Origin: Rhizobiales bacterium GAS188
GTDB lineage: Bacteria; Pseudomonadota; Alphaproteobacteria; Rhizobiales; Beijerinckiaceae
NCBI GenBank assembly: GCA_900104855.1
Contig: FNSS01000001.1
Coordinates: forward strand, 806,001 to 870,000
DNA length: 64,000 nt
Reading direction: 5' to 3'
Made by a program: the position numbers and the translations under genes. Shown one piece after another: positions 1 to 64,000 of the stretch. Each line of letters begins with the position of its first letter. Within the stretch, counting starts at the first letter, position 1. Below the pieces are notes generated by a model, which searched no databases, was not told where the DNA came from, and worked only from the letters and a program-made list of their open reading frames with translations.

Positions 1-1683
1 GGTCGCAATCCCAGCACGCGATTGGTCGTCCGCATAGGCCGCCAAGAGATCGAGCAACTCCTCGCGCGAGCCTGCCGTAACGCACAAGCGAGTGTGGTGA
101 TGATTGCGGCGAACGGCGCAGCTCCAGGCAAAGTCGTCCAAGCCGCTATCGGTCACCGCAGTGGCAATCGGCCCCGTGCGACACGCCTCCACGTATGAGC
201 GAAGCGCGTCAGTACCGCGAGCTGAAAACACGAATAATCGCGGGCGCTCCAGCGCAGGTTCGCTGACGGTGTCCGCTTCTCGGTCGGATTGGGTCTGCCC
301 GGTCGTTTTCAGCGAGCTCTCGCCCAAGGTACTCTGGTCGTGCAGGTCCCCTCCCTGTTCCAGGATCGCATGTGCGTTCGTGCCGCCGAAACCAAAAGAG
401 CTGACCGCGGCCAACAAGGGGCGATCGGGATCGGGCCAAGCCTGCAACTCCGTCGGCACGCGGAGCTTCAAGCGTTCAAACGGTATGTTCGGATTCGGAA
501 CCCGGAAGTTTGGGTTCGGCGGAATTTGCCGATGCTTCACCGCGAGCGCTGCTTTCACCAGGCCGGCAATTCCGGAGGCGGGCTCAAGGTGCCCAATGTT
601 CGACTTCACCGAGCCGATGAAGCAGGGGTTATCATTGGACCTGCGTTCGCAAAACACCTGAGCCAAGGCCCGTGCCTCGATGGGATCTCCGACGGGCGTG
701 CCAGTGCCATGCGCCTCAATGTATTGGACCTCATCCGGAAGAATGCGAGCATCCATGCAGACCCGGCGCAGTAGAGCGACTTGCGCTTCTTCACCTGGAA
801 CCGTCAAAGAACTGGTATGTCCATCCTGATTGACCGCAGTAGCGCGAATCTGCGCGTAAACTGAATCTCCGTCCCGAACGGCATCGGAATATCGTTTCAG
901 AACAACTACTGCCGCTCCTTCGCCACGTGCGAAGCCGTCGGCGGAAGCGTCAAACGCCTTGCAACTACCTGTAGGCGATAGCATCGCCATTCGGCTAAAG
1001 TTGATGAATAGATCGGGCGTGATCAGGATGTTTACTCCGCCAGCGAGTGCAGAATCGCAGTCGCCGCTCCATAAACCCTGACAGGCGAGGTGTACTGCCA
1101 CCAGCGATGAGGAGCAGGCCGTATCGACCGCCATGCTCGGACCGTGCAAATTGAGGCAATATGAAATACGGTTGGCCGCGATGCTCATCGCGACCCCCGT
1201 AAGGCTGTGCGCGTCAATGTCAGTGAGGTTTTTATTGGTATTTTGCAACAACATGTAGTCCTGTGCCGACAGGCCAACATAAACGCCGGTCGGTGACCGC
1301 GCTAAAGCCTCAAGTTGCAGGCCTGCGTCTTCGATTGCCTCGAACGTCACCTCCAGCAAGAGTCGCTGCTGGGGGTCCATGGCGGCCGCTTCCCGCGGCG
1401 AGATGCCAAAGAAGCCGATATCGAAGAGAGCGATTGAGTCCAAAAAGCCACCCCGGCGGGAGTGCGACCGGCCTGGGGTCGCCAGCTCAGGGTGATAGAA
1501 AGTCTTCATGTTCCAGCGATCGGGGGGTACTTCGCGCGTCACCTCGACGCCGTCGCACAGTAAGCGCCAGAAGCTCTCGGGATCATTGGCGCCGCCGGGG
1601 AATCGGCAACCGATTCCGACCACGGCGATCGGTTCCCGAGCTGCGGGTCTGACTTGAACATCCGACACAACAGGCCAATTCAT
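1..1683 (-). CDS. Polyketide synthase, N-terminal ketosynthase (partial, runs off the left edge)
   Basis: Reading from the complement, one uninterrupted frame of 561 codons starts at ATG 1683 and leaves the window. Residues about 17-445 are a complete beta-ketoacyl synthase domain: active-site Cys190 (DTACSSS), His325 (EAHGTGTPVGDP), His365 (KSNIGH) and the closing SFGFGGTNAH near 429-438. This domain catalyses decarboxylative Claisen condensation on an ACP-bound chain. After it come a linker and the start of what is probably the KS-AT linker or acyltransferase region. A TGA stands 48 bases upstream in frame, and the only start between is ATG 1683, with GGGAG directly before it and AGAAGG further up. 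An N-terminal KS with no docking helix suggests a type I modular or iterative enzyme. The product cannot be told from this part. It adjoins IS remnants, consistent with an acquired island. Confidence 0.9.
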   Translation of the reverse strand, partial: MNWPVVSDVQVRPAAREPIAVVGIGCRFPGGANDPESFWRLLCDGVEVTREVPPDRWNMKTFYHPELATPGRSHSRRGGFLDSIALFDIGFFGISPREAAAMDPQQRLLLEVTFEAIEDAGLQLEALARSPTGVYVGLSAQDYMLLQNTNKNLTDIDAHSLTGVAMSIAANRISYCLNLHGPSMAVDTACSSSLVAVHLACQGLWSGDCDSALAGGVNILITPDLFINFSRMAMLSPTGSCKAFDASADGFARGEGAAVVVLKRYSDAVRDGDSVYAQIRATAVNQDGHTSSLTVPGEEAQVALLRRVCMDARILPDEVQYIEAHGTGTPVGDPIEARALAQVFCERRSNDNPCFIGSVKSNIGHLEPASGIAGLVKAALAVKHRQIPPNPNFRVPNPNIPFERLKLRVPTELQAWPDPDRPLLAAVSSFGFGGTNAHAILEQGGDLHDQSTLGESSLKTTGQTQSDREADTVSEPALERPRLFVFSARGTDALRSYVEACRTGPIATAVTDSGLDDFAWSCAVRRNHHHTRLCVTAGSREELLDLLAAYADDQSRAGIAT

Positions 1684-2092
1684 CTCCCACGCCCGCCTTC
1701 TGATAGGGCCGTAAGCTCCCCTTCAGTGCCGGGCCGCGATCGATGTCCGCGCCGTTCGGCGCGCGCAGCGCCCTAAATGTCTCGGCGAGCCAGGATCCGG
1801 CCGTCACCTGCGACCCGTCGGCAGCCTCGGTGTCCGATTTTTCGCCGGCACCCGACGTCCCGGCCAGCATGCGCATGGCCTCGGCGAAGGTCGCCCTCGA
1901 ACAGTAGGCCGCGATAAGTAAGCGAGAAATTATCCTACCAATTCCTTTCCAAGGCAAGAGCCTGAGCGAGACTCTAACTCGAAATGGCTAGTCGTCCCCT
2001 GCGTGTATCGGAAATTTCGATACGAGCGTTGTGTGAACCTAGATCCGAGCGTACCGGTGATGCTGATCGCAATCGGGCTCCATTTCCTTCGC
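1684..2092. other. Gene-poor gap upstream of the PKS gene
   Basis: No frame here has a recognisable domain. An open frame on the minus strand (1957 downward) overlaps the PKS start out of frame and resembles nothing I know. The PKS promoter should lie here, but I see no convincing -35/-10 pair. Confidence 0.4.
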
Positions 2093-2200
2093 ATGCTGTG
2101 CGATCCTTTCAAGTCGCCACAGCGGCTGGAAGCCGAAGCCAGGTCCTGCGGCATCAGCTAAACGTCCTGAGCAACGCACGCCGCGTCGTCGGCCGCGTCT
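2093..2200 (+). pseudogene. Remnant of a DDE integrase-type transposase N-terminus
   Basis: From ATG 2093 the translation begins MLCDPFKSPQRLEAEA, then needs a frame change near 2140 to continue as VLRHQLNVL. This two-part match (short MLCxLF...LEAE, then VLRHQxNVLRR) is how a common rhizobial rve-type integrase/transposase begins. The match is lost after about 2200, so only about 35 codons of a decayed, frameshifted insertion sequence remain. Family recognition is from memory of the motif. Confidence 0.5.
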
Positions 2201-2445
2201 GCGCCGGGTCGAGCAGAGTGGGGGTCCACAACGGTGCTCCTTGCCGTCTTTGAATCGCCGGTTGCATTGCAAATACATGGGCACTGATTCATCCAGAACC
2301 AGCGATTCGAAAAGAGGCTCCGTCTACACTACAGAGATTTTGCGATTGGGCACCATTGCTTCGACTCGTGTTTACTCCCGCACGAGGTTAGAATTGCCGC
2401 CGCACGGCTCGAGTTGAGAAAGTCGGGTTAAGCATCGTCGGTGTC

Positions 2446-2806
2446 ATGCAGTGCGATGACACCACTGTGCCGGTGTTGGCCAAGGCGAAGATCCGGACCG
2501 GGCGGTTGTGGACCTATGTGCCTGACAATCGACCTTTTGGCGGCGCCGATCCGCCCGCCGCGGTGTTCTTCTAGTCGCCCGATCGGGGCGGCGCGCATCC
2601 GGAGCGGCATCTCGCGGGATATGCCGGGATTCTCCAGCACGCCTATGGCGGGCTCAACGCGCTCTACAAAGCGGAGCGCGCGCCAGGTCCGATCACAGAA
2701 GCGCCATGTTGGGCGCACGCGAGACGCAAGCTGTTTGAGCTGTTTGAGCTGGCCGACATCGCGTCGAAGGCGCGTGCCAGACGATGGCCTTCACTGATTG
2801 TGGGCT
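2446..2806 (+). pseudogene. IS66-family transposase (TnpC) fragment with internal stop
   Basis: Starting at 2446 the frame reads DDTTVPVL, then TGRLWTYV, FGG, PPAAVFF, a TAG stop at 2572-2574 where IS66 proteins have Tyr, then SPDRGG, HLAGYAGILQ and ITEAPCWAHARRKLFEL. These are the successive signature blocks of the IS66 TnpC central domain, including the first catalytic Asp. The gene is truncated at both ends: the N-terminal zinc-finger half, the rest of the DDE core and TnpA/TnpB are absent. It is a dead remnant between the PKS gene and the next small gene. Confidence 0.85.
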
Positions 2807-2944
2807 GGAGTGCTTGCGGGAGCTGATCGCCGACCTCAAGCGCGGCCAGCCACCTCCGCGGCCCTGAGCGGATGCTTACGATTGACATCGCAGCCTGCTT
2901 CATTACCCTTACGTGAACTGACTTTTATCACGAGTAGAGGCGGA

Positions 2945-3262
2945 ATGAGCGATCTAGTACAATTTCTCTGCAAAGGCGACCATCCGGTAGAAGCGAGCTC
3001 GCGCCACAAAACGCGCGAGGCCCTTAAGGAACGCATCGCGGATGGTCACGTCCAGATCAAGTTCACCGACACGCGAGGAGGCACTGAAATCGGCGTGCCT
3101 GTCGACCGAAACCGCTCTGACTTACGCGGTATTGAGAATGACAACGGGTCTGCCGAGATCAAATTGGTGGGCGACCTAACGCTTGATTATGTTCCGGTAA
3201 CCTGTTTCGCCCGTATCGATCTTGCGACGCTCCAAGGTGAGGGGCATCTCGAAGTGCGGTAA
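2945..3262 (+). CDS. Conserved hypothetical protein, 105 aa
   Basis: A soluble 105-residue protein beginning MSDLVQFLCKGDHPVE, with no signal peptide or membrane segment. ATG 2945 was chosen because it is preceded by a purine-rich GTAGAGGCGGA and because the protein-like composition begins there; the frame stays open upstream but that part is low quality. It resembles small uncharacterised rhizobial proteins I have seen, with predicted alternating beta strands (HVQIKFT, AEIKLVG, LDYVPVTCFARIDL). No function can be assigned. It stands alone downstream of the IS66 remnant. Confidence 0.65.
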   Translation: MSDLVQFLCKGDHPVEASSRHKTREALKERIADGHVQIKFTDTRGGTEIGVPVDRNRSDLRGIENDNGSAEIKLVGDLTLDYVPVTCFARIDLATLQGEGHLEVR

Positions 3263-3777
3263 GAGTAGGAAGTGCGAGGTTGGCAAGAGCGGGAGTGGCA
3301 GCCTCCAGCCTCACCTCCACCTCACCGCATCTCTCTGCGCTTCCGGTACAGCAACCGTGCGGCACCCGCGCTTCCTGCCTCGTTGATAGTTCCTAAAGCA
3401 AAACGGACAATGCGAACTCCGGTTCCCGCACCGCACAGACCGGAAATATCCAGTTGTGCGCCCCCCCGCCGTGCGCGCACTGTATGGTCGCCGCGTCGGA
3501 GCGCCGGTGCAGTGAGCAGTGCGTCTTTCTGGTGAAGCTCGAAGCCCGGGGCGAGGCGCCAGAATCGAAAGTTCACCGGGCGGATACGCCTGAGGCCTGA
3601 GGCGAAGCCTCGCTAGTACCCGGAATCATGAAGGGGCGTTACGTGGATCGTTGTGCGCCTATCCCTCCCATGCGGAGCAGGAGAGCGTGCCCGCCACAGA
3701 GCCGCCGCGCCGATATGCGTCACAATTCCGCAATGCACAGAGATTAGTGCCGTCTAGCCTATTGGGAGGGGAAACGT
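3263..3777. other. Intergenic region, no recognisable gene
   Basis: About 515 bases. Short open frames on both strands have arginine- and proline-rich shadow composition and no motif. The last 20 bases carry the strong ribosome-binding purine tract (GGGAGGGGAAA) of the acid phosphatase gene. No RNA gene, terminator or repeat was noticed. Confidence 0.4.
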
Positions 3778-4470
3778 ATGATGAAGCGCGCCGCCCTCTT
3801 TGCAGCAATGCTGTTTCTTGTTTCGCCTGGTTTAGCCGGCGAGCAACCCTACGTGACGGCCGCCGACCTTGACCTGACGGCTTTCTTGCCGCGGCCTGTT
3901 CAGGCAGGAAGTGACGCCGACAAGGTGCAGCTGGCCCATGTTCTGGCCGTTCAAAAGGCGGCAAGCCCCGACCAGATCGCCCTGGCGCAGGCAGACGCCG
4001 AGGAATCCGTTTTCGACATGTATTCCCGCATGTTTGGACCGCCCTTCAATCCGCAGGCATTGCCCCAAACAACGCATCTTTTCGCTCGAGTAGGCGCGAG
4101 CGAGGACGCGACGGTAGACCCGGCAAAGCCCTTTTTCGGCCGCGTGCGCCCTTTTTTGGCGAACACAGACATCCAGGCCCTGGTCAAGCCGAGCAAGAGC
4201 GGCGCCTATCCCTCGGGCCACTCAACGCGCGTGACCGCCGTCGCAATCATCCTGACGTCGATGCTGCCCGAAAAGCGTGATGCTATATGGATGCGGGCTT
4301 CGGAATATATGCAAGGCCGGGTTGTTGGCGGAATGCACTACCAGGAAGACCTGGACGCCGGCTCTCGAACCGGATCAGCTCTTGCCGCGGCCATCATGGC
4401 AAACCCCGATTTCAAGGCGGACTATCCGCTCGTGCGGCAAGAGTTGAGGACGGCGCTCGGGCTGGAATAA
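3778..4470 (+). CDS. Secreted class A non-specific acid phosphatase (PAP2 superfamily)
   Basis: 230 residues. Residues 1-20 are a Sec signal peptide (MMKRAALFAAMLFLVSPGLA) with likely cleavage after it. The mature part carries the class A acid phosphatase signature in order: K117-x6-R124-P125, PSGH at 145-148, and R181-x5-H187-x3-D191. H148 and H187 are the expected catalytic pair (phospho-His intermediate and general acid). The enzyme should hydrolyse phosphomonoesters in the periplasm for phosphate scavenging. Length fits the PhoN/PhoC group. The start has GGGAGGGGAAACGT just before it. The gene is apparently monocistronic. The signature's usual Ser before Arg181 is Gly here. No pho box was identified. 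Confidence 0.9.
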   Translation: MMKRAALFAAMLFLVSPGLAGEQPYVTAADLDLTAFLPRPVQAGSDADKVQLAHVLAVQKAASPDQIALAQADAEESVFDMYSRMFGPPFNPQALPQTTHLFARVGASEDATVDPAKPFFGRVRPFLANTDIQALVKPSKSGAYPSGHSTRVTAVAIILTSMLPEKRDAIWMRASEYMQGRVVGGMHYQEDLDAGSRTGSALAAAIMANPDFKADYPLVRQELRTALGLE

Positions 4471-4579
4471 GAGCTTCTTGCCTGTCGCGAACCCGCCCGC
4501 TCTTGGCGGCGAATGAGCACTGCGCCCAAGACCCCATTGGCTTTCTCAGTCGTGGGGCCGATCAGTATCCTGGGGCCGA

Positions 4580-5002
4580 TCAGTCGGCGAGCTCGATCGC
4601 GTTCTCCTTGCACCAGGCTCGTAACGCGTCCTGCGTGGCCTTCGCCTCGAATTCATGCCAGCGGTCGACCGCCTTCCTGTACCCCAGCAGATCCTTGAAT
4701 CTGGCGTAGGCGCCCTTGCTCCGGAAAATATCCCGAACCTTTTCGTAGTCGTCGGGCAAGGCAGCGGCGACGAAGTCGAATACCAGCGTCCTGCCCAGAT
4801 CAAGGTCATTCTTGTGGGGAACCTCGAGGTATTTCTCGCCATCGTCGATATCCTCCGGCAGCTCTTCGACGGATTCATCCATGTAGTCGGAACGCCAATA
4901 GGTCTTGCCCGTCTCCTTGCTGATATAGGCCTGGTTCTCGCCCAACCTGCCGGAGCTGACGAAGTCAAAGGCGAACTCTAGGTCCTTGAAGCTGACGGGC
5001 AT
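4580..5002 (-). CDS. UPF0158 family protein
   Basis: 140 residues from ATG 5002 (MPVSFKDLEFAFDFV). The start favours the point where family similarity begins; an in-frame start 57 bases upstream only adds a basic, unrelated leader. The features are typical of UPF0158: an N-terminal aromatic block, a GKTYWRSD strand, an acidic ELPEDIDDGEKYLEVP segment, and a C-terminal RWHEFEAKATQDALRAWC helix. Family members are small cytosolic proteins of unknown function. It is flanked by unrelated genes and is probably transcribed alone. Confidence 0.8.
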   Translation of the reverse strand: MPVSFKDLEFAFDFVSSGRLGENQAYISKETGKTYWRSDYMDESVEELPEDIDDGEKYLEVPHKNDLDLGRTLVFDFVAAALPDDYEKVRDIFRSKGAYARFKDLLGYRKAVDRWHEFEAKATQDALRAWCKENAIELAD

Positions 5003-5170
5003 GGGGTTCCTGGGTCGACGCTGGTTGGGTCGCATTGCCTGATAGGGATTGCATATCACGACGACCGGCCGCGTGGGAATCGCGCGCTTCCTTATCCCGG
5101 CTTGCGAGACCTTTTGCAGAAATGGGCCGTGGAGGGGCGCGACCGCACTGCCCTCAATGACCCCTTGAGA

Positions 5171-6331
5171 TCAATAGGAGCGCGGCATGCCGAGCACATG
5201 CTCGGCGAGATAGCTCAGGATGAGGTTGGTCGAGATCGGCGCCACCTGGTAGAGGCGGGCTTCGCGGAATTTGCGTTCGACATCATATTCCTCGGCAAAG
5301 CCGAAGCCGCCATGTGTCTGGACGCAGGCTTCGGCCGCGGCCCAGGAGGCATCGGCCGCGAGCATCTTGGCCATATTGGCCTCGGCGCCGCAATCCCGGC
5401 CGGCCTCGAATAGCTCACAGGCCTCGCGCACCATCAGCTCGGCGGCGCGCATCTGCGCGTAGGCCCTGGCGATGGGAAATTGAACGCCCTGGTTCTGCCC
5501 AATCGGCCGACCGAAGACCACGCGCTCCTTGGCATAGGTCGTTGCTTTTTCGATGAACCATTTGGCGTCGCCGATGCATTCGGCCGCGATGAGCACACGC
5601 TCGGCATTCATGCCGGAGAGAATATAGCGAAAGCCCCTGCCCTCTTCGCCGATCAGGTTCTCGGCCGGTACGCGGACATTGTCGAAGAACACCTCGGTGG
5701 TCGAATGGTTCATCATGGTGCGGATCGGGCGGATGCTGAGCCCCGCCTCTTTCGCCTCGCGCATGTCGAGGATGAAGACCGAGAGCCCGTCGGTGCGCTT
5801 CGCGGCCTGTTCCTTCGGGCTGGTGCGCGCCAGCAGCAGCATCAGGTCGGAATATTCGGCGCGCGACGTCCAGATCTTCTGGCCGTTGACGACGTAATGG
5901 TCGCCTTGCCGCGCCGCGAAAGTCTTGATCGAGCTCGTATCGGTGCCGCTCGTCGGCTCGGTCACCCCGAAAGCCTGCAAGCGCAATTCGCCCGAGGCGA
6001 TCTTCGGCAGATAGGCCTGCTTCTGGGTTTCGTTGCCGTGGCGCAGCAGCGCCCCCATGATGTAAATCTGCGCGTGACAGGCCGCGCCATTGCAGCCGGC
6101 GCGCTGCACCTCCTCGAGAATGGCGGCGGCCGCCGAGAGCGGCAGGCCCGCGCCGCCATATTGTTCGGGGATCATGGCGGCGAGATAGCCCGCCCGCGTG
6201 AGCGCCTCGACGAATGCGAGCGGATAGGCGCTCTCGCGATCGAGCCGTCGCCAATATTCGCCAGGAAACTGGGCGCAGAGCTTCGCCACCGATTCGCGGA
6301 TGTCCGCATGGGGATCTGCAGTGTCAGGCAT
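5171..6331 (-). CDS. Acyl-CoA dehydrogenase
   Basis: 386 residues, the normal length for a soluble FAD-dependent acyl-CoA dehydrogenase, which makes the 2,3-enoyl-CoA and passes electrons to ETF. Visible blocks: N-terminal helical domain ending EQYGGAGLPLS; substrate/FAD strand FGVTEPTSGTDTSSI (about 118-132); YVVNGQKIWTSRAEYSD; FDNVRVPAENLIGEEGRGF; GRPIGQNQGVQFPIA; and the C-terminal THGGFGFAEEYDVERKFREARLYQVAPISTN. The SBV of many C-termini is replaced by a variant, so the catalytic Glu is not certain. It lies downstream of a heptamer-repeat tract, which separates it from the CaiB gene on the same strand. Confidence 0.92.
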   Translation of the reverse strand: MPDTADPHADIRESVAKLCAQFPGEYWRRLDRESAYPLAFVEALTRAGYLAAMIPEQYGGAGLPLSAAAAILEEVQRAGCNGAACHAQIYIMGALLRHGNETQKQAYLPKIASGELRLQAFGVTEPTSGTDTSSIKTFAARQGDHYVVNGQKIWTSRAEYSDLMLLLARTSPKEQAAKRTDGLSVFILDMREAKEAGLSIRPIRTMMNHSTTEVFFDNVRVPAENLIGEEGRGFRYILSGMNAERVLIAAECIGDAKWFIEKATTYAKERVVFGRPIGQNQGVQFPIARAYAQMRAAELMVREACELFEAGRDCGAEANMAKMLAADASWAAAEACVQTHGGFGFAEEYDVERKFREARLYQVAPISTNLILSYLAEHVLGMPRSY

Positions 6332-6567
6332 TTTTCAGTTCCGTTGATTGGCGAGTAGTAGTGGGTCGGGAGTAGTAAATAGTGAATAGTGAATAGTGAA
6401 TAGTGAATAGTGAAAGGCGAGCGAATAGCCAATTGGATGTCTCGAGATTTCTGTTTGGCTCACTCCTCACTCCTCACTCCTCACTCCTCACTCCTCACTC
6501 CTCACTCCTCACTCCTCACTCCTCACTCCTCACTCCTCACTACTCACCACTCACCACTCGCTACTCG
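6332..6567. repeat. Heptanucleotide tandem repeats in inverted arrangement (copy 1)
   Basis: Left arm: AGTGAAT repeated about four times from 6381, plus related flanks. Right arm: CACTCCT repeated 11 times without error from 6461 to 6537, followed by degenerate units (CACTACT, CACCACT twice, CGCTACT twice) that run to about 6579, into the end of the CaiB gene. About 45 bases of ordinary sequence separate the arms. Purine-rich units on one side face pyrimidine-rich units on the other, so the arms are roughly complementary. The same design occurs at 13502-13660. Confidence 0.9.
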
Positions 6568-7728
6568 CTACTCGCTCCGCTTAGCGTCGCCAATAACACC
6601 GCTCTCGCGCAGCTGCGCAATTCGATCCGCCGCGACGCCCCAGGCCGCCAGCGCCTTCGCGGTGTCCTGGCCTGTCGGCTGCGGCGGGGTCGGCATGTCG
6701 GGCTTGGTGCGGCTGAAGCGCGGCGCCGGCGCCGGCTGAACGATACCGCCGATTTCGACGAAAGTGCCGCGCGCCAGGTGATGGGGATGATGCGGGGCTT
6801 CCGACATCGACAGCACGGGCGCGACGCAAGCATCCGTGCCTTCGAGAATGGCGCACCATTCCGCCGCCGGCCTTGTGGCGATACGCTCGGCGATCGCCTC
6901 CCTGATGGCCGGCCAATTGGCGCGCTCGGCCGCCGAGGGCAGCGCCGCCGCGTCGATGCCGATGAGCGAATAGAATTCGGCGCGGAACTTCGTTTCGATC
7001 GCGGCGACCGAGATGTAGCGCCCATCGGCGCAGGCATAGACGTCATAATAGGGCGCGCCCGAATCGAGAATGTTCTCGCCGCGCCGGTCGTCATGCAGCC
7101 CGGCCGCATGCAGGCCGAAGAACGGCGTCATCAGCGAGGCTGCACCATCGATCATAGCAGCGTCGACGACCTGGCCCTCTCCGGATTTTTGCGCTTCGAG
7201 CAGGGCGCAAACCATGCCGAAAGCGAGATACAGGGCGCCGCCGCCATAATCGCCGATGAGATTGAGGGGCGGCGTCGGCGGCTGGCCAGCACGCCCGATC
7301 GCGTGCAGGGCGCCCGTGAGCGCGATGTAGTTCATGTCATGTCCGGCCGCCGCCGCCAGCGGCCCCTCCTGGCCCCAGCCGGTCATCCGGCCATAGACCA
7401 GGCGGGGATTGCGGCCAAGGCAAGGCTCGGGACCAAGTCCCAAGCGCTCCATGGTGCCGGGCCGGAAGCCCTCGAGCAGGGCGTCGGCCTCCGAAACGAG
7501 ATCGAGCGCCAAGGCGATGCCTTCAGGTCGCTTCAGGTCGACGATCGCCGATTGCCGGCCGCGATTGAGGAGATTGAAGCGCTCCGGCCTCTCGATGCCG
7601 AGATTGCTTACCGTCGGTCGATCCAGCCGCAGCACGGTCGCGCCCATATCGGCGAGCAGCATGGCGCACATCGGGCCAGGGCCAATGCCGGCGAACTCGA
7701 CGACACGAAAACCCGCCAACGGTCCCAT
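6568..7728 (-). CDS. CaiB/BaiF family CoA-transferase, alpha-methylacyl-CoA racemase-like
   Basis: 386 residues. The N-terminus GPLAGFRVVEFAGIGPGPMCAMLLADMGATV is characteristic of the alpha-methylacyl-CoA racemase branch of the CaiB/BaiF (class III CoA transferase) family. RPTVSNLG, NRGRQSAIVDLKRPEG, LVSEADALLEGFRPG and RLVYGRMTGWGQEGP follow in family order, with the conserved Asp of class III enzymes expected in HDMNYIALTGALH. ATG 7728 is preferred because GGAG lies ten bases upstream; GTG 7737 is also in frame. With acyl-CoA dehydrogenases on both sides it probably epimerises 2-methyl-branched acyl-CoA before beta-oxidation, though true CoA transfer is possible. The 3' end overlaps degenerate heptamer repeats. 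Confidence 0.88.
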   Translation of the reverse strand: MGPLAGFRVVEFAGIGPGPMCAMLLADMGATVLRLDRPTVSNLGIERPERFNLLNRGRQSAIVDLKRPEGIALALDLVSEADALLEGFRPGTMERLGLGPEPCLGRNPRLVYGRMTGWGQEGPLAAAAGHDMNYIALTGALHAIGRAGQPPTPPLNLIGDYGGGALYLAFGMVCALLEAQKSGEGQVVDAAMIDGAASLMTPFFGLHAAGLHDDRRGENILDSGAPYYDVYACADGRYISVAAIETKFRAEFYSLIGIDAAALPSAAERANWPAIREAIAERIATRPAAEWCAILEGTDACVAPVLSMSEAPHHPHHLARGTFVEIGGIVQPAPAPRFSRTKPDMPTPPQPTGQDTAKALAAWGVAADRIAQLRESGVIGDAKRSE

Positions 7729-7761
7729 TTCACTCACGCTCCAATGACAAGCCAGACATGA

Positions 7762-9045
7762 TCACCCCACCGCCCGCAAGATGCCATGCGCCGAGCGGGA
7801 AAGCGCCTCGCGAAATTGCGGTGCCGCGATGGCGATCATGCAGTGCGCGCGCTCGGCGAGCGTCCGGCCGCGAAGCTCGGCGACCCCGTGCTCGGTCACG
7901 ATGGCGTGGGCATCGCTGCGCAAACTGGTGACCGGTCCGCCGAGCGAGGCCACGATGCGGCTGATCTCTCCATGCTTCGCGGTCGACGGCAAGGCGATGA
8001 TCGAGCGCCCGCCCAGCGACGCATTGGCGCCGCGCACGAAATCGACTTGGCCGCCGACCGCGCCGACATATTGGCCGTTCGCCATCTCGGCATTGACCTG
8101 GCCCGACAGGTCGACCTCGATCGCCGAGTTGATGGCGACGAAACCCGGAATGCGTGCCAGCACCGCGACCGCATGCGTGTGCGAGGGCGGGCAAACGCGC
8201 AGGGAAGGATTGCGGTGCGCGAAGGCGTTGAGCCGATGCGTGCCGAGCAACAGGCCGGCGACCGTGACGCCGCGGTCGAAGGGTTTGCGCGAATTGGTCA
8301 CCACGCCTGATTCGATCAGATCCGCCACCCGATCGCCGATCATCCCGGAATGGATGCCGAGCTCGCGATGCTGGTGGAGCGCTGTCAGGATGGCATCGGG
8401 GATGGCACCGATGCCAGTCTGGATGGTGGCGCCGTCCGGGATCAGCGCCGCGACGCGTGCCGCAATCTCCTCCTCGGTCTCACCACAACGGCTCGGTTTC
8501 AATTCGACGGGAGGTTGCGTGGCCTCGACATAGTGGTCGATGCGCAGATCCGCCGGGATTTCGGCGCCGTATGTCCAGGGAGCGTCGGGGTTGACCTCCG
8601 CGATCACGAGGGGCGCCTTTCGGCAAGCGGCCGCCACATAGTCGTTGGCGAGACCAAGGCTCATGCCCGTTCCGTCGGCCGCAGGCGCAAGCTGCAGGAG
8701 CACGACGTCGGCGCTGAGATGCCCGCCGGCGAACAGCTCCGGGAGCTTGCCGTAGTGGACGGGGTGGATGTCGAGCCGGCCGGCCTTGGCAAGGCGTGCC
8801 GCATTGCCGAGCGCGCCGAAGCTCGAGAAGGCGATGCCGTCGGAATCCTCCGGCCTGAAGGTCTCGGATGAGACGACGCCGAGAAAGATCCGCAGGGGGC
8901 CGATGGCATGCCGCTGCCGCATCAAGGCCTGAGTGAGGCCGAGCGGCTCCGACGTGCCCTGCCCGACAACGATCCGGGAGCCGGGCGCGATCAGGCTCGA
9001 GAGCCGGTCGACGGAGATGACAGACGGCGTCACCGGCAGGCTCAA
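7762..9045 (-). CDS. Acetyl-CoA hydrolase/transferase family protein (4-hydroxybutyrate CoA-transferase-like)
   Basis: 427 residues covering both family I CoA-transferase domains. Seen: GSRIVVGQGTSEPLGL near the N-terminus, a central IQTGIGAIPDAIL, GIHSGMIGDRVADLIESG, then FVAINSAIEVDLSGQVNAEM, in which the conserved Glu probably forms the glutamyl-CoA thioester, and C-terminal VTEHGVAELRGRTLAERA. It would move CoA between acetyl-CoA and an organic acid, activating a substrate or releasing a product. ATG 9045 overlaps the stop of the upstream dehydrogenase gene (ATGA at 9042-9045), so the two are translationally coupled. Confidence 0.9.
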   Translation of the reverse strand: MSLPVTPSVISVDRLSSLIAPGSRIVVGQGTSEPLGLTQALMRQRHAIGPLRIFLGVVSSETFRPEDSDGIAFSSFGALGNAARLAKAGRLDIHPVHYGKLPELFAGGHLSADVVLLQLAPAADGTGMSLGLANDYVAAACRKAPLVIAEVNPDAPWTYGAEIPADLRIDHYVEATQPPVELKPSRCGETEEEIAARVAALIPDGATIQTGIGAIPDAILTALHQHRELGIHSGMIGDRVADLIESGVVTNSRKPFDRGVTVAGLLLGTHRLNAFAHRNPSLRVCPPSHTHAVAVLARIPGFVAINSAIEVDLSGQVNAEMANGQYVGAVGGQVDFVRGANASLGGRSIIALPSTAKHGEISRIVASLGGPVTSLRSDAHAIVTEHGVAELRGRTLAERAHCMIAIAAPQFREALSRSAHGILRAVG

Positions 9046-10202
9046 CGGCGCTGATCGAAGCGGCGATTCACCAGCGCGGCCGCGATATTGACCTTCTGGA
9101 TGTCGATCGCCCCGCCAGCAATGCCCCAGCCCCAGGCATCGCGGAAGCGCTGCTCGATCGGGTATTCCTTGTTATAGCCATAGCCGCCCATCAGCTGGAT
9201 GGCGGCGCCGCAGACCTCGCGCGTCATCTCGTTGGCGAAGCATTTGGCGATCGAGCTGTCGCGCACCGAAGGCAGGCCTGCGGCCGCATTGGTGACGGCC
9301 CGATGGATCAGCAGCCGCGCCGCATCGACGCGCATCACCATCTCGGCGATCTTGAGCTGCACGGCCTGGAAGTCGATCAGCGGCTTGCCGAACTGCCGGC
9401 GCGACTGGACATAGTCGAGGACGTAATCGAGCGCGCCCTGCGCGATCGCGAGGCTCATGGTGGCATTGCCGCAGCGCTCGAGATCGAAGGCTTCCATCAG
9501 CTTCCTGAAGCCGCCCGCCGGCACGATGATGTTGCCGGCCGGCACGCTGACATTGTCGAGGAAGATATCGGCGCTCGGGACGCCTCGGAAGCCCATCAGC
9601 TGCTCAGGCTTGCCGAAGCTCAGGCCGGGCGTGCCGTTCTCCACCAGCACGGCGCCGATGCCCTTGGCGCCCGGATCCTTCGACAGCCGGCAATAGATCA
9701 CATAGGCGTCGGAATGGCCGGCGCCCGAGCACCAGCGCTTCTGGCCATTGAGCACGACCTTGTCGCCGACGATCTCGCCGCGCGTCTTCAGATCGGTGAG
9801 GGCGCTGCCGGCCTCGGGCTCGGACATGCTCACCGCGACGATCATCTCGCCGGCGCAGACCTTGGGAATGATGCGCCGCTTCAGCTCCTCGCCCGCGAAA
9901 TGCTGGATCGCCAGGACAGGGCCGAAGCAGGATTCGAAAATCGGGAAGGCCACGGCCGGCGAGAGCTTCGCCACCGCTTCGAGCACGAGCGCGGCATCGA
10001 GATGCGACAGCCCGACCCCACCATATTCGGGATCGAGATTGACGCCAAGATAGCCCATCTCGGCGAGCCGCTTGAGAAAGCGACGCGGCAGCGGCGTATT
10101 GGTCGCCTCGAGCTCGCGCGCCACCTCGGCGAGCTCCTTGCGGGCGAAGCCCGACGCCTGCTCCTGCAGCTGCTGTTGCTCGGTGGTGAAAGTGAAGTCC
10201 AT
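9042..10202 (-). CDS. Acyl-CoA dehydrogenase
   Basis: 386 residues from ATG 10202 (MDFTFTTEQQQLQEQ), where family similarity starts; a further 14 in-frame upstream residues are not dehydrogenase-like and would cover the operator at 10238. Blocks: YGGVGLSHLD, VSMSEPEAGSALTDL, VVLNGQKRWCSGAGHSDAYV, GFRGVPSADIFLDNVSVPAGNII, RRQFGKPLIDFQAVQLKIAEM and QLMGGYGYNKEYPIEQRFRDAWGWGIAGG. FAD-dependent 2,3-desaturation of an acyl-CoA is expected. It is first in the operon dehydrogenase - CoA-transferase - CaiB, divergent from the IclR gene. Confidence 0.92.
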   Translation of the reverse strand: MDFTFTTEQQQLQEQASGFARKELAEVARELEATNTPLPRRFLKRLAEMGYLGVNLDPEYGGVGLSHLDAALVLEAVAKLSPAVAFPIFESCFGPVLAIQHFAGEELKRRIIPKVCAGEMIVAVSMSEPEAGSALTDLKTRGEIVGDKVVLNGQKRWCSGAGHSDAYVIYCRLSKDPGAKGIGAVLVENGTPGLSFGKPEQLMGFRGVPSADIFLDNVSVPAGNIIVPAGGFRKLMEAFDLERCGNATMSLAIAQGALDYVLDYVQSRRQFGKPLIDFQAVQLKIAEMVMRVDAARLLIHRAVTNAAAGLPSVRDSSIAKCFANEMTREVCGAAIQLMGGYGYNKEYPIEQRFRDAWGWGIAGGAIDIQKVNIAAALVNRRFDQRR

Positions 10203-10237
10203 GGGGCTTGCCGTTGGTTGCCGTGCCCTCGCCGGGC

Positions 10238-10254
10238 ATTTCATATGTTGAAAT
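10238..10254. promoter_or_regulatory. Operator-like palindrome ATTTCA-N5-TGAAAT (site 1)
   Basis: A perfect 6+6 inverted repeat with a five-base spacer, 36 bases upstream of the dehydrogenase start (10202) and 119 bases upstream of the IclR-type gene (10373), which diverge from it. The same spacing and half-sites occur at 14856 and 22777, each before another acyl-CoA gene. The adjacent IclR protein is the obvious candidate binder. Confidence 0.6.
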
Positions 10255-10372
10255 ATCGCTTCGATTTTGGCATCCTAACCAAATCGCCGCCGCGGCGAAA
10301 CAGCTTTCCGTCGCTGTGTTGCATCCAGCTGTTGCAGCCCAGGCAATGCAGTCGAGGTGGTCGAGAAGCCGC

Positions 10373-11170
10373 ATGCCATCCTTCAAGCCAGTCATCGCGC
10401 TCTCGAGGGGTCTCGAGATCCTGCGCGTCGTCAATGAGGAGCGCCAGTCGACGGTCGGTTCGCTGCACAAGGCTACCGGCCTCGACAAGGCGACCATCGT
10501 GCGGATGCTCGAGACCCTGGAGCACGAAGGCTATGTGCTGCGCGATGCGGACCGGGCGGTCTACGCGCCCACCGGCCGCTCCCTGCTGCTGAGCCAGGGC
10601 TATGACCAGCACCTGTGGATCGGCAGCGTGGCGGAGCCGATCATGCGGGAGTTCCGCAAGGAGATCGGCTGGCCGTCCGACATCGCCGTGTTCGACCGCG
10701 ACGCCATGGTGGTGGCGCAGACGACCCGCGAGCCGGGCTCCATGCTGTTTGCCCGCAGGCCGGGCTTCCGCTTCCCAGTGCTCGCGACCTCGATGGGGCG
10801 GGCTTATCTCGCCTTCTGCAAGGAGGAGGAGCGAACGAGGATCATCGCCCGGCTCGCGGAGACCCCGGGCTATTGGACCGATCTCGCGCGCCATCCCAGG
10901 CTGTTGAGCAAGCTGATCAGCGAAACGCGCGAGCGCGGCTATGCGCTGATGGATGACCGTTACAGCGCCGAAGTGTTCGACACCAAGGTCTGGGCGCTGG
11001 GCGTGCCGGTCGCCAATCAGCGCCAGGTCTTCGCCTGCATCAATGTCGTAATGTTGCGCAGCGCCATCAGCCTCGAGGACGGGGCGAGGCAGTTCTTGGC
11101 GCCTCTGCAGCGGACGGCCGCCAAGATCGCCGAGGCGCTAACGGCAATCGGCGGTCCCGCGGCAGGCTGA
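10373..11170 (+). CDS. IclR family transcriptional regulator
   Basis: 265 residues from ATG 10373 (MPSFKPVIALSRGLEIL). The frame is open further upstream, but those residues are not family-like and would cover the operator at 10238. Residues about 1-70 form the winged helix-turn-helix (STVGSLHKATGLDKATIVRMLETLEHEGYV). The rest is the IclR effector-binding domain, with FRFPVLATSMGRAYLAFC and the allosteric-site region YALMDD...VWALGVPVANQRQVFACINV. It presumably senses a CoA-pathway intermediate and controls the divergent degradation operon and perhaps the other two sites sharing the palindrome. A membrane-protein gene follows three bases later. Confidence 0.9.
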   Translation: MPSFKPVIALSRGLEILRVVNEERQSTVGSLHKATGLDKATIVRMLETLEHEGYVLRDADRAVYAPTGRSLLLSQGYDQHLWIGSVAEPIMREFRKEIGWPSDIAVFDRDAMVVAQTTREPGSMLFARRPGFRFPVLATSMGRAYLAFCKEEERTRIIARLAETPGYWTDLARHPRLLSKLISETRERGYALMDDRYSAEVFDTKVWALGVPVANQRQVFACINVVMLRSAISLEDGARQFLAPLQRTAAKIAEALTAIGGPAAG

Positions 11171-11173
11171 CCG

Positions 11174-12619
11174 ATGGTATCCCAATCGGCCGCGCCGGCT
11201 CGCGTCGAGCAGGAACGAGCGCTGGCGCAGCCGCTGTCCTGGCCGTCGCTCTGCCTGACGCTCGTGGCCCTGCTGGCGCTCGTCGAGTTGCTGGCCGGAT
11301 GGCCGCTTGCTGCGTCGGCCGGCATGCTGCCGCTCATCGCCTATCTGGCGCTCACCTGGCGCAGGCTGATGATCAATGCGCGCATCCTCATCGGCCTCTG
11401 CGCCGGGCTCGCGGCCCTGACGGTGCTGCGGGCCGATGCGTCTGCCATCCTGGCGGTGGCCACGGTCCGCACGATCTATCTGCCGGCGTTCATCGCCATG
11501 CTCGGCTTGTTGCGCGCCGCCGCCTCCGCCTCGGCAATCGTCGCCAGCGCCGGCCGCCATCTGGTCAACCAGCCGCCACGCCGCCGCTATCTCGCGCTCT
11601 CGCTGGGCGGTCAGGTTTTCGGCATCCTGTTCAATATCGGCGGTCTGGCGCTGCTGATCGATATGACGAAGCGGGCGAACACGCTCGAAGCAGCAGGTGG
11701 CGACCCACATATCGTCGACTGGCGCGAGCGACGCATGACGGTCGCGGTCCTGCGCGGCTTTGGCGCGATCGCCTTCTGGTCTCCGCTCGGCGTTGCGCTC
11801 AACTTCCTGCTCGCTTCCGTCCCCGGCCTTGCCTGGGCCGATGTCGCGCCGATCGGCTTCCTGTGCATGATCGCCTTCATCGGGCTCGGCTGGATCTTCG
11901 ATCATTTTCAGAGGCCATCGGCACTGCGCCCGGCGCAACGGGCCCATGAGCCGCGCGGCACTGCGGCGGTCACGGCCGTGGTCGCACATATCGTCGCCGT
12001 TACTGCCCTCACCGGCGCTGCCGAATACGCCTTGAGACTGCCTTTCCAGACGGTGCTGCTGGTCACGGTTCCGCTCTACGCTTTCTTTTGGGCGCTAGGG
12101 TCCAGGCTTGCCGATGGCGACCGAACGCCGGTGCGCTCCGGTCTTGCAGTGATCCTCGGGAGGGGCGTCGCGCATTTCCCGAATTATGCCAACGAGATCG
12201 CCGTCTTCGCGGCTTCAGGCTTTCTCGGCATCGTCCTCGCAGCGCTGGTGCCGCGCGAGGTGCTGCAAGCTGTCTTCGTCTCGCTCACCCTGTCGTCCGG
12301 CGTAATCGCTGGCCTGTTGAGCGTCAGCGTCGCGGTGCTCGCGCTCTTTGGGATCAATCCCATGATCACGGCCGCGATCCTGGCGAGCACCATGTCGTCG
12401 ATCGAGATTCCGGGATTGTCGAAGCTCGTGCTGGTGCTGGCGATCGCGACCGGCTGGACGTGCAGCGCCGCGGCCTCGCCGATGAATTCGAGCGTCGTCA
12501 TGACAGCGGCGCTCATCGGTCGCAGGCCCTGGCAAGTCGGCATGGCCTGGAGCGGCGCCTTCGCGGGCACAGCGCTCGCGATTGCAATGGTGCTGTTCGC
12601 GGTCCTGGTGCCGCGCTGA
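11174..12619 (+). CDS. Polytopic membrane protein, probable transporter, family not recognised
   Basis: 481 residues with about 11-12 hydrophobic segments (for example 22-60, 74-115, 139-160, 188-235 and repeated stretches to the C-terminus). A central hydrophilic loop contains HIVDWRERRMTVAVLRGFG, followed by SPLGVALNFLLASVPGL. The C-terminal half has NYANEIAVFAASGFLG and GWTCSAAASPMNSSVVMTAAL; the layout and the small-residue-rich re-entrant-like segments recall ion-transporter/DASS-type carriers, but I cannot name the family. It starts three bases after the IclR stop, so it is co-transcribed with the regulator and likely imports or exports the pathway substrate. Confidence 0.75.
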   Translation: MVSQSAAPARVEQERALAQPLSWPSLCLTLVALLALVELLAGWPLAASAGMLPLIAYLALTWRRLMINARILIGLCAGLAALTVLRADASAILAVATVRTIYLPAFIAMLGLLRAAASASAIVASAGRHLVNQPPRRRYLALSLGGQVFGILFNIGGLALLIDMTKRANTLEAAGGDPHIVDWRERRMTVAVLRGFGAIAFWSPLGVALNFLLASVPGLAWADVAPIGFLCMIAFIGLGWIFDHFQRPSALRPAQRAHEPRGTAAVTAVVAHIVAVTALTGAAEYALRLPFQTVLLVTVPLYAFFWALGSRLADGDRTPVRSGLAVILGRGVAHFPNYANEIAVFAASGFLGIVLAALVPREVLQAVFVSLTLSSGVIAGLLSVSVAVLALFGINPMITAAILASTMSSIEIPGLSKLVLVLAIATGWTCSAAASPMNSSVVMTAALIGRRPWQVGMAWSGAFAGTALAIAMVLFAVLVPR

Positions 12620-12624
12620 GTGGC

Positions 12625-13485
12625 TTAGCCGGCGAGCGTCGCATAGCCGTTGTTCAACACCACGATGTCGCGCTCGAGCACGCGGGCGCGAAACGAAACT
12701 GTCTTGCCGTCACGCCAGATCTCGGTGCGGATGGTCTCGCCCGGAAATACCGGCGCCGAGAAGCGCACCCGAAAGCTCTCGAGCCGGCGCTGATCATTGT
12801 CGCAGCTGACGCGCAGCACGGCGCGACCGGCGACGCCGAAGGTGCACAGCCCATGCAGGATCGGGCGCGGGAAACCTGCGGCAATCGCCACCGCGGGATC
12901 GGCGTGCAGAGGGTTGTAGTCACCCGACAGGCGATAGATGAGCCCCGCCTGCGGCAAGGTCGGCAGGTCGAGCGAGATATCGGGCTGACGTTCCGGCAAG
13001 CGGTGCGGTTCCGGCGCCGGGCCGGAAGCTCCGCCGAACCCGCCATCGCCGCGCAGCACGGTCGTCGAGGTCAGCGTGCAGAGCCGATCGCCGCTCTGCT
13101 TGTCGATCACCTGGCGCTCCGAGAACAGCAGCGCGCCCTTCTCGGCACCCTTGTCGATGATCTCGGTGACCCGTGTGCGGCCGATGACGGTCCCTGAAGC
13201 CGGAAGCGGCCTGTGCAGGATGAGACCCTGCTCGCCATGCAGCACCTTCTTCCAGTCGACGCCGGTCTGCGGGTTCTTGAGCCAGAAGCCCGGATAGCCG
13301 AGCACCACCGCCATGCTGGGAAGGACACGAATGCCATCCTCGTAGACGAAGCGCAGCTCCTCTTCGTCGGTCGGATCGCTGCCGCAGCCGAGGCCCAGCG
13401 CGTAGAGGATGGTGTCGCGCAACTCGTAGCGATGCTCGACATCCGGGAAGGACCAGTTCTTCAGCTTGGCATAGTCGATCGGCAT
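12625..13485 (-). CDS. MaoC-like (R)-specific 2-enoyl-CoA hydratase, double hotdog
   Basis: 286 residues, the size of the two-hotdog hydratase 2 of multifunctional beta-oxidation enzymes. ATG 13485 (MPIDYAKLKNWSF) was chosen because the 49 in-frame residues upstream are translated heptamer repeats. The N-terminal hotdog carries LYALGLGCGSDPTDEEELRFVYEDG; the C-terminal hotdog carries the catalytic signature YRLSGDYNPLHADPAVAIAAGFPRPILHGLC, with the Asp/His dyad. It hydrates trans-2-enoyl-CoA to the (R)-3-hydroxyacyl-CoA, matching the SDR-type dehydrogenase at 14966. It converges on the membrane-protein gene, with five bases between the stops. Confidence 0.92.
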   Translation of the reverse strand: MPIDYAKLKNWSFPDVEHRYELRDTILYALGLGCGSDPTDEEELRFVYEDGIRVLPSMAVVLGYPGFWLKNPQTGVDWKKVLHGEQGLILHRPLPASGTVIGRTRVTEIIDKGAEKGALLFSERQVIDKQSGDRLCTLTSTTVLRGDGGFGGASGPAPEPHRLPERQPDISLDLPTLPQAGLIYRLSGDYNPLHADPAVAIAAGFPRPILHGLCTFGVAGRAVLRVSCDNDQRRLESFRVRFSAPVFPGETIRTEIWRDGKTVSFRARVLERDIVVLNNGYATLAG

Positions 13486-13501
13486 CAGGGCCTCCGCATG
13501 G

Positions 13502-13660
13502 GGGGAGTGGTGAGCAGTGAGTGGTGAGTGGTGAGTAGTGAGTAGTGAGTAGTGAGTTGTGAGTAGTGAAGTCGAGAATACGGAAGTTGCCCGGCGCTGC
13601 TCGCGATTCGTTAACTCCCGCTCACTCTTCACTCTTCACTCTTCACCGTTCGTCACTCGC
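13502..13660. repeat. Heptanucleotide tandem repeats in inverted arrangement (copy 2)
   Basis: Left arm (about 13502-13567): GTGAGTA/GTGAGTG/GTGAGCA-type units, about nine copies. Right arm (about 13620-13660): CACTCTT repeated, plus variants. About 50 bases of unrelated sequence lie between. The unit length, strand asymmetry and placement between two minus-strand CoA genes repeat the element at 6332-6567, but the centre sequences differ. Confidence 0.85.
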
Positions 13661-14793
13661 TCACAACGACCTAGCAATGATCTCTTTCATGATCTCGTTC
13701 GAACCCGCATAGATGCGGTGCACGCGCGCATCCGCGTAGGCGCGGGCGATCGGATATTCCCACATATAGCCGTAGCCGCCATGCAGTTGCAGGCAGGCAT
13801 CGATCACCTTGCCCTCGAGCTCGGTGAGCCAATATTTGCACATGGCGGCAGTCGGCACGTCGAGCTCGCCGCGCATATGCCGCGCGATGCACTCGTGAGG
13901 AAGACACGCGCCACTGTCGCTTCGGTCTTCACCTCGGCGAGCTTGAAGCGGCTGTTCTGGAAATCCGCGATCGGGCGCCCGAAGGCTTTGCGCTCGCGCG
14001 TATAGGCGAGCGTCCATTCGAGCGCCGCTTCCATCAGCGCGACCGCGGTGATGCCGACGAGCAGCCGCTCCTGGGGCAGTTCCTGCATGAGATAGGCGAA
14101 ACCGCGCCCTTCCTCGCCCAGCAGATTGGTGCGGGGCACCCTGACATTGTCGAAGAACAGCTCGGAGGTGTCCTGCGCCTTCATGCCGAGCTTCTCGAGA
14201 TTGCGGCCGCGCGTGAAGCCTGCCTGTTCGGCCTCGACCAGGATCAGGCTCACCCCCTTGGCGCCGGCCGATGCATCGGTCTTGCAGGCGACGATGATGA
14301 GGTCGGCGAGCTGACCGTTGGTGATGAAGGTCTTCTGTCCGTTGACGACGTAATGGTTGCCGTCGCGGGTGGCGGTGGTGCGGATATTCTGCAGGTCGCT
14401 ACCTGTGCCGGGCTCGGTCATGGCGATGGCGCCGATGATCTCGCCGGTCGCCAGGCGCGGCAGCCAGGCGCGCTTCAAATCCTCGGAGGCGTGATGCAGG
14501 ATGTAGGGCGCCACGATATCGGAATGCAGGCGAAAGCCCGGCCCGGAATAAGCCTGGCGCATCATTTCCTCGATCATGACGACGCTGGTGAGAAAATCGG
14601 CGCCGCCGCCGCCATATTCGGCCGGGATATTGGTGAGCAGCAGGCCGGCTTTCCCCGCCTTGCGCCACAGATCGCGGCCGACGACGCCGTCCTTCTCCCA
14701 CTGCGCATGGTGTGGCGCCACCTCGGTCTCGACGAAGCGGCGCACGCTGGCCCGGAAGAGCTCGTGCTCCTCTTGAAACAGGGTGGCGGTCAT
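13661..14793 (-). pseudogene. Acyl-CoA dehydrogenase gene with a single-base frameshift
   Basis: From ATG 14793 (MTATLFQEEHELF) the dehydrogenase frame is normal through AIAMTEPGTGSDL, YVVNGQKTFITNGQLADL, FDNVRVPRTNLLGEEGRGF and RERKAFGRPIADFQ to VARVFLT, near 13893. There the family continuation ECIARHMRGELDVPTAAMCKYW lies in another frame; inserting one G restores it. The second frame then runs intact through QLHGGYGYMWEYPIARAYADARVHRIYAGSNEIMKEI to the stop at 13661. Everything else is conserved, so this is either a very recent inactivation or a sequence error. Expression would give a protein of about 329 residues lacking the C-terminal helical bundle and its catalytic region. Confidence 0.85.
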
Positions 14794-14855
14794 GTCGGCG
14801 TGTCTCCCGTCCTGCGGCATATGAGGGACCGCGGCCATGTTTCCTGTCACTGCCT

Positions 14856-14872
14856 ATTTCGTCAAATGAAAT
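14856..14872. promoter_or_regulatory. Operator-like palindrome ATTTCG-N5-TGAAAT (site 2)
   Basis: Same half-sites and spacer as at 10238 and 22777. Here a further ATTTCA lies three bases beyond (14876-14881), giving a three-half-site cluster. It is 63 bases upstream of the frameshifted dehydrogenase gene (minus) and 94 bases upstream of the SDR start (plus), in the divergent control region. Confidence 0.6.
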
Positions 14873-14965
14873 CTCATTTCATGCCGATTGACGTTGCTCC
14901 GCGCCGATGCCAATCTCCGGCCGGAAGCCGCAGTGGATGAAATCGCGGCGGAGAAGGTCAACGGT

Positions 14966-15916
14966 ATGGCGAGCGTAGAATTGGCCAGCGACGGAATGGC
15001 GAGCGAAGCGACATTGGACGGGAAGATTGTGATCGTGACCGGGGCGGGGCGCGGCATCGGCCGCGAGATCGCGCTTCTCGCAGCCGCCGAGGGCGCGAAG
15101 GTTGTCGTCAACGATCTCGGCGGCGCCGCAGACGGACAGGGAGCCAGCGCTACGCCGGCCGAGGAGGTGGTGGAGCTGATCCGCCAACGCGGCGGGACAG
15201 CGGTCGCGAATTTCGACAGCGTCGCCGAGCCGCTCGCCGCGGCCAATATCGTCAAGACCGCGCTCGACCGTTTCGGCAAGCTCGACGGTGTCGTGAACAA
15301 TGCCGGCATCCTGCGCGACGCGATCTTCCACAAGATGAGCGTGGTCGATTTCGAGCTGGTCATCAAAGTGCACCTGCTCGGCTCGTTCTACGTCTCGCAT
15401 GCGGCTGCGCGCCTGTTCCGCGAACAGGGCAGCGGCGCCTTCGTGCATTTCACCTCGACTTCGGGCCTGATCGGCAATTTCGGCCAGGCGAATTACGCCG
15501 CGGCGAAGCTCGGCATCGTCGGTCTGTCGAAATCGATCGCGCTCGACATGGCGCGTTTCGGCGTGCGCTCGAACTGCGTCTCGCCCTTCGCCTGGAGCCG
15601 GCTCATCGGCACCATCCCGACCCAGACCGAGGCGGAAAAGGCGCGGGTCGCCCGCATGCAGGCCATGGGCCCGGAAAAGATCGCTCCGCTCAGCGTGTTC
15701 CTGTTGGGCGACGCCGCCAAGGATGTGACCGGGCAGATCTTCGCAGTGCGCATGAACGAGATCTTCCTGATGGGGCAGTCGCGGCCGGTTCGCTCGGTGC
15801 ATCGTTCGGAGGGCTGGACCTGCCGATCGCTTGCCGAGCACGGCATGCCGGCGCTCAAGGGATCCTTCTACCCGCTCGATCGTTCGGCCGACATCTTTCC
15901 GTGGGATGCGATTTAG
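14966..15916 (+). CDS. Short-chain dehydrogenase, (3R)-hydroxyacyl-CoA dehydrogenase-like
   Basis: 316 residues from ATG 14966, which has GGAGAAGG eight bases upstream; a TTG at 14888 in the same frame adds only non-conserved residues. Rossmann motif TGAGRGIGREIALLAAAEGAKVVVNDLGG, NNAG at the strand-4 position (VVNNAGILRD), and the catalytic Ser-Tyr-Lys as HFTSTSGLIGNFGQANYAAAKLG. The NDLGG after strand 2 and the overall pattern resemble the dehydrogenase domain of peroxisomal multifunctional enzyme 2, which oxidises (R)-3-hydroxyacyl-CoA with NAD and so pairs with the MaoC hydratase. The C-terminal tail of about 50 residues beyond the SDR core is unusual. First gene of a three-gene operon. 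Confidence 0.9.
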   Translation: MASVELASDGMASEATLDGKIVIVTGAGRGIGREIALLAAAEGAKVVVNDLGGAADGQGASATPAEEVVELIRQRGGTAVANFDSVAEPLAAANIVKTALDRFGKLDGVVNNAGILRDAIFHKMSVVDFELVIKVHLLGSFYVSHAAARLFREQGSGAFVHFTSTSGLIGNFGQANYAAAKLGIVGLSKSIALDMARFGVRSNCVSPFAWSRLIGTIPTQTEAEKARVARMQAMGPEKIAPLSVFLLGDAAKDVTGQIFAVRMNEIFLMGQSRPVRSVHRSEGWTCRSLAEHGMPALKGSFYPLDRSADIFPWDAI

Positions 15917-15956
15917 GCCAGCGCAGAAACTGGTTCCCGGCGAGAGGACACACGTG

Positions 15957-17420
15957 ATGGATTTCGGAGTTCTGGCTTACGGCGCCTATATCCCGCGTCT
16001 GCGCCTGTCGCGACGCGCCATCGCAGACGCCAATGGCTGGCTCAACCCCGCCCTGAAAGCACGGGGAAAGGGCGAGCGGGCGATGTGCAATTGGGACGAG
16101 GATCCGATCACCATGGCGGTCGAGGCGGCGCGCGATGCGCTCGGGCCGAATGGCCGCAGCTCGATTGACCGCGCCTCGATCAAGGCCGTGCGCTTTGCCT
16201 CGACGACCTTTCCGTTCCTCGATCGTCTCAATGCCGGCCTCGTCGTCGAAGCGCTCAGCCTCCCCGAGGAGGTCTCGGCGCTCGATATCGCGGCAACCCA
16301 GCGGGCCGGAACTTCGGCGCTCGCGGCGGCGCTGCTCGGCGGCGGCGAGACGCTGGTGGTCGCGGCCGAGCAGCGTCAGGCGAAGGCCGCGAGCCCGGTC
16401 GAGATGGCGGCCGGAGACGGCGCCGCCGCACTCCTCGTTGGGGAAGGAGAGCCGGTGGCGAGGCTGCTCGCGACCGCGAGCCGAACCGCCGACTTTGTCG
16501 ATCATTACCGCAGCAGCGAGTCCGTCTACGACTACCAGTGGGAGGAGCGCTGGGTCCGCGACGCCGGCTATCTGCCGATCGTGCCGCCGGCCATCGCCCG
16601 TTGCCTCGAGGAGGCGAAGCTCGCCCCGACGGATATCACCCATTTCTGCATGCCCGCGGTGGTGCCGAGAGTAGCCAGCACCGTGGCGAAAGCCGCGGGC
16701 ATCCCCGAGGCCGCGGTTTGTGACAATCTCCATGCGGTCTGCGGCGAAGCCGGCGCCGCCCATGCGCTGGTGATGTTCGTCGCCGCCTTGGAGCGGGCGA
16801 AGCCAGGCGACCGCATTCTCGTGGTCGGTTTCGGTCAGGGCGCCGATGTGCTTGCCTTCGAGGTCACGCCGGCCATCGCCAAGCAGCCGGCGCGGCTCGG
16901 TGTCGCAGGCCATCTGGCGCGGCGGCGGGAGGAGACGAATTACACAAAATTCCTCAGCTTCAACGACACGATCGAGGTCGAGCGCGGCATGCGCGCCGAA
17001 GCCGACAAGCTGACGCCGCTATCGGCCATGTGGCGCAACCGGGACACGGTGACGCGCTTCGTTGGCGGCAAATGCAGGCGATGCGGCACCTTGCAGTTCC
17101 CGAAGAGCCGCATCTGCGTCAATCCCAACTGCAATGCCGTCGATGCGCAGGAGGGCCATCCCTTTGCCGACAAGATCGGGCGCATCAACTCCTACACGGC
17201 CGACCGCCTCACCTACTCTCCGGATCCGCCGGCCTGCTACGGCATGATCCAGTTCGAGGAGGGCGGCCGCTGGATGATGGACTTCACCGATATCGAGGAA
17301 ACCGAGCTTGCGGTGGGACGGCCGATGAAGATGATGTTTCGCGTCAAGGACGTTGACGCGCAGCGCGGCTTCAAGCGTTATTTCTGGAAGGCGGCGCCGA
17401 TCGCCGCAGGGAGGGCCTGA
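15957..17420 (+). CDS. HMG-CoA synthase-like (thiolase-fold) protein fused to a DUF35 zinc-ribbon/OB-fold domain
   Basis: 487 residues from ATG 15957 (MDFGVLAYGAYIPRLRL). Residues about 1-340 are a KASIII/HMG-CoA-synthase-type thiolase fold (GAYIPRLRL, AATQRAGTSALAAALLGG, ETLVVAAEQRQAKA, GDGAAALLVGEGE, HALVMFVAALERAKPGDRILVVGFGQGADV). At the nucleophile position the sequence reads TQRAGTSAL, so the usual Cys is missing. Residues about 360-480 are DUF35: a zinc ribbon C-x2-C...C-x4-C (GKCRRCG, RICVNPNC) and an OB strand set. It abuts the thiolase gene. In archaea and steroid degraders DUF35 proteins hold thiolase-like enzymes together and pass the CoA thioester between them, so a scaffold or aldolase/thiolase-complex role is inferred. 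Confidence 0.85.
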   Translation: MDFGVLAYGAYIPRLRLSRRAIADANGWLNPALKARGKGERAMCNWDEDPITMAVEAARDALGPNGRSSIDRASIKAVRFASTTFPFLDRLNAGLVVEALSLPEEVSALDIAATQRAGTSALAAALLGGGETLVVAAEQRQAKAASPVEMAAGDGAAALLVGEGEPVARLLATASRTADFVDHYRSSESVYDYQWEERWVRDAGYLPIVPPAIARCLEEAKLAPTDITHFCMPAVVPRVASTVAKAAGIPEAAVCDNLHAVCGEAGAAHALVMFVAALERAKPGDRILVVGFGQGADVLAFEVTPAIAKQPARLGVAGHLARRREETNYTKFLSFNDTIEVERGMRAEADKLTPLSAMWRNRDTVTRFVGGKCRRCGTLQFPKSRICVNPNCNAVDAQEGHPFADKIGRINSYTADRLTYSPDPPACYGMIQFEEGGRWMMDFTDIEETELAVGRPMKMMFRVKDVDAQRGFKRYFWKAAPIAAGRA

Positions 17421-17421
17421 C

Positions 17422-18627
17422 ATGCCCAAAGGCATTCGCGATAAGGTCGCCATCCTCGGAATGGGCTGCTCGAAATTCGGCGAGCGCTGGGACATGGATG
17501 CCGAGGACCTGATGGTCGAGGCCTATACGGAAGCTCTCGCGGATGCCGGCATCGAGACGAAGCAGATCGACGCCGCCTGGCTCGCCACCGCGATCGAGGA
17601 GCAGCATGTCGGCAAGTCGGCGGTGCCGCTCGCGGTGGCGCTGCGCCTGCCCTATATTCCGGTGACGCGCGTCGAGAATTATTGCGCCTCGGGCACGGAG
17701 GCCTTCCGCGGCGCCGTCTATGCGGTGGCGTCGGGCGCTGCCGATATCGCGCTGGCGCTCGGCGTCGAGAAGCTCAAGGACACGGGCTATGGCGGCCTGC
17801 CGCAGCGCGGTCGCGGCACGGTCAACAACCTGACCTGGCCGAACCTCTCGGCGCCCGGCAGCTTCGCGCAGCTCGCGGCCGCTTATCGCGCCAAGCATGA
17901 CAGTGCGCCCGACGACCTCAAGCGGGCCATGGCGCATATCTCGGTGAAGAGCCACGATAATGGTGCCCGCAATCCGAAGGCGCACTTACGCAACCGCATC
18001 AGCATCGACACGGTGCTCAAGGCACCCATGGTGGCCGAGCCGCTCGGTCTCTATGATTGCTGCGGCGTCAGCGACGGCTCGGCCTGCGCCATCGTCACCA
18101 CGCCGGATATCGCCGAGGGCCTCGGCAAGCGCGATCTGATCACCGTGAAAGCCTTGCAGGTCGCAGTGTCGAACGGCCTCGAGGCGCAGCACAATTCCTG
18201 GGACGGCAGCTATTTCGCGACGACCCGCATCGCCTCGAAACGCGCCTATCAGGAAGCCGGCATCGAGAACCCCCGCGAGAGCGTCAATCTCATCGAGGTG
18301 CATGACTGCTTCTCGGTGACCGAGCTTGTCACCATGGAAGACCTGCACATCTCGGCGGAAGGCACTGCCATCCGCGACGTGCTCGACGGCTTCTACGACG
18401 CCGATGGCAGCCTGCCCTGCCAGATCGATGGCGGGCTGAAATGCTTCGGCCACCCGATCGGCGCCTCGGGCCTGCGCATGATCTACGAGATGTATCTGCA
18501 GATGCAGGGCCGCGCCGGCGAACGCCAGCGCGAGGAGCTGCCGGTGATCGGCCTCACCCATAATCTCGGTGGCTTCCCGCATCAGAATGTGTGCTCGATC
18601 TCGATCGTCGGTCGCCACCGGGCGTGA
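17422..18627 (+). CDS. Thiolase family protein (acetyl-CoA acetyltransferase, SCP-x-like)
   Basis: 401 residues from ATG 17422, with AGGGAGG close upstream; it begins one base after the stop of the DUF35 fusion. The active-site loop is VENYCASGTEAFRGAVYA (Cys as nucleophile). The usual His motif appears as EVHDCFSVTELVTMEDL, as in SCP-x/SCP2-type thiolases, and the C-terminal motif as KCFGHPIGASGLRMIYE. It should cleave a 3-ketoacyl-CoA (or act as a retro-aldolase in the SCP2/DUF35 manner) in the last step of the cycle run by the SDR and MaoC products. Same operon as the preceding two genes. Confidence 0.9.
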   Translation: MPKGIRDKVAILGMGCSKFGERWDMDAEDLMVEAYTEALADAGIETKQIDAAWLATAIEEQHVGKSAVPLAVALRLPYIPVTRVENYCASGTEAFRGAVYAVASGAADIALALGVEKLKDTGYGGLPQRGRGTVNNLTWPNLSAPGSFAQLAAAYRAKHDSAPDDLKRAMAHISVKSHDNGARNPKAHLRNRISIDTVLKAPMVAEPLGLYDCCGVSDGSACAIVTTPDIAEGLGKRDLITVKALQVAVSNGLEAQHNSWDGSYFATTRIASKRAYQEAGIENPRESVNLIEVHDCFSVTELVTMEDLHISAEGTAIRDVLDGFYDADGSLPCQIDGGLKCFGHPIGASGLRMIYEMYLQMQGRAGERQREELPVIGLTHNLGGFPHQNVCSISIVGRHRA

Positions 18628-18777
18628 CGGGCGGCCGCCCGCCCTTCGCGGACATTAGGCCGTGGACTCATAAATGAGATGATTGCTGGAGGCGGTGTGG
18701 ATATTGGAGCTTTGTTTTCCGCGACAGCGTAAGGTTCGCCTGGCGCTGGCGGAGACCGGTTCAGATAAGGGAAGTCG

Positions 18778-19302
18778 ATGGCGATATCGCTCTACGACCT
18801 CAGCGTACCAACCTTCCTGCAGACCGTGAGGGCCGTCGGAGGCTTTCTCGACCGCGCGGCCAAGCACTGCTCTGAGACCGACGCAGACCCGGAAAGCTTC
18901 GTGCAGGCCCGACTCTTTGATGACATGGCGCCGTTCCACTTTCAGATCGAAGCGGCGTGGCACCATTGCGTGTGGGGGCTGGAGGCCGTGAAGACCGGCG
19001 TGTTCGCCCCACCCGCCCTGGTCGGTCCGGTCCCCTTCGCCGACCTGCGGGCCATGATCGCCCGCGCGGAAACGGCACTGGAGGCGTTCACCCCCGATGA
19101 GGTCAATGGATGGGCGGGCAAGGATCTGGACCTTCAGATCGGCCCGCGCAGGCTCGCCTTCACGTCGGAGACCTTCATACTCTCGTTCGCGCTGCCCAAC
19201 TTCCATTTCCACGCCGTCACCGCATACGACATCCTGCGCACGCGCGGCGTGCCGCTCGGAAAACGCGATTATGAGGGACAGTTACGCACCAGACCGGCCT
19301 AG
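18778..19302 (+). CDS. DUF1993 family protein (DinB-like four-helix bundle)
   Basis: 174 residues with AAGGGAAG before ATG 18778. The pattern fits DUF1993: N-terminal YDLSVPTFLQTVRAVGGFLDRA, the RLFDDMAPFHFQIEAAWHHC block, ALEAFTPDEVNG, TFILSFALPNFHFHAVTAYDILR and GVPLGKRDY at the end. His residues in HFQIEAAWHH and NFHFH suggest a DinB-type metal site. Function in the family is unknown. The last residues (about 7) and the stop overlap the 3' end of the opposing transposase frame, and the gene lies inside the inverted repeats of the element described above, which is unusual. Confidence 0.85.
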   Translation: MAISLYDLSVPTFLQTVRAVGGFLDRAAKHCSETDADPESFVQARLFDDMAPFHFQIEAAWHHCVWGLEAVKTGVFAPPALVGPVPFADLRAMIARAETALEAFTPDEVNGWAGKDLDLQIGPRRLAFTSETFILSFALPNFHFHAVTAYDILRTRGVPLGKRDYEGQLRTRPA

Positions 19303-20072
19303 GGCATCGCCACATGAAGGGCACCAGATGCGCGCGCAGATGAGTTTGACGGCGGCGAGGTAGTTTTCCGGGCACTTGTCGTAGCGGGTGGCGATGCCTC
19401 GGAAGTGCTTGATACGGTTGAAGAAGCGTTCAACGAGGTTGCGTTGGCGATAGAACCAGCCCGAGAACGCGAAGCGCTGTTTGCGGTTGGAGCGTGACGG
19501 GATGTTGGCCCAGACATTCTTTCTGGCAGCGGCTTCACGAATGGCATTGCTGTCGTAGCCCTTGTCAGCCAGCAGCGTGGCGCCTTCGGGCATGGCATCC
19601 AGAAGGGCCTCGGCTTGCTGGCTGTCGTGGACCTGACCGCCGGTCAGGCGCAGGGCGACGGGACGACCATCAGCGTCAACGAGGGCATGGATCTTGCTCG
19701 TGAGGCCGCCTCGAGAACGTCCCATGCCGCCATCACAGGATCCCCTTTTTTACCCGTCGCACCGTACTGGTGGACGCGGACACAGGTGGAGTCGATCATC
19801 ACGATCTCGCCTTGGAATGCGGCTGAAACCGCGGACAGCAGTCGATCCCATACCCCGGCTTTGCGCCAGCGAACAAACCGGTTGTAGCAGGTCGTCGATG
19901 GCCCATACCGCTCGGGAATCTCGGCCCATGGCGAGCCAGTGCGGAAGCGCCAGAGTATGCCGTTCAGCACCCGGCGGTCATCAACCCGCGGAACGCCGCG
20001 CGGCTTGTTGGGCAGCAGCGGCTCGATAATCGACCATTCCCCATCCGTAAGTTCGTATCGCCGCCGTGTCAT
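19282..20072 (-). CDS. IS5-family (IS427-type) transposase, two frames joined by a probable -1 frameshift
   Basis: The first frame starts at ATG 20072 (MTRRRYELTDGEWSII, GGAGG five bases upstream) and holds the first catalytic Asp in EIVMIDSTCVRVHQ. At 19742-19751 the coding strand reads AAAAAAGGGG directly after GCGACGGGT, a classic slippery tract. A -1 shift there joins to the second frame, MGRSRGGLTSKIHALVDADG, which has the second Asp (LLADKGYDS) and the Glu (NLVERFFNRIKHFRGIATRYDK). All DDE residues are present, so the fused product may be active. The first frame alone ends at 19644. The C-terminus after ARIW is non-standard and runs into DUF1993. Confidence 0.88.
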
Positions 20073-20260
20073 CAAGCCTCCATCGCAATGAAGAGCCTGA
20101 ATCACGCGGGCAACCAAACCTCAAGGCAATTTATGAGTTTACGGCCTAGAACCCGACCGCCAGAAAAGCGGGTACCACCGCTCGAGCTTATCGCCGCGGC
20201 GGCCCACCATTCTGCCGTCTTCACGGCGCATCCTGTGTCTCACATCGCGAGGAGCCGCAA

Positions 20261-20986
20261 ATGTTCGAGCGTGCTTCAGCTATCGGCACAGTGGTCGTTT
20301 GCGCGGTGTGCGCCTTGGTGCAGAACGGGTCCGGATCGGAGTTGCAGCGGATCGACCGCGACGACCTCTGCGTGACCAATGGCATCGTTTCGGTGCTTCC
20401 GAGCGGCCAACTTGCGATCGATGCGCCAAGCTCACGAGCGGTCGTGCGCACCATGGCGGAGATGGCGGCGGATGAGGTCGCGGAAATCCGCTTCCGCTAT
20501 TTGGGGCCCACGCGAACCAGCAAGCCCCTGGCTTCCGGCGAATTGCGGCGTCAGATCGGCCTCAAGCTTCGGGCCGAGGACACCTGCAATCTGATCTATG
20601 TCATGTGGCACATCGAGCCCGACGCCAGCGTCGCCGTGTCCGTCAAGCGCAATGCCGGAATGCATATTCATGAACAGTGCCATGCAGGCGGATACCTAAA
20701 TCTGAAGGCGCAAAGGGGCATGGACCTGCCGCCGATACGCATTGGCGACACCCACACGCTGCGTGCCGAGCTTCATGGCAATGATTTGAAGGTGGCGGCC
20801 GACGGCAAGGTGGTCTGGCAAGGAGCGCTCGGAAGCGAGTCGCAGTCTCTGGATGGACCGACCGGCTTTCGGACCGACAATGCGCGATTCGAGTTTGAAT
20901 TTTATGCCGACGGTCCCAAAGGTTCGCGCGTTCAAGCGCAGCCCAAAGCCGACCCCGGCCGATGTGTGACTTCCGAAGGCGATTGA
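20261..20986 (+). CDS. Hypothetical secreted protein
   Basis: 241 residues. The first about 24 form a probable signal peptide (TVVVCAVCALVQNGSG). The remainder looks all-beta, with strands such as AEIRFRYLG, GLKLRAEDTCNLIYVMWHI, VAVSVKRN, HTLRAELHGNDLKVAADGKVVWQG and TGFRTDNARFEFEFYAD. That pattern recalls LamG/DUF1080-type jelly-roll carbohydrate-binding domains, and the closing 'fRtDNarf-EF-y' strand is typical of them, but I cannot fix a family. It starts 114 bases beyond the IS end and stands alone. Confidence 0.6.
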   Translation: MFERASAIGTVVVCAVCALVQNGSGSELQRIDRDDLCVTNGIVSVLPSGQLAIDAPSSRAVVRTMAEMAADEVAEIRFRYLGPTRTSKPLASGELRRQIGLKLRAEDTCNLIYVMWHIEPDASVAVSVKRNAGMHIHEQCHAGGYLNLKAQRGMDLPPIRIGDTHTLRAELHGNDLKVAADGKVVWQGALGSESQSLDGPTGFRTDNARFEFEFYADGPKGSRVQAQPKADPGRCVTSEGD

Positions 20987-21083
20987 TCTCCAATTCCCTC
21001 CCCCCTGGGCTTGCAAGCGACCGCTTCGGCTTCCCACGCGTCATGGCAGTCACGCCAAGCGAATCCGGCGCAGCAGGGCACGC

Positions 21084-22622
21084 TTAGATCTTCCGCCCCG
21101 CATCCTGCCAATAGAGATCGCGCAGGCGGCGCTTGAAGATCTTGCCGGAATCCTCGCGCGGCAAGGCGCTGCGGATCTCGATGCGCTTCGGCACCTTGTA
21201 ATCGGCGAGACGCCGTGCCAGCTCTCGCCGCAGCGAAGCGGGTTCGAGCGAGGCGCTGGGCGACGGCTCGACGAAGGCGATCAGGGCCTCGCCGAACTCC
21301 TCGTCGGGAATGCCGAACACGGCGCAGTCCTGGACGCCGGAGACGGCGTGCAGCACGGCCTCGATCTCGGCCGGATAGATGTTGACGCCGCCCGAGATCA
21401 CCATGTCGCGCTTGCGATCGCAGAGGAACAGATAGCCATCCTGGTCGAGATAGCCGACATCGCCGCAGGTGATGAGGCCATGGCGCTCGACCTCGGCCCG
21501 CTTCCCCGGCAGGTTATGATAAGTGAAGTCCGGATAGCCCTCGATCCCTGCAAAGACCTCGCCGATTTCCCCTTGCGGCAGGTCATTCCCGTCATCGTCG
21601 AGAATGCGCAGCCTGGCGCCCGGGGACAGCTTGCCGACGGTGCCTGGCCTCTCGAGGGCGTCCTCGCTCGACGCGAAGGTGACCGGGCCGGTTTCCGTGC
21701 CGCCATAGAACTCCCACAGGATCGGCCCCCACCACTCGATCATCGCCCTTTTGACGTCGGGCGGGCAGGGAGCCGCCGCGTGGATGACGAACCGCAGCGA
21801 GGAGAGATCATGGCGGCGGCGCACCTCTTGCGGCAGCTTCAGAAGGCGGATGAACATGGTCGGCACCATGAACATGGTGTCGATCCGCTCGGCCTCGATC
21901 AGCCGCAACAGGGTCCCGGCGTCGAAGCGCGGCATCAGCACCAGGACCTCGCCGAGGCGCCCGGCCCGGATGCCGAACGAGTTGGGGGCCGAGTGGTAGA
22001 GCGGGCCCGGCAACAGGGCGCGCACGCCGGGCTTCAAGCCATAGACGAGCGAGCGCAAGGCTTCGGTCGTGGCAAGCTCCTCAGGGGTTGGCGCCCGGCG
22101 GCGGACGCCCTTCGGCTGTCCCGTCGTGCCGGAGGTGTAGATCATGCTCTGCGGCTGCGGCAGCGACGGCCCCGCATAGGGCTTCTGCCCGGCCATCCAG
22201 GCCTCCAATGCGATGGTGCCGGACTGGAGCGAGAGATGCGCCGTGTCGATGCGATAGGCGGCCAGGATCTCGGGCGGGGTCTCGACCGCCAGCATCGGCG
22301 GCTTCTCGGGGATCGTCGCGCATAGCTGGTTCAACAGGTCGGTGTGGCCAATGAGCGCCTTGGCGCCGCTATCGGCGAGCACATAAGCGATCTCCTCCGG
22401 CTTGAAATGCCAGTTGACCGGTACCGCATAGGCGCCGAGCATCATCGCGGCGTAGCTCGCCTCGAGGAAGGCGATGTCGTTGCGCATCAGGATGGCGACG
22501 CAATCGCCCTCACCGATGCCGAGCGCCTGGAGGCCGCCCGCAATGCGACGCGATCGCGCCTCGATCTCAGCCTTGCCGGCATGGCGTGCGCCGCTGACGA
22601 TGCCCGTCGCGATGGTGGACAA
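21084..22622 (-). CDS. AMP-forming acyl-CoA synthetase (fatty-acid-CoA ligase)
   Basis: 512 residues from TTG 22622, which has AAGGGAG eight bases upstream; a stop lies 42 bases before it in frame and no ATG intervenes. ANL-superfamily motifs in order: P-loop YTSGTTGQPKGV, A4-A5 region WEFYGGTETGPVTF, GDVGYLDQDGYLFLCDRK, SGGVNIYPAEIEAVL, and the C-terminal catalytic Lys in PREDSGKIFKRRLRDL. It activates a carboxylic acid to acyl-AMP and then acyl-CoA, the entry step for the degradation genes to its left. A copy of the shared palindrome lies 155 bases upstream. Confidence 0.93.
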   Translation of the reverse strand: MSTIATGIVSGARHAGKAEIEARSRRIAGGLQALGIGEGDCVAILMRNDIAFLEASYAAMMLGAYAVPVNWHFKPEEIAYVLADSGAKALIGHTDLLNQLCATIPEKPPMLAVETPPEILAAYRIDTAHLSLQSGTIALEAWMAGQKPYAGPSLPQPQSMIYTSGTTGQPKGVRRRAPTPEELATTEALRSLVYGLKPGVRALLPGPLYHSAPNSFGIRAGRLGEVLVLMPRFDAGTLLRLIEAERIDTMFMVPTMFIRLLKLPQEVRRRHDLSSLRFVIHAAAPCPPDVKRAMIEWWGPILWEFYGGTETGPVTFASSEDALERPGTVGKLSPGARLRILDDDGNDLPQGEIGEVFAGIEGYPDFTYHNLPGKRAEVERHGLITCGDVGYLDQDGYLFLCDRKRDMVISGGVNIYPAEIEAVLHAVSGVQDCAVFGIPDEEFGEALIAFVEPSPSASLEPASLRRELARRLADYKVPKRIEIRSALPREDSGKIFKRRLRDLYWQDAGRKI

Positions 22623-22995
22623 GAGGTTCGCTCCCTTGCGCTGCGTCAGGACGCTCCGTCACAACCGCGATCGACGCGCCGCTCCTCCTGTTCGGTTGCT
22701 ACCCTTAGATATTGATTAGCCGGCATTTCCTCTCCCGTGGCGGCATCTGCCGCGCTCGTCGTTTCGGCCCTTGTCAATTTCGCACATTGAAATGATACTT
22801 CGCAAGACGCACCAAGATGCGCAAGGGCAAATTGCGCGCGTGAAGCTCACATTCGCTTGCCAGCAAGGCCAAAATGGCTGCATCTAGGGGCTGTAAGAGC
22901 CGGACATTCGGGGAATGCCGGTCGGGTTGAAGGGGCGACTGTCCCTGAGCCGTTGATGGTCGCTTCCTGTGGCGCGTCGACGGAGTGATCCAACG
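22623..22995. other. Divergent control region between the ligase gene and the binding-protein array
   Basis: About 373 bases. It contains the palindrome at 22777-22793 and, on the minus strand, a well-spaced ATG (22726, after GGGAGAGGAA) opening a 26-codon frame that stops at 22646, possibly a leader peptide but unsupported otherwise. Nothing else recognisable; no -35/-10 pair is convincing for either side. Confidence 0.4.
22777..22793. promoter_or_regulatory. Operator-like palindrome ATTTCG-N5-TGAAAT (site 3)
   Basis: Third copy of the element at 10238 and 14856, with identical right half-site and spacer length. It sits upstream of the acyl-CoA synthetase gene (minus) and also upstream of the binding-protein array (plus, about 200 bases away), so either or both could be controlled. 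Confidence 0.6.
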
Positions 22996-23178
22996 ATGCA
23001 GGCATTTTTCGCTGCAATCATGGTCGTCCCGGCACTCGTGGCAGGCACGCTCGGCCATGCAGCGGACGCCGCGGCGCAATCCGCTGCGACCGTTCCGCAT
23101 ATCGGCTTCCTCGACGGCACACTCGGCGTCACGGTCCCGCAGACGATCCCGGTGCGCGCCGAGGAGATGATCGAATGA
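22996..23178 (+). pseudogene. Internally deleted ABC_sub_bind protein gene (60-residue remnant in frame)
   Basis: The 60-residue frame starts with a signal peptide (MQAFFAAIMVVPALVAG...AAAQS), then the mature start VPHIGFLDGT as in the full-length neighbours, and jumps straight to LGVTVPQTIPVRAEEMIE, which is the last 18 residues of those neighbours. Some 260 residues are missing, without loss of frame. Its stop overlaps the next start as ATCGAATGA, like every other junction in the array. GGAG lies ten bases before ATG 22996. It cannot bind ligand as a Venus-flytrap protein; it may survive only as the translational leader of the array. Confidence 0.75.
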
Positions 23179-24149
23179 GGCGGCGGGAGATCATCCTCGG
23201 CGCGGTGGCTGCATGGCCGCTCGCCGCCGGCGCGCAGCAGCCGTCGATGCCCATCATCGGCTTCCTGAGCGGCGCATCGCCTGACGGATTTGCCCATCGC
23301 GCTGCCGAATTCCGCCAGGGCCTGAAGGAAGCCGGTTACGTCGAGGGACGGAACGTGGCGATCGAATTCCGTTGGGCGGACGGTCGCTATGCCCTTCTGC
23401 CGCGCCTGGCGGCGGAGCTTGTCGATCGCCGCGTCGCGGTGCTGGTCGCGACTGGCGGTAGCGCTTCGGTAAAGGTGGCAAAGGGTGCGACTTCGGCAAT
23501 TCCCGTCGTATTCATCACTGGCGGCGACCCTGTCGGGCTCGGGCTCGTTTCCAGCCTGAACCGCCCGGGCGGCAACGTCACAGGCGTTGCCTTGCTCACC
23601 GAAGAGCTGGCTGTGAAGCGGTTCGAGATGCTGCGCGAGCTCGTCCCCAAGGCTCGCAACCTCGGCGTGATCGTCAATCCCAACAACGCGACCGGCGAAC
23701 GAGATGCAAGGGCGATACAGGAAGCTGCGGCCGCACAGGGCCTGCCGATCCATATCGTCAAGGCCAGCCGCGAGGCCGATTTCGAGGCCGCGTTTGCCGC
23801 GCTTGCCACAGCGGGGGCGGAGGCGCTCCTGGTCGGCGCCGATCCGTTCTTCGGGGACCAGCGTAGCGCATTGGTTGCGCTGGCAGCACGCAATGCGCTG
23901 CCGGCAATCTACGATACCCGGCGCTATACCGATGTCGGTGGCCTCGTCAGCTATGGCACCGACTTCGACAGGGCATATCACCAGGCCGGCATGTATGCAG
24001 GCCGGATCCTCGGCGGCACCAAACCGACCGACCTGCCGGTGGTGCAGCTCAGAGACATCGAGCTCGTCGTCAATCTCAAGACCGCGAAGGCGCTCGGGAT
24101 CGCCATCCCACAATCGATCCTCGCTCGCGCCGACGAGGTCATCGAATGA
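23175..24149 (+). CDS. ABC_sub_bind periplasmic binding protein, array member 1
   Basis: 324 residues. The N-terminus MRRREIILGAVAAWPLAAGAQQ is a short twin-arginine-like export signal. The mature protein is a two-lobed type 1 binding fold of the ABC_sub_bind (TrpX-like) family: MPIIGFLSGASPDG, FRQGLKEAGYVEGRNVAIEFRWADGRY, the strand-loop [28 protein letters not shown], and the C-terminal [24 protein letters not shown]. Family members bind small aromatic or other organic ligands. No permease or ATPase is nearby. It is coupled to the mini-gene before it and to member 2 after it by four-base overlaps. Confidence 0.9.
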   Translation: MRRREIILGAVAAWPLAAGAQQPSMPIIGFLSGASPDGFAHRAAEFRQGLKEAGYVEGRNVAIEFRWADGRYALLPRLAAELVDRRVAVLVATGGSASVKVAKGATSAIPVVFITGGDPVGLGLVSSLNRPGGNVTGVALLTEELAVKRFEMLRELVPKARNLGVIVNPNNATGERDARAIQEAAAAQGLPIHIVKASREADFEAAFAALATAGAEALLVGADPFFGDQRSALVALAARNALPAIYDTRRYTDVGGLVSYGTDFDRAYHQAGMYAGRILGGTKPTDLPVVQLRDIELVVNLKTAKALGIAIPQSILARADEVIE

Positions 24150-25120
24150 GGCGGCGCGATTTCCTGATCCTCGCCGGCGGCGCCGCGGCGGCGTGGCCGC
24201 ATCTTGGCTGGGCGCAGCAAGGCAAGGTCTACAAGGTAGGCCTTCTGATCGGTGGATTCCCGACGACGCGACCAGTTGATGCCTTCGTCGACGAGATGCG
24301 TCGGCTCGGCTATGTCGAGGGGCAGAACCTTGCGATTGAGTTACGCGCTGCGGAGTCAATGGCTGAGCGAGTGCCCATGCTCGCCGCCCAGCTTGTCGCG
24401 CTTCAGCCCGATGTGATCATCGCCCGCAGCACGCCGACAGCCCTGGCGCTCAAGCACGCAACGACATCGATCCCAATCGTCTTCGTCATCGTCACCGACC
24501 CTGTCGGCACCGGGCTGATCCGCAGCCTCGCCCACCCGGGAGGCAACATCACGGGCGTAACGGATTGGGCCGCCGAGCTGGGCGCGAAGCACGTCGAAAT
24601 GATCACCGAAACGGTCCCCAATGCGTCGCGCATGGCGGTGCTGTGGAACCCCCGCAACCCGGCCAATACGATCATCCTGCGGGATATTGAGAAGGCCCTG
24701 ACTCAACGCGGTCTCGCTACGATCCCGGTTTCGGCGACCTCGCCAGATGACCTCCCGGCGGCCCTGGAGCAAGCCGCAGCGGGAAACGCCGACGCTCTCA
24801 TCGTGGCCTCCGATACCGTCGCATCCGCCAATCGGCAGAAGATCATCGAGTTCCTGGCACAGAAACGGATGCCCGGAATATTCCCCGTTCCATCGCAAGC
24901 ACGCGACGGGGCGCTCATCGCCTATGGCGTCGACGACGCCGAGAGCTACCGGCATGCCGCGCGCCTGGTCGCCAGAATCCTCGAGGGAAAGAATCCGGCG
25001 GAATTGCCGGCCGAGGAGCCCGACCGCTTCGAGCTCGTCATCAACTTGCGGACAGCGAAGGCCCTCGGCCTCACGATCCCGCCATCGCTCCTCGCCAGTG
25101 CCGACGAGGTGATCGAATGA
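24146..25120 (+). CDS. ABC_sub_bind periplasmic binding protein, array member 2
   Basis: 324 residues. Export signal MRRRDFLILAGGAAAAWPHLGWAQQ has the twin-arginine RRxFL pattern. In the mature part the ligand-site landmarks are VGLLIGGFPTTRPVDAF, RLGYVEGQNLAIELRAAES, IPIVFVIVTDPVGTGLIRSLAHPGGNITG and MPGIFPVPSQARDGALIAYGVD. Compared with the other members it has Ala-Glu-Ser in place of the usual RWAEG after strand 2, and a TDWAAELGAKHVEM hinge. The C-terminal [24 protein letters not shown] leads into member 3. Confidence 0.9.
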   Translation: MRRRDFLILAGGAAAAWPHLGWAQQGKVYKVGLLIGGFPTTRPVDAFVDEMRRLGYVEGQNLAIELRAAESMAERVPMLAAQLVALQPDVIIARSTPTALALKHATTSIPIVFVIVTDPVGTGLIRSLAHPGGNITGVTDWAAELGAKHVEMITETVPNASRMAVLWNPRNPANTIILRDIEKALTQRGLATIPVSATSPDDLPAALEQAAAGNADALIVASDTVASANRQKIIEFLAQKRMPGIFPVPSQARDGALIAYGVDDAESYRHAARLVARILEGKNPAELPAEEPDRFELVINLRTAKALGLTIPPSLLASADEVIE

Positions 25121-26088
25121 GACGACGGGAGTTCATCACCGTTCTCGGCGCCGCAGCGGCTTGGCCGCTGGCTGCTCGCGCACAGCAGCCGGCCATGCCG
25201 GTGATCGGGTTCCTGAACTCGACCGCGGCAGATCCGCCATACACCAATGAATTCCTGAATGGTCTCGGTGAAAACGGCTACTATGAAGGCCGGAACGTGG
25301 TGATCGAATACCGGTATGCGCAAGGGCAGTACGATCGACTGCCTGGCTTGGCGGCTGAGCTGGTCCAGCGCGGCGTGGATGTGATCGTCACGAGCGGGGG
25401 CAGTATCTCGGCGCGAGCGGCCAAGGGTGCCACAAATACCATTCCCACCGTGGCCTTGATCGGCGCCGATCCAGTCCGATTGGGCCTCGCTTCGAGCCTC
25501 AGCCACCCTGGTGGCAACGTCACGGGCGTCGCGCAATTGGTGGTCGAGGCCGAGCAAAAACGCCTGGAGCTCCTTCGCGAGCTGGTGCCGGCCGCAACCG
25601 CGATAGCCTATCTCGTGAACCCAACCATGTCGGGTTCGCCGATCCAAGACATGGAGGCGCAGGCGCGCAGGCTCGGAGCGAAATTCGTTGTTCGCAGCGC
25701 CAGTAGCGACGACGATCTCGCCGCCGCATTCGCGACCATGACCGGGGAGCGGGTCGGTGGGCTCGTCCTTGGCGCGGACCCGTTCTTTTTCATGCGGCGC
25801 ACTCAACTCGTGGCGCTTTCGGCGCGTCATGCTGTGCCGACGATGTATTTTTTCCGCGAGTTTGCCACGGTGGGCGGCCTGATCAGTTACGGCAGCCGCC
25901 TTGCCGATGGTGTTCACCAGATCGGGGTCTACACCGCCAGGATTCTCAAAGGTGCGAAGCCGGCCGATCTGCCGATCGCCCAACAATCAGAAAAGATCGA
26001 GCTCGTCATCAACATCAGGACTGCCAAGTCGCTTGGCCTCGCAGTGCCGCAATCGATCCTTGCCCGCGCCGACGAGGTGATCGAATGA
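25117..26088 (+). CDS. ABC_sub_bind periplasmic binding protein, array member 3
   Basis: 323 residues. Export signal MRRREFITVLGAAAAWPLAARAQQ, the textbook form for this family (RRxFI). Landmarks: MPVIGFLNSTAADPPYTNEFLNGLGENGYYEGRNVVIEYRYAQGQYDRLP, VALIGADPVRLGLASSLSHPGGNVTG, VGGLVLGADPFFFMRRTQLVALSARHAVPTMYFFREFATVGGLISYG. The DPFFFMRR ligand-pocket segment is shared with members 1 (DPFFGDQR) and 5 (DPFLRRRR), which suggests a subgroup with a related ligand. Confidence 0.9.
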   Translation: MRRREFITVLGAAAAWPLAARAQQPAMPVIGFLNSTAADPPYTNEFLNGLGENGYYEGRNVVIEYRYAQGQYDRLPGLAAELVQRGVDVIVTSGGSISARAAKGATNTIPTVALIGADPVRLGLASSLSHPGGNVTGVAQLVVEAEQKRLELLRELVPAATAIAYLVNPTMSGSPIQDMEAQARRLGAKFVVRSASSDDDLAAAFATMTGERVGGLVLGADPFFFMRRTQLVALSARHAVPTMYFFREFATVGGLISYGSRLADGVHQIGVYTARILKGAKPADLPIAQQSEKIELVINIRTAKSLGLAVPQSILARADEVIE

Positions 26089-27074
26089 GAACGCATCGGC
26101 TCACCGCCTTCATTGCGCTGACGCTCGCTTCCCTCGCCCTCACTGCCGGTGCGCAAACCGCCAAGGTCTACCGCGTCGGCTTCCTAGGCGCGGCGGATTA
26201 CGCGCCAGGCTCGGCGTCGCGCAATCTTGCGGATGGAATCATCCGTCGGCTCGGGGAGCTCGGTTATCCACTTGGCACCAACCTGAAGACGGAGCAACGC
26301 GGGGCGGAGTGGCATTACGAACGTCTACCGGTGCTCGTGGCGGAATTACTGGCGAGCAAGGTCGACGTGATCGTGGCCAACAGCTATCCCGCGGCAGCGG
26401 CGGCCAAGCGGGGCACGAGCACCGTCCCGATCGTGATCATCGCAGCGGGCGATCCGGTTAAGGCTTCCCTCGTCGCCAGCCTGGCGCGACCGGGCGGCAA
26501 CATAACCGGCATTTCAGACGTCGCGGCCCAGCTCGCGCCGAAGCGCCTCGAATTCTTGAAAGAAACTGTGCCGACCTTGAAGCGCGTGGCGATGCTCTGG
26601 AATGCGAGCGACCTTGGCATGACGCTGCGCTACGAGGCGTCGGCGGAAGCGGCAAAGGAGCTCGGCATCACCGTCCAGTCGCTCGGCGTGCGCGAGCCCA
26701 ACGATTTCGAGGCAGCTTTCACGGCGATGACGAGCGACCCGCCCGACGGGATTCTCATGGTCTCCGACGCGCTCACCCGGCTCAACCGCAAGCTTGTGTA
26801 CGACTTCGCGGCCGCTCACCGGTTGCCCGCGATCTATGAAGACACTTTCTATGCTCGCGACGGAGGCCTGATGTCCTACGGCCCCGATGCAGCGGAAAGC
26901 GCCGAGCGCGCCGCAAGCCTCGTCGACCGCATTCTCAAGGGCACCAATCCGGCTGACCTGCCGCTGGAGCAGCCGACGCGCATTCGCCTGGCCATCAATC
27001 TCAAGACTGCCAAGGCGCTTGGCCTGACCATCCCAATCTCGCTCCTCGCGCGCGCCGACGAGGTTATCGAATGA
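26085..27074 (+). CDS. ABC_sub_bind periplasmic binding protein, array member 4
   Basis: 329 residues. The export signal differs from its neighbours: MRTHRLTAFIALTLASLALTAGAQT has no twin arginine and looks like a Sec signal. Then [131 protein letters not shown]. The pocket motif SDALTRLNRK replaces the DPF.. form, so the ligand probably differs. The C-terminus [24 protein letters not shown] is of the common type. Confidence 0.9.
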   Translation: MRTHRLTAFIALTLASLALTAGAQTAKVYRVGFLGAADYAPGSASRNLADGIIRRLGELGYPLGTNLKTEQRGAEWHYERLPVLVAELLASKVDVIVANSYPAAAAAKRGTSTVPIVIIAAGDPVKASLVASLARPGGNITGISDVAAQLAPKRLEFLKETVPTLKRVAMLWNASDLGMTLRYEASAEAAKELGITVQSLGVREPNDFEAAFTAMTSDPPDGILMVSDALTRLNRKLVYDFAAAHRLPAIYEDTFYARDGGLMSYGPDAAESAERAASLVDRILKGTNPADLPLEQPTRIRLAINLKTAKALGLTIPISLLARADEVIE

Positions 27075-28036
27075 GACGGCGGGAGTTCATATCCCTTCTC
27101 GGAGGCGCGGCGCTCGCTACGCCGCTCGTTGCGCACGCGCAGCTGCCGGGCAAGGTCTGGCAGATCGGATACCTGGCGGAGTCACCCCGTCCTACCGACG
27201 ACATCTTTCGCCAGGCCCTGCGTGAACTGGGCTACGTCGAGGGTCGCAACCTCACGATCGTCTACCGATGGGGAGAGAGCGGCAACTACGGATTGTTAGC
27301 CGCGGACCTCGTGCAGCTAAATGTCGACTTGATCGTCGCGGTTGCCTCGCCCGCGACCCGTGCGGCCAAGGACGCGACGAAGACGATCCCGATCGTCGTC
27401 ACCCAAGTCGGCGATCCTGTCGCGTACGGCTTCATCGCAAGTCTCGCTCGTCCTGGCGGGAATATTACGGGGATGTCGTCGCAACTCTCGGAGATTGGCC
27501 CCAAAGGGCTACAGTTCATCAAGGAAATCATCCCGACGGCGGCCAAGCTGGCCATAGTTGGGGACCCGAGCAATCCGGGGACCTATGCGACGGTGACGAG
27601 CGTTGGGGCGGCCGCTTTAGCCCTGGGGTTCAAGACCGAGTTCTATGGTGTCGTAAAGTCCGACGACCTCAACTCGACGTTCACCGCGATCCTTGCCGAA
27701 CGGCCTGACGCGCTCTTCGTCATTCCGGATCCCTTCCTCCGCAGGCGGCGCGCGCGGATCATCGACTTCGCGCTGACCAACCGGATCCCGGCGATATACG
27801 GGTTGAAGGAGTACGTTGCGGACGGAGGATTGATGGCGCTCGGCCCCGATCGTGACGAAATGGCCAAGCGCGCGGCGGTGCTGGTGGACAAGATCTTGAA
27901 GGGCGCCAGGCCCGGCGACCTCCCCGTCGAGCAGCCCACCAAGTTCGAGCTTTTCATTAACCTCAAGACCGCCAAGGCAATCGGCCTCGCCATCCCGCAA
28001 TCGATCCTCACCCGCGCCGATGAGGTGATCGAATGA
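27071..28036 (+). CDS. ABC_sub_bind periplasmic binding protein, array member 5
   Basis: 321 residues, the shortest full member. Export signal [24 protein letters not shown]. It lacks several residues in the first loop ([49 protein letters not shown]), then [95 protein letters not shown]. The second-lobe segment [46 protein letters not shown] closely matches member 6, suggesting a recent common origin. Confidence 0.9.
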
Positions 28037-29022
28037 TCAGGCGCGATTTCATCTTGGTCATTTGCGCTGCCGCATGGTCGCAAGCAGCTTTCGGCCGGGA
28101 CAGCGCGCCGAGAATCGGCCGGATCGGATTTCTCGGCAACAATACGTCGTCTTCGACAAATTGGGGGCTTGAGAGCTTGCGCGCCGGGCTGCGCGCTCTG
28201 GGCTGGGCCGAAGGCAAGGACCTCGTCATTCTGAGCCGCTACGCCGAGGGACGCTCCGAGCGCCTGCCCGAACTCGCAGCTGAGCTTGTGCGGGAAAAGG
28301 TCGACGTCATTGTCACTTCAAGCGCGATATCGGTCCGTGCCGTCCGTGAGGCCACCACCACGCTTCCGATCGTCGCCGCGATCGTTGGCGATCCCGTGGC
28401 AGCGGGTCTCGTCCAGAGCCTCGCCCGTCCCGGCGGCAACGTCACGGGGCTGTCGATGGCCAATATCGACCTTTCCGGCAAGCGCCTTGAGCTTCTGAGG
28501 GAGGCGGCTCCGGGAATCGTGCGCGTCGCGGTCCTCAACGATCCCAGATTCGCGCCAAACGGAATGCCCGAGGTCGAATCGACCGCGCGAGCCTTCGGCA
28601 TCAAGCTGCAGGTGCTGGAGCTCGAGCCGGACGAGATCGAAAGCAGCATCGAGCGTGCCTTCGCGGCGGCCGAAGCCGAGCACGCTCAGGCCCTCCTCGT
28701 GTCGCCGACGACTTTCCTGAACCTTCAAGCCCGCAGGCGGCGGCTGGCGGAATTGGCGTTGCGGTATGGTCTCCCCAGCATGTACGAGGAGGTGTCTTAC
28801 GTCCGGGACGGCGGGCTGATGTCGTACGGACCCGACTTCAGCGACATGTACCGGCGGGCCGCCAGCTATGTGGACAAGATCCTGAAGGGCGCCAAACCGG
28901 GCGATCTTCCCATCGAGCAGCCGACCAAGTTCGAGCTGATGATCAATCTCAGGACGGCCAAAGCCCTCGGCCTCACGATCCCGCAGTCGATCCTCGCGCG
29001 CGCCGACGAGGTGATCGAATGA
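28033..29022 (+). CDS. ABC_sub_bind periplasmic binding protein, array member 6
   Basis: 329 residues. Export signal [21 protein letters not shown], twin-arginine-like and short. Landmarks: [200 protein letters not shown]. Its last codons overlap the start of the sensor kinase by the same ATCGAATGA used between the binding proteins, the strongest evidence that the array and the kinase are one system. Confidence 0.9.
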
Positions 29023-32000
29023 CCGCGATGACGGCCGAGCCCGCCGCTGCCGAGCCCGCCGAGGCGCGAGCTGAGCCACGGCGCGTGCGTCTGCGGCTGT
29101 CGCTCAAATTCGCTCTCGCTTTCGTGGGGCTCGTCAGCCTGCTGCTGATCGCCAACGGCGCCGCCAATATGTGGCTGAGCTATGACGAGGCCAAGCGCGC
29201 CGCCGTGCGCGTCCAGCAGGAGAAGGCGCAGGCTGCCGCTGAGCGCATCGACCACTTCGTCGACGAGATCGAGCAGCAGATCGGCTGGACCACGCATGCG
29301 CAATGGTCGGCAGGCACGCTCGACCAGCGGCGCTATGATTTCGTCCGCCTGCTGCGGCAGGTGCCGGCGATCACCGAGCTCGTCGAGATCGACGGCAAGG
29401 GAAAGGAACAGCTCAAAGTGTCGCGGCTCGCCATGGACGTGGTGGCGAGCGGCGCCGACTACACGGGCGATCCGCGCTTCACCAAGGCGGTGGCGGATCA
29501 TATCTGGTTCAGCCCGGTCTATTTCCGCAAGGAATCCGAGCCCTACATGACGATCGCCGCGGCGCATGTCGGCCGCAACCCCGGCGTCACGGTGGCCGAG
29601 GTCAATCTCAAATTCATCTGGGACGTGGTGCGAGCGATCAAGATCGGCCAGGCGGGTTATGCCTATGTGGTCGACGGTCAGGGCCGCCTCATCGCGCATC
29701 CCGACATCAGCCTGGTACTGCGCGATACCGATCTTTCCGGCCTGTCGCAGGTGGCGGACGCTCTTGCGGCGCGCCAGCGGGACGGGCCGCCCGCGACGAG
29801 CGTCGCCGCCGCCAGCGGGCCCGGGGGCGGCTCGGTACTCTCGGCCTATGCGGCGATCCCGCGGCTCGGATGGCTCGTCTTCGTCGAGCTGCCGCTCGGC
29901 GAGGCGATGGCGCCGGTCTATGCCTCGCTCCTGCAGAACGCGGGGCTCCTGGGGCTGGGGCTGCTGCTTGCGGCGATCGCCGGGACCCTGCTCGCCCATC
30001 GCATGGTGATCCCGATCCGGCGCCTCCAGGCGGGCGCCGAGCAGATCGGCTCGGGGAGGCTCGACCATCGCATCGCGATCAAAAGCGGCGACGAGATCGA
30101 GATCCTGGCTGATCGCTTCAACCTCATGGCGGGGCAACTGCAGGACTCCTACGCGACTCTTGAGTCGAAGGTTGAGACGCGCACCCACGACCTGGCCGAG
30201 GCGCTCGAGTTTCAGACCGCAAGCGCCGAGGTGCTTCGGATCGTCGCAAGCTCGCCCGATAACCTGACCTCTGTCTTCGATACGATGCTCCAAAGGGCAA
30301 CCGCACTGTGCGAAGCCAAGTTCGGCATCCTCTATTTGTACGATGGCGAGGAGGCTAATGCAGTGGCGGTCAGAAACCTGCCACCGGCCTTCGCCAAATG
30401 GCTGCGCAAGGGGCCGATCCGGCCGGGAGCTCAAAGCGGTCTCAGCGCCCTCGCCCGGACCAAACTTCCCGTGCATATCGAGGATCTGCGCGCGGACGTG
30501 GCCTATGCCGAGCGTGACCCGTTGCGCGTCGCGACAGTCGAGCTCGGCGGCGCTCGAGCCGGCCTCGGCGTGCCTTTACTCAAAAAGGGCGAACTCATCG
30601 GCGCCTTCGTGATCTATCGGCAGGAGCCGGGCTCCTTCGCCGACGCTCAGATCGCGCTTGTGACCAATTTTGCCGATCAGGCAGTGATCGCGATCGAGAA
30701 TGCACGACTGCTCGGGGAATTGCGCGCACGCACCGCCGATCTCGTCGAGACCCTCGAGCACCAGACCGCAACGAGCGATGTGCTGGAGGTGATCAGCCGC
30801 TCGCCGGCCAATCTCGAGCCGGTATTCGCGGCCCTACTGGAAAATGCCGTGGACATCTGCCGAGCGCGCTATGGGATACTCTTCGACTATGACGGCGTAG
30901 GTTTCGATCCGCGGGCCCTGTGCAATGTGCCGGCGAACTTTGCCGAGCATTTGCGGCAGCGCAGTCGATCACCGCCGGACCCACGGCTCGGATTGGGGAG
31001 AATCATTACAACCTCACGGCCAGTACACATCCACGATCTGACGACCGAAGAGGTCTACCGGTCGGGAGAGCCCCTTCGGGTTGCGACCGTCGAGCTTGCC
31101 GGTGCGCGCACCTGGGTCGGCGTGCCGATGCTCAAGGCCGGTGTTTTGGTCGGCGCTATCGTCATCTATCGCACGGAGGTGAACCCGTTCAGCGAGAAGC
31201 AGATCAAACTCGTCTCGACCTTCGCCAACCAAGCAGTGATCGCGATCGAGAATGCGCGCCTGCTCGGGGAGCTGCGCGAACGCTCGGCGGACCTCGCGCG
31301 TTCGGTCGATGAATTGACCGCAACCAGCGACGTCCTCAAGATCATCAGCCGCTCGACCGTGGACCTGGATACCGTGCTCAAGACGCTGGTCGAAACTGCA
31401 GCGCGGCTCTGTCACGCCGAGCTGGGGTGGATGTTCCGTCGCCGCGATGATCGCTACCACTTGGCAGCGATGTTTGGTGGCTCGGATGACCACAGGCAAT
31501 TCATGTTGGATCATCCAATCGGGCCCGGCCGCGGCACGTCGACCGAACGTGCCGTATTGGAGGGCCGAGTCGTTCAGATCACTGACGTGCTCGCCGATCC
31601 CGAATATAACCGTCTCGAAGGACAGAGGCTCGGTGGGCAGCGCACAATGGTTGCAGTGCCGTTGCTGCGCGAAGGCTCGCTCCTCGGCGTTTGTACGCTT
31701 GCCCGTACTCACGTCGAATCGTTCACGCAGAAAGAGATCGAGCTCTTGACGACCTTCACCGACCAGGCGGTGATCGCGATCGAGAATGCGCGCCTGCTGG
31801 GGGAGCTGCGCCAGGGCTCGGCCGACCTGGCGCGCTCGGTCGATGAACTGACCGCCACCAGCGACGTCCTCAAGATCATCAGCCGCTCGAGCACAGACCT
31901 CGACACCGTGCTGAAGACGCTGGTCGAGACGGCAGCGCGGCTCTGTCACGCCGACCAGGCCCACATGTTCCGGCGGCGCGAAGATCGCTACCACCTGGTG

Positions 32001-34148
32001 ACCTCGCTTGGTACTTCGGAGGAATTCCAGCAATATGTGGAAGGCCATCCATTCGATACCGGACGCGGCACAGCGACCGGGCGCGCCGTAGCGGAGGGAC
32101 GTGTCGTTCAGGTCGCCGACGCGCTCGCCGATCCCGAATATACTTATCTGGAAGGTCAGAGACTCGCCGGATTTCGCACGGTCGTCGCGGTGCCGCTGTT
32201 GCGCGAGAGGTCGCTCCTCGGCGTCATTGCGCTTCAACGCACGCGCGTCGAGCCGTTCACGGAGAAGGAGATCGAGCTCCTGACGACCTTCGCCGACCAG
32301 GCGGTGATCGCAATGGAGAATGCGCGGCTCTTCGACGAGCTGCGCGAACGTTCGGCGGAGCTCGCGCGATCGGTCGACGAGCTGACCGCGACCAGCGAAG
32401 TCCTCAAGATCATCAGCCGCTCGACCGTGGACCTCGACGCCGTGCTGACGACGCTGGTCGAGACTGCCGCACGGCTCTGTCACGCCGAGCAGGCGTACAT
32501 GTTCCGTCGCCGCGAAGATCGCTACCACCTGGTGACCTCGCTTGGTGCTTCGGAGGAATTCCGGCAATATGTGGAAGGCCATCCATTCGATACCGGACGC
32601 GGCACGGCGGCCGGGCGCGCCGTAGCGGAGGGGCGTGTCGTTCAGGTCGCCGACGCGCTCGCCGATCCCGAATATACTTATCTGGAAGGTCAGAGACTCG
32701 CCGGATTTCGCACGGTCGTCGCGGTGCCGCTATTGCGCGAGAGGTCGCTCCTCGGCGTCTTCACCCTTAGCCGTATGCGCGTCGATCCGTTCACGGAGAA
32801 GGAGATCGAGCTCCTGACGACCTTCTCCGACCAGGCGGTGATCGCCATCGAGAATGCGCGGCTCTTCGACGAGCTGCGCGAACGCTCGGCAGATCTTGCC
32901 CGCTCCGTCGAGGAGCTGCGGGCGCTGAGCGTGGTTGGCCAGGCGGTGACGTCGAGCCTCGATCTCAAGATCGTTCTGGAAACCATCGTCGCGCGCGCGG
33001 TGGAGCTTGCGGGCGCCGAAGGCGGCGCACTCTTCCGCTACAAACGGGCAAACCGCAGGTTCCAGCTCTGGCACGCGGCGGGGCTCGGCGAGGATCTGGT
33101 GGCTAAGCTGCGCGACCTCGCGGTGCATGAGGACGAAACCGCGCTCGGACAAGCCGCGCGCGACAATGCTCCCGTCGAGCTGACCGAGCTCGCGACCATG
33201 CCCAGCGCGCCGCTGCGGGACATTTTCACCGCTGCGGGCTTCCACTCGGCGCTCATCGTGCCGCTTGTACGCGGCAACCGCGTCTTCGGCGCGCTGGTCG
33301 TGCAGCGCCGCGCCGCCGGCCGTTTCGGCGGCAGCACCGTCGACATCCTGCAGACCTTCGCCAGCCAGTCGGTGCTGGCGATCCAGAATGCGCGGCTCTT
33401 CCACGAGATTGACGACAAGAGCCACCAGCTCGAGATCGCGAGCCAGCACAAATCGCAATTCCTCGCCAATATGAGCCATGAGCTGCGCACGCCGCTCAAC
33501 GCGATCCTGGGCTATGCCGAGTTGCTCGTGGATGGCATCTATGGCGAGCTTTCGGAGAAGGCGCGTGCCGTGCTCGAGCGCGTGCAGAGCAACGGCAAGC
33601 ATCTCCTGGGCCTCATCAACGACGTGCTCGACCTCTCGAAGATCGAGGCGGGCCAGCTCGCCCTCGCGATCGATGATTATGCGATCACCTCGATCGTGCA
33701 GTCGGTGGTCGCGGCGACCGAATCGCTGGCCCGGACCAAAGGCCTCTCGATCGAGGTCGCGGTTCCTTCCGATGCCCCGATCGGACGCGGCGACGAGCGG
33801 CGCCTCACCCAGGTGCTGCTGAATCTCGTGGGAAATGCGATCAAATTCACCGATAGCGGCTCGATCCGCATCGGAGTGCAGGTCGTGAAGCACGAGTTCG
33901 ACCTGTCGGTGAGCGACACGGGTTCCGGCATCGCGGAAGCCGATCAGGAGCGCATCTTCGGGGAATTCCAGCAGATCGACACCTCCGATACGCGCCGCAA
34001 GGGCGGCACGGGGCTCGGGCTTTCGATCTCCAAGCGGATCGTCGAGATGCATGGCGGCGCCATCACGGTCGAATCCGAACTCGGCAAGGGCTCGACCTTC
34101 CACGTCGTCATCCCGGTCCGGGCCGAAGAGGCGAAGGAGGTCGCATGA
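29019..34148 (+). CDS. Membrane sensor histidine kinase with extracytoplasmic domain, HAMP and six GAF domains
   Basis: 1709 residues. TM1 at about 27-50, an extracytoplasmic Cache-like sensor at about 51-303 ([61 protein letters not shown]), TM2 at about 304-331 and HAMP at 332-385. Six GAF domains follow (about 420-567, 600-747, 784-927, 962-1104, 1140-1284, 1314-1461). The third to fifth form a tandem repeat of exactly 178 residues, each introduced by the coil ELTATS(D/E)VLKIISRS. HisKA has phospho-acceptor H1487 in [11 protein letters not shown]; HATPase has [21 protein letters not shown] and [19 protein letters not shown]. There is no fused receiver; a stand-alone receiver follows, overlapping by four bases. 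Start overlaps binding protein 6. Expected to phosphorylate the downstream receivers on periplasmic and cytosolic cues. Confidence 0.93.
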
Positions 34149-34510
34149 GGAAGCGCATCCTGGTGGTCGAGGACACGGAGGACAACCGTCAGATCATCCG
34201 CGATCTCCTGGCCAGTGCCGGCTATGACATGATCGAGGCGGTCACCGGCGAGGAGGGGGTGGCGATGGCGGCCGAGCATCGCCCGGACCTGATCCTGATG
34301 GACATTCAGCTGCCCGTGCTCGACGGCTACGAGGCGACGCGCCGTATCAAAGCGGACCCGGCGCTCCGCCATATTCCGGTGATTGCCGTGACCTCTTATG
34401 CACTCTCCGGCGACGAGGCGAAAGCGCGGGAGGCTGGCTGCGACGCTTATGTGGCAAAGCCTTTCAGCCCGCGCCAGCTCCTCGCCAAGGTGCGCGAGTT
34501 CATCGGATAG
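34145..34510 (+). CDS. Single-domain response regulator (CheY/DivK-like)
   Basis: 121 residues, receiver domain only. Acidic pair ED at 9-10 (VVEDTEDNRQII), phospho-acceptor Asp52 (LILMDIQLPVLDG), Thr/Ser switch (AVTSYAL) and Lys (VAKPFSP). The sequence is close to DivK-type receivers. It overlaps the kinase stop (ATGA). Having no output domain, it should act as a phosphotransfer intermediate or an allosteric partner, either for the cyclase downstream or for other kinases. Confidence 0.93.
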   Translation: MRKRILVVEDTEDNRQIIRDLLASAGYDMIEAVTGEEGVAMAAEHRPDLILMDIQLPVLDGYEATRRIKADPALRHIPVIAVTSYALSGDEAKAREAGCDAYVAKPFSPRQLLAKVREFIG

Positions 34511-34531
34511 AGTCTTGTAGGGTCTCGACCA

Positions 34532-35647
34532 ATGCACGAGCCGCCCCGCATCCTGGTCGTCGATGATAACGAGGCCAATCTCGATATCGCCAGGACGCGC
34601 CTGGAGAGCCAGGGTTACGAAGTCGTGGCTGCGGTGGACGGCGAAGAGGCGCTGGCGCGAGTGCGCGACAGCGCGCCCGACCTCGTGCTCCTCGACATCA
34701 TGATGCCCAAGCTCGACGGCATCGAGGTGACGCGCCGCCTCAAGAACGACGCCTCGTTGCCCTTCATTCCGATCATCCTGGTCACCGCCAAGGCAGATGC
34801 GAAGGACGTCGTCGCCGGTCTGGATGCAGGCGGCGACGACTACCTCATCAAGCCTTTCGACCATGCCTCCCTGGTTGCGCGCGTGCGCTCAATGCTGCGG
34901 ATCAAGGCGCTGCACGACACCGTCGAAGCGCAGCGTGCCCAGCTGGAGACGTTGAACACCGGGCTCGAAGCGCGAGTCGAGGCCCAGGTCGCCGAGATCC
35001 AGCGCATGAGCCGCTTGCGGCGCTTCCTTTCGCCGCAACTTGCCGAGATGATCGTCACCTCGGGCGACAATCGCATCTTGGAGAATCACCGACGCGAGAT
35101 CGTCGTGCTGTTCTGCGACATGCGCGGCTTCACCGCCTTCTCCGAAACCGCGGAGCCGGAGGAAGTGATGACTGTCCTGCGCGAGTATCACAACGCCTTG
35201 GGGCCGCTCGTCCATCGGCACGAGGGCACGCTCATGCACTTTATCGGCGACGGGCTCATGGTGTTCTTCAACGATCCCATTCCATGCCCCGATCCGGCCG
35301 CGCGTGCGGTGCGGCTGGCGGCGGAGATGCGCAAAGCCATGGAGAGCCTTGCGGCGGAATGGCGCCGCCGCGGCCACCAGCTCGGCTTCGGCGTCGGTGT
35401 CGCCCAGGGCTACGCGACACTCGGCCAGATCGGCTTCGAGGGTCACGTCGACTACACCGCGATCGGCACAGTCACCAACCTTGCGGCCAGGCTCTGCGAT
35501 GCGGCGCACGACGGCCAGATCCTGGTCAGCCAGCGCGTCGCCGCCGCGGTCGAGGAGCTGGCCGCTCTCGAGGCGATCGGCGAATTGCCGCTCAAGGGCC
35601 TGAGCCGCCCCGGCATCGTCCATCAGGTGATCGGGCTTCGCGAGTAG
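34532..35647 (+). CDS. Response regulator with class III adenylate/guanylate cyclase output
   Basis: 371 residues. Receiver at 1-125 (VDDNEANLDIA, phospho-Asp in LVLLDIMMPKLDG, Lys in YLIKPFD), a coiled linker at about 126-165 (AQLETLNTGLEARVEAQVAEIQRMSRLRRFLSPQLAEMI) and a class III nucleotide cyclase domain at about 185-365. Both metal-binding aspartates are visible (VLFCDMRGFTAFSE and HFIGDGLMVFF), as is the transition-state pair Asn/Arg (VTNLAARLCDAA). The purine-specifying Lys site is not obvious, so cAMP versus cGMP is not settled; cAMP is the family default. It follows the receiver gene by 21 bases. It converts kinase signalling into a cyclic nucleotide pulse. Confidence 0.93.
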   Translation: MHEPPRILVVDDNEANLDIARTRLESQGYEVVAAVDGEEALARVRDSAPDLVLLDIMMPKLDGIEVTRRLKNDASLPFIPIILVTAKADAKDVVAGLDAGGDDYLIKPFDHASLVARVRSMLRIKALHDTVEAQRAQLETLNTGLEARVEAQVAEIQRMSRLRRFLSPQLAEMIVTSGDNRILENHRREIVVLFCDMRGFTAFSETAEPEEVMTVLREYHNALGPLVHRHEGTLMHFIGDGLMVFFNDPIPCPDPAARAVRLAAEMRKAMESLAAEWRRRGHQLGFGVGVAQGYATLGQIGFEGHVDYTAIGTVTNLAARLCDAAHDGQILVSQRVAAAVEELAALEAIGELPLKGLSRPGIVHQVIGLRE

Positions 35648-35768
35648 TAGCGATTGCGCGTTCAAGTCCAGGCCCGGCGCATCCCGTCGGTCAAGCCGAG
35701 CCGCGGCGGTCAATCGCGTGTTCGGATCTGGAGCATTCCCCGTCGGCACGACGCATGCCTGCGTCGCC

Positions 35769-36470
35769 TCAAGCCGGCCCGGTTCCGGGCTTGTGCGCCC
35801 CGAACTCACGCGGCTGCTCGGACTTGGCCATACAATGCGCGACGACCTTGTAAAGCGCCTCTTTCTTGCTGGCGCCGGCCTTATATTCGGATCTGACGAG
35901 GCGATGCAGCTCTTGGTTCGTGGTACCTGTATGATCGCAGACGGGTCGAGCCATTTCCACGAGCCTGGCCTCGCGCTGGGCAGCCCTGGCGCTGATGACC
36001 AGCATGCCGCTTCCCGACACTGCCAATGCCACAGCCGCCAACCGCGCCAGCGCAAGCGAATACCTTGGACCTTGCCGCGGGGCTCGCTCACGCGCCGCCG
36101 CGAAGGGCATCATGCGTGACAGCAGGCGCTTCAGCGAAGGCGCCGACCGCAGCGATCTCGCGAATGGATGGGCGGGCGCGCTTGTGAGGCCAGGGTGACC
36201 TGACGCCCGGTTGTTGCCAAACCTGCGCAGCAGCGCGCCATCATCGGGCACCTCGCCAATTCGGGCGAGGATCTCGACCTCTCCCGCCTCGCCGGTCAAA
36301 GCTTCGCCCGTTTGCGAGAATACCACCGCGCCTCGTCTCTCACCCCCCAAATGCGAAGCGAGCGACGCGGCGTGCTGCTCGCTCAGTGCTTTCATCGCGG
36401 CCTCGGCACGAAGCTCGCCTACCTCGGTACGCGAGAATACCACTACAAAGAAAGGGGGGATGTTGCCCAT
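35769..36470 (-). CDS. Hypothetical protein with one membrane segment
   Basis: 233 residues from ATG 36470 (MGNIPPFFVVVFSRTEVGELRAEAAMKALSEQ), preceded by GGGAGG only one base away; ATG 36554 is an alternative. The N-terminal half (to about GEVPDDGALLRRFG) resembles a small rhizobial family of unknown function that reads 'PPFxVVF.R...A....E..A...A..LA..H.GavafSrt.....GE...aviLa..GEVPD'. The second half has a hydrophobic segment (LALARLAAVALAVSGSGMLVISA) followed by a helical soluble tail (ELHRLVRSEYKAGASKKEALYKVVAHCM). A fusion or two genes in one frame is possible. Convergent with the cyclase gene. Confidence 0.5.
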   Translation of the reverse strand: MGNIPPFFVVVFSRTEVGELRAEAAMKALSEQHAASLASHLGGERRGAVVFSQTGEALTGEAGEVEILARIGEVPDDGALLRRFGNNRASGHPGLTSAPAHPFARSLRSAPSLKRLLSRMMPFAAARERAPRQGPRYSLALARLAAVALAVSGSGMLVISARAAQREARLVEMARPVCDHTGTTNQELHRLVRSEYKAGASKKEALYKVVAHCMAKSEQPREFGAHKPGTGPA

Positions 36471-36554
36471 ACCTCCCGCGCCCTCGCCTAAGCCTGGAAG
36501 GCGCCCAGCTGCGCGTCGGTGAGTCACGCCGACGCGTCGCATGAGAAGCCTCAA

Positions 36555-36824
36555 CCCACACTTGTCTCAGTTGAGCACCGCCCAGGCGGTCAGCAACGTT
36601 GATCCATGCGAGTTTCTGGAGAAGCCACATACTATGTGCCAAGGCGAACGTCACGGTCTCGCAAGAGGTACCCCTTCGGAGTTACGCTCGACGCAAGTGA
36701 CGACCCGCATGCGTCTTTTACGGAAGAGGCAATTTGCATTATGTGAAATTGAACCAACTTTCGCAGCTGCGCACTAACGAAGCGATACCGGCGGGACGCT
36801 TCTCACAAACTGAGACAGAGGCGG
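36555..36824. other. Intergenic region upstream of the repeat-led LuxR gene
   Basis: No gene-like frame. Local composition is more AT-rich than the surroundings (for example around 36730-36770). The promoter of the LuxR-type gene probably lies here. The region ends at the CAAGGATCGGGGGG repeats. Confidence 0.4.
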
Positions 36825-36890
36825 CAAGGATCGGGGGGCAAGGATCGGGGGCAAGGATCGGGGGGCAAGGATCGGGGGGCAAGGATCGGG
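36825..36890. repeat. Five tandem copies of CAAGGATCGGGGGG
   Basis: Copies at 36825-36838, 36839-36851 (one G short), 36852-36865, 36866-36879 and a partial 36880-36890, ending ten bases before ATG 36900. Every unit has a Shine-Dalgarno-like AAGGA and a run of five or six G, so the tract offers five possible ribosome-docking sites and five G-runs spaced eight bases apart, enough for a G-quadruplex. Confidence 0.9.
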
Positions 36891-36899
36891 CTCGAAATC

Positions 36900-37976
36900 A
36901 TGGCACAATCTCTTTTTGCGACGGTTGTTGTCTGCCCCTCTTCCCTGCAGCTCGAAGGTCTTGTGCGGATCCTTGAATCCGCCAGCTTCGACGTCGTCGC
37001 GACAGCGGCAAGCGTCGGGGAGGTGGCACCTGGCCTTCTTTCGCCTGACCAACCCGTCTTGCTCATCCTCCATGTGAGCGATGATGACGATGCTGGCACC
37101 GTCTCGCAAATTCAGCTCTTCAGAGCACAGCATCCGACGGCTCGGATCGCTTTGCTGAATGACTACGACCAGCTGAACTACGACACCATCATCGCCGCCT
37201 TCCGGGCGGGTGCCGACGCTTACTTCCTGAAGCCGAGCCATGACACTTTGCTCAGATGCCTGGAATTGGTGTTGCTGGGTGAAACGATCCTGCCTCCGAC
37301 ACTTTTGGCGTCGATGCTCGATTACCCGAACGGGGTGATCGCGAACGGCGGGAGCAAGAACGAGGCGTTCGCACCGGAGGCGACGCGCAAATACGAGCCG
37401 AGATTGTCGAAACGACAAGCAGACATCCTGAGTTGCCTGATTCAGGGCGACTCCAACAAGATCATCGCGCGAAAGAACAATATTGCTGAAGCAACCGTGA
37501 AGGTGCACGTCAAAGCTATCCTTCGCGAGATCGGAGTCTGCAACCGCACCCAGGCCGCCATGTGGGCAGTGCGCAATGGAGCGCTGAGCTCGATGCGCGA
37601 GCGCGAGCCTGCACGCGCCCCGATGATGGCCGAACCGTCCCTTCCCGGAGGTCCACCGGCTGATCCACCGGAAGCAGGGCGAGACATGATGGCCCCACCG
37701 GCGCATCTTTGCGCCAACGCCACAATGGCGCCCGAGGCCATGAAGACCGACTTGCCCTGGAGAGCGTCGATGAAGGAGAGGCTTGATCGGGCTCGCGAGC
37801 GCAGGCTCGCCGAAGAGGCTGAGCGTCGACAGGCGAACGTCGCAAAGACGACCCAACTGCGCGAGCTTCGCCAAGCAAGGGACGCAGCCGTGCATGGAAG
37901 CGCAGCTATGGGCGCCGCGTGCAAGCCGGTCGCTCCCTTCCCCACGGACAAGCCAATCGCCGAGCACGACAAGTGA
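36900..37976 (+). CDS. LuxR-type response regulator with degenerate receiver and charged C-terminal tail
   Basis: 358 residues. Residues about 1-125 have a receiver fold, but the acidic pair is replaced (VVVCPSSLQ) and the phospho-Asp position falls in LLILHVSDDD with no normal Asp; the late Lys is kept (YFLKPS). Residues about 168-225 are a LuxR/GerE helix-turn-helix (LSKRQADILSCLIQGDSNKIIARKNNIAEATVKVHVKAILREIGV). The last about 130 residues are Pro- and charge-rich, with a helical ERLDRARERRLAEEAERRQ segment. It is probably a phosphorylation-independent DNA-binding regulator. Two unrelated tandem repeats sit just before and just after the gene. Confidence 0.88.
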   Translation: MAQSLFATVVVCPSSLQLEGLVRILESASFDVVATAASVGEVAPGLLSPDQPVLLILHVSDDDDAGTVSQIQLFRAQHPTARIALLNDYDQLNYDTIIAAFRAGADAYFLKPSHDTLLRCLELVLLGETILPPTLLASMLDYPNGVIANGGSKNEAFAPEATRKYEPRLSKRQADILSCLIQGDSNKIIARKNNIAEATVKVHVKAILREIGVCNRTQAAMWAVRNGALSSMREREPARAPMMAEPSLPGGPPADPPEAGRDMMAPPAHLCANATMAPEAMKTDLPWRASMKERLDRARERRLAEEAERRQANVAKTTQLRELRQARDAAVHGSAAMGAACKPVAPFPTDKPIAEHDK

Positions 37977-38016
37977 CGGAAACCGAAACGGAACAACGCG
38001 TCGTGAGATACGTTGG

Positions 38017-38313
38017 ATGGAGAGACTTGGAAGCGAAAGACTTGGAAGCGAGAGACTTGGAATCGAGAGACTTGGAATCGAGAGACTTGGAATCGAGAGA
38101 CTTGAGATCATGGAACAGGATCACGTCTCGGCCTTCATCGGCAAAGTCCTGATATTGGGCGCGTTGCTGCGGGAGGAAATAGCGCGGGCGCCGACTGCCG
38201 ACAATCCATCAGAGCATTGGAGCAAGGCGGATGAGCTGGCCGCAACCTTGGTTCGCGCGGCTCAAGATGAGCAGCTCCGGCTGGCGCAAGATGCCGAAGA
38301 GAACGCACGGTGA
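38017..38313 (+). CDS. Small protein with a possible N-terminal (ERLGx)6 repeat
   Basis: Two starts are possible in one frame. ATG 38110 gives 67 residues (MEQDHVSAFIGKVLILGALLREEI...), a helical soluble protein seen in no family I know. ATG 38017 adds 31 residues: Met, then six pentapeptides, ERLGS twice, ERLGI three times and ERLEI, encoded by exact 15-bp DNA repeats that end at the base before ATG 38110. The frame is kept through all six repeats with no stop. No strong ribosome site is visible for either start. It follows the LuxR gene by 40 bases, suggesting co-transcription. Confidence 0.6.
   Translation: MERLGSERLGSERLGIERLGIERLGIERLEIMEQDHVSAFIGKVLILGALLREEIARAPTADNPSEHWSKADELAATLVRAAQDEQLRLAQDAEENAR
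38020..38109. repeat. Six tandem 15-bp repeats, GAGAGACTTGGAATC type
   Basis: Units at 38020, 38035, 38050, 38065, 38080 and 38095. Units 1-2 end AGC, 3-5 end ATC, and unit 6 has GAG for GGA. They lie exactly between ATG 38017 and ATG 38110. Substitutions are few and do not break the frame. Confidence 0.92.
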
Positions 38314-38385
38314 CTCATTCGGTTGAGGCGGATCGGCGCACCGCTGTTCCCAACTCGCTGGCCCGAAGGCCGCCCTCCTCACGCC

Positions 38386-39819
38386 TCACTCGAACAGGCG
38401 AGATTGCCTGATGACGTAGCCAGCTGGCTTTTTCTCTTCCAGCACACCCTCGTCGACAAGGCGTTGCAGCCATGACTTGGCTTGGGCGGTCGAGACTTCC
38501 AAAACTGCCGCGACCTCGACGGCTTTCATCGGCGTTGTCATAAGCCGTCGAAGCATGTCACGCACGCTGGCGAACAGAGCGTCGGCAGGGCTGATTGTCG
38601 CTCGACTTATGTCTGCCGACACCGACCTATCGCCGTTCTCTTGCCCATTCTCTCGCCCGTTCTCTCGCCCACCCTCTGGCCTTGGTGCCACCGTCCCCTG
38701 GCTGTCGCCGGGCTTCGGCAAGTGAGGCTCTTCCCGGAAACCGGCAGCGGACCCCAACGACGTCTCCGAGGATCGCGAGGCATATGCAGCTGCCGGCGCC
38801 AGGTCGGTATCTGAGATCGGCGGCGGGTCATTTGGAAACAGCGAAAGCCCTGCCTGCATGGCGCTCGGCGTGCCCGGCATCGCCACGTCGAACAGGGCCT
38901 TGAGCGCATGGACATCTTGAGGGTTCGGCCACGCAATGGCGCCCCTCCGGCGCAAGGCGTCGAACCCCGCGGAGCTCTCGCCAGCCGATCGCACATAGAC
39001 GGGAACCATTCGAAGCTTGTCGAGCTGTTCGGTCGCACCGGCCCAGGTGCCGCCCTTGTTCACACCGCAGCTCACCACCAGCGCGACATCGGCAAGTGCA
39101 TAGATCAGCTTGTTGCGGCGCATGGCGTTGCCGACATCGAAGCTCACGCCGGGATCGTAAGGCGAGATCAACACCAGCTGATCGTTGATGAGCGCATTGC
39201 GATGCTCGCGGTTCATCGCGCTTTTTTCCAGGCTGTCGGCGAGCACGCCGATAGCCCTGCCGCCCTCTTCCAACGCGCCGAGCATTGCGGCTTGATCGGT
39301 GCCCCTCGCTCCGCCGGAAATGAGCGTCTTGCCGGCATTGGCGGCAAGGCGGCCAACACTCCTCGCATCGGCAATCGCCATGTCGTCGGCATTGCGGGAT
39401 CCGATGACCGCGAGCCCGCCCGTTTCCAGCAGGCTCATTTCACCGCAGCCATAGAGCAGCGCGGGAGCATCTCCTTGCAGCCGGGTCTTCAGGCGCCTCG
39501 GATAGTCGGCATCGGCAGAGCTTGCGACCCAGATCGCCCGGGTCTGCCAGCGCTCGACGGCTTGGCTCAACAGAAAGCCGCGTCCCAACAGGCTCTGCAG
39601 ACGGCTTTCTTCGATGACCGCTCGGCAGGCGCGGACCAGTTGTGCCGCATCCGCAGCCAGAAGATCCGCCGGCTGATGTTGCAAGTCACGCAAATGTCGA
39701 GCCAAGCGCTCATACTCGCTGGGCGACATCAGCTCCGGCGAGACAGCTTTGCGTCCGACCAGCAGCGGCTCTGTGAGCAGCAGGATCGCTCGGGTATTCG
39801 CGGAAAGGGCCGGCCTCAT
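38386..39819 (-). CDS. DprA/Smf-like protein, PsyrA (RqlI)-type partner
   Basis: 477 residues from ATG 39819, overlapping the helicase stop (ATGA). Middle part (about 120-320) is a DprA Rossmann-like nucleotide-binding domain: [58 protein letters not shown] and the [12 protein letters not shown] region. A low-complexity Asn/Gly/Glu linker ([15 protein letters not shown]) precedes a C-terminal winged-helix ([40 protein letters not shown]) like that of DprA. Much longer than housekeeping DprA, and partnered with a RecQ/phosphoribosyltransferase, so I read it as the DprA-like antitoxin component of a PsyrTA (RqlHI) defence pair and not as the transformation protein. Confidence 0.8.
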
Positions 39820-41894
39820 TGGTCGTGCCCCAATTGCGAGAGCGTTATCGGCCACACCTCGCCGCTGCCGTTCTTGCGCAAGAGCCAAGCCGACACGGTC
39901 AATGTCCAGCGTGAGCCGACCATATCATCGACCAGCAGCACCGGACCGTGGGGAAGGGGCTGGCCGACAAGTGCCAGCGTGCCATCGATATTGCGCGCAT
40001 GCTGGATGGCGTTCGCGAGCGTCCTCTGCTCGGGCCTGGCGCCTGTGTCGGCGATGACCGCATGAAACGGCAATCCGAGCGCGGCAGCCAGGCGCTGCGC
40101 AAAATCCGGCACCAGCCCGGGATGACGCAGCGATGGCACGCAGGTGACCCAGCTGGGCGCGGGCCGTGGATTCCACACCCTGATCATGTTCGAGCAAGCC
40201 GTGACGAGCCGGTCGGCAAAGCGGCCATCTTGGCGCTTGCCTTGCCTGACGAGACCACCCCAGCCGGCATCGCCCCAGATGCAAAGAGCCTTGCCGGGCT
40301 GTGCCAAGAGATTTCCCGGAATTTTCCCGGCCAGCCGGTACTTCGGCAGGCCACCGGCGGGCCATTGGAGCCGCGGCTCGATCGGCATGCTGGTACGGCG
40401 CAGGAAGGCGACAGCATCTTCGACGAGCGCCTCACTCGCTTTTGTCGGCAATGGAGCCAGCGCCGGAAGGCTGGCGGTGCTCGGATCGCCATCGAGCGCC
40501 CGGACGAGAAAGCCCATATGCTCGCCAAACGGCAGGCCGACATAGTCCTGCATCTGCCGGTGTTCGTCACGGCGCAATGCGGTGAGCCGTTCCGCACGTT
40601 CCCAGAACGCCTCGCTCAGCGTCGCGGCCGTGAGCTGCCATTTGCTGCCTTGCTTGGCGATGGGGGATGGTGATTCCAGAGACAGCAGGACGACCGTCTT
40701 CTCGATACGCCCCTTGCTCAGATTCACACGGCCGAGGAGCTCGGGAACTGACAATCCATTGGGCGCGGCCTCGAGCGCCTCCAGCACATCGGCGACTTCC
40801 TGTTGCGTCGGAAAGGCGCTCCTGATGAACCAGTCGGTGATCTGCGCGTCTTCTTCGCCGCTCAGCAGCACGCAATAGGCTGAGTCGAGTGCGCGTCCGG
40901 CCCGGCCCACCTGCTGGTAGTAGGCGACGACCGAGCCCGGCAGCTGGTAATGAATCACGAATGCCAGGTCAGGCTTGTCGTATCCCATCCCGAGCGCAGT
41001 GGTCGCGACCAAGGCTTTCACGCGATTGTCGAGCAGGGCCTGCTCCAGCTCTTCGCGACGATCACCTGTTTCGCCCGTATAGGCTTCGACATTGAAGCCC
41101 CGGCTCTTCAGCCAGTCGGCAACCTGGTAGGCGTCGCGTACCGTCAGCGTGTAGATGATGCCGTGACCCTCGAGCGTCGCGAGCTGCTCGGCCAACCAGG
41201 CCAGACGTTGGGCCTGGCTCGGCAGGCGTATGGTCTGCAATGAGAGCGAGCTGCGATTGAGGTCGCCGCGCGACACTTCGAGCTTCGGCCCGAGCACTGC
41301 GGCGAGATCCGCCATCACGCGGTTGTTTGCGGTCGCGGTGGTAGCCAGAAGCCTCAAATTTGCCGGCAAGGTCCTGACAATCCGCTCCAGCAAACGATAA
41401 TGGGGACGGAAGTCGTGTCCCCAGTCGGAAATGCAGTGAGCTTCGTCGATCACCAGCAGCGAGATCCTTGCGGCGATGCCGGCCAGGACTTCCGTGCGGA
41501 ACCGTTCATTGGCCAGCCGCTCTGGCGAGATCAGCAGGATGTCGATCGCATTGCGAGCGAGCTTGGTCTCGACCTCGGTCCATTCGTTCTGGTTGTCGGA
41601 ATTGATGGTGGCGGCTCGCACACCCATGCGTTCTGCCGCGGCGATCTGATTTCGCATCAAAGCGAGCAAGGGCGAGATCAGCAGCGTCGGCCCGTTACCG
41701 CCTTCGCGCAACAGCTTGGTGGCGATGAAGTAGACGAAGCTCTTGCCCCAGCCCGTCTTTTGCACGACGAGCAAACGGCCTCGGCCGTCGACGACGTGGC
41801 GAATGGCCTCTTCCTGACCGTCCCGGAAGGCGGCGCGAGGCTGCCCCGAGCCGATTCGCAGCAGCTCCAGAGCCCGTGCAGTGGTGTAGGTCAC
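39816..41894 (-). CDS. RecQ-like helicase fused to a ComF-like phosphoribosyltransferase domain, PsyrT (RqlH)-type
   Basis: 692 residues. SF2 RecQ motifs: Walker A variant [10 protein letters not shown] (about 43-52), [16 protein letters not shown] box [25 protein letters not shown], and motif [12 protein letters not shown]. After a helical region (about 400-520) the C-terminal about 150 residues form a phosphoribosyltransferase-type fold with the PRPP-loop motif [27 protein letters not shown], as in ComF. A RecQ-PRTase next to a DprA-like gene is the published PsyrTA toxin-antitoxin (RqlHI) arrangement that gives phage resistance; the helicase is the toxic partner there. First gene of the two-gene operon. 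Confidence 0.85.
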
Positions 41895-42124
41895 GTCGTG
41901 GATTTTCCTGAGCTCTGCATTGTCCTCGGCTCATTTCCCTGAGTCCTCGGCGGGCCATGACCCGGCGCCAACATAGCGTTTCGGCTGCGGCTACTCGACT
42001 CGCCGAGCGGCGTCTTCAGGGGAAAAGCACAAAAAACAACGTGGCGCGGTTGGACGCACCGAAACCCGAAAGCTTTTTGTGATCGGCGCTTGCTCGCGGC
42101 GCTCGCCCCCGGCATGCTGCGGTC

Positions 42125-43327
42125 ATGACCTTAACCGCCCCCGACACCGACCGTTTCCTCGCCGATCTGAACGCCCTGCGGCAGATCGGCGCCTTTCGCA
42201 CCGGCGTGCATCGCCCGACCTATTCGAAGGAGGATATGGAGTCCCGCGCCTGGCTGATGCAACGCATGCAGGAGGCCGGGCTCGTGCCGGAGATGGACGG
42301 GATCGGCAATGTGCTCGGACGCCATCCGGGACCTGGGCCGAAGCTGCTGGCCGGCAGCCATATCGAAAGCCAGAACCAGGCCGGCTGGCTGGACGGCGCA
42401 CTGGGCGTGGTTGCGGCCCTCGGGCTGGCGCGCGCCGGCCTCCCCGTCGACGTCGTGGCGTTCGCCGATGAGGAAGGACATTTCGGCTCCTTCATCGGCT
42501 CCCGCTCTGCGATCGGCTTGCTGGAGGAGACGGAGATCGACCGCCTGAACAACCGCTATGACGGCACGCCTTTGCGCCAGGCCTTGCAGCAGGCCGGGCT
42601 CGCCGGACGCTCGCGCCTCAGGCTCGACCAGGATCGCTATCGCGGCTTCCTCGAGATGCATATCGAGCAGGGCACCACACTGGAGGTGGCCGGGCATGTC
42701 GCAGGCGTCGTCACGGGAATTGTCGCGATCTGGCAGTACCGGATCGTGATCACCGGGCAGCAGGATCATGCCGGCGGCACAACCATGGCGGAGCGGCGGG
42801 ATGCCGGGCTCGCGGCCGTGCGCTTGCTCGCCTGGATCGACGCCGCCTTCCCGCAACATTGCGGCAATCGGACCACCTGGACTGCCGGGCGCATCAGTCT
42901 CGATCCGGGCGCCGCATCCATCATTCCCGGCCGCGCCGAGATCATGTTTCAGTTCCGCGACATCGATCCCGTGGTGCTCGAGCGGCTCGACACTCTGCTC
43001 CGCCGAGCCGTGCAGGAGAGCAATCGTCGCGAGCGCTGCACGGCCGTGCTCGAGGTCGTCAGCCAATCCCGTCCTGTCGCCTGCGACGACAAGCTCCAGG
43101 CGGCGCTGGCGGACGCCGCCGAAGCGCTTGCGCCTGGCGCCTGGCAACGCATGCCGAGCGGCGCGGGGCACGACGCCCAATATGTCGCGCGGGTCATGCC
43201 GGCGGCGATGCTGTTTGCGCCCTCGATCGGCGGCATCAGCCATCACTGGGCGGAAGATACCAAGCCCGAGGATCTGGCGATGGGATTGCGCATCCTCGCC
43301 GATGCCGCCCGGCGCCTGCTCGGCTAG
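42125..43327 (+). CDS. M20-family Zn-dependent amidohydrolase (N-carbamoyl-L-amino-acid hydrolase / allantoate amidohydrolase type)
   Basis: 400 residues, normal length. Metal ligands fit the family: GSHIESQNQAGWLDGALGVVAALGLARAG (His and Asp), FADEEGHFGSFIGSRSAIG (Glu-Glu), EMHIEQGTTLE (His), and the C-terminal GISHHWAEDT (His). The dimerisation domain carries QDHAGGTTMAERRDA and PGAASIIPGRAEIMFQFRDID. It should hydrolyse N-carbamoyl amino acids, beta-ureidopropionate or a related ureido compound in the cytosol. It stands alone, divergent from the RecQ operon by 230 bases, so the pathway is not indicated. In the first ligand block the usual HxD becomes HIES. Confidence 0.9.
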   Translation: MTLTAPDTDRFLADLNALRQIGAFRTGVHRPTYSKEDMESRAWLMQRMQEAGLVPEMDGIGNVLGRHPGPGPKLLAGSHIESQNQAGWLDGALGVVAALGLARAGLPVDVVAFADEEGHFGSFIGSRSAIGLLEETEIDRLNNRYDGTPLRQALQQAGLAGRSRLRLDQDRYRGFLEMHIEQGTTLEVAGHVAGVVTGIVAIWQYRIVITGQQDHAGGTTMAERRDAGLAAVRLLAWIDAAFPQHCGNRTTWTAGRISLDPGAASIIPGRAEIMFQFRDIDPVVLERLDTLLRRAVQESNRRERCTAVLEVVSQSRPVACDDKLQAALADAAEALAPGAWQRMPSGAGHDAQYVARVMPAAMLFAPSIGGISHHWAEDTKPEDLAMGLRILADAARRLLG

Positions 43328-43350
43328 CGGACCGGGTCGGCACGAATGCC

Positions 43351-44316
43351 TCAGGCCGCAAGCACGCGGCGGCGCGCCGCCTGATATTCCTCGGCAAGCC
43401 GCGCCACGAGCTCGGCCGTGCCCGTCACCTCGCTGATCTGGCCGGTGCCCTGGCCTGCGCCCCAGATGTCGCGCCAGGCCTTGGCCCTCTGGTTCCCGCC
43501 CGAAGCGAAATTCATCTTGCTCTTGTCGCCGACGGGCAGGTTCTCCGGGTCGAGGCCCGCATTCACGATGCTCTTCTTCAGGTAGTTGCCGTGCACGCCG
43601 GTGAAGAGGTTGGTGTAGACGATGTCCTCGGCCGAGCTTTCGGTGAGGGCCTGCTTATAGGCGGGATCGGCATTGGCTTCCGTCGTGGCGATGAAGCGCG
43701 TGCCCATATAGGCGATGTCGGCTCCGACCGCCTGCGCCGCCAGGATCGAACCGCCATTGGCGATCGCGCCCGACAGGATGATCGTGCCGTCGTAGAATTC
43801 GCGCACCTCCGGCACCAGGGCGAAGGGCGACAGCGCGCCCGCATGGCCGCCGGCGCCGTTGCACACCAGGATCAGCCCGTCGACGCCGGCCCGCAGAGCG
43901 CGCTTGGCATGGACGATGTTGGTGACGTCATGGAACACCAGCCCGCCATAGCTATGCGCCGCCTCGACCACGGCATCCGGCGCGCGCAGCGATGTGATCT
44001 GGATCGGAACCTTATGCTTCACGCAGATCTCGACGTCGTGCTGCAGGCGGTCATTCGATGAATGCACGATCTGGTTGACCGCGAAGGGCGCAACCTTCTT
44101 CTCGGGATGCGCCTTCTTGTAGGCCGCGAGTTCCGTGGTGATGCGCTCCAGCCACTGCTCCAGCATCTCGGCCGGCCGGGCGTTGAGCGCCGGGAAGGCA
44201 CCGACGATCCCGGCCTTGCACTGCGCGATGACGAGGTCAGGGTTGGAGACGATGAACAGCGGCGCACCGATGACGGGCAGAACCAGATTGTCGCGCAGCA
44301 GCGGCGGCAGAGACAT
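43351..44316 (-). CDS. Nitronate monooxygenase / FMN-dependent 2-nitropropane dioxygenase family
   Basis: 321 residues from ATG 44316 (MSLPPLLRDNLVLPVIGAPLFIVSNPDLV). FMN TIM-barrel signs: VICN/ILVCNGAGGHAGALSPFALVPEVREFYDG, IILSGAIANGGSILAAQAVGADIAYMGTRFIATTEA and the catalytic-His region GGHAG. It oxidises alkyl nitronates, or acts as an enoyl reductase-like flavoprotein, as several relatives do. The C-terminal WGAGQGTGQISEVTGTAELVARLAEEY is standard. The stop lies 24 bases from that of the facing amidohydrolase. The isomerase gene lies upstream on the same strand, 34 bases away. Confidence 0.9.
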   Translation of the reverse strand: MSLPPLLRDNLVLPVIGAPLFIVSNPDLVIAQCKAGIVGAFPALNARPAEMLEQWLERITTELAAYKKAHPEKKVAPFAVNQIVHSSNDRLQHDVEICVKHKVPIQITSLRAPDAVVEAAHSYGGLVFHDVTNIVHAKRALRAGVDGLILVCNGAGGHAGALSPFALVPEVREFYDGTIILSGAIANGGSILAAQAVGADIAYMGTRFIATTEANADPAYKQALTESSAEDIVYTNLFTGVHGNYLKKSIVNAGLDPENLPVGDKSKMNFASGGNQRAKAWRDIWGAGQGTGQISEVTGTAELVARLAEEYQAARRRVLAA

Positions 44317-44350
44317 GCGTGAAGCTCCTTTGGGCTCGAAATAGCAGGCG

Positions 44351-44935
44351 TCAGTGCTTGAGCGCGGCCTCGACGAAGTCGAGCCGGTCCTGCCCCCAGA
44401 ACAACTCGCCGCCGACGAAGAAGGTCGGCGCACCGAACACGCCGCGGCGCACCGCGGCATCGGTCGCCTCGCGCAGGCGCGCCTTGACGGCGGGATCCTC
44501 GGTCGCCGCCAGCATGGCGTGCGGATCGAAGCCGGCCTCGGCGAGCAGGCCGCCGACGATCTGCGGATCTTGCATGTTGCGGGCCTCGACCCAGATCGCG
44601 CGGAACACAGCGTCGGAATATGGGACCAGCCTTCCCTGCATGTCCGCGGCGACGGCACCGCGCATCAGCTGCAGCGTGTTGATCGGAAAGAACGGGTTCT
44701 GCACGAAGGGCACGCCATAGCGCTCCGCGAACAGCTTCATGTCGCGATCGAGCCAGACGCGCTTCGCCGGGATGTCGGCCGGTGAATGGTTGCCGGTCGC
44801 CTTGAACACGCCGCCCAGCAGAATCGGCTGGTAGCGGATAGTGGCACCGGCGCGCGCCGCGATACCCGGCATCCGGGCATAGGCGAGGTAGCTCGCCGGG
44901 CTGCCATAATCGAACAGGAACTCAACCTCGGCCAT
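44351..44935 (-). CDS. 2-hydroxychromene-2-carboxylate isomerase / DsbA-like family protein
   Basis: 194 residues from ATG 44935. Thioredoxin-fold kappa-GST type: EFLFDYGSPASYLAYARMPGIAARAGATIRYQPILLGGVFKATGNHSP, FERYGVPF.., MRGAVAADMQGRL and GVFGAPTFFVGGELFWGQDRLDFVE. Ser (GSPASY) replaces the CxxC of DsbA, as in the glutathione-dependent isomerases of naphthalene-type degradation. The real substrate need not be hydroxychromene. Probably co-transcribed with the nitronate monooxygenase gene, and downstream of the HxlR regulator gene on the same strand. Confidence 0.9.
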   Translation of the reverse strand: MAEVEFLFDYGSPASYLAYARMPGIAARAGATIRYQPILLGGVFKATGNHSPADIPAKRVWLDRDMKLFAERYGVPFVQNPFFPINTLQLMRGAVAADMQGRLVPYSDAVFRAIWVEARNMQDPQIVGGLLAEAGFDPHAMLAATEDPAVKARLREATDAAVRRGVFGAPTFFVGGELFWGQDRLDFVEAALKH

Positions 44936-44957
44936 TGCGCGCCTCCTCTGCGTTGGA

Positions 44958-45458
44958 TCAACGGTGTTCGTGGCCATGTGCGTGGGCGAGAAGCGGCAGG
45001 GTCGATGTCGCAGCGCCAGGCCCCTCCTCCACCGTGACCTCGCGCGCCTCGAGCGGCTCGCCGCAGACCGAGCACACCATGACCGGCTCGAACAGCGCGC
45101 CGCAGCCCTTGTGCCGGTGCAGCAGCGGAGCGCCCGCGGCATCGGCCATGTGCCGGTCCCCCCAATGCACCAGTGCCAACAGCACCGGATAGAGCTCGAT
45201 ACCCTTCTCCGTCAGGCGATACTCGTAGCGCGGAGGCCGATCCACGTAGCGCTGGCGGCGCAGCACGCCGAGATCGACCAGCTTCTTGAGCCGATCGGCA
45301 AGGATATGGCGCGTAACGCCGAGCCGCTCCTGGAAATCGTCGAAGCGGCGGATCCGCAGGAAGCAGTCGCGCAGGATCAGCAGCGACCAGCGGTCGCCGA
45401 TCACCGACACCGTCCGCGCGACGGAGCAGGCCTCCTGATCCAACTCGCTCCAGCGCAT
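44958..45458 (-). CDS. HxlR family transcriptional regulator
   Basis: 166 residues from ATG 45458 (MRWSELDQEACSVARTVSVIGDRWSLLILRDCFLRIRRFDDFQERLGVTRHILADRLKKLVDLGVL...): the single-Cys N-terminus followed by the HxlR winged helix. A C-terminal extension has a zinc-ribbon-like CGALFEPVMVCSVCGEPL and ends in a His-rich AHAHGHEHR. Three GTTCY-N5-RGAAC palindromes lie upstream, between it and the divergent SDR gene. HxlR members often sense reactive electrophiles through the N-terminal Cys; that is family knowledge, not shown here. It likely controls the SDR and the isomerase/monooxygenase genes. Confidence 0.9.
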   Translation of the reverse strand: MRWSELDQEACSVARTVSVIGDRWSLLILRDCFLRIRRFDDFQERLGVTRHILADRLKKLVDLGVLRRQRYVDRPPRYEYRLTEKGIELYPVLLALVHWGDRHMADAAGAPLLHRHKGCGALFEPVMVCSVCGEPLEAREVTVEEGPGAATSTLPLLAHAHGHEHR

Positions 45459-45482
45459 GGTGGAACCTTTCTCGGAGCTCAG

Positions 45483-45525
45483 GTTCCCATTTGGAACGCA
45501 CGAGGTCAAGGTTCCTTTTCGGAAC
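45483..45525. promoter_or_regulatory. Two tandem operator-like palindromes GTTCC-N5-GGAAC
   Basis: GTTCC-CATTT-GGAAC at 45483-45497 and GTTCC-TTTTC-GGAAC at 45511-45525, 28 bases apart start to start, immediately upstream of the HxlR start. The matching half-sites and spacers suggest cooperative binding by the HxlR protein and autoregulation. Confidence 0.75.
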
Positions 45526-45576
45526 GGGCGATGCTCCCGTTTGACAGCGGCATCGTTGCTGTTGCATGCTCACTAA

Positions 45577-45591
45577 GTTCTGTTTTAGAAC
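45577..45591. promoter_or_regulatory. Third operator-like palindrome GTTCT-N5-AGAAC
   Basis: Same spacing as the pair at 45483-45525 with one changed base per half, extended by A/T to AGTTCTGTTTTAGAACT. It lies 23 bases before the SDR start and just after a TTGACA at 45541-45546, so it would block transcription of the SDR gene. Confidence 0.7.
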
Positions 45592-45614
45592 TAACCAGGC
45601 CAAAGGAGCGAGGC

Positions 45615-46343
45615 ATGACGGCGGGACAGGCAGTGCTGGTCGTCGGGGCCGGCGACGCGACGGGCGGCGCCATCGCACGTCGCTTCGCACGCGAAGGCTT
45701 CACGGCCTGCCTGGTGCGCCGCCATGCCGACAAGTTGCAGCCCCTGGTCGCCGAGATCGAGGCCGCAGGTGGTGTGGCCCGCGCCTTCGGAGTCGATGCG
45801 CGCAAGGAGGAGGCGGTCGCTGCGCTGTTCGAGACGATCGAGCGCGAGGTCGGGCCGCTCGAGGTCGTCGTCTTCAACATCGGCGGCAATGTCCGCCACC
45901 TGATCCGAGAGACGACCAGCCGGGTCTATTTCAAGGTCTGGGAGATGGCCTGCTTCGCCGGCTTCCTCACCGGGCGCGAGGCGGCAAGCCGGATGGTCCC
46001 GCGCGGCCGCGGCACCATCCTGTTCACCGGCGCCACGGCCAGCATGCGCGGCGGCACAGGTTTTGCCGCCTTTGCGGGCGCCAAGCACGGCTTGCGGGCG
46101 CTCGCCCAGAGCATGGCGCGGGAGCTCGGGCCGCAGGGGATCCATGTCGCCCACACGGTGATCGACGGCGCGATCGACACTCCATGGATCCGGGAGAACT
46201 TCCCCGAGCGTGCCGCCCTGAAACCACAGGATGGCATCCTGGATCCGGATGCCATCGCCGAGGCCTATTGGCAGTTGCACCGCCAGCAGCGCAGTGCCTG
46301 GACGCATGAGCTCGACCTGCGCCCCTGGATCGAAAGCTGGTAG
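45615..46343 (+). CDS. SDR-family protein with Phe at the catalytic Tyr position
   Basis: 242 residues from ATG 45615 (AAAGGAGCGAGG upstream). NAD-binding VVGAGDATGGAIARRFAREGF is a variant of TGxxxGxG. The usual NNAG is replaced by VVVFNIGGNVRH, and the YxxxK motif by GFAAFAGAKHGLRALAQSMAREL, with Phe where the general acid Tyr should be. C-terminal IDGAIDTPWIRENFPER. Closely similar SDR-like proteins with this FAxAK form occur in rhizobia, so the change is a subfamily trait and not damage. Catalytic redox activity is doubtful. It is divergent from and probably controlled by the HxlR gene. Confidence 0.88.
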   Translation: MTAGQAVLVVGAGDATGGAIARRFAREGFTACLVRRHADKLQPLVAEIEAAGGVARAFGVDARKEEAVAALFETIEREVGPLEVVVFNIGGNVRHLIRETTSRVYFKVWEMACFAGFLTGREAASRMVPRGRGTILFTGATASMRGGTGFAAFAGAKHGLRALAQSMARELGPQGIHVAHTVIDGAIDTPWIRENFPERAALKPQDGILDPDAIAEAYWQLHRQQRSAWTHELDLRPWIESW

Positions 46344-46360
46344 GCCGCCGGCACACTATT

Positions 46361-47134
46361 TCAGGCGAGCTCCCGCTCCGCGAATCCGCCGATGGCCTTG
46401 ACCATATAATCGGTCAGGCCGGGAGCCCTGCTCTCGTAACGGGCGCGGAAATCCGGATGCTCCTGATAGACCTTGGCCAATCCGATGAAGGCCTGGCGGC
46501 TCGGCAAATCGTTCCAGCCGCGCCCGACCCAAGCGTGCAGCTGCCGTATCAGATCGGCGACCTCCAGGGAGTTGGTGGGCAAGCCTTTGGTCAGCGCCCG
46601 AGCCAGCGCGACTTCGATCTGCTCGACCTCTGCGAGATGACGGTCGAAATCGGCCCTGCTCCAGCCCTTCATCCTTGTCTTGGCGGCATCGATCCGTGCC
46701 TGCACTTGGCCGCCCAATCGGGCCACGAGCCAGGCCTCGTGCTCGGCCTGCTTCTCCGCGGAAAAGCCGCGATACATCGCCTTGTCGTCCATGTCCGTGT
46801 CTCCTTCGAGTGCGGCGAGAGTAGCGTCGAGCGTGCGCACGAGTCTTCGGTAGCGCCGGACCTCCCCCATCAGCCGCGCGCGATGAGCGCGGAGGGCAGC
46901 CACACGGTCGAAGTCCGGAGCACTCAGCACCTGGCGGATCTCCTCCAACGGAAATCCGAGTTCCCGGTGGAAGAGAATTTGCTGCAGGCGCAGCAGCTCG
47001 TCGCGACCGTAATAGCGATACCCGTTCGCACCCAGGCAGGCGGGTTTCAGGAGGCCGATCTCGTCATAATGGTGCAGCGTTCGGACCGAGACGCCCGAGA
47101 GCTGCGCCGCTTCCTTGACCGTGTAGACGCCCAT
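46361..47134 (-). CDS. MerR family regulator with TipAS-type C-terminal domain
   Basis: 257 residues. N-terminal MerR winged helix (YTVKEAAQLSGVSVRTLHHYDEIGLLKPACLGANGYRYYGRDELLRLQQILFHRELGF), long dimerising coil (about 75-120), and a TipAS-like antibiotic-binding domain at about 125-255 (AMYRGFSAEKQAEHEAWL...WNDLPSRQAFIGLAKVYQEHPDFRARYE). TipA proteins bind thiopeptide-type drugs and activate their own promoter. A palindrome lies between the -35 and start (see 47175). The gene converges on the SDR gene. Confidence 0.92.
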   Translation of the reverse strand: MGVYTVKEAAQLSGVSVRTLHHYDEIGLLKPACLGANGYRYYGRDELLRLQQILFHRELGFPLEEIRQVLSAPDFDRVAALRAHRARLMGEVRRYRRLVRTLDATLAALEGDTDMDDKAMYRGFSAEKQAEHEAWLVARLGGQVQARIDAAKTRMKGWSRADFDRHLAEVEQIEVALARALTKGLPTNSLEVADLIRQLHAWVGRGWNDLPSRQAFIGLAKVYQEHPDFRARYESRAPGLTDYMVKAIGGFAERELA

Positions 47135-47174
47135 GGCTTCTCGCCTTTGGTTGACGGATACGAGGTTTCAGGGA

Positions 47175-47194
47175 TCACGTTGCGTGAGAGTCAA
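47175..47194 (-). promoter_or_regulatory. MerR-type promoter: TTGACT with adjoining TCACG-N3-CGTGA palindrome
   Basis: On the minus strand TTGACT (47194-47189) is followed one base later by the perfect palindrome TCACGCAACGTGA (47187-47175), in the long spacer where MerR family regulators bind. A weak TGAAAC could be the -10 at 18 bases. It drives the MerR gene, whose start is 41 bases further on. Confidence 0.55.
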
Positions 47195-47256
47195 GCGCCG
47201 TCGAATCCGGCGCGCCGCTGGCAGGAAGGGCGACCGGGACGGTCGCGGTCCCAGGG

Positions 47257-48168
47257 TCAGAGCTGCCCGTCGAGCTCGCGCGCGACCTTGCGGCTGACTT
47301 CGATGAAGTGCCGGACCACAGGCGCAACTTCGCCGGGCGCACGCGCCACGGCGATGGCGATGCTGTGCGGCAATTCCGCCAATGGGCGATGCACGAGGTT
47401 CGGCAGCGGCATCAGCGCCGCGCGCCCCGGCACCACGGCGACGCCAAGGCCCGCCGCCACCAGCACCGCGACATTGGCGACGCTCGACGTCTCCTGCACC
47501 ACGCGGGGACGAAACCCGGCAGCGCGACACTGCTCCAGCACCAGATGATGATAGCTCGCGCCGAGCGCCGCGCGCTGCACGACGAAATCCTCATCGGCGA
47601 GATCCGCGAGCCGCAGCGGCACCTGTCCGGCGAGGCGGTGATCGTCGCGCAGCAGGGCCACGAAGCCTTCATGGGCGATGATTTCGATGTCGAGAGCACC
47701 GGGCGCGGCCGGCGGATGAATGAAGGCAAGGTTCATCCGGCCGCTCTGCACTTCCCCCAGCAGCTCGCTGGTCGTCATGACGACGAGATCGATCTCGACG
47801 CGCGGATAGCGGCGGCGGAAGGTGCTGATGATCGGCGGCAGGAAGCGGAACTGCGCCACGAAGACCGCTCCGACGACGATACGGCCAAGCGGGCTGTTGG
47901 AGGCGGCGCGCGTATCGCCGATGGCGGTTTCGGCCTGCGCCAGAAGGGCCTTGGCATGCTGCAAGAACAATTCGCCCGCCCGCGTCAGGCTGACATGCCG
48001 CGTGGTGCGATTGAGCAAGGTCGCCCCGAGGCGATCTTCCAGCTGCCGGATCTGCTGGCTCAGCGGAGCTTGCGCCATCCCCAGGCGCTCGGCCGCGCGG
48101 CCGAAATGCAGCTCCTCCGCCACATGGACGAAATAGTCGAGATGGCGAAGCTCGATCCGCTGTTTCAT
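47257..48168 (-). CDS. LysR family transcriptional regulator
   Basis: 303 residues, standard length. N-terminal HTH LRHLDYFVHVAEELHFGRAAERLGMAQAPLSQQIRQLEDRLGATLLNRTTRHVSLTRAG, and a type-2 periplasmic-binding-like effector domain with VGAVFVAQFRFLPPIISTFRRRYPRVEIDLVVM, ADEDFVVQRAA and VAAGLGVAVVPG. Divergent from the MFS/ABC catabolic operon across about 100 bases, so it most likely controls that operon in response to its substrate. Confidence 0.93.
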   Translation of the reverse strand: MKQRIELRHLDYFVHVAEELHFGRAAERLGMAQAPLSQQIRQLEDRLGATLLNRTTRHVSLTRAGELFLQHAKALLAQAETAIGDTRAASNSPLGRIVVGAVFVAQFRFLPPIISTFRRRYPRVEIDLVVMTTSELLGEVQSGRMNLAFIHPPAAPGALDIEIIAHEGFVALLRDDHRLAGQVPLRLADLADEDFVVQRAALGASYHHLVLEQCRAAGFRPRVVQETSSVANVAVLVAAGLGVAVVPGRAALMPLPNLVHRPLAELPHSIAIAVARAPGEVAPVVRHFIEVSRKVARELDGQL

Positions 48169-48201
48169 ACTCGGCAGATATCAATCCCTCTGTTTTTGCT
48201 A

Positions 48202-48216
48202 TTGGACATATGACAA
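48202..48216. promoter_or_regulatory. Possible LysR box TTG-N9-CAA
   Basis: TTGGACATATGACAA fits the T-N11-A pattern of LysR-type operators, centred in the gap between the regulator (start 48168) and the MFS gene (start 48266). The pattern is loose, so chance is not excluded. Confidence 0.35.
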
Positions 48217-48265
48217 GACGTCAATCACGCTAGCCGGCAAGCATGCGTGAACCCACCGGAAAGCG

Positions 48266-49624
48266 ATGGCGCAGTTCGGGATGGACCAGATGACCATTGC
48301 CGCAACGGCGACCGAGCTTCGCGGCCTCGACGATGCGGCCTTGCGCAGGAAAGCCATCCTGTCCTGCATGATCGGCAATTTCCTGGAAGTCTTCGATTTC
48401 ACCATCTACGGCTTCCTGGCGGCCTCGGTCGGCCACGCCTTCTTCCCATCCGGAGACGCGCTGGCCTCGACGCTCTCGAGCTTTGCGACCTTCGGCATCG
48501 GCTTCATCATGCGTCCGCTCGGCGGCGTGGTGCTCGGCGCCTATGCGGATCGCCATGGCCGCAAGCAGGCGCTCGTCATCTCGGTGGTGATGATGGCGGT
48601 TGCGACGGCGGCGACGGGTCTCATCCCCTCCTATGCCAGCATCGGCGTTCTCGCGCCGGCTCTGCTGGTGCTGTGCCGCCTGGTGCAAGGCTTTTCGTCC
48701 GGCGGCGAATGGGGTGGGGCTGCCTCGTTCCTGGTCGAATATGCGCCGGACGGGCAGCGCGGCTATTATGGCAGCTGGCAGCAATTCGGCGTCGGCCTCG
48801 GCACGCTCGGCGGATCGCTGTTCGCCTTCGTGATGGCCGCCTCGCTGGACGAGGCCAGCATGAACGAATGGGGTTGGCGCATCCCCTTCCTGTTCGGCTT
48901 TATTCTCGCGCCCGTGGGCTATTATCTGCGCACCAGGGTCGCCGAGACGCCGGCCTTCCAGGCAGAGCTTGCAAGGCGCAAGACCACTGCGACGCCCGAG
49001 GCTGTTGCGTCACCCTTACGCGGCGCGGTCGCGACGCAGCGCGCTGCGATGCTGATCGCCTGCTGCTCCACCATCATCTGGACCGTCGGCGGCTATTTGT
49101 TCCTGACCTTCATGCCAGCCTTCGCCACCCAGCAGCTGAAGCTCGACGCCCGCTTCTCGCTCGCCGCCAACACGATCGCCATCCTGTTGCGCACCATCCT
49201 GACGCCCTTCATGGGCGCACTCTCCGATCGTGTCGGGCGCAAACCCCTGTTGCTGACGGCGGCCGGCGGCTTCCTCGTCCTGTCCTATCCGCTGTTCCTG
49301 TGGCTGGTGACGGCGCCAAGCTTCGCCGTGCTGCTGATCGTGCAGCTCGTGGCCGGCATCCTGATGGCGATCTTCAGCGGGCCGGGACCGGCCATGCTGT
49401 GCGAGCTGTTCCCGACGCATCTGCGCACCACCTCGCTCTCGATCGGCTATAATCTGGCGGCCGCGATCTTCGGCGGCTTCGCTCCTGCGATCGCCACTTT
49501 CCTGGTGCGCGAGACCGGCCAGCCGATCGCGCCGGTCTATTATGTGCTTTTCGCCGCCTGCATCAGCCTGATCGCCATCTCGCGCATTCGCGACGAGGCG
49601 CATCGGCCGCTTCGCCACGCCTGA
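48266..49624 (+). CDS. MFS transporter, metabolite:H+ symporter (MHS) type
   Basis: 452 residues, twelve hydrophobic segments. MHS-family signs: CMIGNFLEVFDFTIYGFLAASVG at TM1, the loop 2-3 motif RPLGGVVLGAYADRHGRKQAL, FSSGGEWGGAASFLVEYAPDGQRGYYGSWQQFGVGLG, GWRIPFLFGFILAPVGYYLRTRVAETPAF, and GALSDRVGRKPLLL between TM8 and TM9. It takes up an organic acid such as citrate, 2-oxoglutarate or a related dicarboxylate with protons. ATG 48284 (MTIAATATE) is an alternative start. First gene of the LysR-linked operon. Confidence 0.92.
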   Translation: MAQFGMDQMTIAATATELRGLDDAALRRKAILSCMIGNFLEVFDFTIYGFLAASVGHAFFPSGDALASTLSSFATFGIGFIMRPLGGVVLGAYADRHGRKQALVISVVMMAVATAATGLIPSYASIGVLAPALLVLCRLVQGFSSGGEWGGAASFLVEYAPDGQRGYYGSWQQFGVGLGTLGGSLFAFVMAASLDEASMNEWGWRIPFLFGFILAPVGYYLRTRVAETPAFQAELARRKTTATPEAVASPLRGAVATQRAAMLIACCSTIIWTVGGYLFLTFMPAFATQQLKLDARFSLAANTIAILLRTILTPFMGALSDRVGRKPLLLTAAGGFLVLSYPLFLWLVTAPSFAVLLIVQLVAGILMAIFSGPGPAMLCELFPTHLRTTSLSIGYNLAAAIFGGFAPAIATFLVRETGQPIAPVYYVLFAACISLIAISRIRDEAHRPLRHA

Positions 49625-49630
49625 CGATCG

Positions 49631-50314
49631 ATGAACCGGAGCCCCGCAATGCCGAAATATGAGATCGAGCCCTCCCCGCCGCAGATCAGCACGGAGGTCG
49701 TCGCGTTGCTGGAGCAGACGGAAACCGCCACCATCGGCCATTGGCGGCATTGGGGCTTCTGCGACCGCGCCATCCAGCCGTTGCTGCGCGGCAAGCGCGT
49801 GGCGGGCACGGCGATCACCTTGGCGATTCCGGGTCCCGACTCGACCTTGCTGCATCATGCGCTCGGCCTGTTGCGCCCCGGCGATATCCTCGTGGTCGAC
49901 CGCCTGGGCGATGACCGTCATGCCTGCTGGGGCGGCGGCGTCACGGTGGCCGCCAAGGCTGCCGGCGCCAGAGCTGGCGTCGTCGATGGCCCCTGCACCG
50001 ATCTCGAGGAGGTCGAGGCTTCCGACTTCCCGCTCTGGGCGCGCGGCCTCGCGCCGATCACCACCCGGATCTACGATCTCGGCGGGCGGCTGAACAAGCC
50101 GGTCTCGATCGGCGGCGCCGTGGTGATGCCGGGCGATGCGGTGCTGTGCGACGAGAGCGGCGTGGTGATCTTGCCGCCCGCAGAGGCCGAGGCTGAAGCG
50201 CGGCGCGCGATCGAGCGGCAACAGGCCGGGCTTGTCAATCAGCGCCGTGTGCAGGACGGTGCGAAGCTCGGCGAAATCAGCGGCGCGAGCGCCAAAGTCG
50301 CGCAAGGAGTATGA
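49631..50314 (+). CDS. RraA-like protein (4-hydroxy-4-methyl-2-oxoglutarate aldolase type)
   Basis: 227 residues. The RraA/HMG-aldolase fold is clear: TATIGHWRHWGFCDRAIQPLLRGKRVAGTAITLAIPGPDSTLLHHALGLLRPGDILVVDRLGDDRHACWGGGVTVAAKAAGARAGVVDGPCTDLEEVEASDFPLWARGLAPI and PVSIGGAVVMPGDAVLCDESGVVILPP. GD(D)RHACWGG and the D..GPCTD pair correspond to the metal- and pyruvate-enolate-binding positions of the class II aldolases. It probably cleaves a 4-hydroxy-2-oxo acid to pyruvate. Between MFS and ABC genes, six bases after the former. The catalytic Arg of true aldolases is Pro-Cys-Thr here, so its activity is uncertain. Confidence 0.88.
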   Translation: MNRSPAMPKYEIEPSPPQISTEVVALLEQTETATIGHWRHWGFCDRAIQPLLRGKRVAGTAITLAIPGPDSTLLHHALGLLRPGDILVVDRLGDDRHACWGGGVTVAAKAAGARAGVVDGPCTDLEEVEASDFPLWARGLAPITTRIYDLGGRLNKPVSIGGAVVMPGDAVLCDESGVVILPPAEAEAEARRAIERQQAGLVNQRRVQDGAKLGEISGASAKVAQGV

Positions 50315-51351
50315 CCGTCATGAAACGCTCTGCGGGGTTTCTCGCGCTGCTCGTCGCAACGGCCGCGAACGCCGATCCGGTCCGGTTGATGAGCTATTCG
50401 GACGCGGCCTTCCAGGACAATTACACCAACGAGGTCATCACCCCCTTCAACCAGAAGGGCGCCGCACAGGTGCAATTCGTGGGTGGCACCACCTCTGCCG
50501 GCATGCTCGGGCAATTGCGGACGCAGAAGAACGACCCGCAGCTCGACCTCGTCATCATGGACACCACGACGGCGGCGATCGCCTGCGCCGAGGGGCTGGT
50601 CGAGCCGGCGACCGAGGCGCTGGTGCCGGCGCTGAAGGAGCTCGACCCGCAGGCGCGGAAGGCCGGTGGCGATTGCGGCCCGGGCGTCACCTTCGATCAT
50701 CTGGTCATCTCCTATGACAGCAAGCTCGTCTCGCCGGCGCCGACCTCGCTCAGCGCCCTTTGGGACAAGAAATGGTCGGGCAAGCTCGGTGTGTCCGCGC
50801 CACCCAATATCCAGGGCCTGGCGCTGACGGCTGTGCTCGCGCATGCGGAGACCGGCGATTGGAAACAAGCCGACGGCGCCTTCAAGAAGCTGCGGGACCT
50901 CGCGCCAGCCGTGCAGACCTTCGATCCGCAGCCGGACAGCTACACGCTGATCCTCAACGGCACGCTTGCATTCGGAACCGGATGGAATGCGCGCGCCCAG
51001 CTCAATCACGACCGCTCCGGCGGGCAACTCGGCGTGATGCTGCCCTCGGAAGGCACGGTTTTCCAGATCAACACGATCAATGTGGTGAAGGGCGCGCATA
51101 ATCGGGATGCGGCCTTTGCCTTCATGAACTACGCGCTCGGCGAGCAGGCGCAGAAGGCCTTCACGGAAAAGTCCTTCTATGCACCGACCAATCCGCGTGC
51201 CGCCATCAGTCCCGCAGTTGCGGCCCGCACGGCCGTCGCGCCGGATAACCTCGCCCGCGTCATTCCGCTCGACTGGAGCGAGATGATCAAGTTGCGCGAG
51301 ACCTGGAACCAGCGCTGGCGGCGCGAGGTGATCTCCGCCGGCACGCGCTGA
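50311..51351 (+). CDS. ABC transporter substrate-binding protein (PotD/iron type)
   Basis: 346 residues. Signal peptide MTVMKRSAGFLALLVATAANA. Mature protein in the PotD/Fbp-like cluster: PVRLMSYSDAAFQDNYTNEVITPFNQKGAAQVQFVGGTTSAGMLGQLRTQK, LDLVIMDTTTAAIACAEGLVEP, WDKKWSGKLGVSAPPNIQG, YTLILNGTLAFGTGWNARAQL and LGVMLPSEGTVFQINTINVVKGAHNRDAAFAFMNYAL. It captures a small organic cation or acid for PotABC-like import. Starts inside the end of the RraA gene (ATGACC with the upstream stop). Confidence 0.92.
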   Translation: MTVMKRSAGFLALLVATAANADPVRLMSYSDAAFQDNYTNEVITPFNQKGAAQVQFVGGTTSAGMLGQLRTQKNDPQLDLVIMDTTTAAIACAEGLVEPATEALVPALKELDPQARKAGGDCGPGVTFDHLVISYDSKLVSPAPTSLSALWDKKWSGKLGVSAPPNIQGLALTAVLAHAETGDWKQADGAFKKLRDLAPAVQTFDPQPDSYTLILNGTLAFGTGWNARAQLNHDRSGGQLGVMLPSEGTVFQINTINVVKGAHNRDAAFAFMNYALGEQAQKAFTEKSFYAPTNPRAAISPAVAARTAVAPDNLARVIPLDWSEMIKLRETWNQRWRREVISAGTR

Positions 51352-51352
51352 T

Positions 51353-52414
51353 GTGACCGGCGCGACGATGATGCATCTGGAGCTCGATGGCCTGACACGG
51401 GCCTATGGCAATATCACCGTGGTGGATTCCGTCTCGCTCGCCATCGAGAAGGGCTGTTTTCTGGCTCTCCTTGGACCATCCGGCTGCGGCAAGACTACGA
51501 CATTGCGCATGATCGCGGGGCTGGAAAAGCCCAATGCCGGGCGCGTGCTGGTTGGCGGGCAGGACATCACGTCCCTGCCGCCGCATCGGCGCGGTCTCGG
51601 CGTCGTGTTCCAATCCTATGCGCTGTTTCCGCATCTGAGCGTGCTCGCGAATATCGGCTTCGGGCTCGAAATGCAGGGGGTCGGCAAATCCGAGCGGCGG
51701 GAGCGGGCCGCAGCCGCGCTGGAAATGGTCGGGCTTTCGACGCATGCGCAGATGCGCACCCGTCAATTATCCGGAGGCCAGCAGCAGCGCGTGGCGCTGG
51801 CGCGCGCTCTGGCGATCGAGCCGCAGGTTTTGCTGCTCGACGAGCCTCTCTCGGCTCTCGACGCAAAGCTGCGCGAGGAGCTGCGCACCGAGATGCGGCT
51901 CATTCAGCGGCGCGCCGGCACCACCTCGGTTTTCGTGACGCATGATCAGGCCGAGGCCCTGGCGATGGCCGATCTCGTCGCGGTCATGAATGCCGGCCGC
52001 ATCGAGCAGCTCGATACGCCCGTCGCCGTGTTCGAACGCCCGGCCTCGATTTTCGTCGCCCGCTTCGTGGGGCGAAGCGCTTGCTTCAAGGCGCAGATGC
52101 GAGACGGGGCGGCGCAGGTGCGAGGCATCGTCCTGCGCGGCGACAACCTGCCGCCACGCGGCGACGCGGAGATATTCGTGCGCCCGCATCGCATTCGCCT
52201 CCTCGCTCCCGGCGCTTCGGAGGACAACGTCCTGCGAGGCGTGATCGCTGCGCTCGACTACACCGGCGAGGTGATGCAGGTGATCGTCGAGACCGACGCT
52301 GGCCGCGTGCCCGTGGATGTCGGGACCTTCGACGATGGCTGGCGCTCCCTGCAGCCGGGCCAGAGCGTCCGGCTGGGCTGGAAGGCGGCCGATACGTTAG
52401 GATTTCCGGTGTGA
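51353..52414 (+). CDS. ABC transporter ATP-binding protein (PotA type)
   Basis: 353 residues from GTG 51353, or 348 from ATG 51368 (MMHLELDGLTRAYGN). Walker A GPSGCGKTT, Q-loop VFQSYALFP, signature LSGGQQQRVALARAL, Walker B LLLDEPLSALD and switch His VTHDQAEAL; a C-terminal TOBE/MOP domain (FVRPHRIRLLAPG...VPVDVGTFDDGW) typical of the PotA/MalK class. It powers uptake with the two permeases that follow. The stop overlaps the next start (GTGA). Confidence 0.95.
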   Translation: MTGATMMHLELDGLTRAYGNITVVDSVSLAIEKGCFLALLGPSGCGKTTTLRMIAGLEKPNAGRVLVGGQDITSLPPHRRGLGVVFQSYALFPHLSVLANIGFGLEMQGVGKSERRERAAAALEMVGLSTHAQMRTRQLSGGQQQRVALARALAIEPQVLLLDEPLSALDAKLREELRTEMRLIQRRAGTTSVFVTHDQAEALAMADLVAVMNAGRIEQLDTPVAVFERPASIFVARFVGRSACFKAQMRDGAAQVRGIVLRGDNLPPRGDAEIFVRPHRIRLLAPGASEDNVLRGVIAALDYTGEVMQVIVETDAGRVPVDVGTFDDGWRSLQPGQSVRLGWKAADTLGFPV

Positions 52415-53262
52415 GCGGGGCCGCGCTGCCGCGCCGTCTCTCCGGCTGGCTCCTCGCCGCGCCGGCGCTTTTGCTGCTGGCGGTCGCCTTCATCTGGCCG
52501 ATGCTGACGCTCGCCCGCATGAGCCTGAACGAAACCAGCGAAACCGGCGCGATGCTGCCTGCCTTGTCGCTTGCGACCTATATCAAGCTCGCCCGCGACA
52601 GCTTCACCTGGCAATTGACCCTGGACAGCCTGTCGCTCTCGGCCTTCGCGGCGACGGCGTCGGTGCTGCTGAGTTACCCGATGGCGCTGTTCCTGTTCCG
52701 CTCCCGCAGCCGGTTTCGCGGCCTGCTCACGATCGCGGCCATCGCGCCGCTGCTGGTCTCCGGCACGGCGCGGGTCATCGGCTGGCTGGCGATCCTCGGC
52801 GATCAGGGCCTGATCAACACTGCGCTGGCGTCGCTTGGCCTGCCGACCTTCGCCATCATCAACAATCTCGCGGGCGTCCGCATCGGCCTGACCGAGAGCG
52901 TGATGCCCTATACGGTGCTGGCGCTGATCGCGGGCTTCGGCCGGCTGGATGCGAGGCTGGAGGAGGCCGCAGCGACGCTCGGCGCCGGACCATTGCGCGC
53001 TTTCTGGCGTGTGACCTTTCCGCTGACCCTGCCTGCGGTCTCGGCGGGCTGGCTGCTCGCCTTCGCGCTGTCGATCTCGGCCTTCATCACGCCGCATCTG
53101 ATGGGCGGCGGCCGCGTCTTCGTGCTCGCGACCGAAATCTATGATGCCGCGACGCAGACCCTCGACTGGCCTGCTGCCGCCGCCTTGTCGATCTATGCCC
53201 TCGTGCTGTTGCTTGTGCTGATGGCGGCGCAGACGGCCGTCACGCGGAACCTGGCGCGATGA
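52411..53262 (+). CDS. ABC transporter permease (PotB type)
   Basis: 283 residues from GTG 52411, which overlaps the preceding stop by GTGA. Six hydrophobic segments (about 10-35, 68-95, 105-130, 153-175, 205-230, 255-280). The cytoplasmic EAA loop is GFGRLDARLEEAAATLGAGPLRAFWRVTFPLTLPAV, the ATPase-docking signature. Partner of the next permease. A frame reaching further upstream is a shadow of the ATPase gene. Confidence 0.92.
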   Translation: MSGAALPRRLSGWLLAAPALLLLAVAFIWPMLTLARMSLNETSETGAMLPALSLATYIKLARDSFTWQLTLDSLSLSAFAATASVLLSYPMALFLFRSRSRFRGLLTIAAIAPLLVSGTARVIGWLAILGDQGLINTALASLGLPTFAIINNLAGVRIGLTESVMPYTVLALIAGFGRLDARLEEAAATLGAGPLRAFWRVTFPLTLPAVSAGWLLAFALSISAFITPHLMGGGRVFVLATEIYDAATQTLDWPAAAALSIYALVLLLVLMAAQTAVTRNLAR

Positions 53263-54041
53263 GCACCGGTCCCTTCGTCCGGGTGCTGGCGACCTGCGGC
53301 TATGTCGTGCTGCTGTCGCCGCTTGCCATCGTGGCGCTGCTCAGCGTCTCGTCCGGGGCCTATCTGACATTCCCCCCGCCCGGCTTTTCCTTGCGCTGGT
53401 TCGAGGCTTTGGCTGCCAGCGGCGACATCCTGACGGCGGCGCGCAACAGCGCCATGCTGGCAACGATGGTGACGCTTCTGGCGGTGACCGCTGGGTTCCC
53501 GGCCGCTCTGGCCGTCGCCAGAGGGCGCGTGCCTGGCTTCGTCGCGCTGCTGCTCTCGGCTCCCCTGCTGCTGCCGACCTTGGTGATTGGTCTCGCGCTG
53601 CTGATGACATTGCAGCCTTATGGCCTGGTCGCGACCTGGCCGGGCCTCGCGCTCGCCCATTGCGTGGTCGTGCTGCCCTTCATTGTGCGGATCATGGTTT
53701 CCGCCTTCACGGCGCTGACCCCTGATCTCGAGGAGGCAGCGGCGACACTCGGCGCGACGCCGCTGCGGGCCTTCCTGCGTGTCACCCTGCCGCTCGCTCT
53801 GCCCGGAGCGCTCGCCGCCGCGACCCTCGCTTTCCTCGTCAGCTTCGACGAGACGGTGATCAGCCTGTTCCTGGTCGGCCCGCGTCTCACCACCCTGCCG
53901 GTCGCGCTCTTCCACTACACCGAAAGCCGCACCGATCCGCTAGTGGCGGCGCTGGCGGTCTCGCTGATCGCCATCTCCGTCGCCGTCATCACCCTGGTGG
54001 ATCGGCTGGTCGGCTTCACCCGCACGATAGGACGCGTCTGA
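53259..54041 (+). CDS. ABC transporter permease (PotC type)
   Basis: 260 residues, overlapping the previous gene by four bases. Six TM segments, beginning VLATCGYVVLLSPLAIVALLSVS; EAA loop AFTALTPDLEEAAATLGATPLRAFLRVTLPLALPGA; and the FLVSFDETVISLFLVGPRLTTLPVALF region of PotC/YdcV-type permeases. Completes the importer encoded by the four genes 50311-54041. Confidence 0.93.
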   Translation: MSTGPFVRVLATCGYVVLLSPLAIVALLSVSSGAYLTFPPPGFSLRWFEALAASGDILTAARNSAMLATMVTLLAVTAGFPAALAVARGRVPGFVALLLSAPLLLPTLVIGLALLMTLQPYGLVATWPGLALAHCVVVLPFIVRIMVSAFTALTPDLEEAAATLGATPLRAFLRVTLPLALPGALAAATLAFLVSFDETVISLFLVGPRLTTLPVALFHYTESRTDPLVAALAVSLIAISVAVITLVDRLVGFTRTIGRV

Positions 54042-54053
54042 CCGGATGCGAGA

Positions 54054-54881
54054 ATGGAGATGAGGATGCCGGATGTGAAACCTCTGAAGGTCCGCATGAG
54101 CGAGCTGACCGGTGGCGAAGCGCGCGCCATTTATGCCCGCAACCCCGTGATCCTGCTGCCGATGGGGAGCCACGAGGATCAAGGGCCGCATGCGCCGATG
54201 GGCGATTATCTGAGCGCCGACGCCATTGCCGAGCGCATCGCGCGCCGGGCGAACGAGGCGGGCGTCGAGACGCTGGTCGGGCCGGTGCTGCCATTCGGAG
54301 GCGCCGATTATTTCGGCTCCATGCCGGGCGGCATCGCCCTGGAGCAGGCAACCTTGCGCGCCGTCTTGACCGATATGTTCGCCTGCCTGCTGCGCCATGG
54401 CCTGACCCGCATGATCGTGATCAACGGCCATGGCGGCAACGTTCAGGCGGTGCATGAGGTGACGCAGGCGATCCACCGTCAGCACGGCGTGCTGATCCCG
54501 AGCCTTTATCTGTGGAAGATCTGCTACGCCATGCTGCCGCAAATTCTCGGCGCGGACATCGCCAAGCGGGCCGCGGGCCATGGGGCCGATCCGCTCACGA
54601 GCATCGTCATGCATCTCTTTCCGGAGCTGATGCGGCCTGATCTCGTGCCGGACCCTGCCCCGCTGCACCAGGTCATGAATCTCGATGCGATCGCTTTCGG
54701 CAATATCCGTTTCGAGGGCGCCGAGGTGCAGGTGCCGGTCGAATATGACGCGATGGCGCCCAACGGCGTCCGCAGCGGCGATCCGCGCCTCTGCTCGCCG
54801 GAGACCGGGGCCGCGCTGGTGGAAAAGCTCACCGAGCTCGGAGCTCGCTTCGCGCGCCACTACCTGGAGCATGCGGCATGA
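54054..54881 (+). CDS. Creatininase family protein
   Basis: 275 residues. Creatininase/creatinine amidohydrolase-type metal motifs: VILLPMGSHEDQGPHAPMGDYLSADAIAERI (Glu, His, Asp ligands), GGADYFGSMPGG, MIVINGHGGNVQAVHEV (the NGHGGN signature), and the conserved C-terminal acidic YDAMAPNGVRSGDPRLCSPETG. Members cleave cyclic amide or amide bonds of creatinine, 2-amino-5-formylamino-ribosyl phosphate and other molecules, so the substrate is open. 12 bases after the permease gene; its stop overlaps the next start (ATGA), so it acts with the imported compound. Confidence 0.92.
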   Translation: MEMRMPDVKPLKVRMSELTGGEARAIYARNPVILLPMGSHEDQGPHAPMGDYLSADAIAERIARRANEAGVETLVGPVLPFGGADYFGSMPGGIALEQATLRAVLTDMFACLLRHGLTRMIVINGHGGNVQAVHEVTQAIHRQHGVLIPSLYLWKICYAMLPQILGADIAKRAAGHGADPLTSIVMHLFPELMRPDLVPDPAPLHQVMNLDAIAFGNIRFEGAEVQVPVEYDAMAPNGVRSGDPRLCSPETGAALVEKLTELGARFARHYLEHAA

Positions 54882-56596
54882 ATGACGTCGGTTTGGGTAA
54901 CCCAGGCTTGGGCCACGCAGGCAAGCCGGTGGCAGGTTTGGGCTTCGCCGGCATGGTCTGCGAAAAGCAGCCGGCAACGGCATCGAAGGGCATGGTCGTC
55001 AGCAATCACCCGCTGGCCTCGGGCGCCGGCGCCGAGATGCTGCTCGGCGGCGGCAATGCGATCGACGCCGCAGTGGCGGCGCTCTTCGCGCTGAGCGTGG
55101 TCGAGCCGATGATGGTCGGCGTGCTGGGCGGCGGCCTCGCCCATATTCGCCTCGCGGACGGCAGCCATATCGTGCTCGACGGCATCAGCACCGCGCCGGC
55201 AGCCGCGACCGGCGACATGTACGAGACGCTCTCCGATACCCTGCCCGACTACCAGGAGACCAAAGGCAGGGCGAATTTCGTCGGCCCGCGCGCCATGGCG
55301 GTGCCCGGCGCATTGGCGGGTTGGTGCGAGGCGCTGGCGCGCTTCGGGACGCTCTCGCTGGAAGACGTGTTGCGTCCGGCCATCCGCCTCGCCGAGGATG
55401 GCTTCGCCGTCACGCCCTATCTGACCGATTGCGTCAGCGACTGCGCCGCCGATCTCGCGCATGATCCCTATCTCGCTTCGCTGTTCCTGCCCGGCGGAGC
55501 GCCCGTGCCCGCCGGCACGAAGCTGCGACAGCCGGCCTATGCCAGAACCTTGCGCCTGATCGCGCAGGAGGGCCCTGCCGCGCTCTATGGCGGAGCGCTC
55601 GGGCGCGCGCTCGCCGACCATATGGCGGCCGCTGGCGGGCTGATCACCGAGGCCGACCTCAAAGCCTTCCGCGTCATCACGCGCGAGGTGATCCGGGGCA
55701 GCTATCGCGGCTTCGAAATCCTGGGGCCACCGCCGCCATCCTCGGCCGGCGTGCATATCGTGCAGATGCTGAACATTCTCGAAGCCTATGATATCGGGGG
55801 GCTGGGATTCGATCACCCCGATACCGCGCATCTTCTGGCCGAATCCCTGAAGATCGCCTTCGCGGACCGATCGGCCGCTACGGCCGATCCGGCCTTCGTG
55901 CAGGTGCCGGTCGAGCGCCTGACCTCGAAGGCCTATGCGGCCGAGCGGCGTGCCCGCATCGATCTCGCGCGGGCCCAAAGCTTTGCGCCCGGCATTGCGT
56001 CGGGCGAATCCGCCGATACGACGCATGTGACCGTCGCCGACAGCGCCGGCAATACGGTCGCCGCGACGCAGACGATCAACGGCGTGTTCGGCGCCCGCTT
56101 CGCCGTGCCCGGAACCGGGATGATCGCGAACAACTACATGTTCAATTTCGATCCCCATCCTGGCCATGCGCTCTCGATCGCGCCTGGCAAACGGGTCTTC
56201 ACCTCGATGGCCCCGATGATGGCGCTGCGAGACGGGAAGCTCGCCTTCGCTCTCGGCCTGCCAGGAGCGCTGAGGATTTTTCCCTCGGCCATGCAGGCCA
56301 TCGTCAATCTGATCGACCACGGCATGAGCCTGCAGCAGGCCGTCGAGGCGCCCAGGCTCTGGACGCAGGGCCATCTGCTCGAGCTCGAAGCCGGCATCTC
56401 CGAGGCCGTGGCGACCGCCTTGGCGGCGCGCGGGCACAAGATCCAGCGCGTCCAGCGTGTGGCCGGCGGCATGAACGCGATCAGCTTCAACGCCGACGGC
56501 AGCTTGACGGGTGCTGCCTGCTGGCGCGCCGACGGCACGCCGGTCGGCATTTCGGGCGGCCTCGCGCGCGCCGGCGTGCGCTTCACCACGCTTTGA
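54878..56596 (+). CDS. Gamma-glutamyltransferase family protein (Ntn-hydrolase)
   Basis: 572 residues, normal for the precursor. After a Gly-rich N-terminus (GLGNPGLGHAGKPVAGLGFAG) with no signal peptide come GMVVSNHPLASGAGAEMLLGGGNAIDAAVAALFALSVVEPMMVGVLGGG, FRVITREVIRGSYRGFEILGPPPPSSAGVHIVQMLNILE, the autocleavage site DTTHVTVAD (nucleophile Thr, about residue 380-381), and TQTINGVFGARFAVPGTGMIANNYMFNFDPHPGHALS with KRVFTSMAPMM. It should be a cytosolic member that hydrolyses gamma-glutamyl-like amides. Coupled to the creatininase gene and followed by the dehydrogenase gene. Confidence 0.92.
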   Translation: MNDVGLGNPGLGHAGKPVAGLGFAGMVCEKQPATASKGMVVSNHPLASGAGAEMLLGGGNAIDAAVAALFALSVVEPMMVGVLGGGLAHIRLADGSHIVLDGISTAPAAATGDMYETLSDTLPDYQETKGRANFVGPRAMAVPGALAGWCEALARFGTLSLEDVLRPAIRLAEDGFAVTPYLTDCVSDCAADLAHDPYLASLFLPGGAPVPAGTKLRQPAYARTLRLIAQEGPAALYGGALGRALADHMAAAGGLITEADLKAFRVITREVIRGSYRGFEILGPPPPSSAGVHIVQMLNILEAYDIGGLGFDHPDTAHLLAESLKIAFADRSAATADPAFVQVPVERLTSKAYAAERRARIDLARAQSFAPGIASGESADTTHVTVADSAGNTVAATQTINGVFGARFAVPGTGMIANNYMFNFDPHPGHALSIAPGKRVFTSMAPMMALRDGKLAFALGLPGALRIFPSAMQAIVNLIDHGMSLQQAVEAPRLWTQGHLLELEAGISEAVATALAARGHKIQRVQRVAGGMNAISFNADGSLTGAACWRADGTPVGISGGLARAGVRFTTL

Positions 56597-56635
56597 TTCT
56601 CATTTGGCTTTGATCTCTCTTTCAGGAAAGACCTC

Positions 56636-57607
56636 ATGACCGAGACCGTCATCGTCCTCGATCCGATCAGCGAATCGACTGCGACAAGGCTGCGCGCCTT
56701 GTTGCCGCCGGGCCTGGTGCTGGAGCATGGCACCTCGCGCGACGAGGCGCACCAGCAGGCGATCATCGCCGAAGCCGATTATGCGATTTCCGGACAGATC
56801 GCGGTGCCGGGTTCGGTGCTGCGCGCGGCACGGCGCCTGAAGCTGCTGCACAAATGGGGTGTCGGGACCGACAATCTCGATCTCGTGACGGCAGCCGAGC
56901 TCGGCATCAAGGTCGCACGCACCACCGGCAGCAATGCCATTCCGGTCGCCGAGTTCACTATCAGCCTCATGATCGCGGCGCTCCGCAACCTCGCCTTCGG
57001 GCATGCCGAGCTGATGAAGGGGAATTGGCGGGGGTGGGGGAGTTTGCCGGTCGAGTCATACACCCTGTCGGGCAAGACAGTCGGCATCGTCGGCTTCGGT
57101 GCGATCGGCAAGGCGGTTGCCCGCATGCTGTCGGGTTTCGATTGCGAGATCCTCTACAACAAGTCGCGGCGGCTCACGGTCGACGAGGAACAGCGTCTCG
57201 GCGTTGCCTATGCGGACCTGCCCACGCTGCTAGCGACCGCCGACGTGGTGACGCTGCATTGCCCGTTGACACCTGCGACGACGGGCATGATCGACCGGGC
57301 GGCGCTACGCACCATGAAGCCGACCGCCGTCCTGGTGAATGTCGCGCGCGGTGGTGTCGTCATCGAGGACGATCTGATCGCGGCCCTGCGCGCCAGGGAA
57401 ATCCACTCGGCCGCGATGGATGTGTTCGAGATCGAGCCGCTGCCCTCCGATCATCCGCTGCTGACGCTCGACAATATCGTGGTCACGCCGCACATCGCTG
57501 CCGGGACGGTCGATAATTTCGACAAAACCGTCCGGCACATGTTCCGTAATATCACGCACGCCCATGAGGGCACGCCGATCCCGGCCCAGGACATTGTCGT
57601 CGGTTGA
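56636..57607 (+). CDS. NAD-dependent D-2-hydroxyacid dehydrogenase
   Basis: 323 residues. Rossmann motif TVGIVGFGAIGKAVARMLSGFDCEILYN, catalytic Arg region LVNVARGGVVIEDDLIAALRAREIHSAAMDVFEIEPLP (with Glu in ALRAREIHSAAMDVFE), His in NIVVTPHIAAGTVDNF, and an N-terminal KLLHKWGVGTDNLDLVTAAELGIKVARTTGSNAIPVAEFTISLMIAALRNL. Resembles D-3-phosphoglycerate/glyoxylate/hydroxypyruvate reductases; the substrate is probably a 2-oxo acid from the operon's pathway. Last gene of the operon, ending six bases before the inverted-repeat region. Confidence 0.92.
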   Translation: MTETVIVLDPISESTATRLRALLPPGLVLEHGTSRDEAHQQAIIAEADYAISGQIAVPGSVLRAARRLKLLHKWGVGTDNLDLVTAAELGIKVARTTGSNAIPVAEFTISLMIAALRNLAFGHAELMKGNWRGWGSLPVESYTLSGKTVGIVGFGAIGKAVARMLSGFDCEILYNKSRRLTVDEEQRLGVAYADLPTLLATADVVTLHCPLTPATTGMIDRAALRTMKPTAVLVNVARGGVVIEDDLIAALRAREIHSAAMDVFEIEPLPSDHPLLTLDNIVVTPHIAAGTVDNFDKTVRHMFRNITHAHEGTPIPAQDIVVG

Positions 57608-57612
57608 GCATA

Positions 57613-57745
57613 GGCGTGGATGGCCGGGCCAAGCCCGGCCAAGACGCGGTTGCGATGGCGAGCGTAATGAAGAACCGGTGGTCATTTGGCTCAGGCGAAT
57701 GGACCCATCCACGTCTTGGCCGGGCTTGGCCCGGCCATCCACGCC
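57613..57745. repeat. Long inverted repeat, 34-bp perfect arms around a 65-bp loop
   Basis: Arm 1 (57613-57646) and arm 2 (57712-57745) are perfect reverse complements over 34 bases. Each arm contains an inner palindrome GGCCGGGC-CAA-GCCCGGCC. It lies between the converging dehydrogenase gene (ending 57607) and the LmbE-type gene (ending 57820). It may serve as a bidirectional terminator; the GGATGGCCGGGCCAAGCCCGGCC core is also of the kind dispersed as a repeat in Bradyrhizobium-like genomes. Confidence 0.85.
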
Positions 57746-57819
57746 TGTCCGCTGCGAATTCCGGACCATCCGGAGTCGATCCGATCAGTCATACCTCAAG
57801 TCATCACGGACAAGCGGCC

Positions 57820-58545
57820 TCAAGCCAGCTCCTCCACGACCATAGGAAACAGGCGTTGATAGGCTTCGCCATAGGTCATGGCTTTGCCGGTGTTGCGGCC
57901 ACCCTGCATGCCACGCTGGAGGGCGACCCGCAGGTAATATTCCCAGAGATGTTTCTGCGCCGCGAGGACCTGGAAGGCTTCGTATTTCCGCTCCCAGACC
58001 TCATCGATATTGACGATGACGTTCGGCTTGAAGTTGCACATCTCGGGCTGGTGCGGCTCGAACAGAAAGACGGGCGGGGCGTTGTAGCTGTAGGTCGCGC
58101 CGGGCTTGTGACCCATTGCCTGCGCCACGATGCGGGCCTCCTGGGCGAAGCGCGTCGCCTCCGGATGATCCACGTTATAGGGATCTTCGAGCGAATGAGT
58201 GAGCACGAAGGACGGATTGAGCTCGCGGTAGATGTCGATGAGACGATCGAGCATCGCCTCGTTCAAGCGCAGCGGATAGTCGCCGGCGTCGAAGAACTCG
58301 ATCTCAGCGCCGAGGATTTCCGCCGCCCTGCGGGCCTCCTCCTCGCGCTTCGCCTTCACCTCGGCGAGCTGCGCTCCGGCGATCTTCCAGGCGAATTGGC
58401 TTTCGCCCCGCTCGCCAAATGACAGGCAAACGATCTTGACCCGGTAGCCCTTCCTGGCGTGGAGCGCGATGGCGCCGCCGGCCCGCCAGACGAAATCTCC
58501 CGGATGCGCCGTGACGACGAGGCCGGTCTTTGCAGGGTTTGGCAT
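57820..58545 (-). CDS. LmbE/PIG-L family protein, 4-oxalomesaconate hydratase (GalB)-like
   Basis: 241 residues from ATG 58545 (MPNPAKTGLVVTAHPGDFVWRAGGAIALHARKGYRVKIVCLSFGERGESQFAWK). In LmbE deacetylases the first metal motif is HPDDE; here it is AHPGDFVWRAGG, as in the GalB branch of hydratases that lack deacetylase Asp. YPLRLNEAMLDRLIDIYRELNPSFVLTHSLEDPYNVDHPEATRFAQ supplies the other metal His and the CLS[FY]GERGES motif of GalB-like proteins. It would hydrate 4-oxalomesaconate in gallate/protocatechuate breakdown or deacylate a sugar-like compound. Last gene of the TetR-led operon, 45 bases after the ATPase gene. Confidence 0.75.
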   Translation of the reverse strand: MPNPAKTGLVVTAHPGDFVWRAGGAIALHARKGYRVKIVCLSFGERGESQFAWKIAGAQLAEVKAKREEEARRAAEILGAEIEFFDAGDYPLRLNEAMLDRLIDIYRELNPSFVLTHSLEDPYNVDHPEATRFAQEARIVAQAMGHKPGATYSYNAPPVFLFEPHQPEMCNFKPNVIVNIDEVWERKYEAFQVLAAQKHLWEYYLRVALQRGMQGGRNTGKAMTYGEAYQRLFPMVVEELA

Positions 58546-58590
58546 GGGCTCCTCTCTTTGCTGCGAGCCGTCCCGGCTCATGCTTGCGGC

Positions 58591-59334
58591 TCAATGCGCG
58601 ATGATCTTCGACAGGAAGATGCGCGCCCGTTCGGTCTCCGGCGCCTTGAAGAACAGCTCGCTCGGCCGGTCCTCGACGATCCGGCCCTCGTCCATGAACA
58701 CCACGCGCGAGGCGACGCGGCGCGCGAACCCCATCTCATGGGTGACCACCACCATCGTCATGCCCTCCCGGGCCAGCGCGACCATGACGTCGAGAACCTC
58801 GTTGATCATTTCCGGATCGAGCGCGGAGGTCGGCTCGTCGAACAGCAGCGCCACCGGATCGAGCGCCAGCGCCCGCGCGATCGCCACTCTTTGCTGTTGG
58901 CCCCCCGAAAGATCGGCCGGATAGGCTTCGGCCCTCTCGCGCAGGCCGACGCGCGTCAGAAGCTCCAGGTTGCGGGTTCGCGCTTCGGAACGCGAGCGTT
59001 TGAGCGCATGCACCTGGGCGAGCATCACGTTCTGCACGGCCGTCATATGCGGATAGAGCTCGAAGCTCTGGAAGACCATGCCGATGCGCGAGCGCAACCG
59101 CGGCAGATCGGTCGAGCGGGCGCCGATCTCCTTCCCCTCGAATGTCAGCGAACCGGATTGATAAGGCTCGAGGCCGTTGATGCATTTGATCAGGGTGCTC
59201 TTGCCGGACCCCGAGGGGCCGCAAACGACGACGATCTCGCCAGGTGCGACGCGCAGGCTGCAGTCCCGCAACACGGGATTGCGCCCATAGCTCTTCGAGA
59301 CATGGTCGAGGACGATCAGGGGCGCGCTACTCAT
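58591..59334 (-). CDS. Polar amino-acid ABC transporter ATP-binding protein (GlnQ type)
   Basis: 247 residues. Walker A GPSGSGKST, VFQSFELYPHMTAVQNVMLAQVHALKRSRSEAR, signature LSGGQQQRVAIARALALDPV, Walker B LLFDEPTSALDPEM and VVTHEMGFARRVA, the pattern of the GlnQ/GltL/HisP class. No TOBE domain, as expected. It is twelve bases from the upstream permease gene. Confidence 0.95.
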   Translation of the reverse strand: MSSAPLIVLDHVSKSYGRNPVLRDCSLRVAPGEIVVVCGPSGSGKSTLIKCINGLEPYQSGSLTFEGKEIGARSTDLPRLRSRIGMVFQSFELYPHMTAVQNVMLAQVHALKRSRSEARTRNLELLTRVGLRERAEAYPADLSGGQQQRVAIARALALDPVALLFDEPTSALDPEMINEVLDVMVALAREGMTMVVVTHEMGFARRVASRVVFMDEGRIVEDRPSELFFKAPETERARIFLSKIIAH

Positions 59335-59346
59335 GGCTGACTATCC

Positions 59347-59997
59347 TCAGCTCCTTATCGCCAGCTGCGCGTAGAGCAGCCTGCCGAAGAACGACATGGC
59401 CGAGCATATGACGAGATAGGTCAAAGCGACGCTCGTGAGCATCACCACCGGTTGAAACTCGCGGGCGTTGACCAGCAGCGCGCTGCCCGTGAGCTCGCGC
59501 ACCCCGATCACGGACGCGACCGATGTGAATTTGAACAGCCGGACATATTGGCTGAAGACGGGCGGGATCGTGCGGCGTACCGCCTGCGGCAGGACGATGA
59601 GGTAGAACACCTGGATCGGCTTGAGGCCGCAGGCAAGCCCGGCCTGGGTCTGCCCGGGGCGCACGGAGCGCAGGCCGCTTCTGAAGTCCTCAGCCAGATA
59701 GGCGGCGATGAACAGGACGAAGCCGAGCGATGCAGCCTCGACTGCGTTGGTCCGGTAGCCGAAGAAGGCCGGCAAGGCGAAGAAGCAGATGAACAGCACG
59801 ACCAGCAGCGGAGTGCCGCGGATGATCTCGATATAGACCAGCGCGATCCGGCTCAGCACCGGAATGCGCGCGTGACGCAGGATCGCGAGCGTCAGCCCGA
59901 GCGCCGTGCCGCCCGCGACACCGATGGCCGCAAGCCGCACCGTCATGCCGAGCCCGGCGAGCAGGAAGTCGAGATTCTTCCAGATGATCTCAGGCAT
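59347..59997 (-). CDS. Polar amino-acid ABC transporter permease 1
   Basis: 216 residues, HisMQ/GltK type. Five TM segments starting NLDFLLAGLGMTVRLAAIGVAGGTALGLTLAIL; EAA loop SGLRSVRPGQTQAGLACGLKPIQVFYLIVLPQAVRRTIPPVFSQYVRLFKFTSVASVIGVRELTGSA. Overlaps the upstream permease gene by eight bases (59990-59997). Confidence 0.93.
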   Translation of the reverse strand: MPEIIWKNLDFLLAGLGMTVRLAAIGVAGGTALGLTLAILRHARIPVLSRIALVYIEIIRGTPLLVVLFICFFALPAFFGYRTNAVEAASLGFVLFIAAYLAEDFRSGLRSVRPGQTQAGLACGLKPIQVFYLIVLPQAVRRTIPPVFSQYVRLFKFTSVASVIGVRELTGSALLVNAREFQPVVMLTSVALTYLVICSAMSFFGRLLYAQLAIRS

Positions 59998-60670
59998 CGG
60001 CCACTCTTCCGACCGAGGGAGTATCGCGCATGCCGGGAATGCTGGTGAGGCCCCGGCTGACGATGAACACCAGCACGAGATACAAAACAGCGATGGTGAT
60101 ATAGACCTCGAAGGTGCGAAACGTCTGTCCTTCGATCGCGCCCGCCTGATAGGTCAGGTCGGCAACCGCGATGACGGATGCAAGCGATGAATCCTTGATG
60201 AGCTGAGACGACAGGCTCGCGAGCGAGGGCGCGATGACGCGCAGCGCCTGCGGATAGATCACGAGGACAAGGACCTGCAGAGGTCGCAATCCCGAAGCAG
60301 CCGCCGCCTGCGCTTGCCCTTTGGGAATGCTGTCGAGACCGGCGCGAACCACTTCCGCCACATAGGCGCTGGAATACAGGGTCAGGCCGAGAACCGCGCA
60401 AGTGAAAGGCGGCAGCCGCAGGAAGGCCAGCGCCATATACCAGAAATACATATGGATCAGGAGCGGGATATTGCGCATGCATTCGACGAAGAGGCCGGCC
60501 GCGATACGGGCAAACCTCGATCGTGAAGCGCCCAAGGTGCCGATGATGGCACCTATGCCGAGCGCCAGCACCAGCGCAGCTGCCGAAAGCCCGATCGTCG
60601 TCCACAGCCCATCGACGATCAGGTCACGATGCTGCCAGATCTGCGCCCAATCGAACTGGTAGGACATCAT
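59990..60670 (-). CDS. Polar amino-acid ABC transporter permease 2
   Basis: 226 residues, same HisMQ family: DLIVDGLWTTIGLSAAALVLALGIGAIIGTLGA, EVVRAGLDSIPKGQAQAAAASGLRPLQVLVLVIYPQALRVIAPSLASLSSQLIKDSSLASVIAVADLTYQAG (EAA loop). With permease 1 it makes a heterodimer for glutamate/aspartate-type import. 27 bases after the binding-protein gene. Confidence 0.93.
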   Translation of the reverse strand: MMSYQFDWAQIWQHRDLIVDGLWTTIGLSAAALVLALGIGAIIGTLGASRSRFARIAAGLFVECMRNIPLLIHMYFWYMALAFLRLPPFTCAVLGLTLYSSAYVAEVVRAGLDSIPKGQAQAAAASGLRPLQVLVLVIYPQALRVIAPSLASLSSQLIKDSSLASVIAVADLTYQAGAIEGQTFRTFEVYITIAVLYLVLVFIVSRGLTSIPGMRDTPSVGRVADA

Positions 60671-60697
60671 TCGACCCTGCCGCTCCGGCCGAACCGA

Positions 60698-61507
60698 TCA
60701 GGGCCAGATCTCGATCGGAATGCGCGGCTCCTCGCCAAACCATTTGACGTAGAGCTTGCGGTATTCTCCCGATGTCCAAAGATCCTGGATGGTCTCGTTG
60801 ACGGCGTCCCGGAGCGCGGAATCGCCCTTCCTGACGCCGACGCCGAAGGGTTCGACGCTGAACATGTCGCCGGCGATCTTGTAGCCCTTATTGTCCTTGG
60901 CGAAGCCCTGCAGGATATTCAGGCTCCCGGTCAGGGCGTCGACCCGCCCTTGCACGAGCGCAAGCCAGGCGCTGTTGTAGTCCTTGAAGCCTGATATCTT
61001 GGCCTTGGGCGCGGCGGCGGCGATGTTCTTCTCCAAGGTCGTGCCTTGCTGGACCGCCACGGCCTTGCCTTCGAGATCCTTCAGCCCGCTGACGGCGCTG
61101 TCCGCCGGCACCAGCAATGCCTGCCCGCCCGTATAATAGGTGATCGAGAAGTCGATCGCCTTGTCACGTTCCCGCGTATGCGTCATCGAGGCTGCGACGA
61201 GATCCACATTGCCGCTCACCAGCATCGGAATGCGGGTGGGCGAGGTCACGGTGACGAATTCGACGGGGACCCCGATCTTCTCGGCGATCTTCGACACGAG
61301 ATCGAGATCGAAGCCGGCAGGCTTGTTGTCCTTGTCGAGAAAGCCGAAGGGCGGCGTGTCGAATTTGACGCCCGCGAGCAGCTTGCCGCGGTTCTTGATC
61401 GTCGCGATCGAGCTCTGCGGCGTCTCGGCGGAGGCGGGCGCCGGAGCGACGAGAGCGGCAAGCGCCGCGACACATAAGAGGCTGAAAATCCAAGTGCGGG
61501 AGCTCAT
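60698..61507 (-). CDS. Polar amino-acid ABC transporter substrate-binding protein (SBP_bac_3)
   Basis: 269 residues. Signal peptide MSSRTWIFSLLCVAALAALVAPAPASA. Type 2 binding-protein blocks: IKNRGKLLAGVKFDTPPFGFLDKDNKPAGFDLDLVSKIAEKIGVPVEFVTVTSPTRIPMLVSGNVDLVAASMTHTRERDKAIDFSITYYTGGQALLVPADSAVSGLKDLEGKAVAVQQGTTLEKNI. The Arg in ASMTHTRERDKAID contacts the alpha-carboxylate in glutamate/aspartate-type proteins. Upstream of the permease genes on the same strand. Confidence 0.95.
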   Translation of the reverse strand: MSSRTWIFSLLCVAALAALVAPAPASAETPQSSIATIKNRGKLLAGVKFDTPPFGFLDKDNKPAGFDLDLVSKIAEKIGVPVEFVTVTSPTRIPMLVSGNVDLVAASMTHTRERDKAIDFSITYYTGGQALLVPADSAVSGLKDLEGKAVAVQQGTTLEKNIAAAAPKAKISGFKDYNSAWLALVQGRVDALTGSLNILQGFAKDNKGYKIAGDMFSVEPFGVGVRKGDSALRDAVNETIQDLWTSGEYRKLYVKWFGEEPRIPIEIWP

Positions 61508-61527
61508 CTGGATCCCCTCCGTGAGGC

Positions 61528-62694
61528 TCAGGACGCTGCGCGAAGACCGGCTCGCGCGATCCGCGTCAACGCTTCATCGAGATCCGCATCGGATGGCGTG
61601 ACGGAGAGGCGCAGATGCCCGGCGCCTGCCTCGCCGAAGGAGGAGCCGGGCAGCACCGCGATATCGATCGTCTCGAGCCAATGGCGCGCCACCTCCGCGT
61701 CGGCTGCCGCGACCGAAGGAAAGAGATAGAATGTCGCCTTCGGGGCCACGCAAGCGATCCCGTCGACCGCGTTCAAACGCGCAGCCGCGAGTTCGAGACG
61801 CTTGCGGAACATGGCACGATAGACGGGCACGATCTCGTCGTAGAGCTTGAGAGCTTCGACGCCTGCCGCCTGGATGAATCCAGGAACGCAATAGATGGAG
61901 TGCTGGATGAATTTCAGGACGGCTTTGGACGCCCCGGCCGGCAAGGCGAGATATCCGAGGCGCCACCCAGTCATGCCGAATGTCTTCGACATGCTGTCCA
62001 CGACGAATACATTTTCGCGCAAGCCCTCAATGCCCTGCATATACGGAAATATGCCGTCATGCAGGAGATCGGCATAAACCTGATCGAAGATGATCCAGAA
62101 ATCATGTTTGCGGGCGAGCTCCGCGACCAGCAGCAGCTCCTCCTTCGGAAGCACGCGGCCGGTCGGGTTGACCGGTGAGTTGAGGATGATGGCCTTGGTG
62201 CGGGGCGTGATGGCCCGCGCCAGGCTCTCGGCATCGACCCGATCGAGCATGGGGAGGGGAATGGGTATTCCGCCGCACATGCGCACACAGGGGCCATAGC
62301 TCACCCAACCCGGTACCGGCACCAGAACCTCGTCTCCGGGCTCGACCAGAGACATCAAGGATGTGAGCAGGGCGAACTTGCCGCCAGGCGTCACGATGAT
62401 GTCGGCCGGATCATAGACCGCCCCCGAAAGGCTGGCCTCGCGCGCCACGATCGCCTCGCGCAAGGCCGGCATTCCCGCGGCTTGGCCGTAATGGGTGTCG
62501 CCGGCGCGCATCGCTCGTTCCGCCGCAGCAATAATGCGCGCATCCGTCTCGATATTCGGGTCGCCGCTCGAAAGGCCGATGATCTTGCGCCCGGCGGCCC
62601 GGGCCGCCCGAACGCGCTCCGTCATCTCCACGGTCGCGGACGGCCTGAGAGAGGTCACCCGCGCGGCGAGCCTGGCAGAGATCGTCATCGTCAT
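61528..62694 (-). CDS. Class I aminotransferase (aspartate aminotransferase type)
   Basis: 388 residues from ATG 62694, which overlaps the TetR stop (TGATGA). Fold type I PLP enzyme: IGLSSGDPNIETDARI, HYGQAAGMPALREAIVAR, ILNSPVNPTGRVLPKEEL, the PLP Lys in VDSMSKTFGMTGWRLGYLALP and SSFGEAGAGHLRLSV with the carboxylate Arg. It transfers an amino group from the imported amino acid to a 2-oxo acid. It begins the downstream part of the TetR-led operon; an upstream in-frame extension is a shadow of TetR. Confidence 0.93.
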   Translation of the reverse strand: MTMTISARLAARVTSLRPSATVEMTERVRAARAAGRKIIGLSSGDPNIETDARIIAAAERAMRAGDTHYGQAAGMPALREAIVAREASLSGAVYDPADIIVTPGGKFALLTSLMSLVEPGDEVLVPVPGWVSYGPCVRMCGGIPIPLPMLDRVDAESLARAITPRTKAIILNSPVNPTGRVLPKEELLLVAELARKHDFWIIFDQVYADLLHDGIFPYMQGIEGLRENVFVVDSMSKTFGMTGWRLGYLALPAGASKAVLKFIQHSIYCVPGFIQAAGVEALKLYDEIVPVYRAMFRKRLELAAARLNAVDGIACVAPKATFYLFPSVAAADAEVARHWLETIDIAVLPGSSFGEAGAGHLRLSVTPSDADLDEALTRIARAGLRAAS

Positions 62695-63392
62695 CAACGG
62701 GCCTCGCGAAGCTTGGCGCGAGAAGCGCTCGATGCCTCGAGTCCGTGCTCGGTGGCCGGCGCGCGCAATCCCGCGGCCACGAAGGCAATCAGCTCCTTGA
62801 CGGCCCTGTCGGTGTCGGAGGGATTGCAGAGGCCATCCGACAGCGCCTGGATGCGACCTGGATTGGCGAGCGTATAATACTGGGCTCCGAGCAGGAAGTG
62901 GAACCGCCAATAGACATCCTGCGGGGACAGATGTTTGAGGAGCTTCATCAGCACATCGATGAACCGGCCGCTGACCTCGTTGAAATATCTCGCCACGAGC
63001 TGTTGCGACAATTCGGCGTGCTCATGCGCGACCGCGGCCCGCAGCCGCATGAAGCGCCTGGCGCGCTCATCCCCGCCCGGCAAGGTCAAGGCCGGGCGCA
63101 GATAGGCGTCGAGCACCTGCTCGAGCATGGGAGGGCGGCCGCGGCCTTCGCGACGAGCATCCAGCATTCGCAGGCGCTCGCCGTTCATGCTGGAGCAGCG
63201 CATCTCGAAAATGCGCTCCAGCACCACTTCCTTCGAGCCGAAATGATAATGCACCGCCGCGATATTGGCGCCGCAGGCGCGCGTGATCGAGCGCAGCGAC
63301 ACGGCGCGATAACCCTGCTCGGCGAACAGCTCCTCCGCAATTTCGAGAATGCGGCTCGGAGTGTCCAAAGCGGCATCAATCACACCATTCAT
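62694..63392 (-). CDS. TetR family transcriptional regulator
   Basis: 232 residues. N-terminal HTH: TPSRILEIAEELFAEQGYRAVSLRSITRACGANIAAVHYHFGSKEVVLERIFEMR. The C-terminal part has RPALTLPGGDERARRFMRLRAAVAHEHAELSQQL and FHFLLGAQYYTLANPGRIQALSDG, the TetR_C_7-like pattern. First gene of the operon with aminotransferase, transporter and LmbE-like genes, coupled by TGATGA; an operator-like repeat lies just upstream. Confidence 0.92.
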   Translation of the reverse strand: MNGVIDAALDTPSRILEIAEELFAEQGYRAVSLRSITRACGANIAAVHYHFGSKEVVLERIFEMRCSSMNGERLRMLDARREGRGRPPMLEQVLDAYLRPALTLPGGDERARRFMRLRAAVAHEHAELSQQLVARYFNEVSGRFIDVLMKLLKHLSPQDVYWRFHFLLGAQYYTLANPGRIQALSDGLCNPSDTDRAVKELIAFVAAGLRAPATEHGLEASSASRAKLREAR

Positions 63393-63396
63393 ACAT

Positions 63397-63423
63397 GTGA
63401 TTGAATAGGCTGTTTGAAATCAC
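63397..63423. promoter_or_regulatory. Possible TetR operator GTGATT-N15-AATCAC
   Basis: An inverted repeat lies 5-31 bases upstream of the TetR start codon: GTGATT at 63397-63402 and AATCAC at 63418-63423. It is placed for autoregulation and control of the whole operon. Half-sites are short and the spacer is long, so the call is tentative. Confidence 0.4.
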
Positions 63424-63726
63424 GTCAAGAGGCGGGCGCTAGACGGCCGCGTCATCCGGATCGGCGGCACGGCGGCTCTGGAGAAAGTGAAGCGCGCGCG
63501 GGGTCTATGAGCCTCGAATAACTTGCTTGATCAGCTGGTGCTTGTTTTGAAACGCCCCCCACCCGTACCCTCCCCAAATGCGATTCGATTGTTCCCGGAC
63601 GGTGCCTATGTCCGGCGAGCACGATCCATCACGTGGCCGCGAGCAGGCTCGCCGCAAATTGAGGCGCGATGCGCGACCTCGCTCTCGCTACACCGCGGCG
63701 ACGGGGCCGGGCGATGCGTCCGGCAA
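63424..63726. other. Intergenic region between the TetR operon and hemC
   Basis: About 300 bases with no gene-like frame. A short minus-strand frame (63842 downward) is out of frame with hemC and is a shadow. No clear repeat or RNA seen. Confidence 0.4.
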
Positions 63727-64000
63727 TCAGTTCTGAAGCAATTTGAAGTGATCGCAGTAGCTCCGGTACGAGGTCTCGAGGATCTCGACCCCCCCGCAGG
63801 CCCGCAATGTTTCAGCTGCCGCAAGCCCGAGCTCGACGGCACGCTCAGGGGGTTCGTCTTCGACGGCGATCACCCTCTCTTGACCGTCGAGCGACGTTAC
63901 CTGCGCCTGCAAGATAAGATTGCCGCTCTCCCATTTGGTGAAAACCCCAACGGGAAGGCTGCATCCGGCTCCCAAGGCTTGCATCATGGCTCGCTCGGCA
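63727..64000 (-). CDS. hemC: Hydroxymethylbilane synthase, C-terminal part (runs off the right edge)
   Basis: The last about 90 codons of a minus-strand gene: AERAMMQALGAGCSLPVGVFTKWESGNLILQAQVTSLDGQERVIAVEDEPPERAVELGLAAAETLRACGG. The AERAMMQALGAGCSLPVG block is the dipyrromethane-cofactor attachment loop of porphobilinogen deaminase, with the linking Cys. The enzyme makes the linear tetrapyrrole for haem. C-terminal domain 3 is complete. The tail after ACGG (VEILETSYRSYCDHFKLLQN) is longer than usual. A haem-pathway gene at the edge marks core chromosome. Confidence 0.88.
   Translation of the reverse strand, partial: AERAMMQALGAGCSLPVGVFTKWESGNLILQAQVTSLDGQERVIAVEDEPPERAVELGLAAAETLRACGGVEILETSYRSYCDHFKLLQN

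Follow-up and report, generated by a model that had tools for sequence, protein, structure and literature searches.

A PsyrTA/RqlHI-type gene pair of a zinc-less branch, with a candidate sliding-clamp peptide in the tail of its DprA-like partner

PsyrTA takes its name from Pseudomonas syringae, and the corresponding pair of extraintestinal Escherichia coli is RqlHI. The E. coli RecQ-type pair is a demonstrated toxin-antitoxin system: RqlH toxicity requires the phosphoribosyltransferase (PRTase) domain, RqlI binds and suppresses RqlH, and the helix-turn-helix (HTH) is dispensable (PMC4670107). Toxicity of the toxin alone and its neutralization by the partner have been demonstrated only in the E. 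coli and P. syringae members (PMC4670107). ShosTA is reported to be one of the systems activated by a phage single-stranded DNA-binding protein (PMC10732053). In strain NILS69 the native PsyrTA conferred no detectable protection against phage (PMC12409345), and phage defence by RecQ-type PsyrTA is an annotation.

We analysed a 64,000-nt stretch, hereafter the window, of the 9.09-Mb genome of Rhizobiales bacterium GAS188 (C1:806001-870000), in which an initial annotation had proposed a PsyrTA (RqlHI)-type pair and a search with PsyrT and PsyrA models as its check. Two minus-strand open reading frames, at 38386-39888 and 39816-41894, make up the pair, and both PADLOC models match strongly. PsyrT aligns with its profile over the whole length (E 2.8e-270, 896 bits; residues 1-688 against positions 1-684 of 689), and PsyrA with its own over positions 3-397 of 398 (435 bits, E 7.2e-131). 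The pair is almost certainly a member of the PsyrTA/RqlHI family, and by analogy with the characterized pairs the window copy quite probably acts as a toxin-antitoxin system. Judged from sequence, the kind of system is known and the zinc-less branch to which it belongs is new, and it comes with a statistically well-supported prediction of clamp binding.

The gene pair and its relation to housekeeping genes

The toxin gene, psyrT (rqlH-like; 39816..41894, minus strand), has a GTG start and encodes 692 aa, with a RecQ-type SF2 helicase at residues 1-365, a zinc-less middle region and a C-terminal PRTase at about residues 511-692. Its partner, psyrA (rqlI-like; 38386..39819, minus strand), encodes 477 aa from an ATG, comprising an N-terminal helical region, a DprA/SLOG fold, a disordered linker and a winged helix. 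An overlap between the genes had been recorded at the outset together with a long DprA-like protein; the overlap exists, but its size and the protein's length had to be revised from 73 bp and 500 aa to 4 bp and 477 aa. We moved the psyrA start to the ATG at 39819 because the match to the PADLOC PsyrA model sets in only at residue 28 of the TTG-initiated, 500-aa frame, because this ATG forms an ATGA with the psyrT stop codon TGA (39816..39819, minus strand), and because homologues share the same spacing (-4/-1 between psyrT and psyrA in close relatives). The ATGA overlap likely couples translation of the two genes. The DprA-like partner lies directly downstream of psyrT in the same operon, and toxin-first adjacency is found in most of 80 relatives.

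Each of the two proteins falls in a superfamily that also has housekeeping members, so that the locus could be read as an ordinary housekeeping RecQ paralogue beside a second DprA serving transformation or repair. The full-length PsyrT and PsyrA matches speak against this, as does phylogeny. In a phylogeny computed from 32 PsyrA and 27 housekeeping DprA together with one ShosA, PsyrA and ShosA separate together from housekeeping DprA with a UFBoot of 100, rather than the DprA-like protein grouping with housekeeping DprA, the placement that the initial annotation had named as fatal to its proposal; PsyrA alone has a UFBoot of 85, with ShosA outside the PsyrA clade. The TIGR00732 dprA model scores window PsyrA at 94.6 bits, far below its curated cut-off of 191 bits. 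The host has separate copies of both, a housekeeping DprA (C1:6370699, E 4e-67) and a RecQ (C1:650377), and full-length PsyrT is absent from the 40 relatives examined across genus, family and order. We consider the housekeeping reading highly improbable and already refuted by the antitoxin tree.

A zinc-less helicase and an altered PRPP loop

The toxin had been described as a RecQ helicase with a C-terminal ComF-like PRPP-binding domain. The first half of this description is borne out by the full-length PsyrT match and by intact helicase motifs: Walker A (GWGKS, 41739..41753, minus strand; K51, equivalent to RqlH K49) and the DEAH box (41436..41447, minus strand; equivalent to RqlH D148) are invariant among aligned homologues. 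PsyrT matches RecQ and BLM helicases, and its AlphaFold2 model has a pLDDT of 90 and a pTM of 0.85. The second half stands in part. By homology the C-terminal domain is a PRTase, since 31 of 40 aligned homologues match PF00156, but the homologue C-terminal domains gave no match to the Zn-ribbon ComF family.

The four cysteines that form the RecQ zinc site in other RqlH proteins are absent from residues 458-483 (40446..40523, minus strand). Every aligned member of the branch at 65% identity or more, the window protein included, lacks the C...CxxCxxC site and has a 5-residue deletion there; beyond this branch, the site is at least partly retained in each aligned member, with all four cysteines present in nearly all. 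The two groups are set apart by a gap in identity (65% vs 55%). On the alignment, window PsyrT is from a zinc-less sub-branch of PsyrTA that lost all four RecQ zinc cysteines. The zinc site is present in E. coli RqlH and typical of reference members, and it lies outside the family definition. That a zinc-less version spans many phyla at 65-81% identity suggests that helicases of this kind can do without the RecQ zinc site.

The PRPP loop (residues 655-664; 39903..39932, minus strand) has the consensus VDDMVDSRWT among homologues. The window protein keeps the DD pair (RqlH D662/D663) and has a glycine, G660, in place of the last aspartate, the equivalent of RqlH D666; the Solimonas homologue (L033) does have this Asp. 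When positions are numbered along E. coli RqlH (698 aa, with K49 and D148 agreeing with PMC4670107), DIVD spans residues 663-666 and the conserved second Asp of the DD pair is D663, so that equating the window Gly with D663 was rejected. In RqlH the single mutation D663A abolished toxicity, and D666 was altered only within a quadruple DIVD-to-EVME mutant (PMC4670107). The window retains D663; therefore a loss of the D663A type is not its change, which falls at D666. We equate the D666 position with the general-base Asp that purine PRTases carry (Asp137 in HPRT, for example) and that enzymes like APRT do without. Because Gly replaces the last PRPP-loop Asp, the toxicity of the window protein is uncertain, and the toxin may be weakened or have a changed substrate.

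Such a change raises the alternative of an attenuated or re-purposed pair, in which the PRTase of PsyrT has lost its toxicity and the pair is retained for DNA repair, as a helicase with its DprA-like cofactor. Among paired homologues 86 of 95 have the last Asp, compared with 24 of 45 solitary ones (Fisher 1.6e-6); put the other way, it is missing from 21 of the 45 antitoxin-less, solitary RqlH proteins (L053, L080, L140-L143, L158-L186, L234-L272) and from 9 of the 95 paired ones. The PRTase branch of the window protein is 4.1 times its helicase branch (rank 5 of 94), and the window PRTase has no PF00156 match of its own, although most homologues have one. All this would fit attenuation. However, the window protein keeps D663, the one residue whose requirement for RqlH toxicity has been shown, it deviates at a single one of 27 near-invariant PRTase positions, and psyrA is uninterrupted, with the overlap onto psyrT that relatives also show. 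Faster PRTase evolution was also rejected as a feature of Asp-less paired members, since it holds for the window and one other member (L042) and not for the group (p 0.16). We regard attenuation as unlikely and continue to favour a toxin-antitoxin operon.

Loss of this Asp might also explain how RqlH is tolerated where the antitoxin is missing. We did not adopt this explanation: the pattern is only a trend, confounded by phylogeny because most solitary copies are actinobacterial.

The PsyrA tail and a candidate sliding-clamp peptide

The AlphaFold2 model of PsyrA (pLDDT 84) is folded over residues 1-309, followed by a disordered linker (residues 310-405; 38605..38892, minus strand) and a winged helix (residues 411-470; 38410..38589, minus strand), which confirms the winged-helix tail first suggested for the DprA-like protein. 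By fold PsyrA matches DprA (3uqz, 6e-15) and ShosA (8zva, 7e-14), and it contains a DprA-like SLOG domain (PF02481; 38938..39549, minus strand). The predicted linker, 96 aa, is the longest among 69 aligned PsyrA; the winged helix is missing in 16 of these 69 relatives. The Gly-Arg-Glu-Asn linker of the initial annotation proved to be a short array of about three 12-bp units (38632..38670, minus strand) within this longer disordered stretch. Two further tandem arrays lie near the pair, one of a 14-bp unit, GGCAAGGATCGGGG, at 36823-36890 of the window and one of a 15-bp unit, GAGAGACTTGGAATC, at 38005-38109, so that with the psyrA repeat there are three short arrays within 2 kb. The 15-bp unit was rejected as a genome-wide element, as it is found nowhere else in the genome.

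The beta-sliding-clamp consensus peptide is QL[SD]LF or QLxLxL, and among known clamp binders, Pol IV and Hda for example, both pentapeptide and hexapeptide forms occur. We searched PsyrA tails with the relaxed expression Q..[LM]F or Q..[LMF].[LF] over the first 45 residues after the SLOG domain, using shuffled tails as the control. It occurs in 25 of 68 non-redundant tails against 2.5 +/- 1.5 in shuffles, and about half of PsyrA tails have no match. Within the last 14 residues it is found in 9 of 50 long forms (0.6 expected) and, among forms lacking the winged helix, in 8 of 18 (0.8 expected); these shorter forms thus often end in a clamp-type motif. The reversed motif and variants with Asn or Glu are at chance in the same tails. 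When the first position was scanned over 20 residues, Gln gave a z of 15 and the next best residue 3.3, and in all but one case the motif Gln lies 6-20 residues after the SLOG end. Because the expression was drawn up after seeing the first linkers, we also used a small hold-out set of non-redundant new PsyrA, fixed in advance (n=6): the proximal motif is present in 3 of 6 (0.21 expected, p 2e-4; reversed motif, 0), and the motif in the last 14 residues likewise in 3 of 6 (0.08 expected).

The window protein has two candidate motifs. QAGLSLF (residues 322-328; 38836..38856, minus strand) starts about 10 aa after the SLOG domain and is a hexapeptide form in which position 2 is not the canonical L, and QSRLF(E) lies near the C-terminus (38392..38406, minus strand). 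In E. coli RqlI, QPELF occupies residues 320-324, and the ShosA of the P2-like phage P2_4C9 (L273:148-1197) ends in QLSLL. The motif was rejected as a PsyrA-only feature: some housekeeping DprA also carry similar motifs, with a weaker signal (8 of 53 vs 1.9 expected; Fisher against PsyrA p 0.013).

A side observation concerns housekeeping DprA of the window's order (L001, L188, L192, L193, L196-L198, L200, L201, L204, L206), which have a conserved LW[DE]ELDLF and/or QxxLF/QxxMF peptide between the SLOG domain and the winged helix. Because of this conserved peptide, DprA itself may contact the clamp.

From these patterns, a so far unnoticed peptide of the antitoxin family is a candidate hook onto the replication clamp; that PsyrA proteins are in fact tethered there we rate at even chances. 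A limited literature search found no link between DprA-type antitoxins and the clamp. The peptide could instead dock PsyrA on PsyrT or on RecA. Disordered tails often carry partner-docking motifs, and the PsyrA and PsyrT homologues of E. coli form a complex (PMC4670107). However, RqlI 1-320, which ends at the first residue of QPELF, still neutralizes RqlH (PMC4670107), so that the motif, cut off in this construct, is not needed for neutralization. ShosA has the same C-terminal motif, although its toxin has no helicase. Pentapeptide and hexapeptide forms both occur in these tails, as they do in Pol IV and Hda. Docking on PsyrT or RecA therefore seems to us a rather doubtful alternative to the clamp.

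The explanation we hold best, with moderate confidence, is a PsyrTA/RqlHI toxin-antitoxin operon of the zinc-less sub-branch whose PsyrA tail sits on the clamp. PsyrT would be a RecQ-type DNA translocase with a C-terminal PRTase, genotoxic if unrestrained, as shown for E. coli RqlH, and PsyrA would bind and restrain it, as shown for E. coli RqlI. One or two motifs in the disordered PsyrA tail are predicted from sequence to bind the beta sliding clamp, and the PsyrT-PsyrA complex would thereby be held at the replication machinery. There the DprA fold or the helicase might sense abnormal single-stranded DNA or takeover of the replisome by a phage, and release the transferase. Whether PsyrTA and ShosTA antitoxins in general are tethered to the sliding clamp by a conserved QxxLF/QxxLxL peptide, as replisome sentinels that free the PRTase toxin when the fork is disturbed or captured by a phage, could in our estimate go either way. 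A clamp-binding peptide, if real, would place a sensor at the replication fork and would fit the DNA damage and SOS response caused by unrestrained RqlH; this prediction reaches beyond the window locus.

Distribution, neighbourhood and known systems

Elsewhere in the class, full-length PsyrT occurs in 3 of 288 other genomes. PsyrT matches were found in 15 of 398 genomes sampled from the phylum of Solimonas and in 46 of 246 from that of Mycobacterium colombiense. The nearest homologues, 65-81% identical and mostly full length, come from Solimonas, Mesorhizobium, Sphingomonas, Yersinia nurmii and M. colombiense, and also from Chlorobi, Nitrospirae, Bipolaricaulota, Sumerlaeota, Planctomycetes, Verrucomicrobia, Chloroflexi, Acidobacteria, Spirochaetes and Cyanobacteria, so that the zinc-less branch reaches about 14 phyla; many of these records are metagenome-assembled genomes and several are isolates. 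This scattered pattern is what horizontal transfer of the pair would give. The GC content of the pair is in line with that of its surroundings. No full-length match was found in 50,697 phage records, and in IMG/VR there are three close contigs, one of which (L215) carries both genes and is of ambiguous source. Empty-site comparison found no syntenic counterpart in relatives, which are too diverged, and a search for direct repeats at the ends of the pair gave only a 9-bp match. The host genome is about twice the size of those of three congeners (4.7-4.9 Mb).

The pair had been described as having no other defence genes next to it, and this holds: the ten neighbouring window ORFs scanned gave no specific defence match, and the PADLOC matches near the pair to PycC, Csa3 and mad1 look like generic cyclase and regulator domains. 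At 29019-35647 of the window, a 1709-aa multi-GAF histidine kinase is followed by a response regulator and then by a response regulator-adenylate/guanylate cyclase; the weak Pycsar (PycC) matches of this cyclase look generic. Other copies of the pair lie within defence operons. On an E. coli plasmid it sits inside a type I restriction-modification operon, in the order hsdM-hsdS-psyrT-psyrA-hsdR (L139:2685-12764), and on an Acinetobacter plasmid inside BREX, as pglX-psyrT-psyrA-DUF262-pglZ (L150:429-10067). Among the zinc-less relatives, BrxL, PglZ and type I methylases flank the pair in some loci and metabolic genes in others. On pSymB of Sinorhizobium meliloti Ak57 (L145:7076-8427) psyrA is split into two overlapping frames beside an intact psyrT with the Asp present, and on an E. 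coli O157:H7 chromosome (L147:3441-5565) the annotation gives rqlI as intact and rqlH as a pseudogene with a frameshift and an internal stop.

Housekeeping DprA/Smf and RecQ share the SLOG fold and the helicase core with the window proteins, but they form separate clades and the host copies lie elsewhere. ShosTA resembles the window pair in combining a DprA-like antitoxin with a PRTase toxin, in the fold match to ShosA and in its QLSLL end. It differs in its toxin, which has an N-terminal HAD-like region and no helicase, and in the antitoxin-first order of the phage P2_4C9 locus. RqlHI of extraintestinal E. coli (PMC4670107), located on the chromosome between gntU and yhgN, shares with the window pair a toxin-first operon, a RecQ helicase with a C-terminal PRTase and a DprA-like partner with a C-terminal HTH; Walker A, DEAH and the PRPP DD pair are kept in both, and so is a clamp-type motif after the SLOG domain. 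Unlike the window protein, to which it is about 48% identical, E. coli RqlH retains all four zinc cysteines as well as the final Asp of DIVD. The models of PsyrTA itself (PADLOC PDLC03928 / PDLC03927) both match the window pair over nearly full length, and what sets the window pair apart from reference PsyrTA is its zinc-less branch, a linker longer than any other among those aligned and one altered residue of the PRPP loop.
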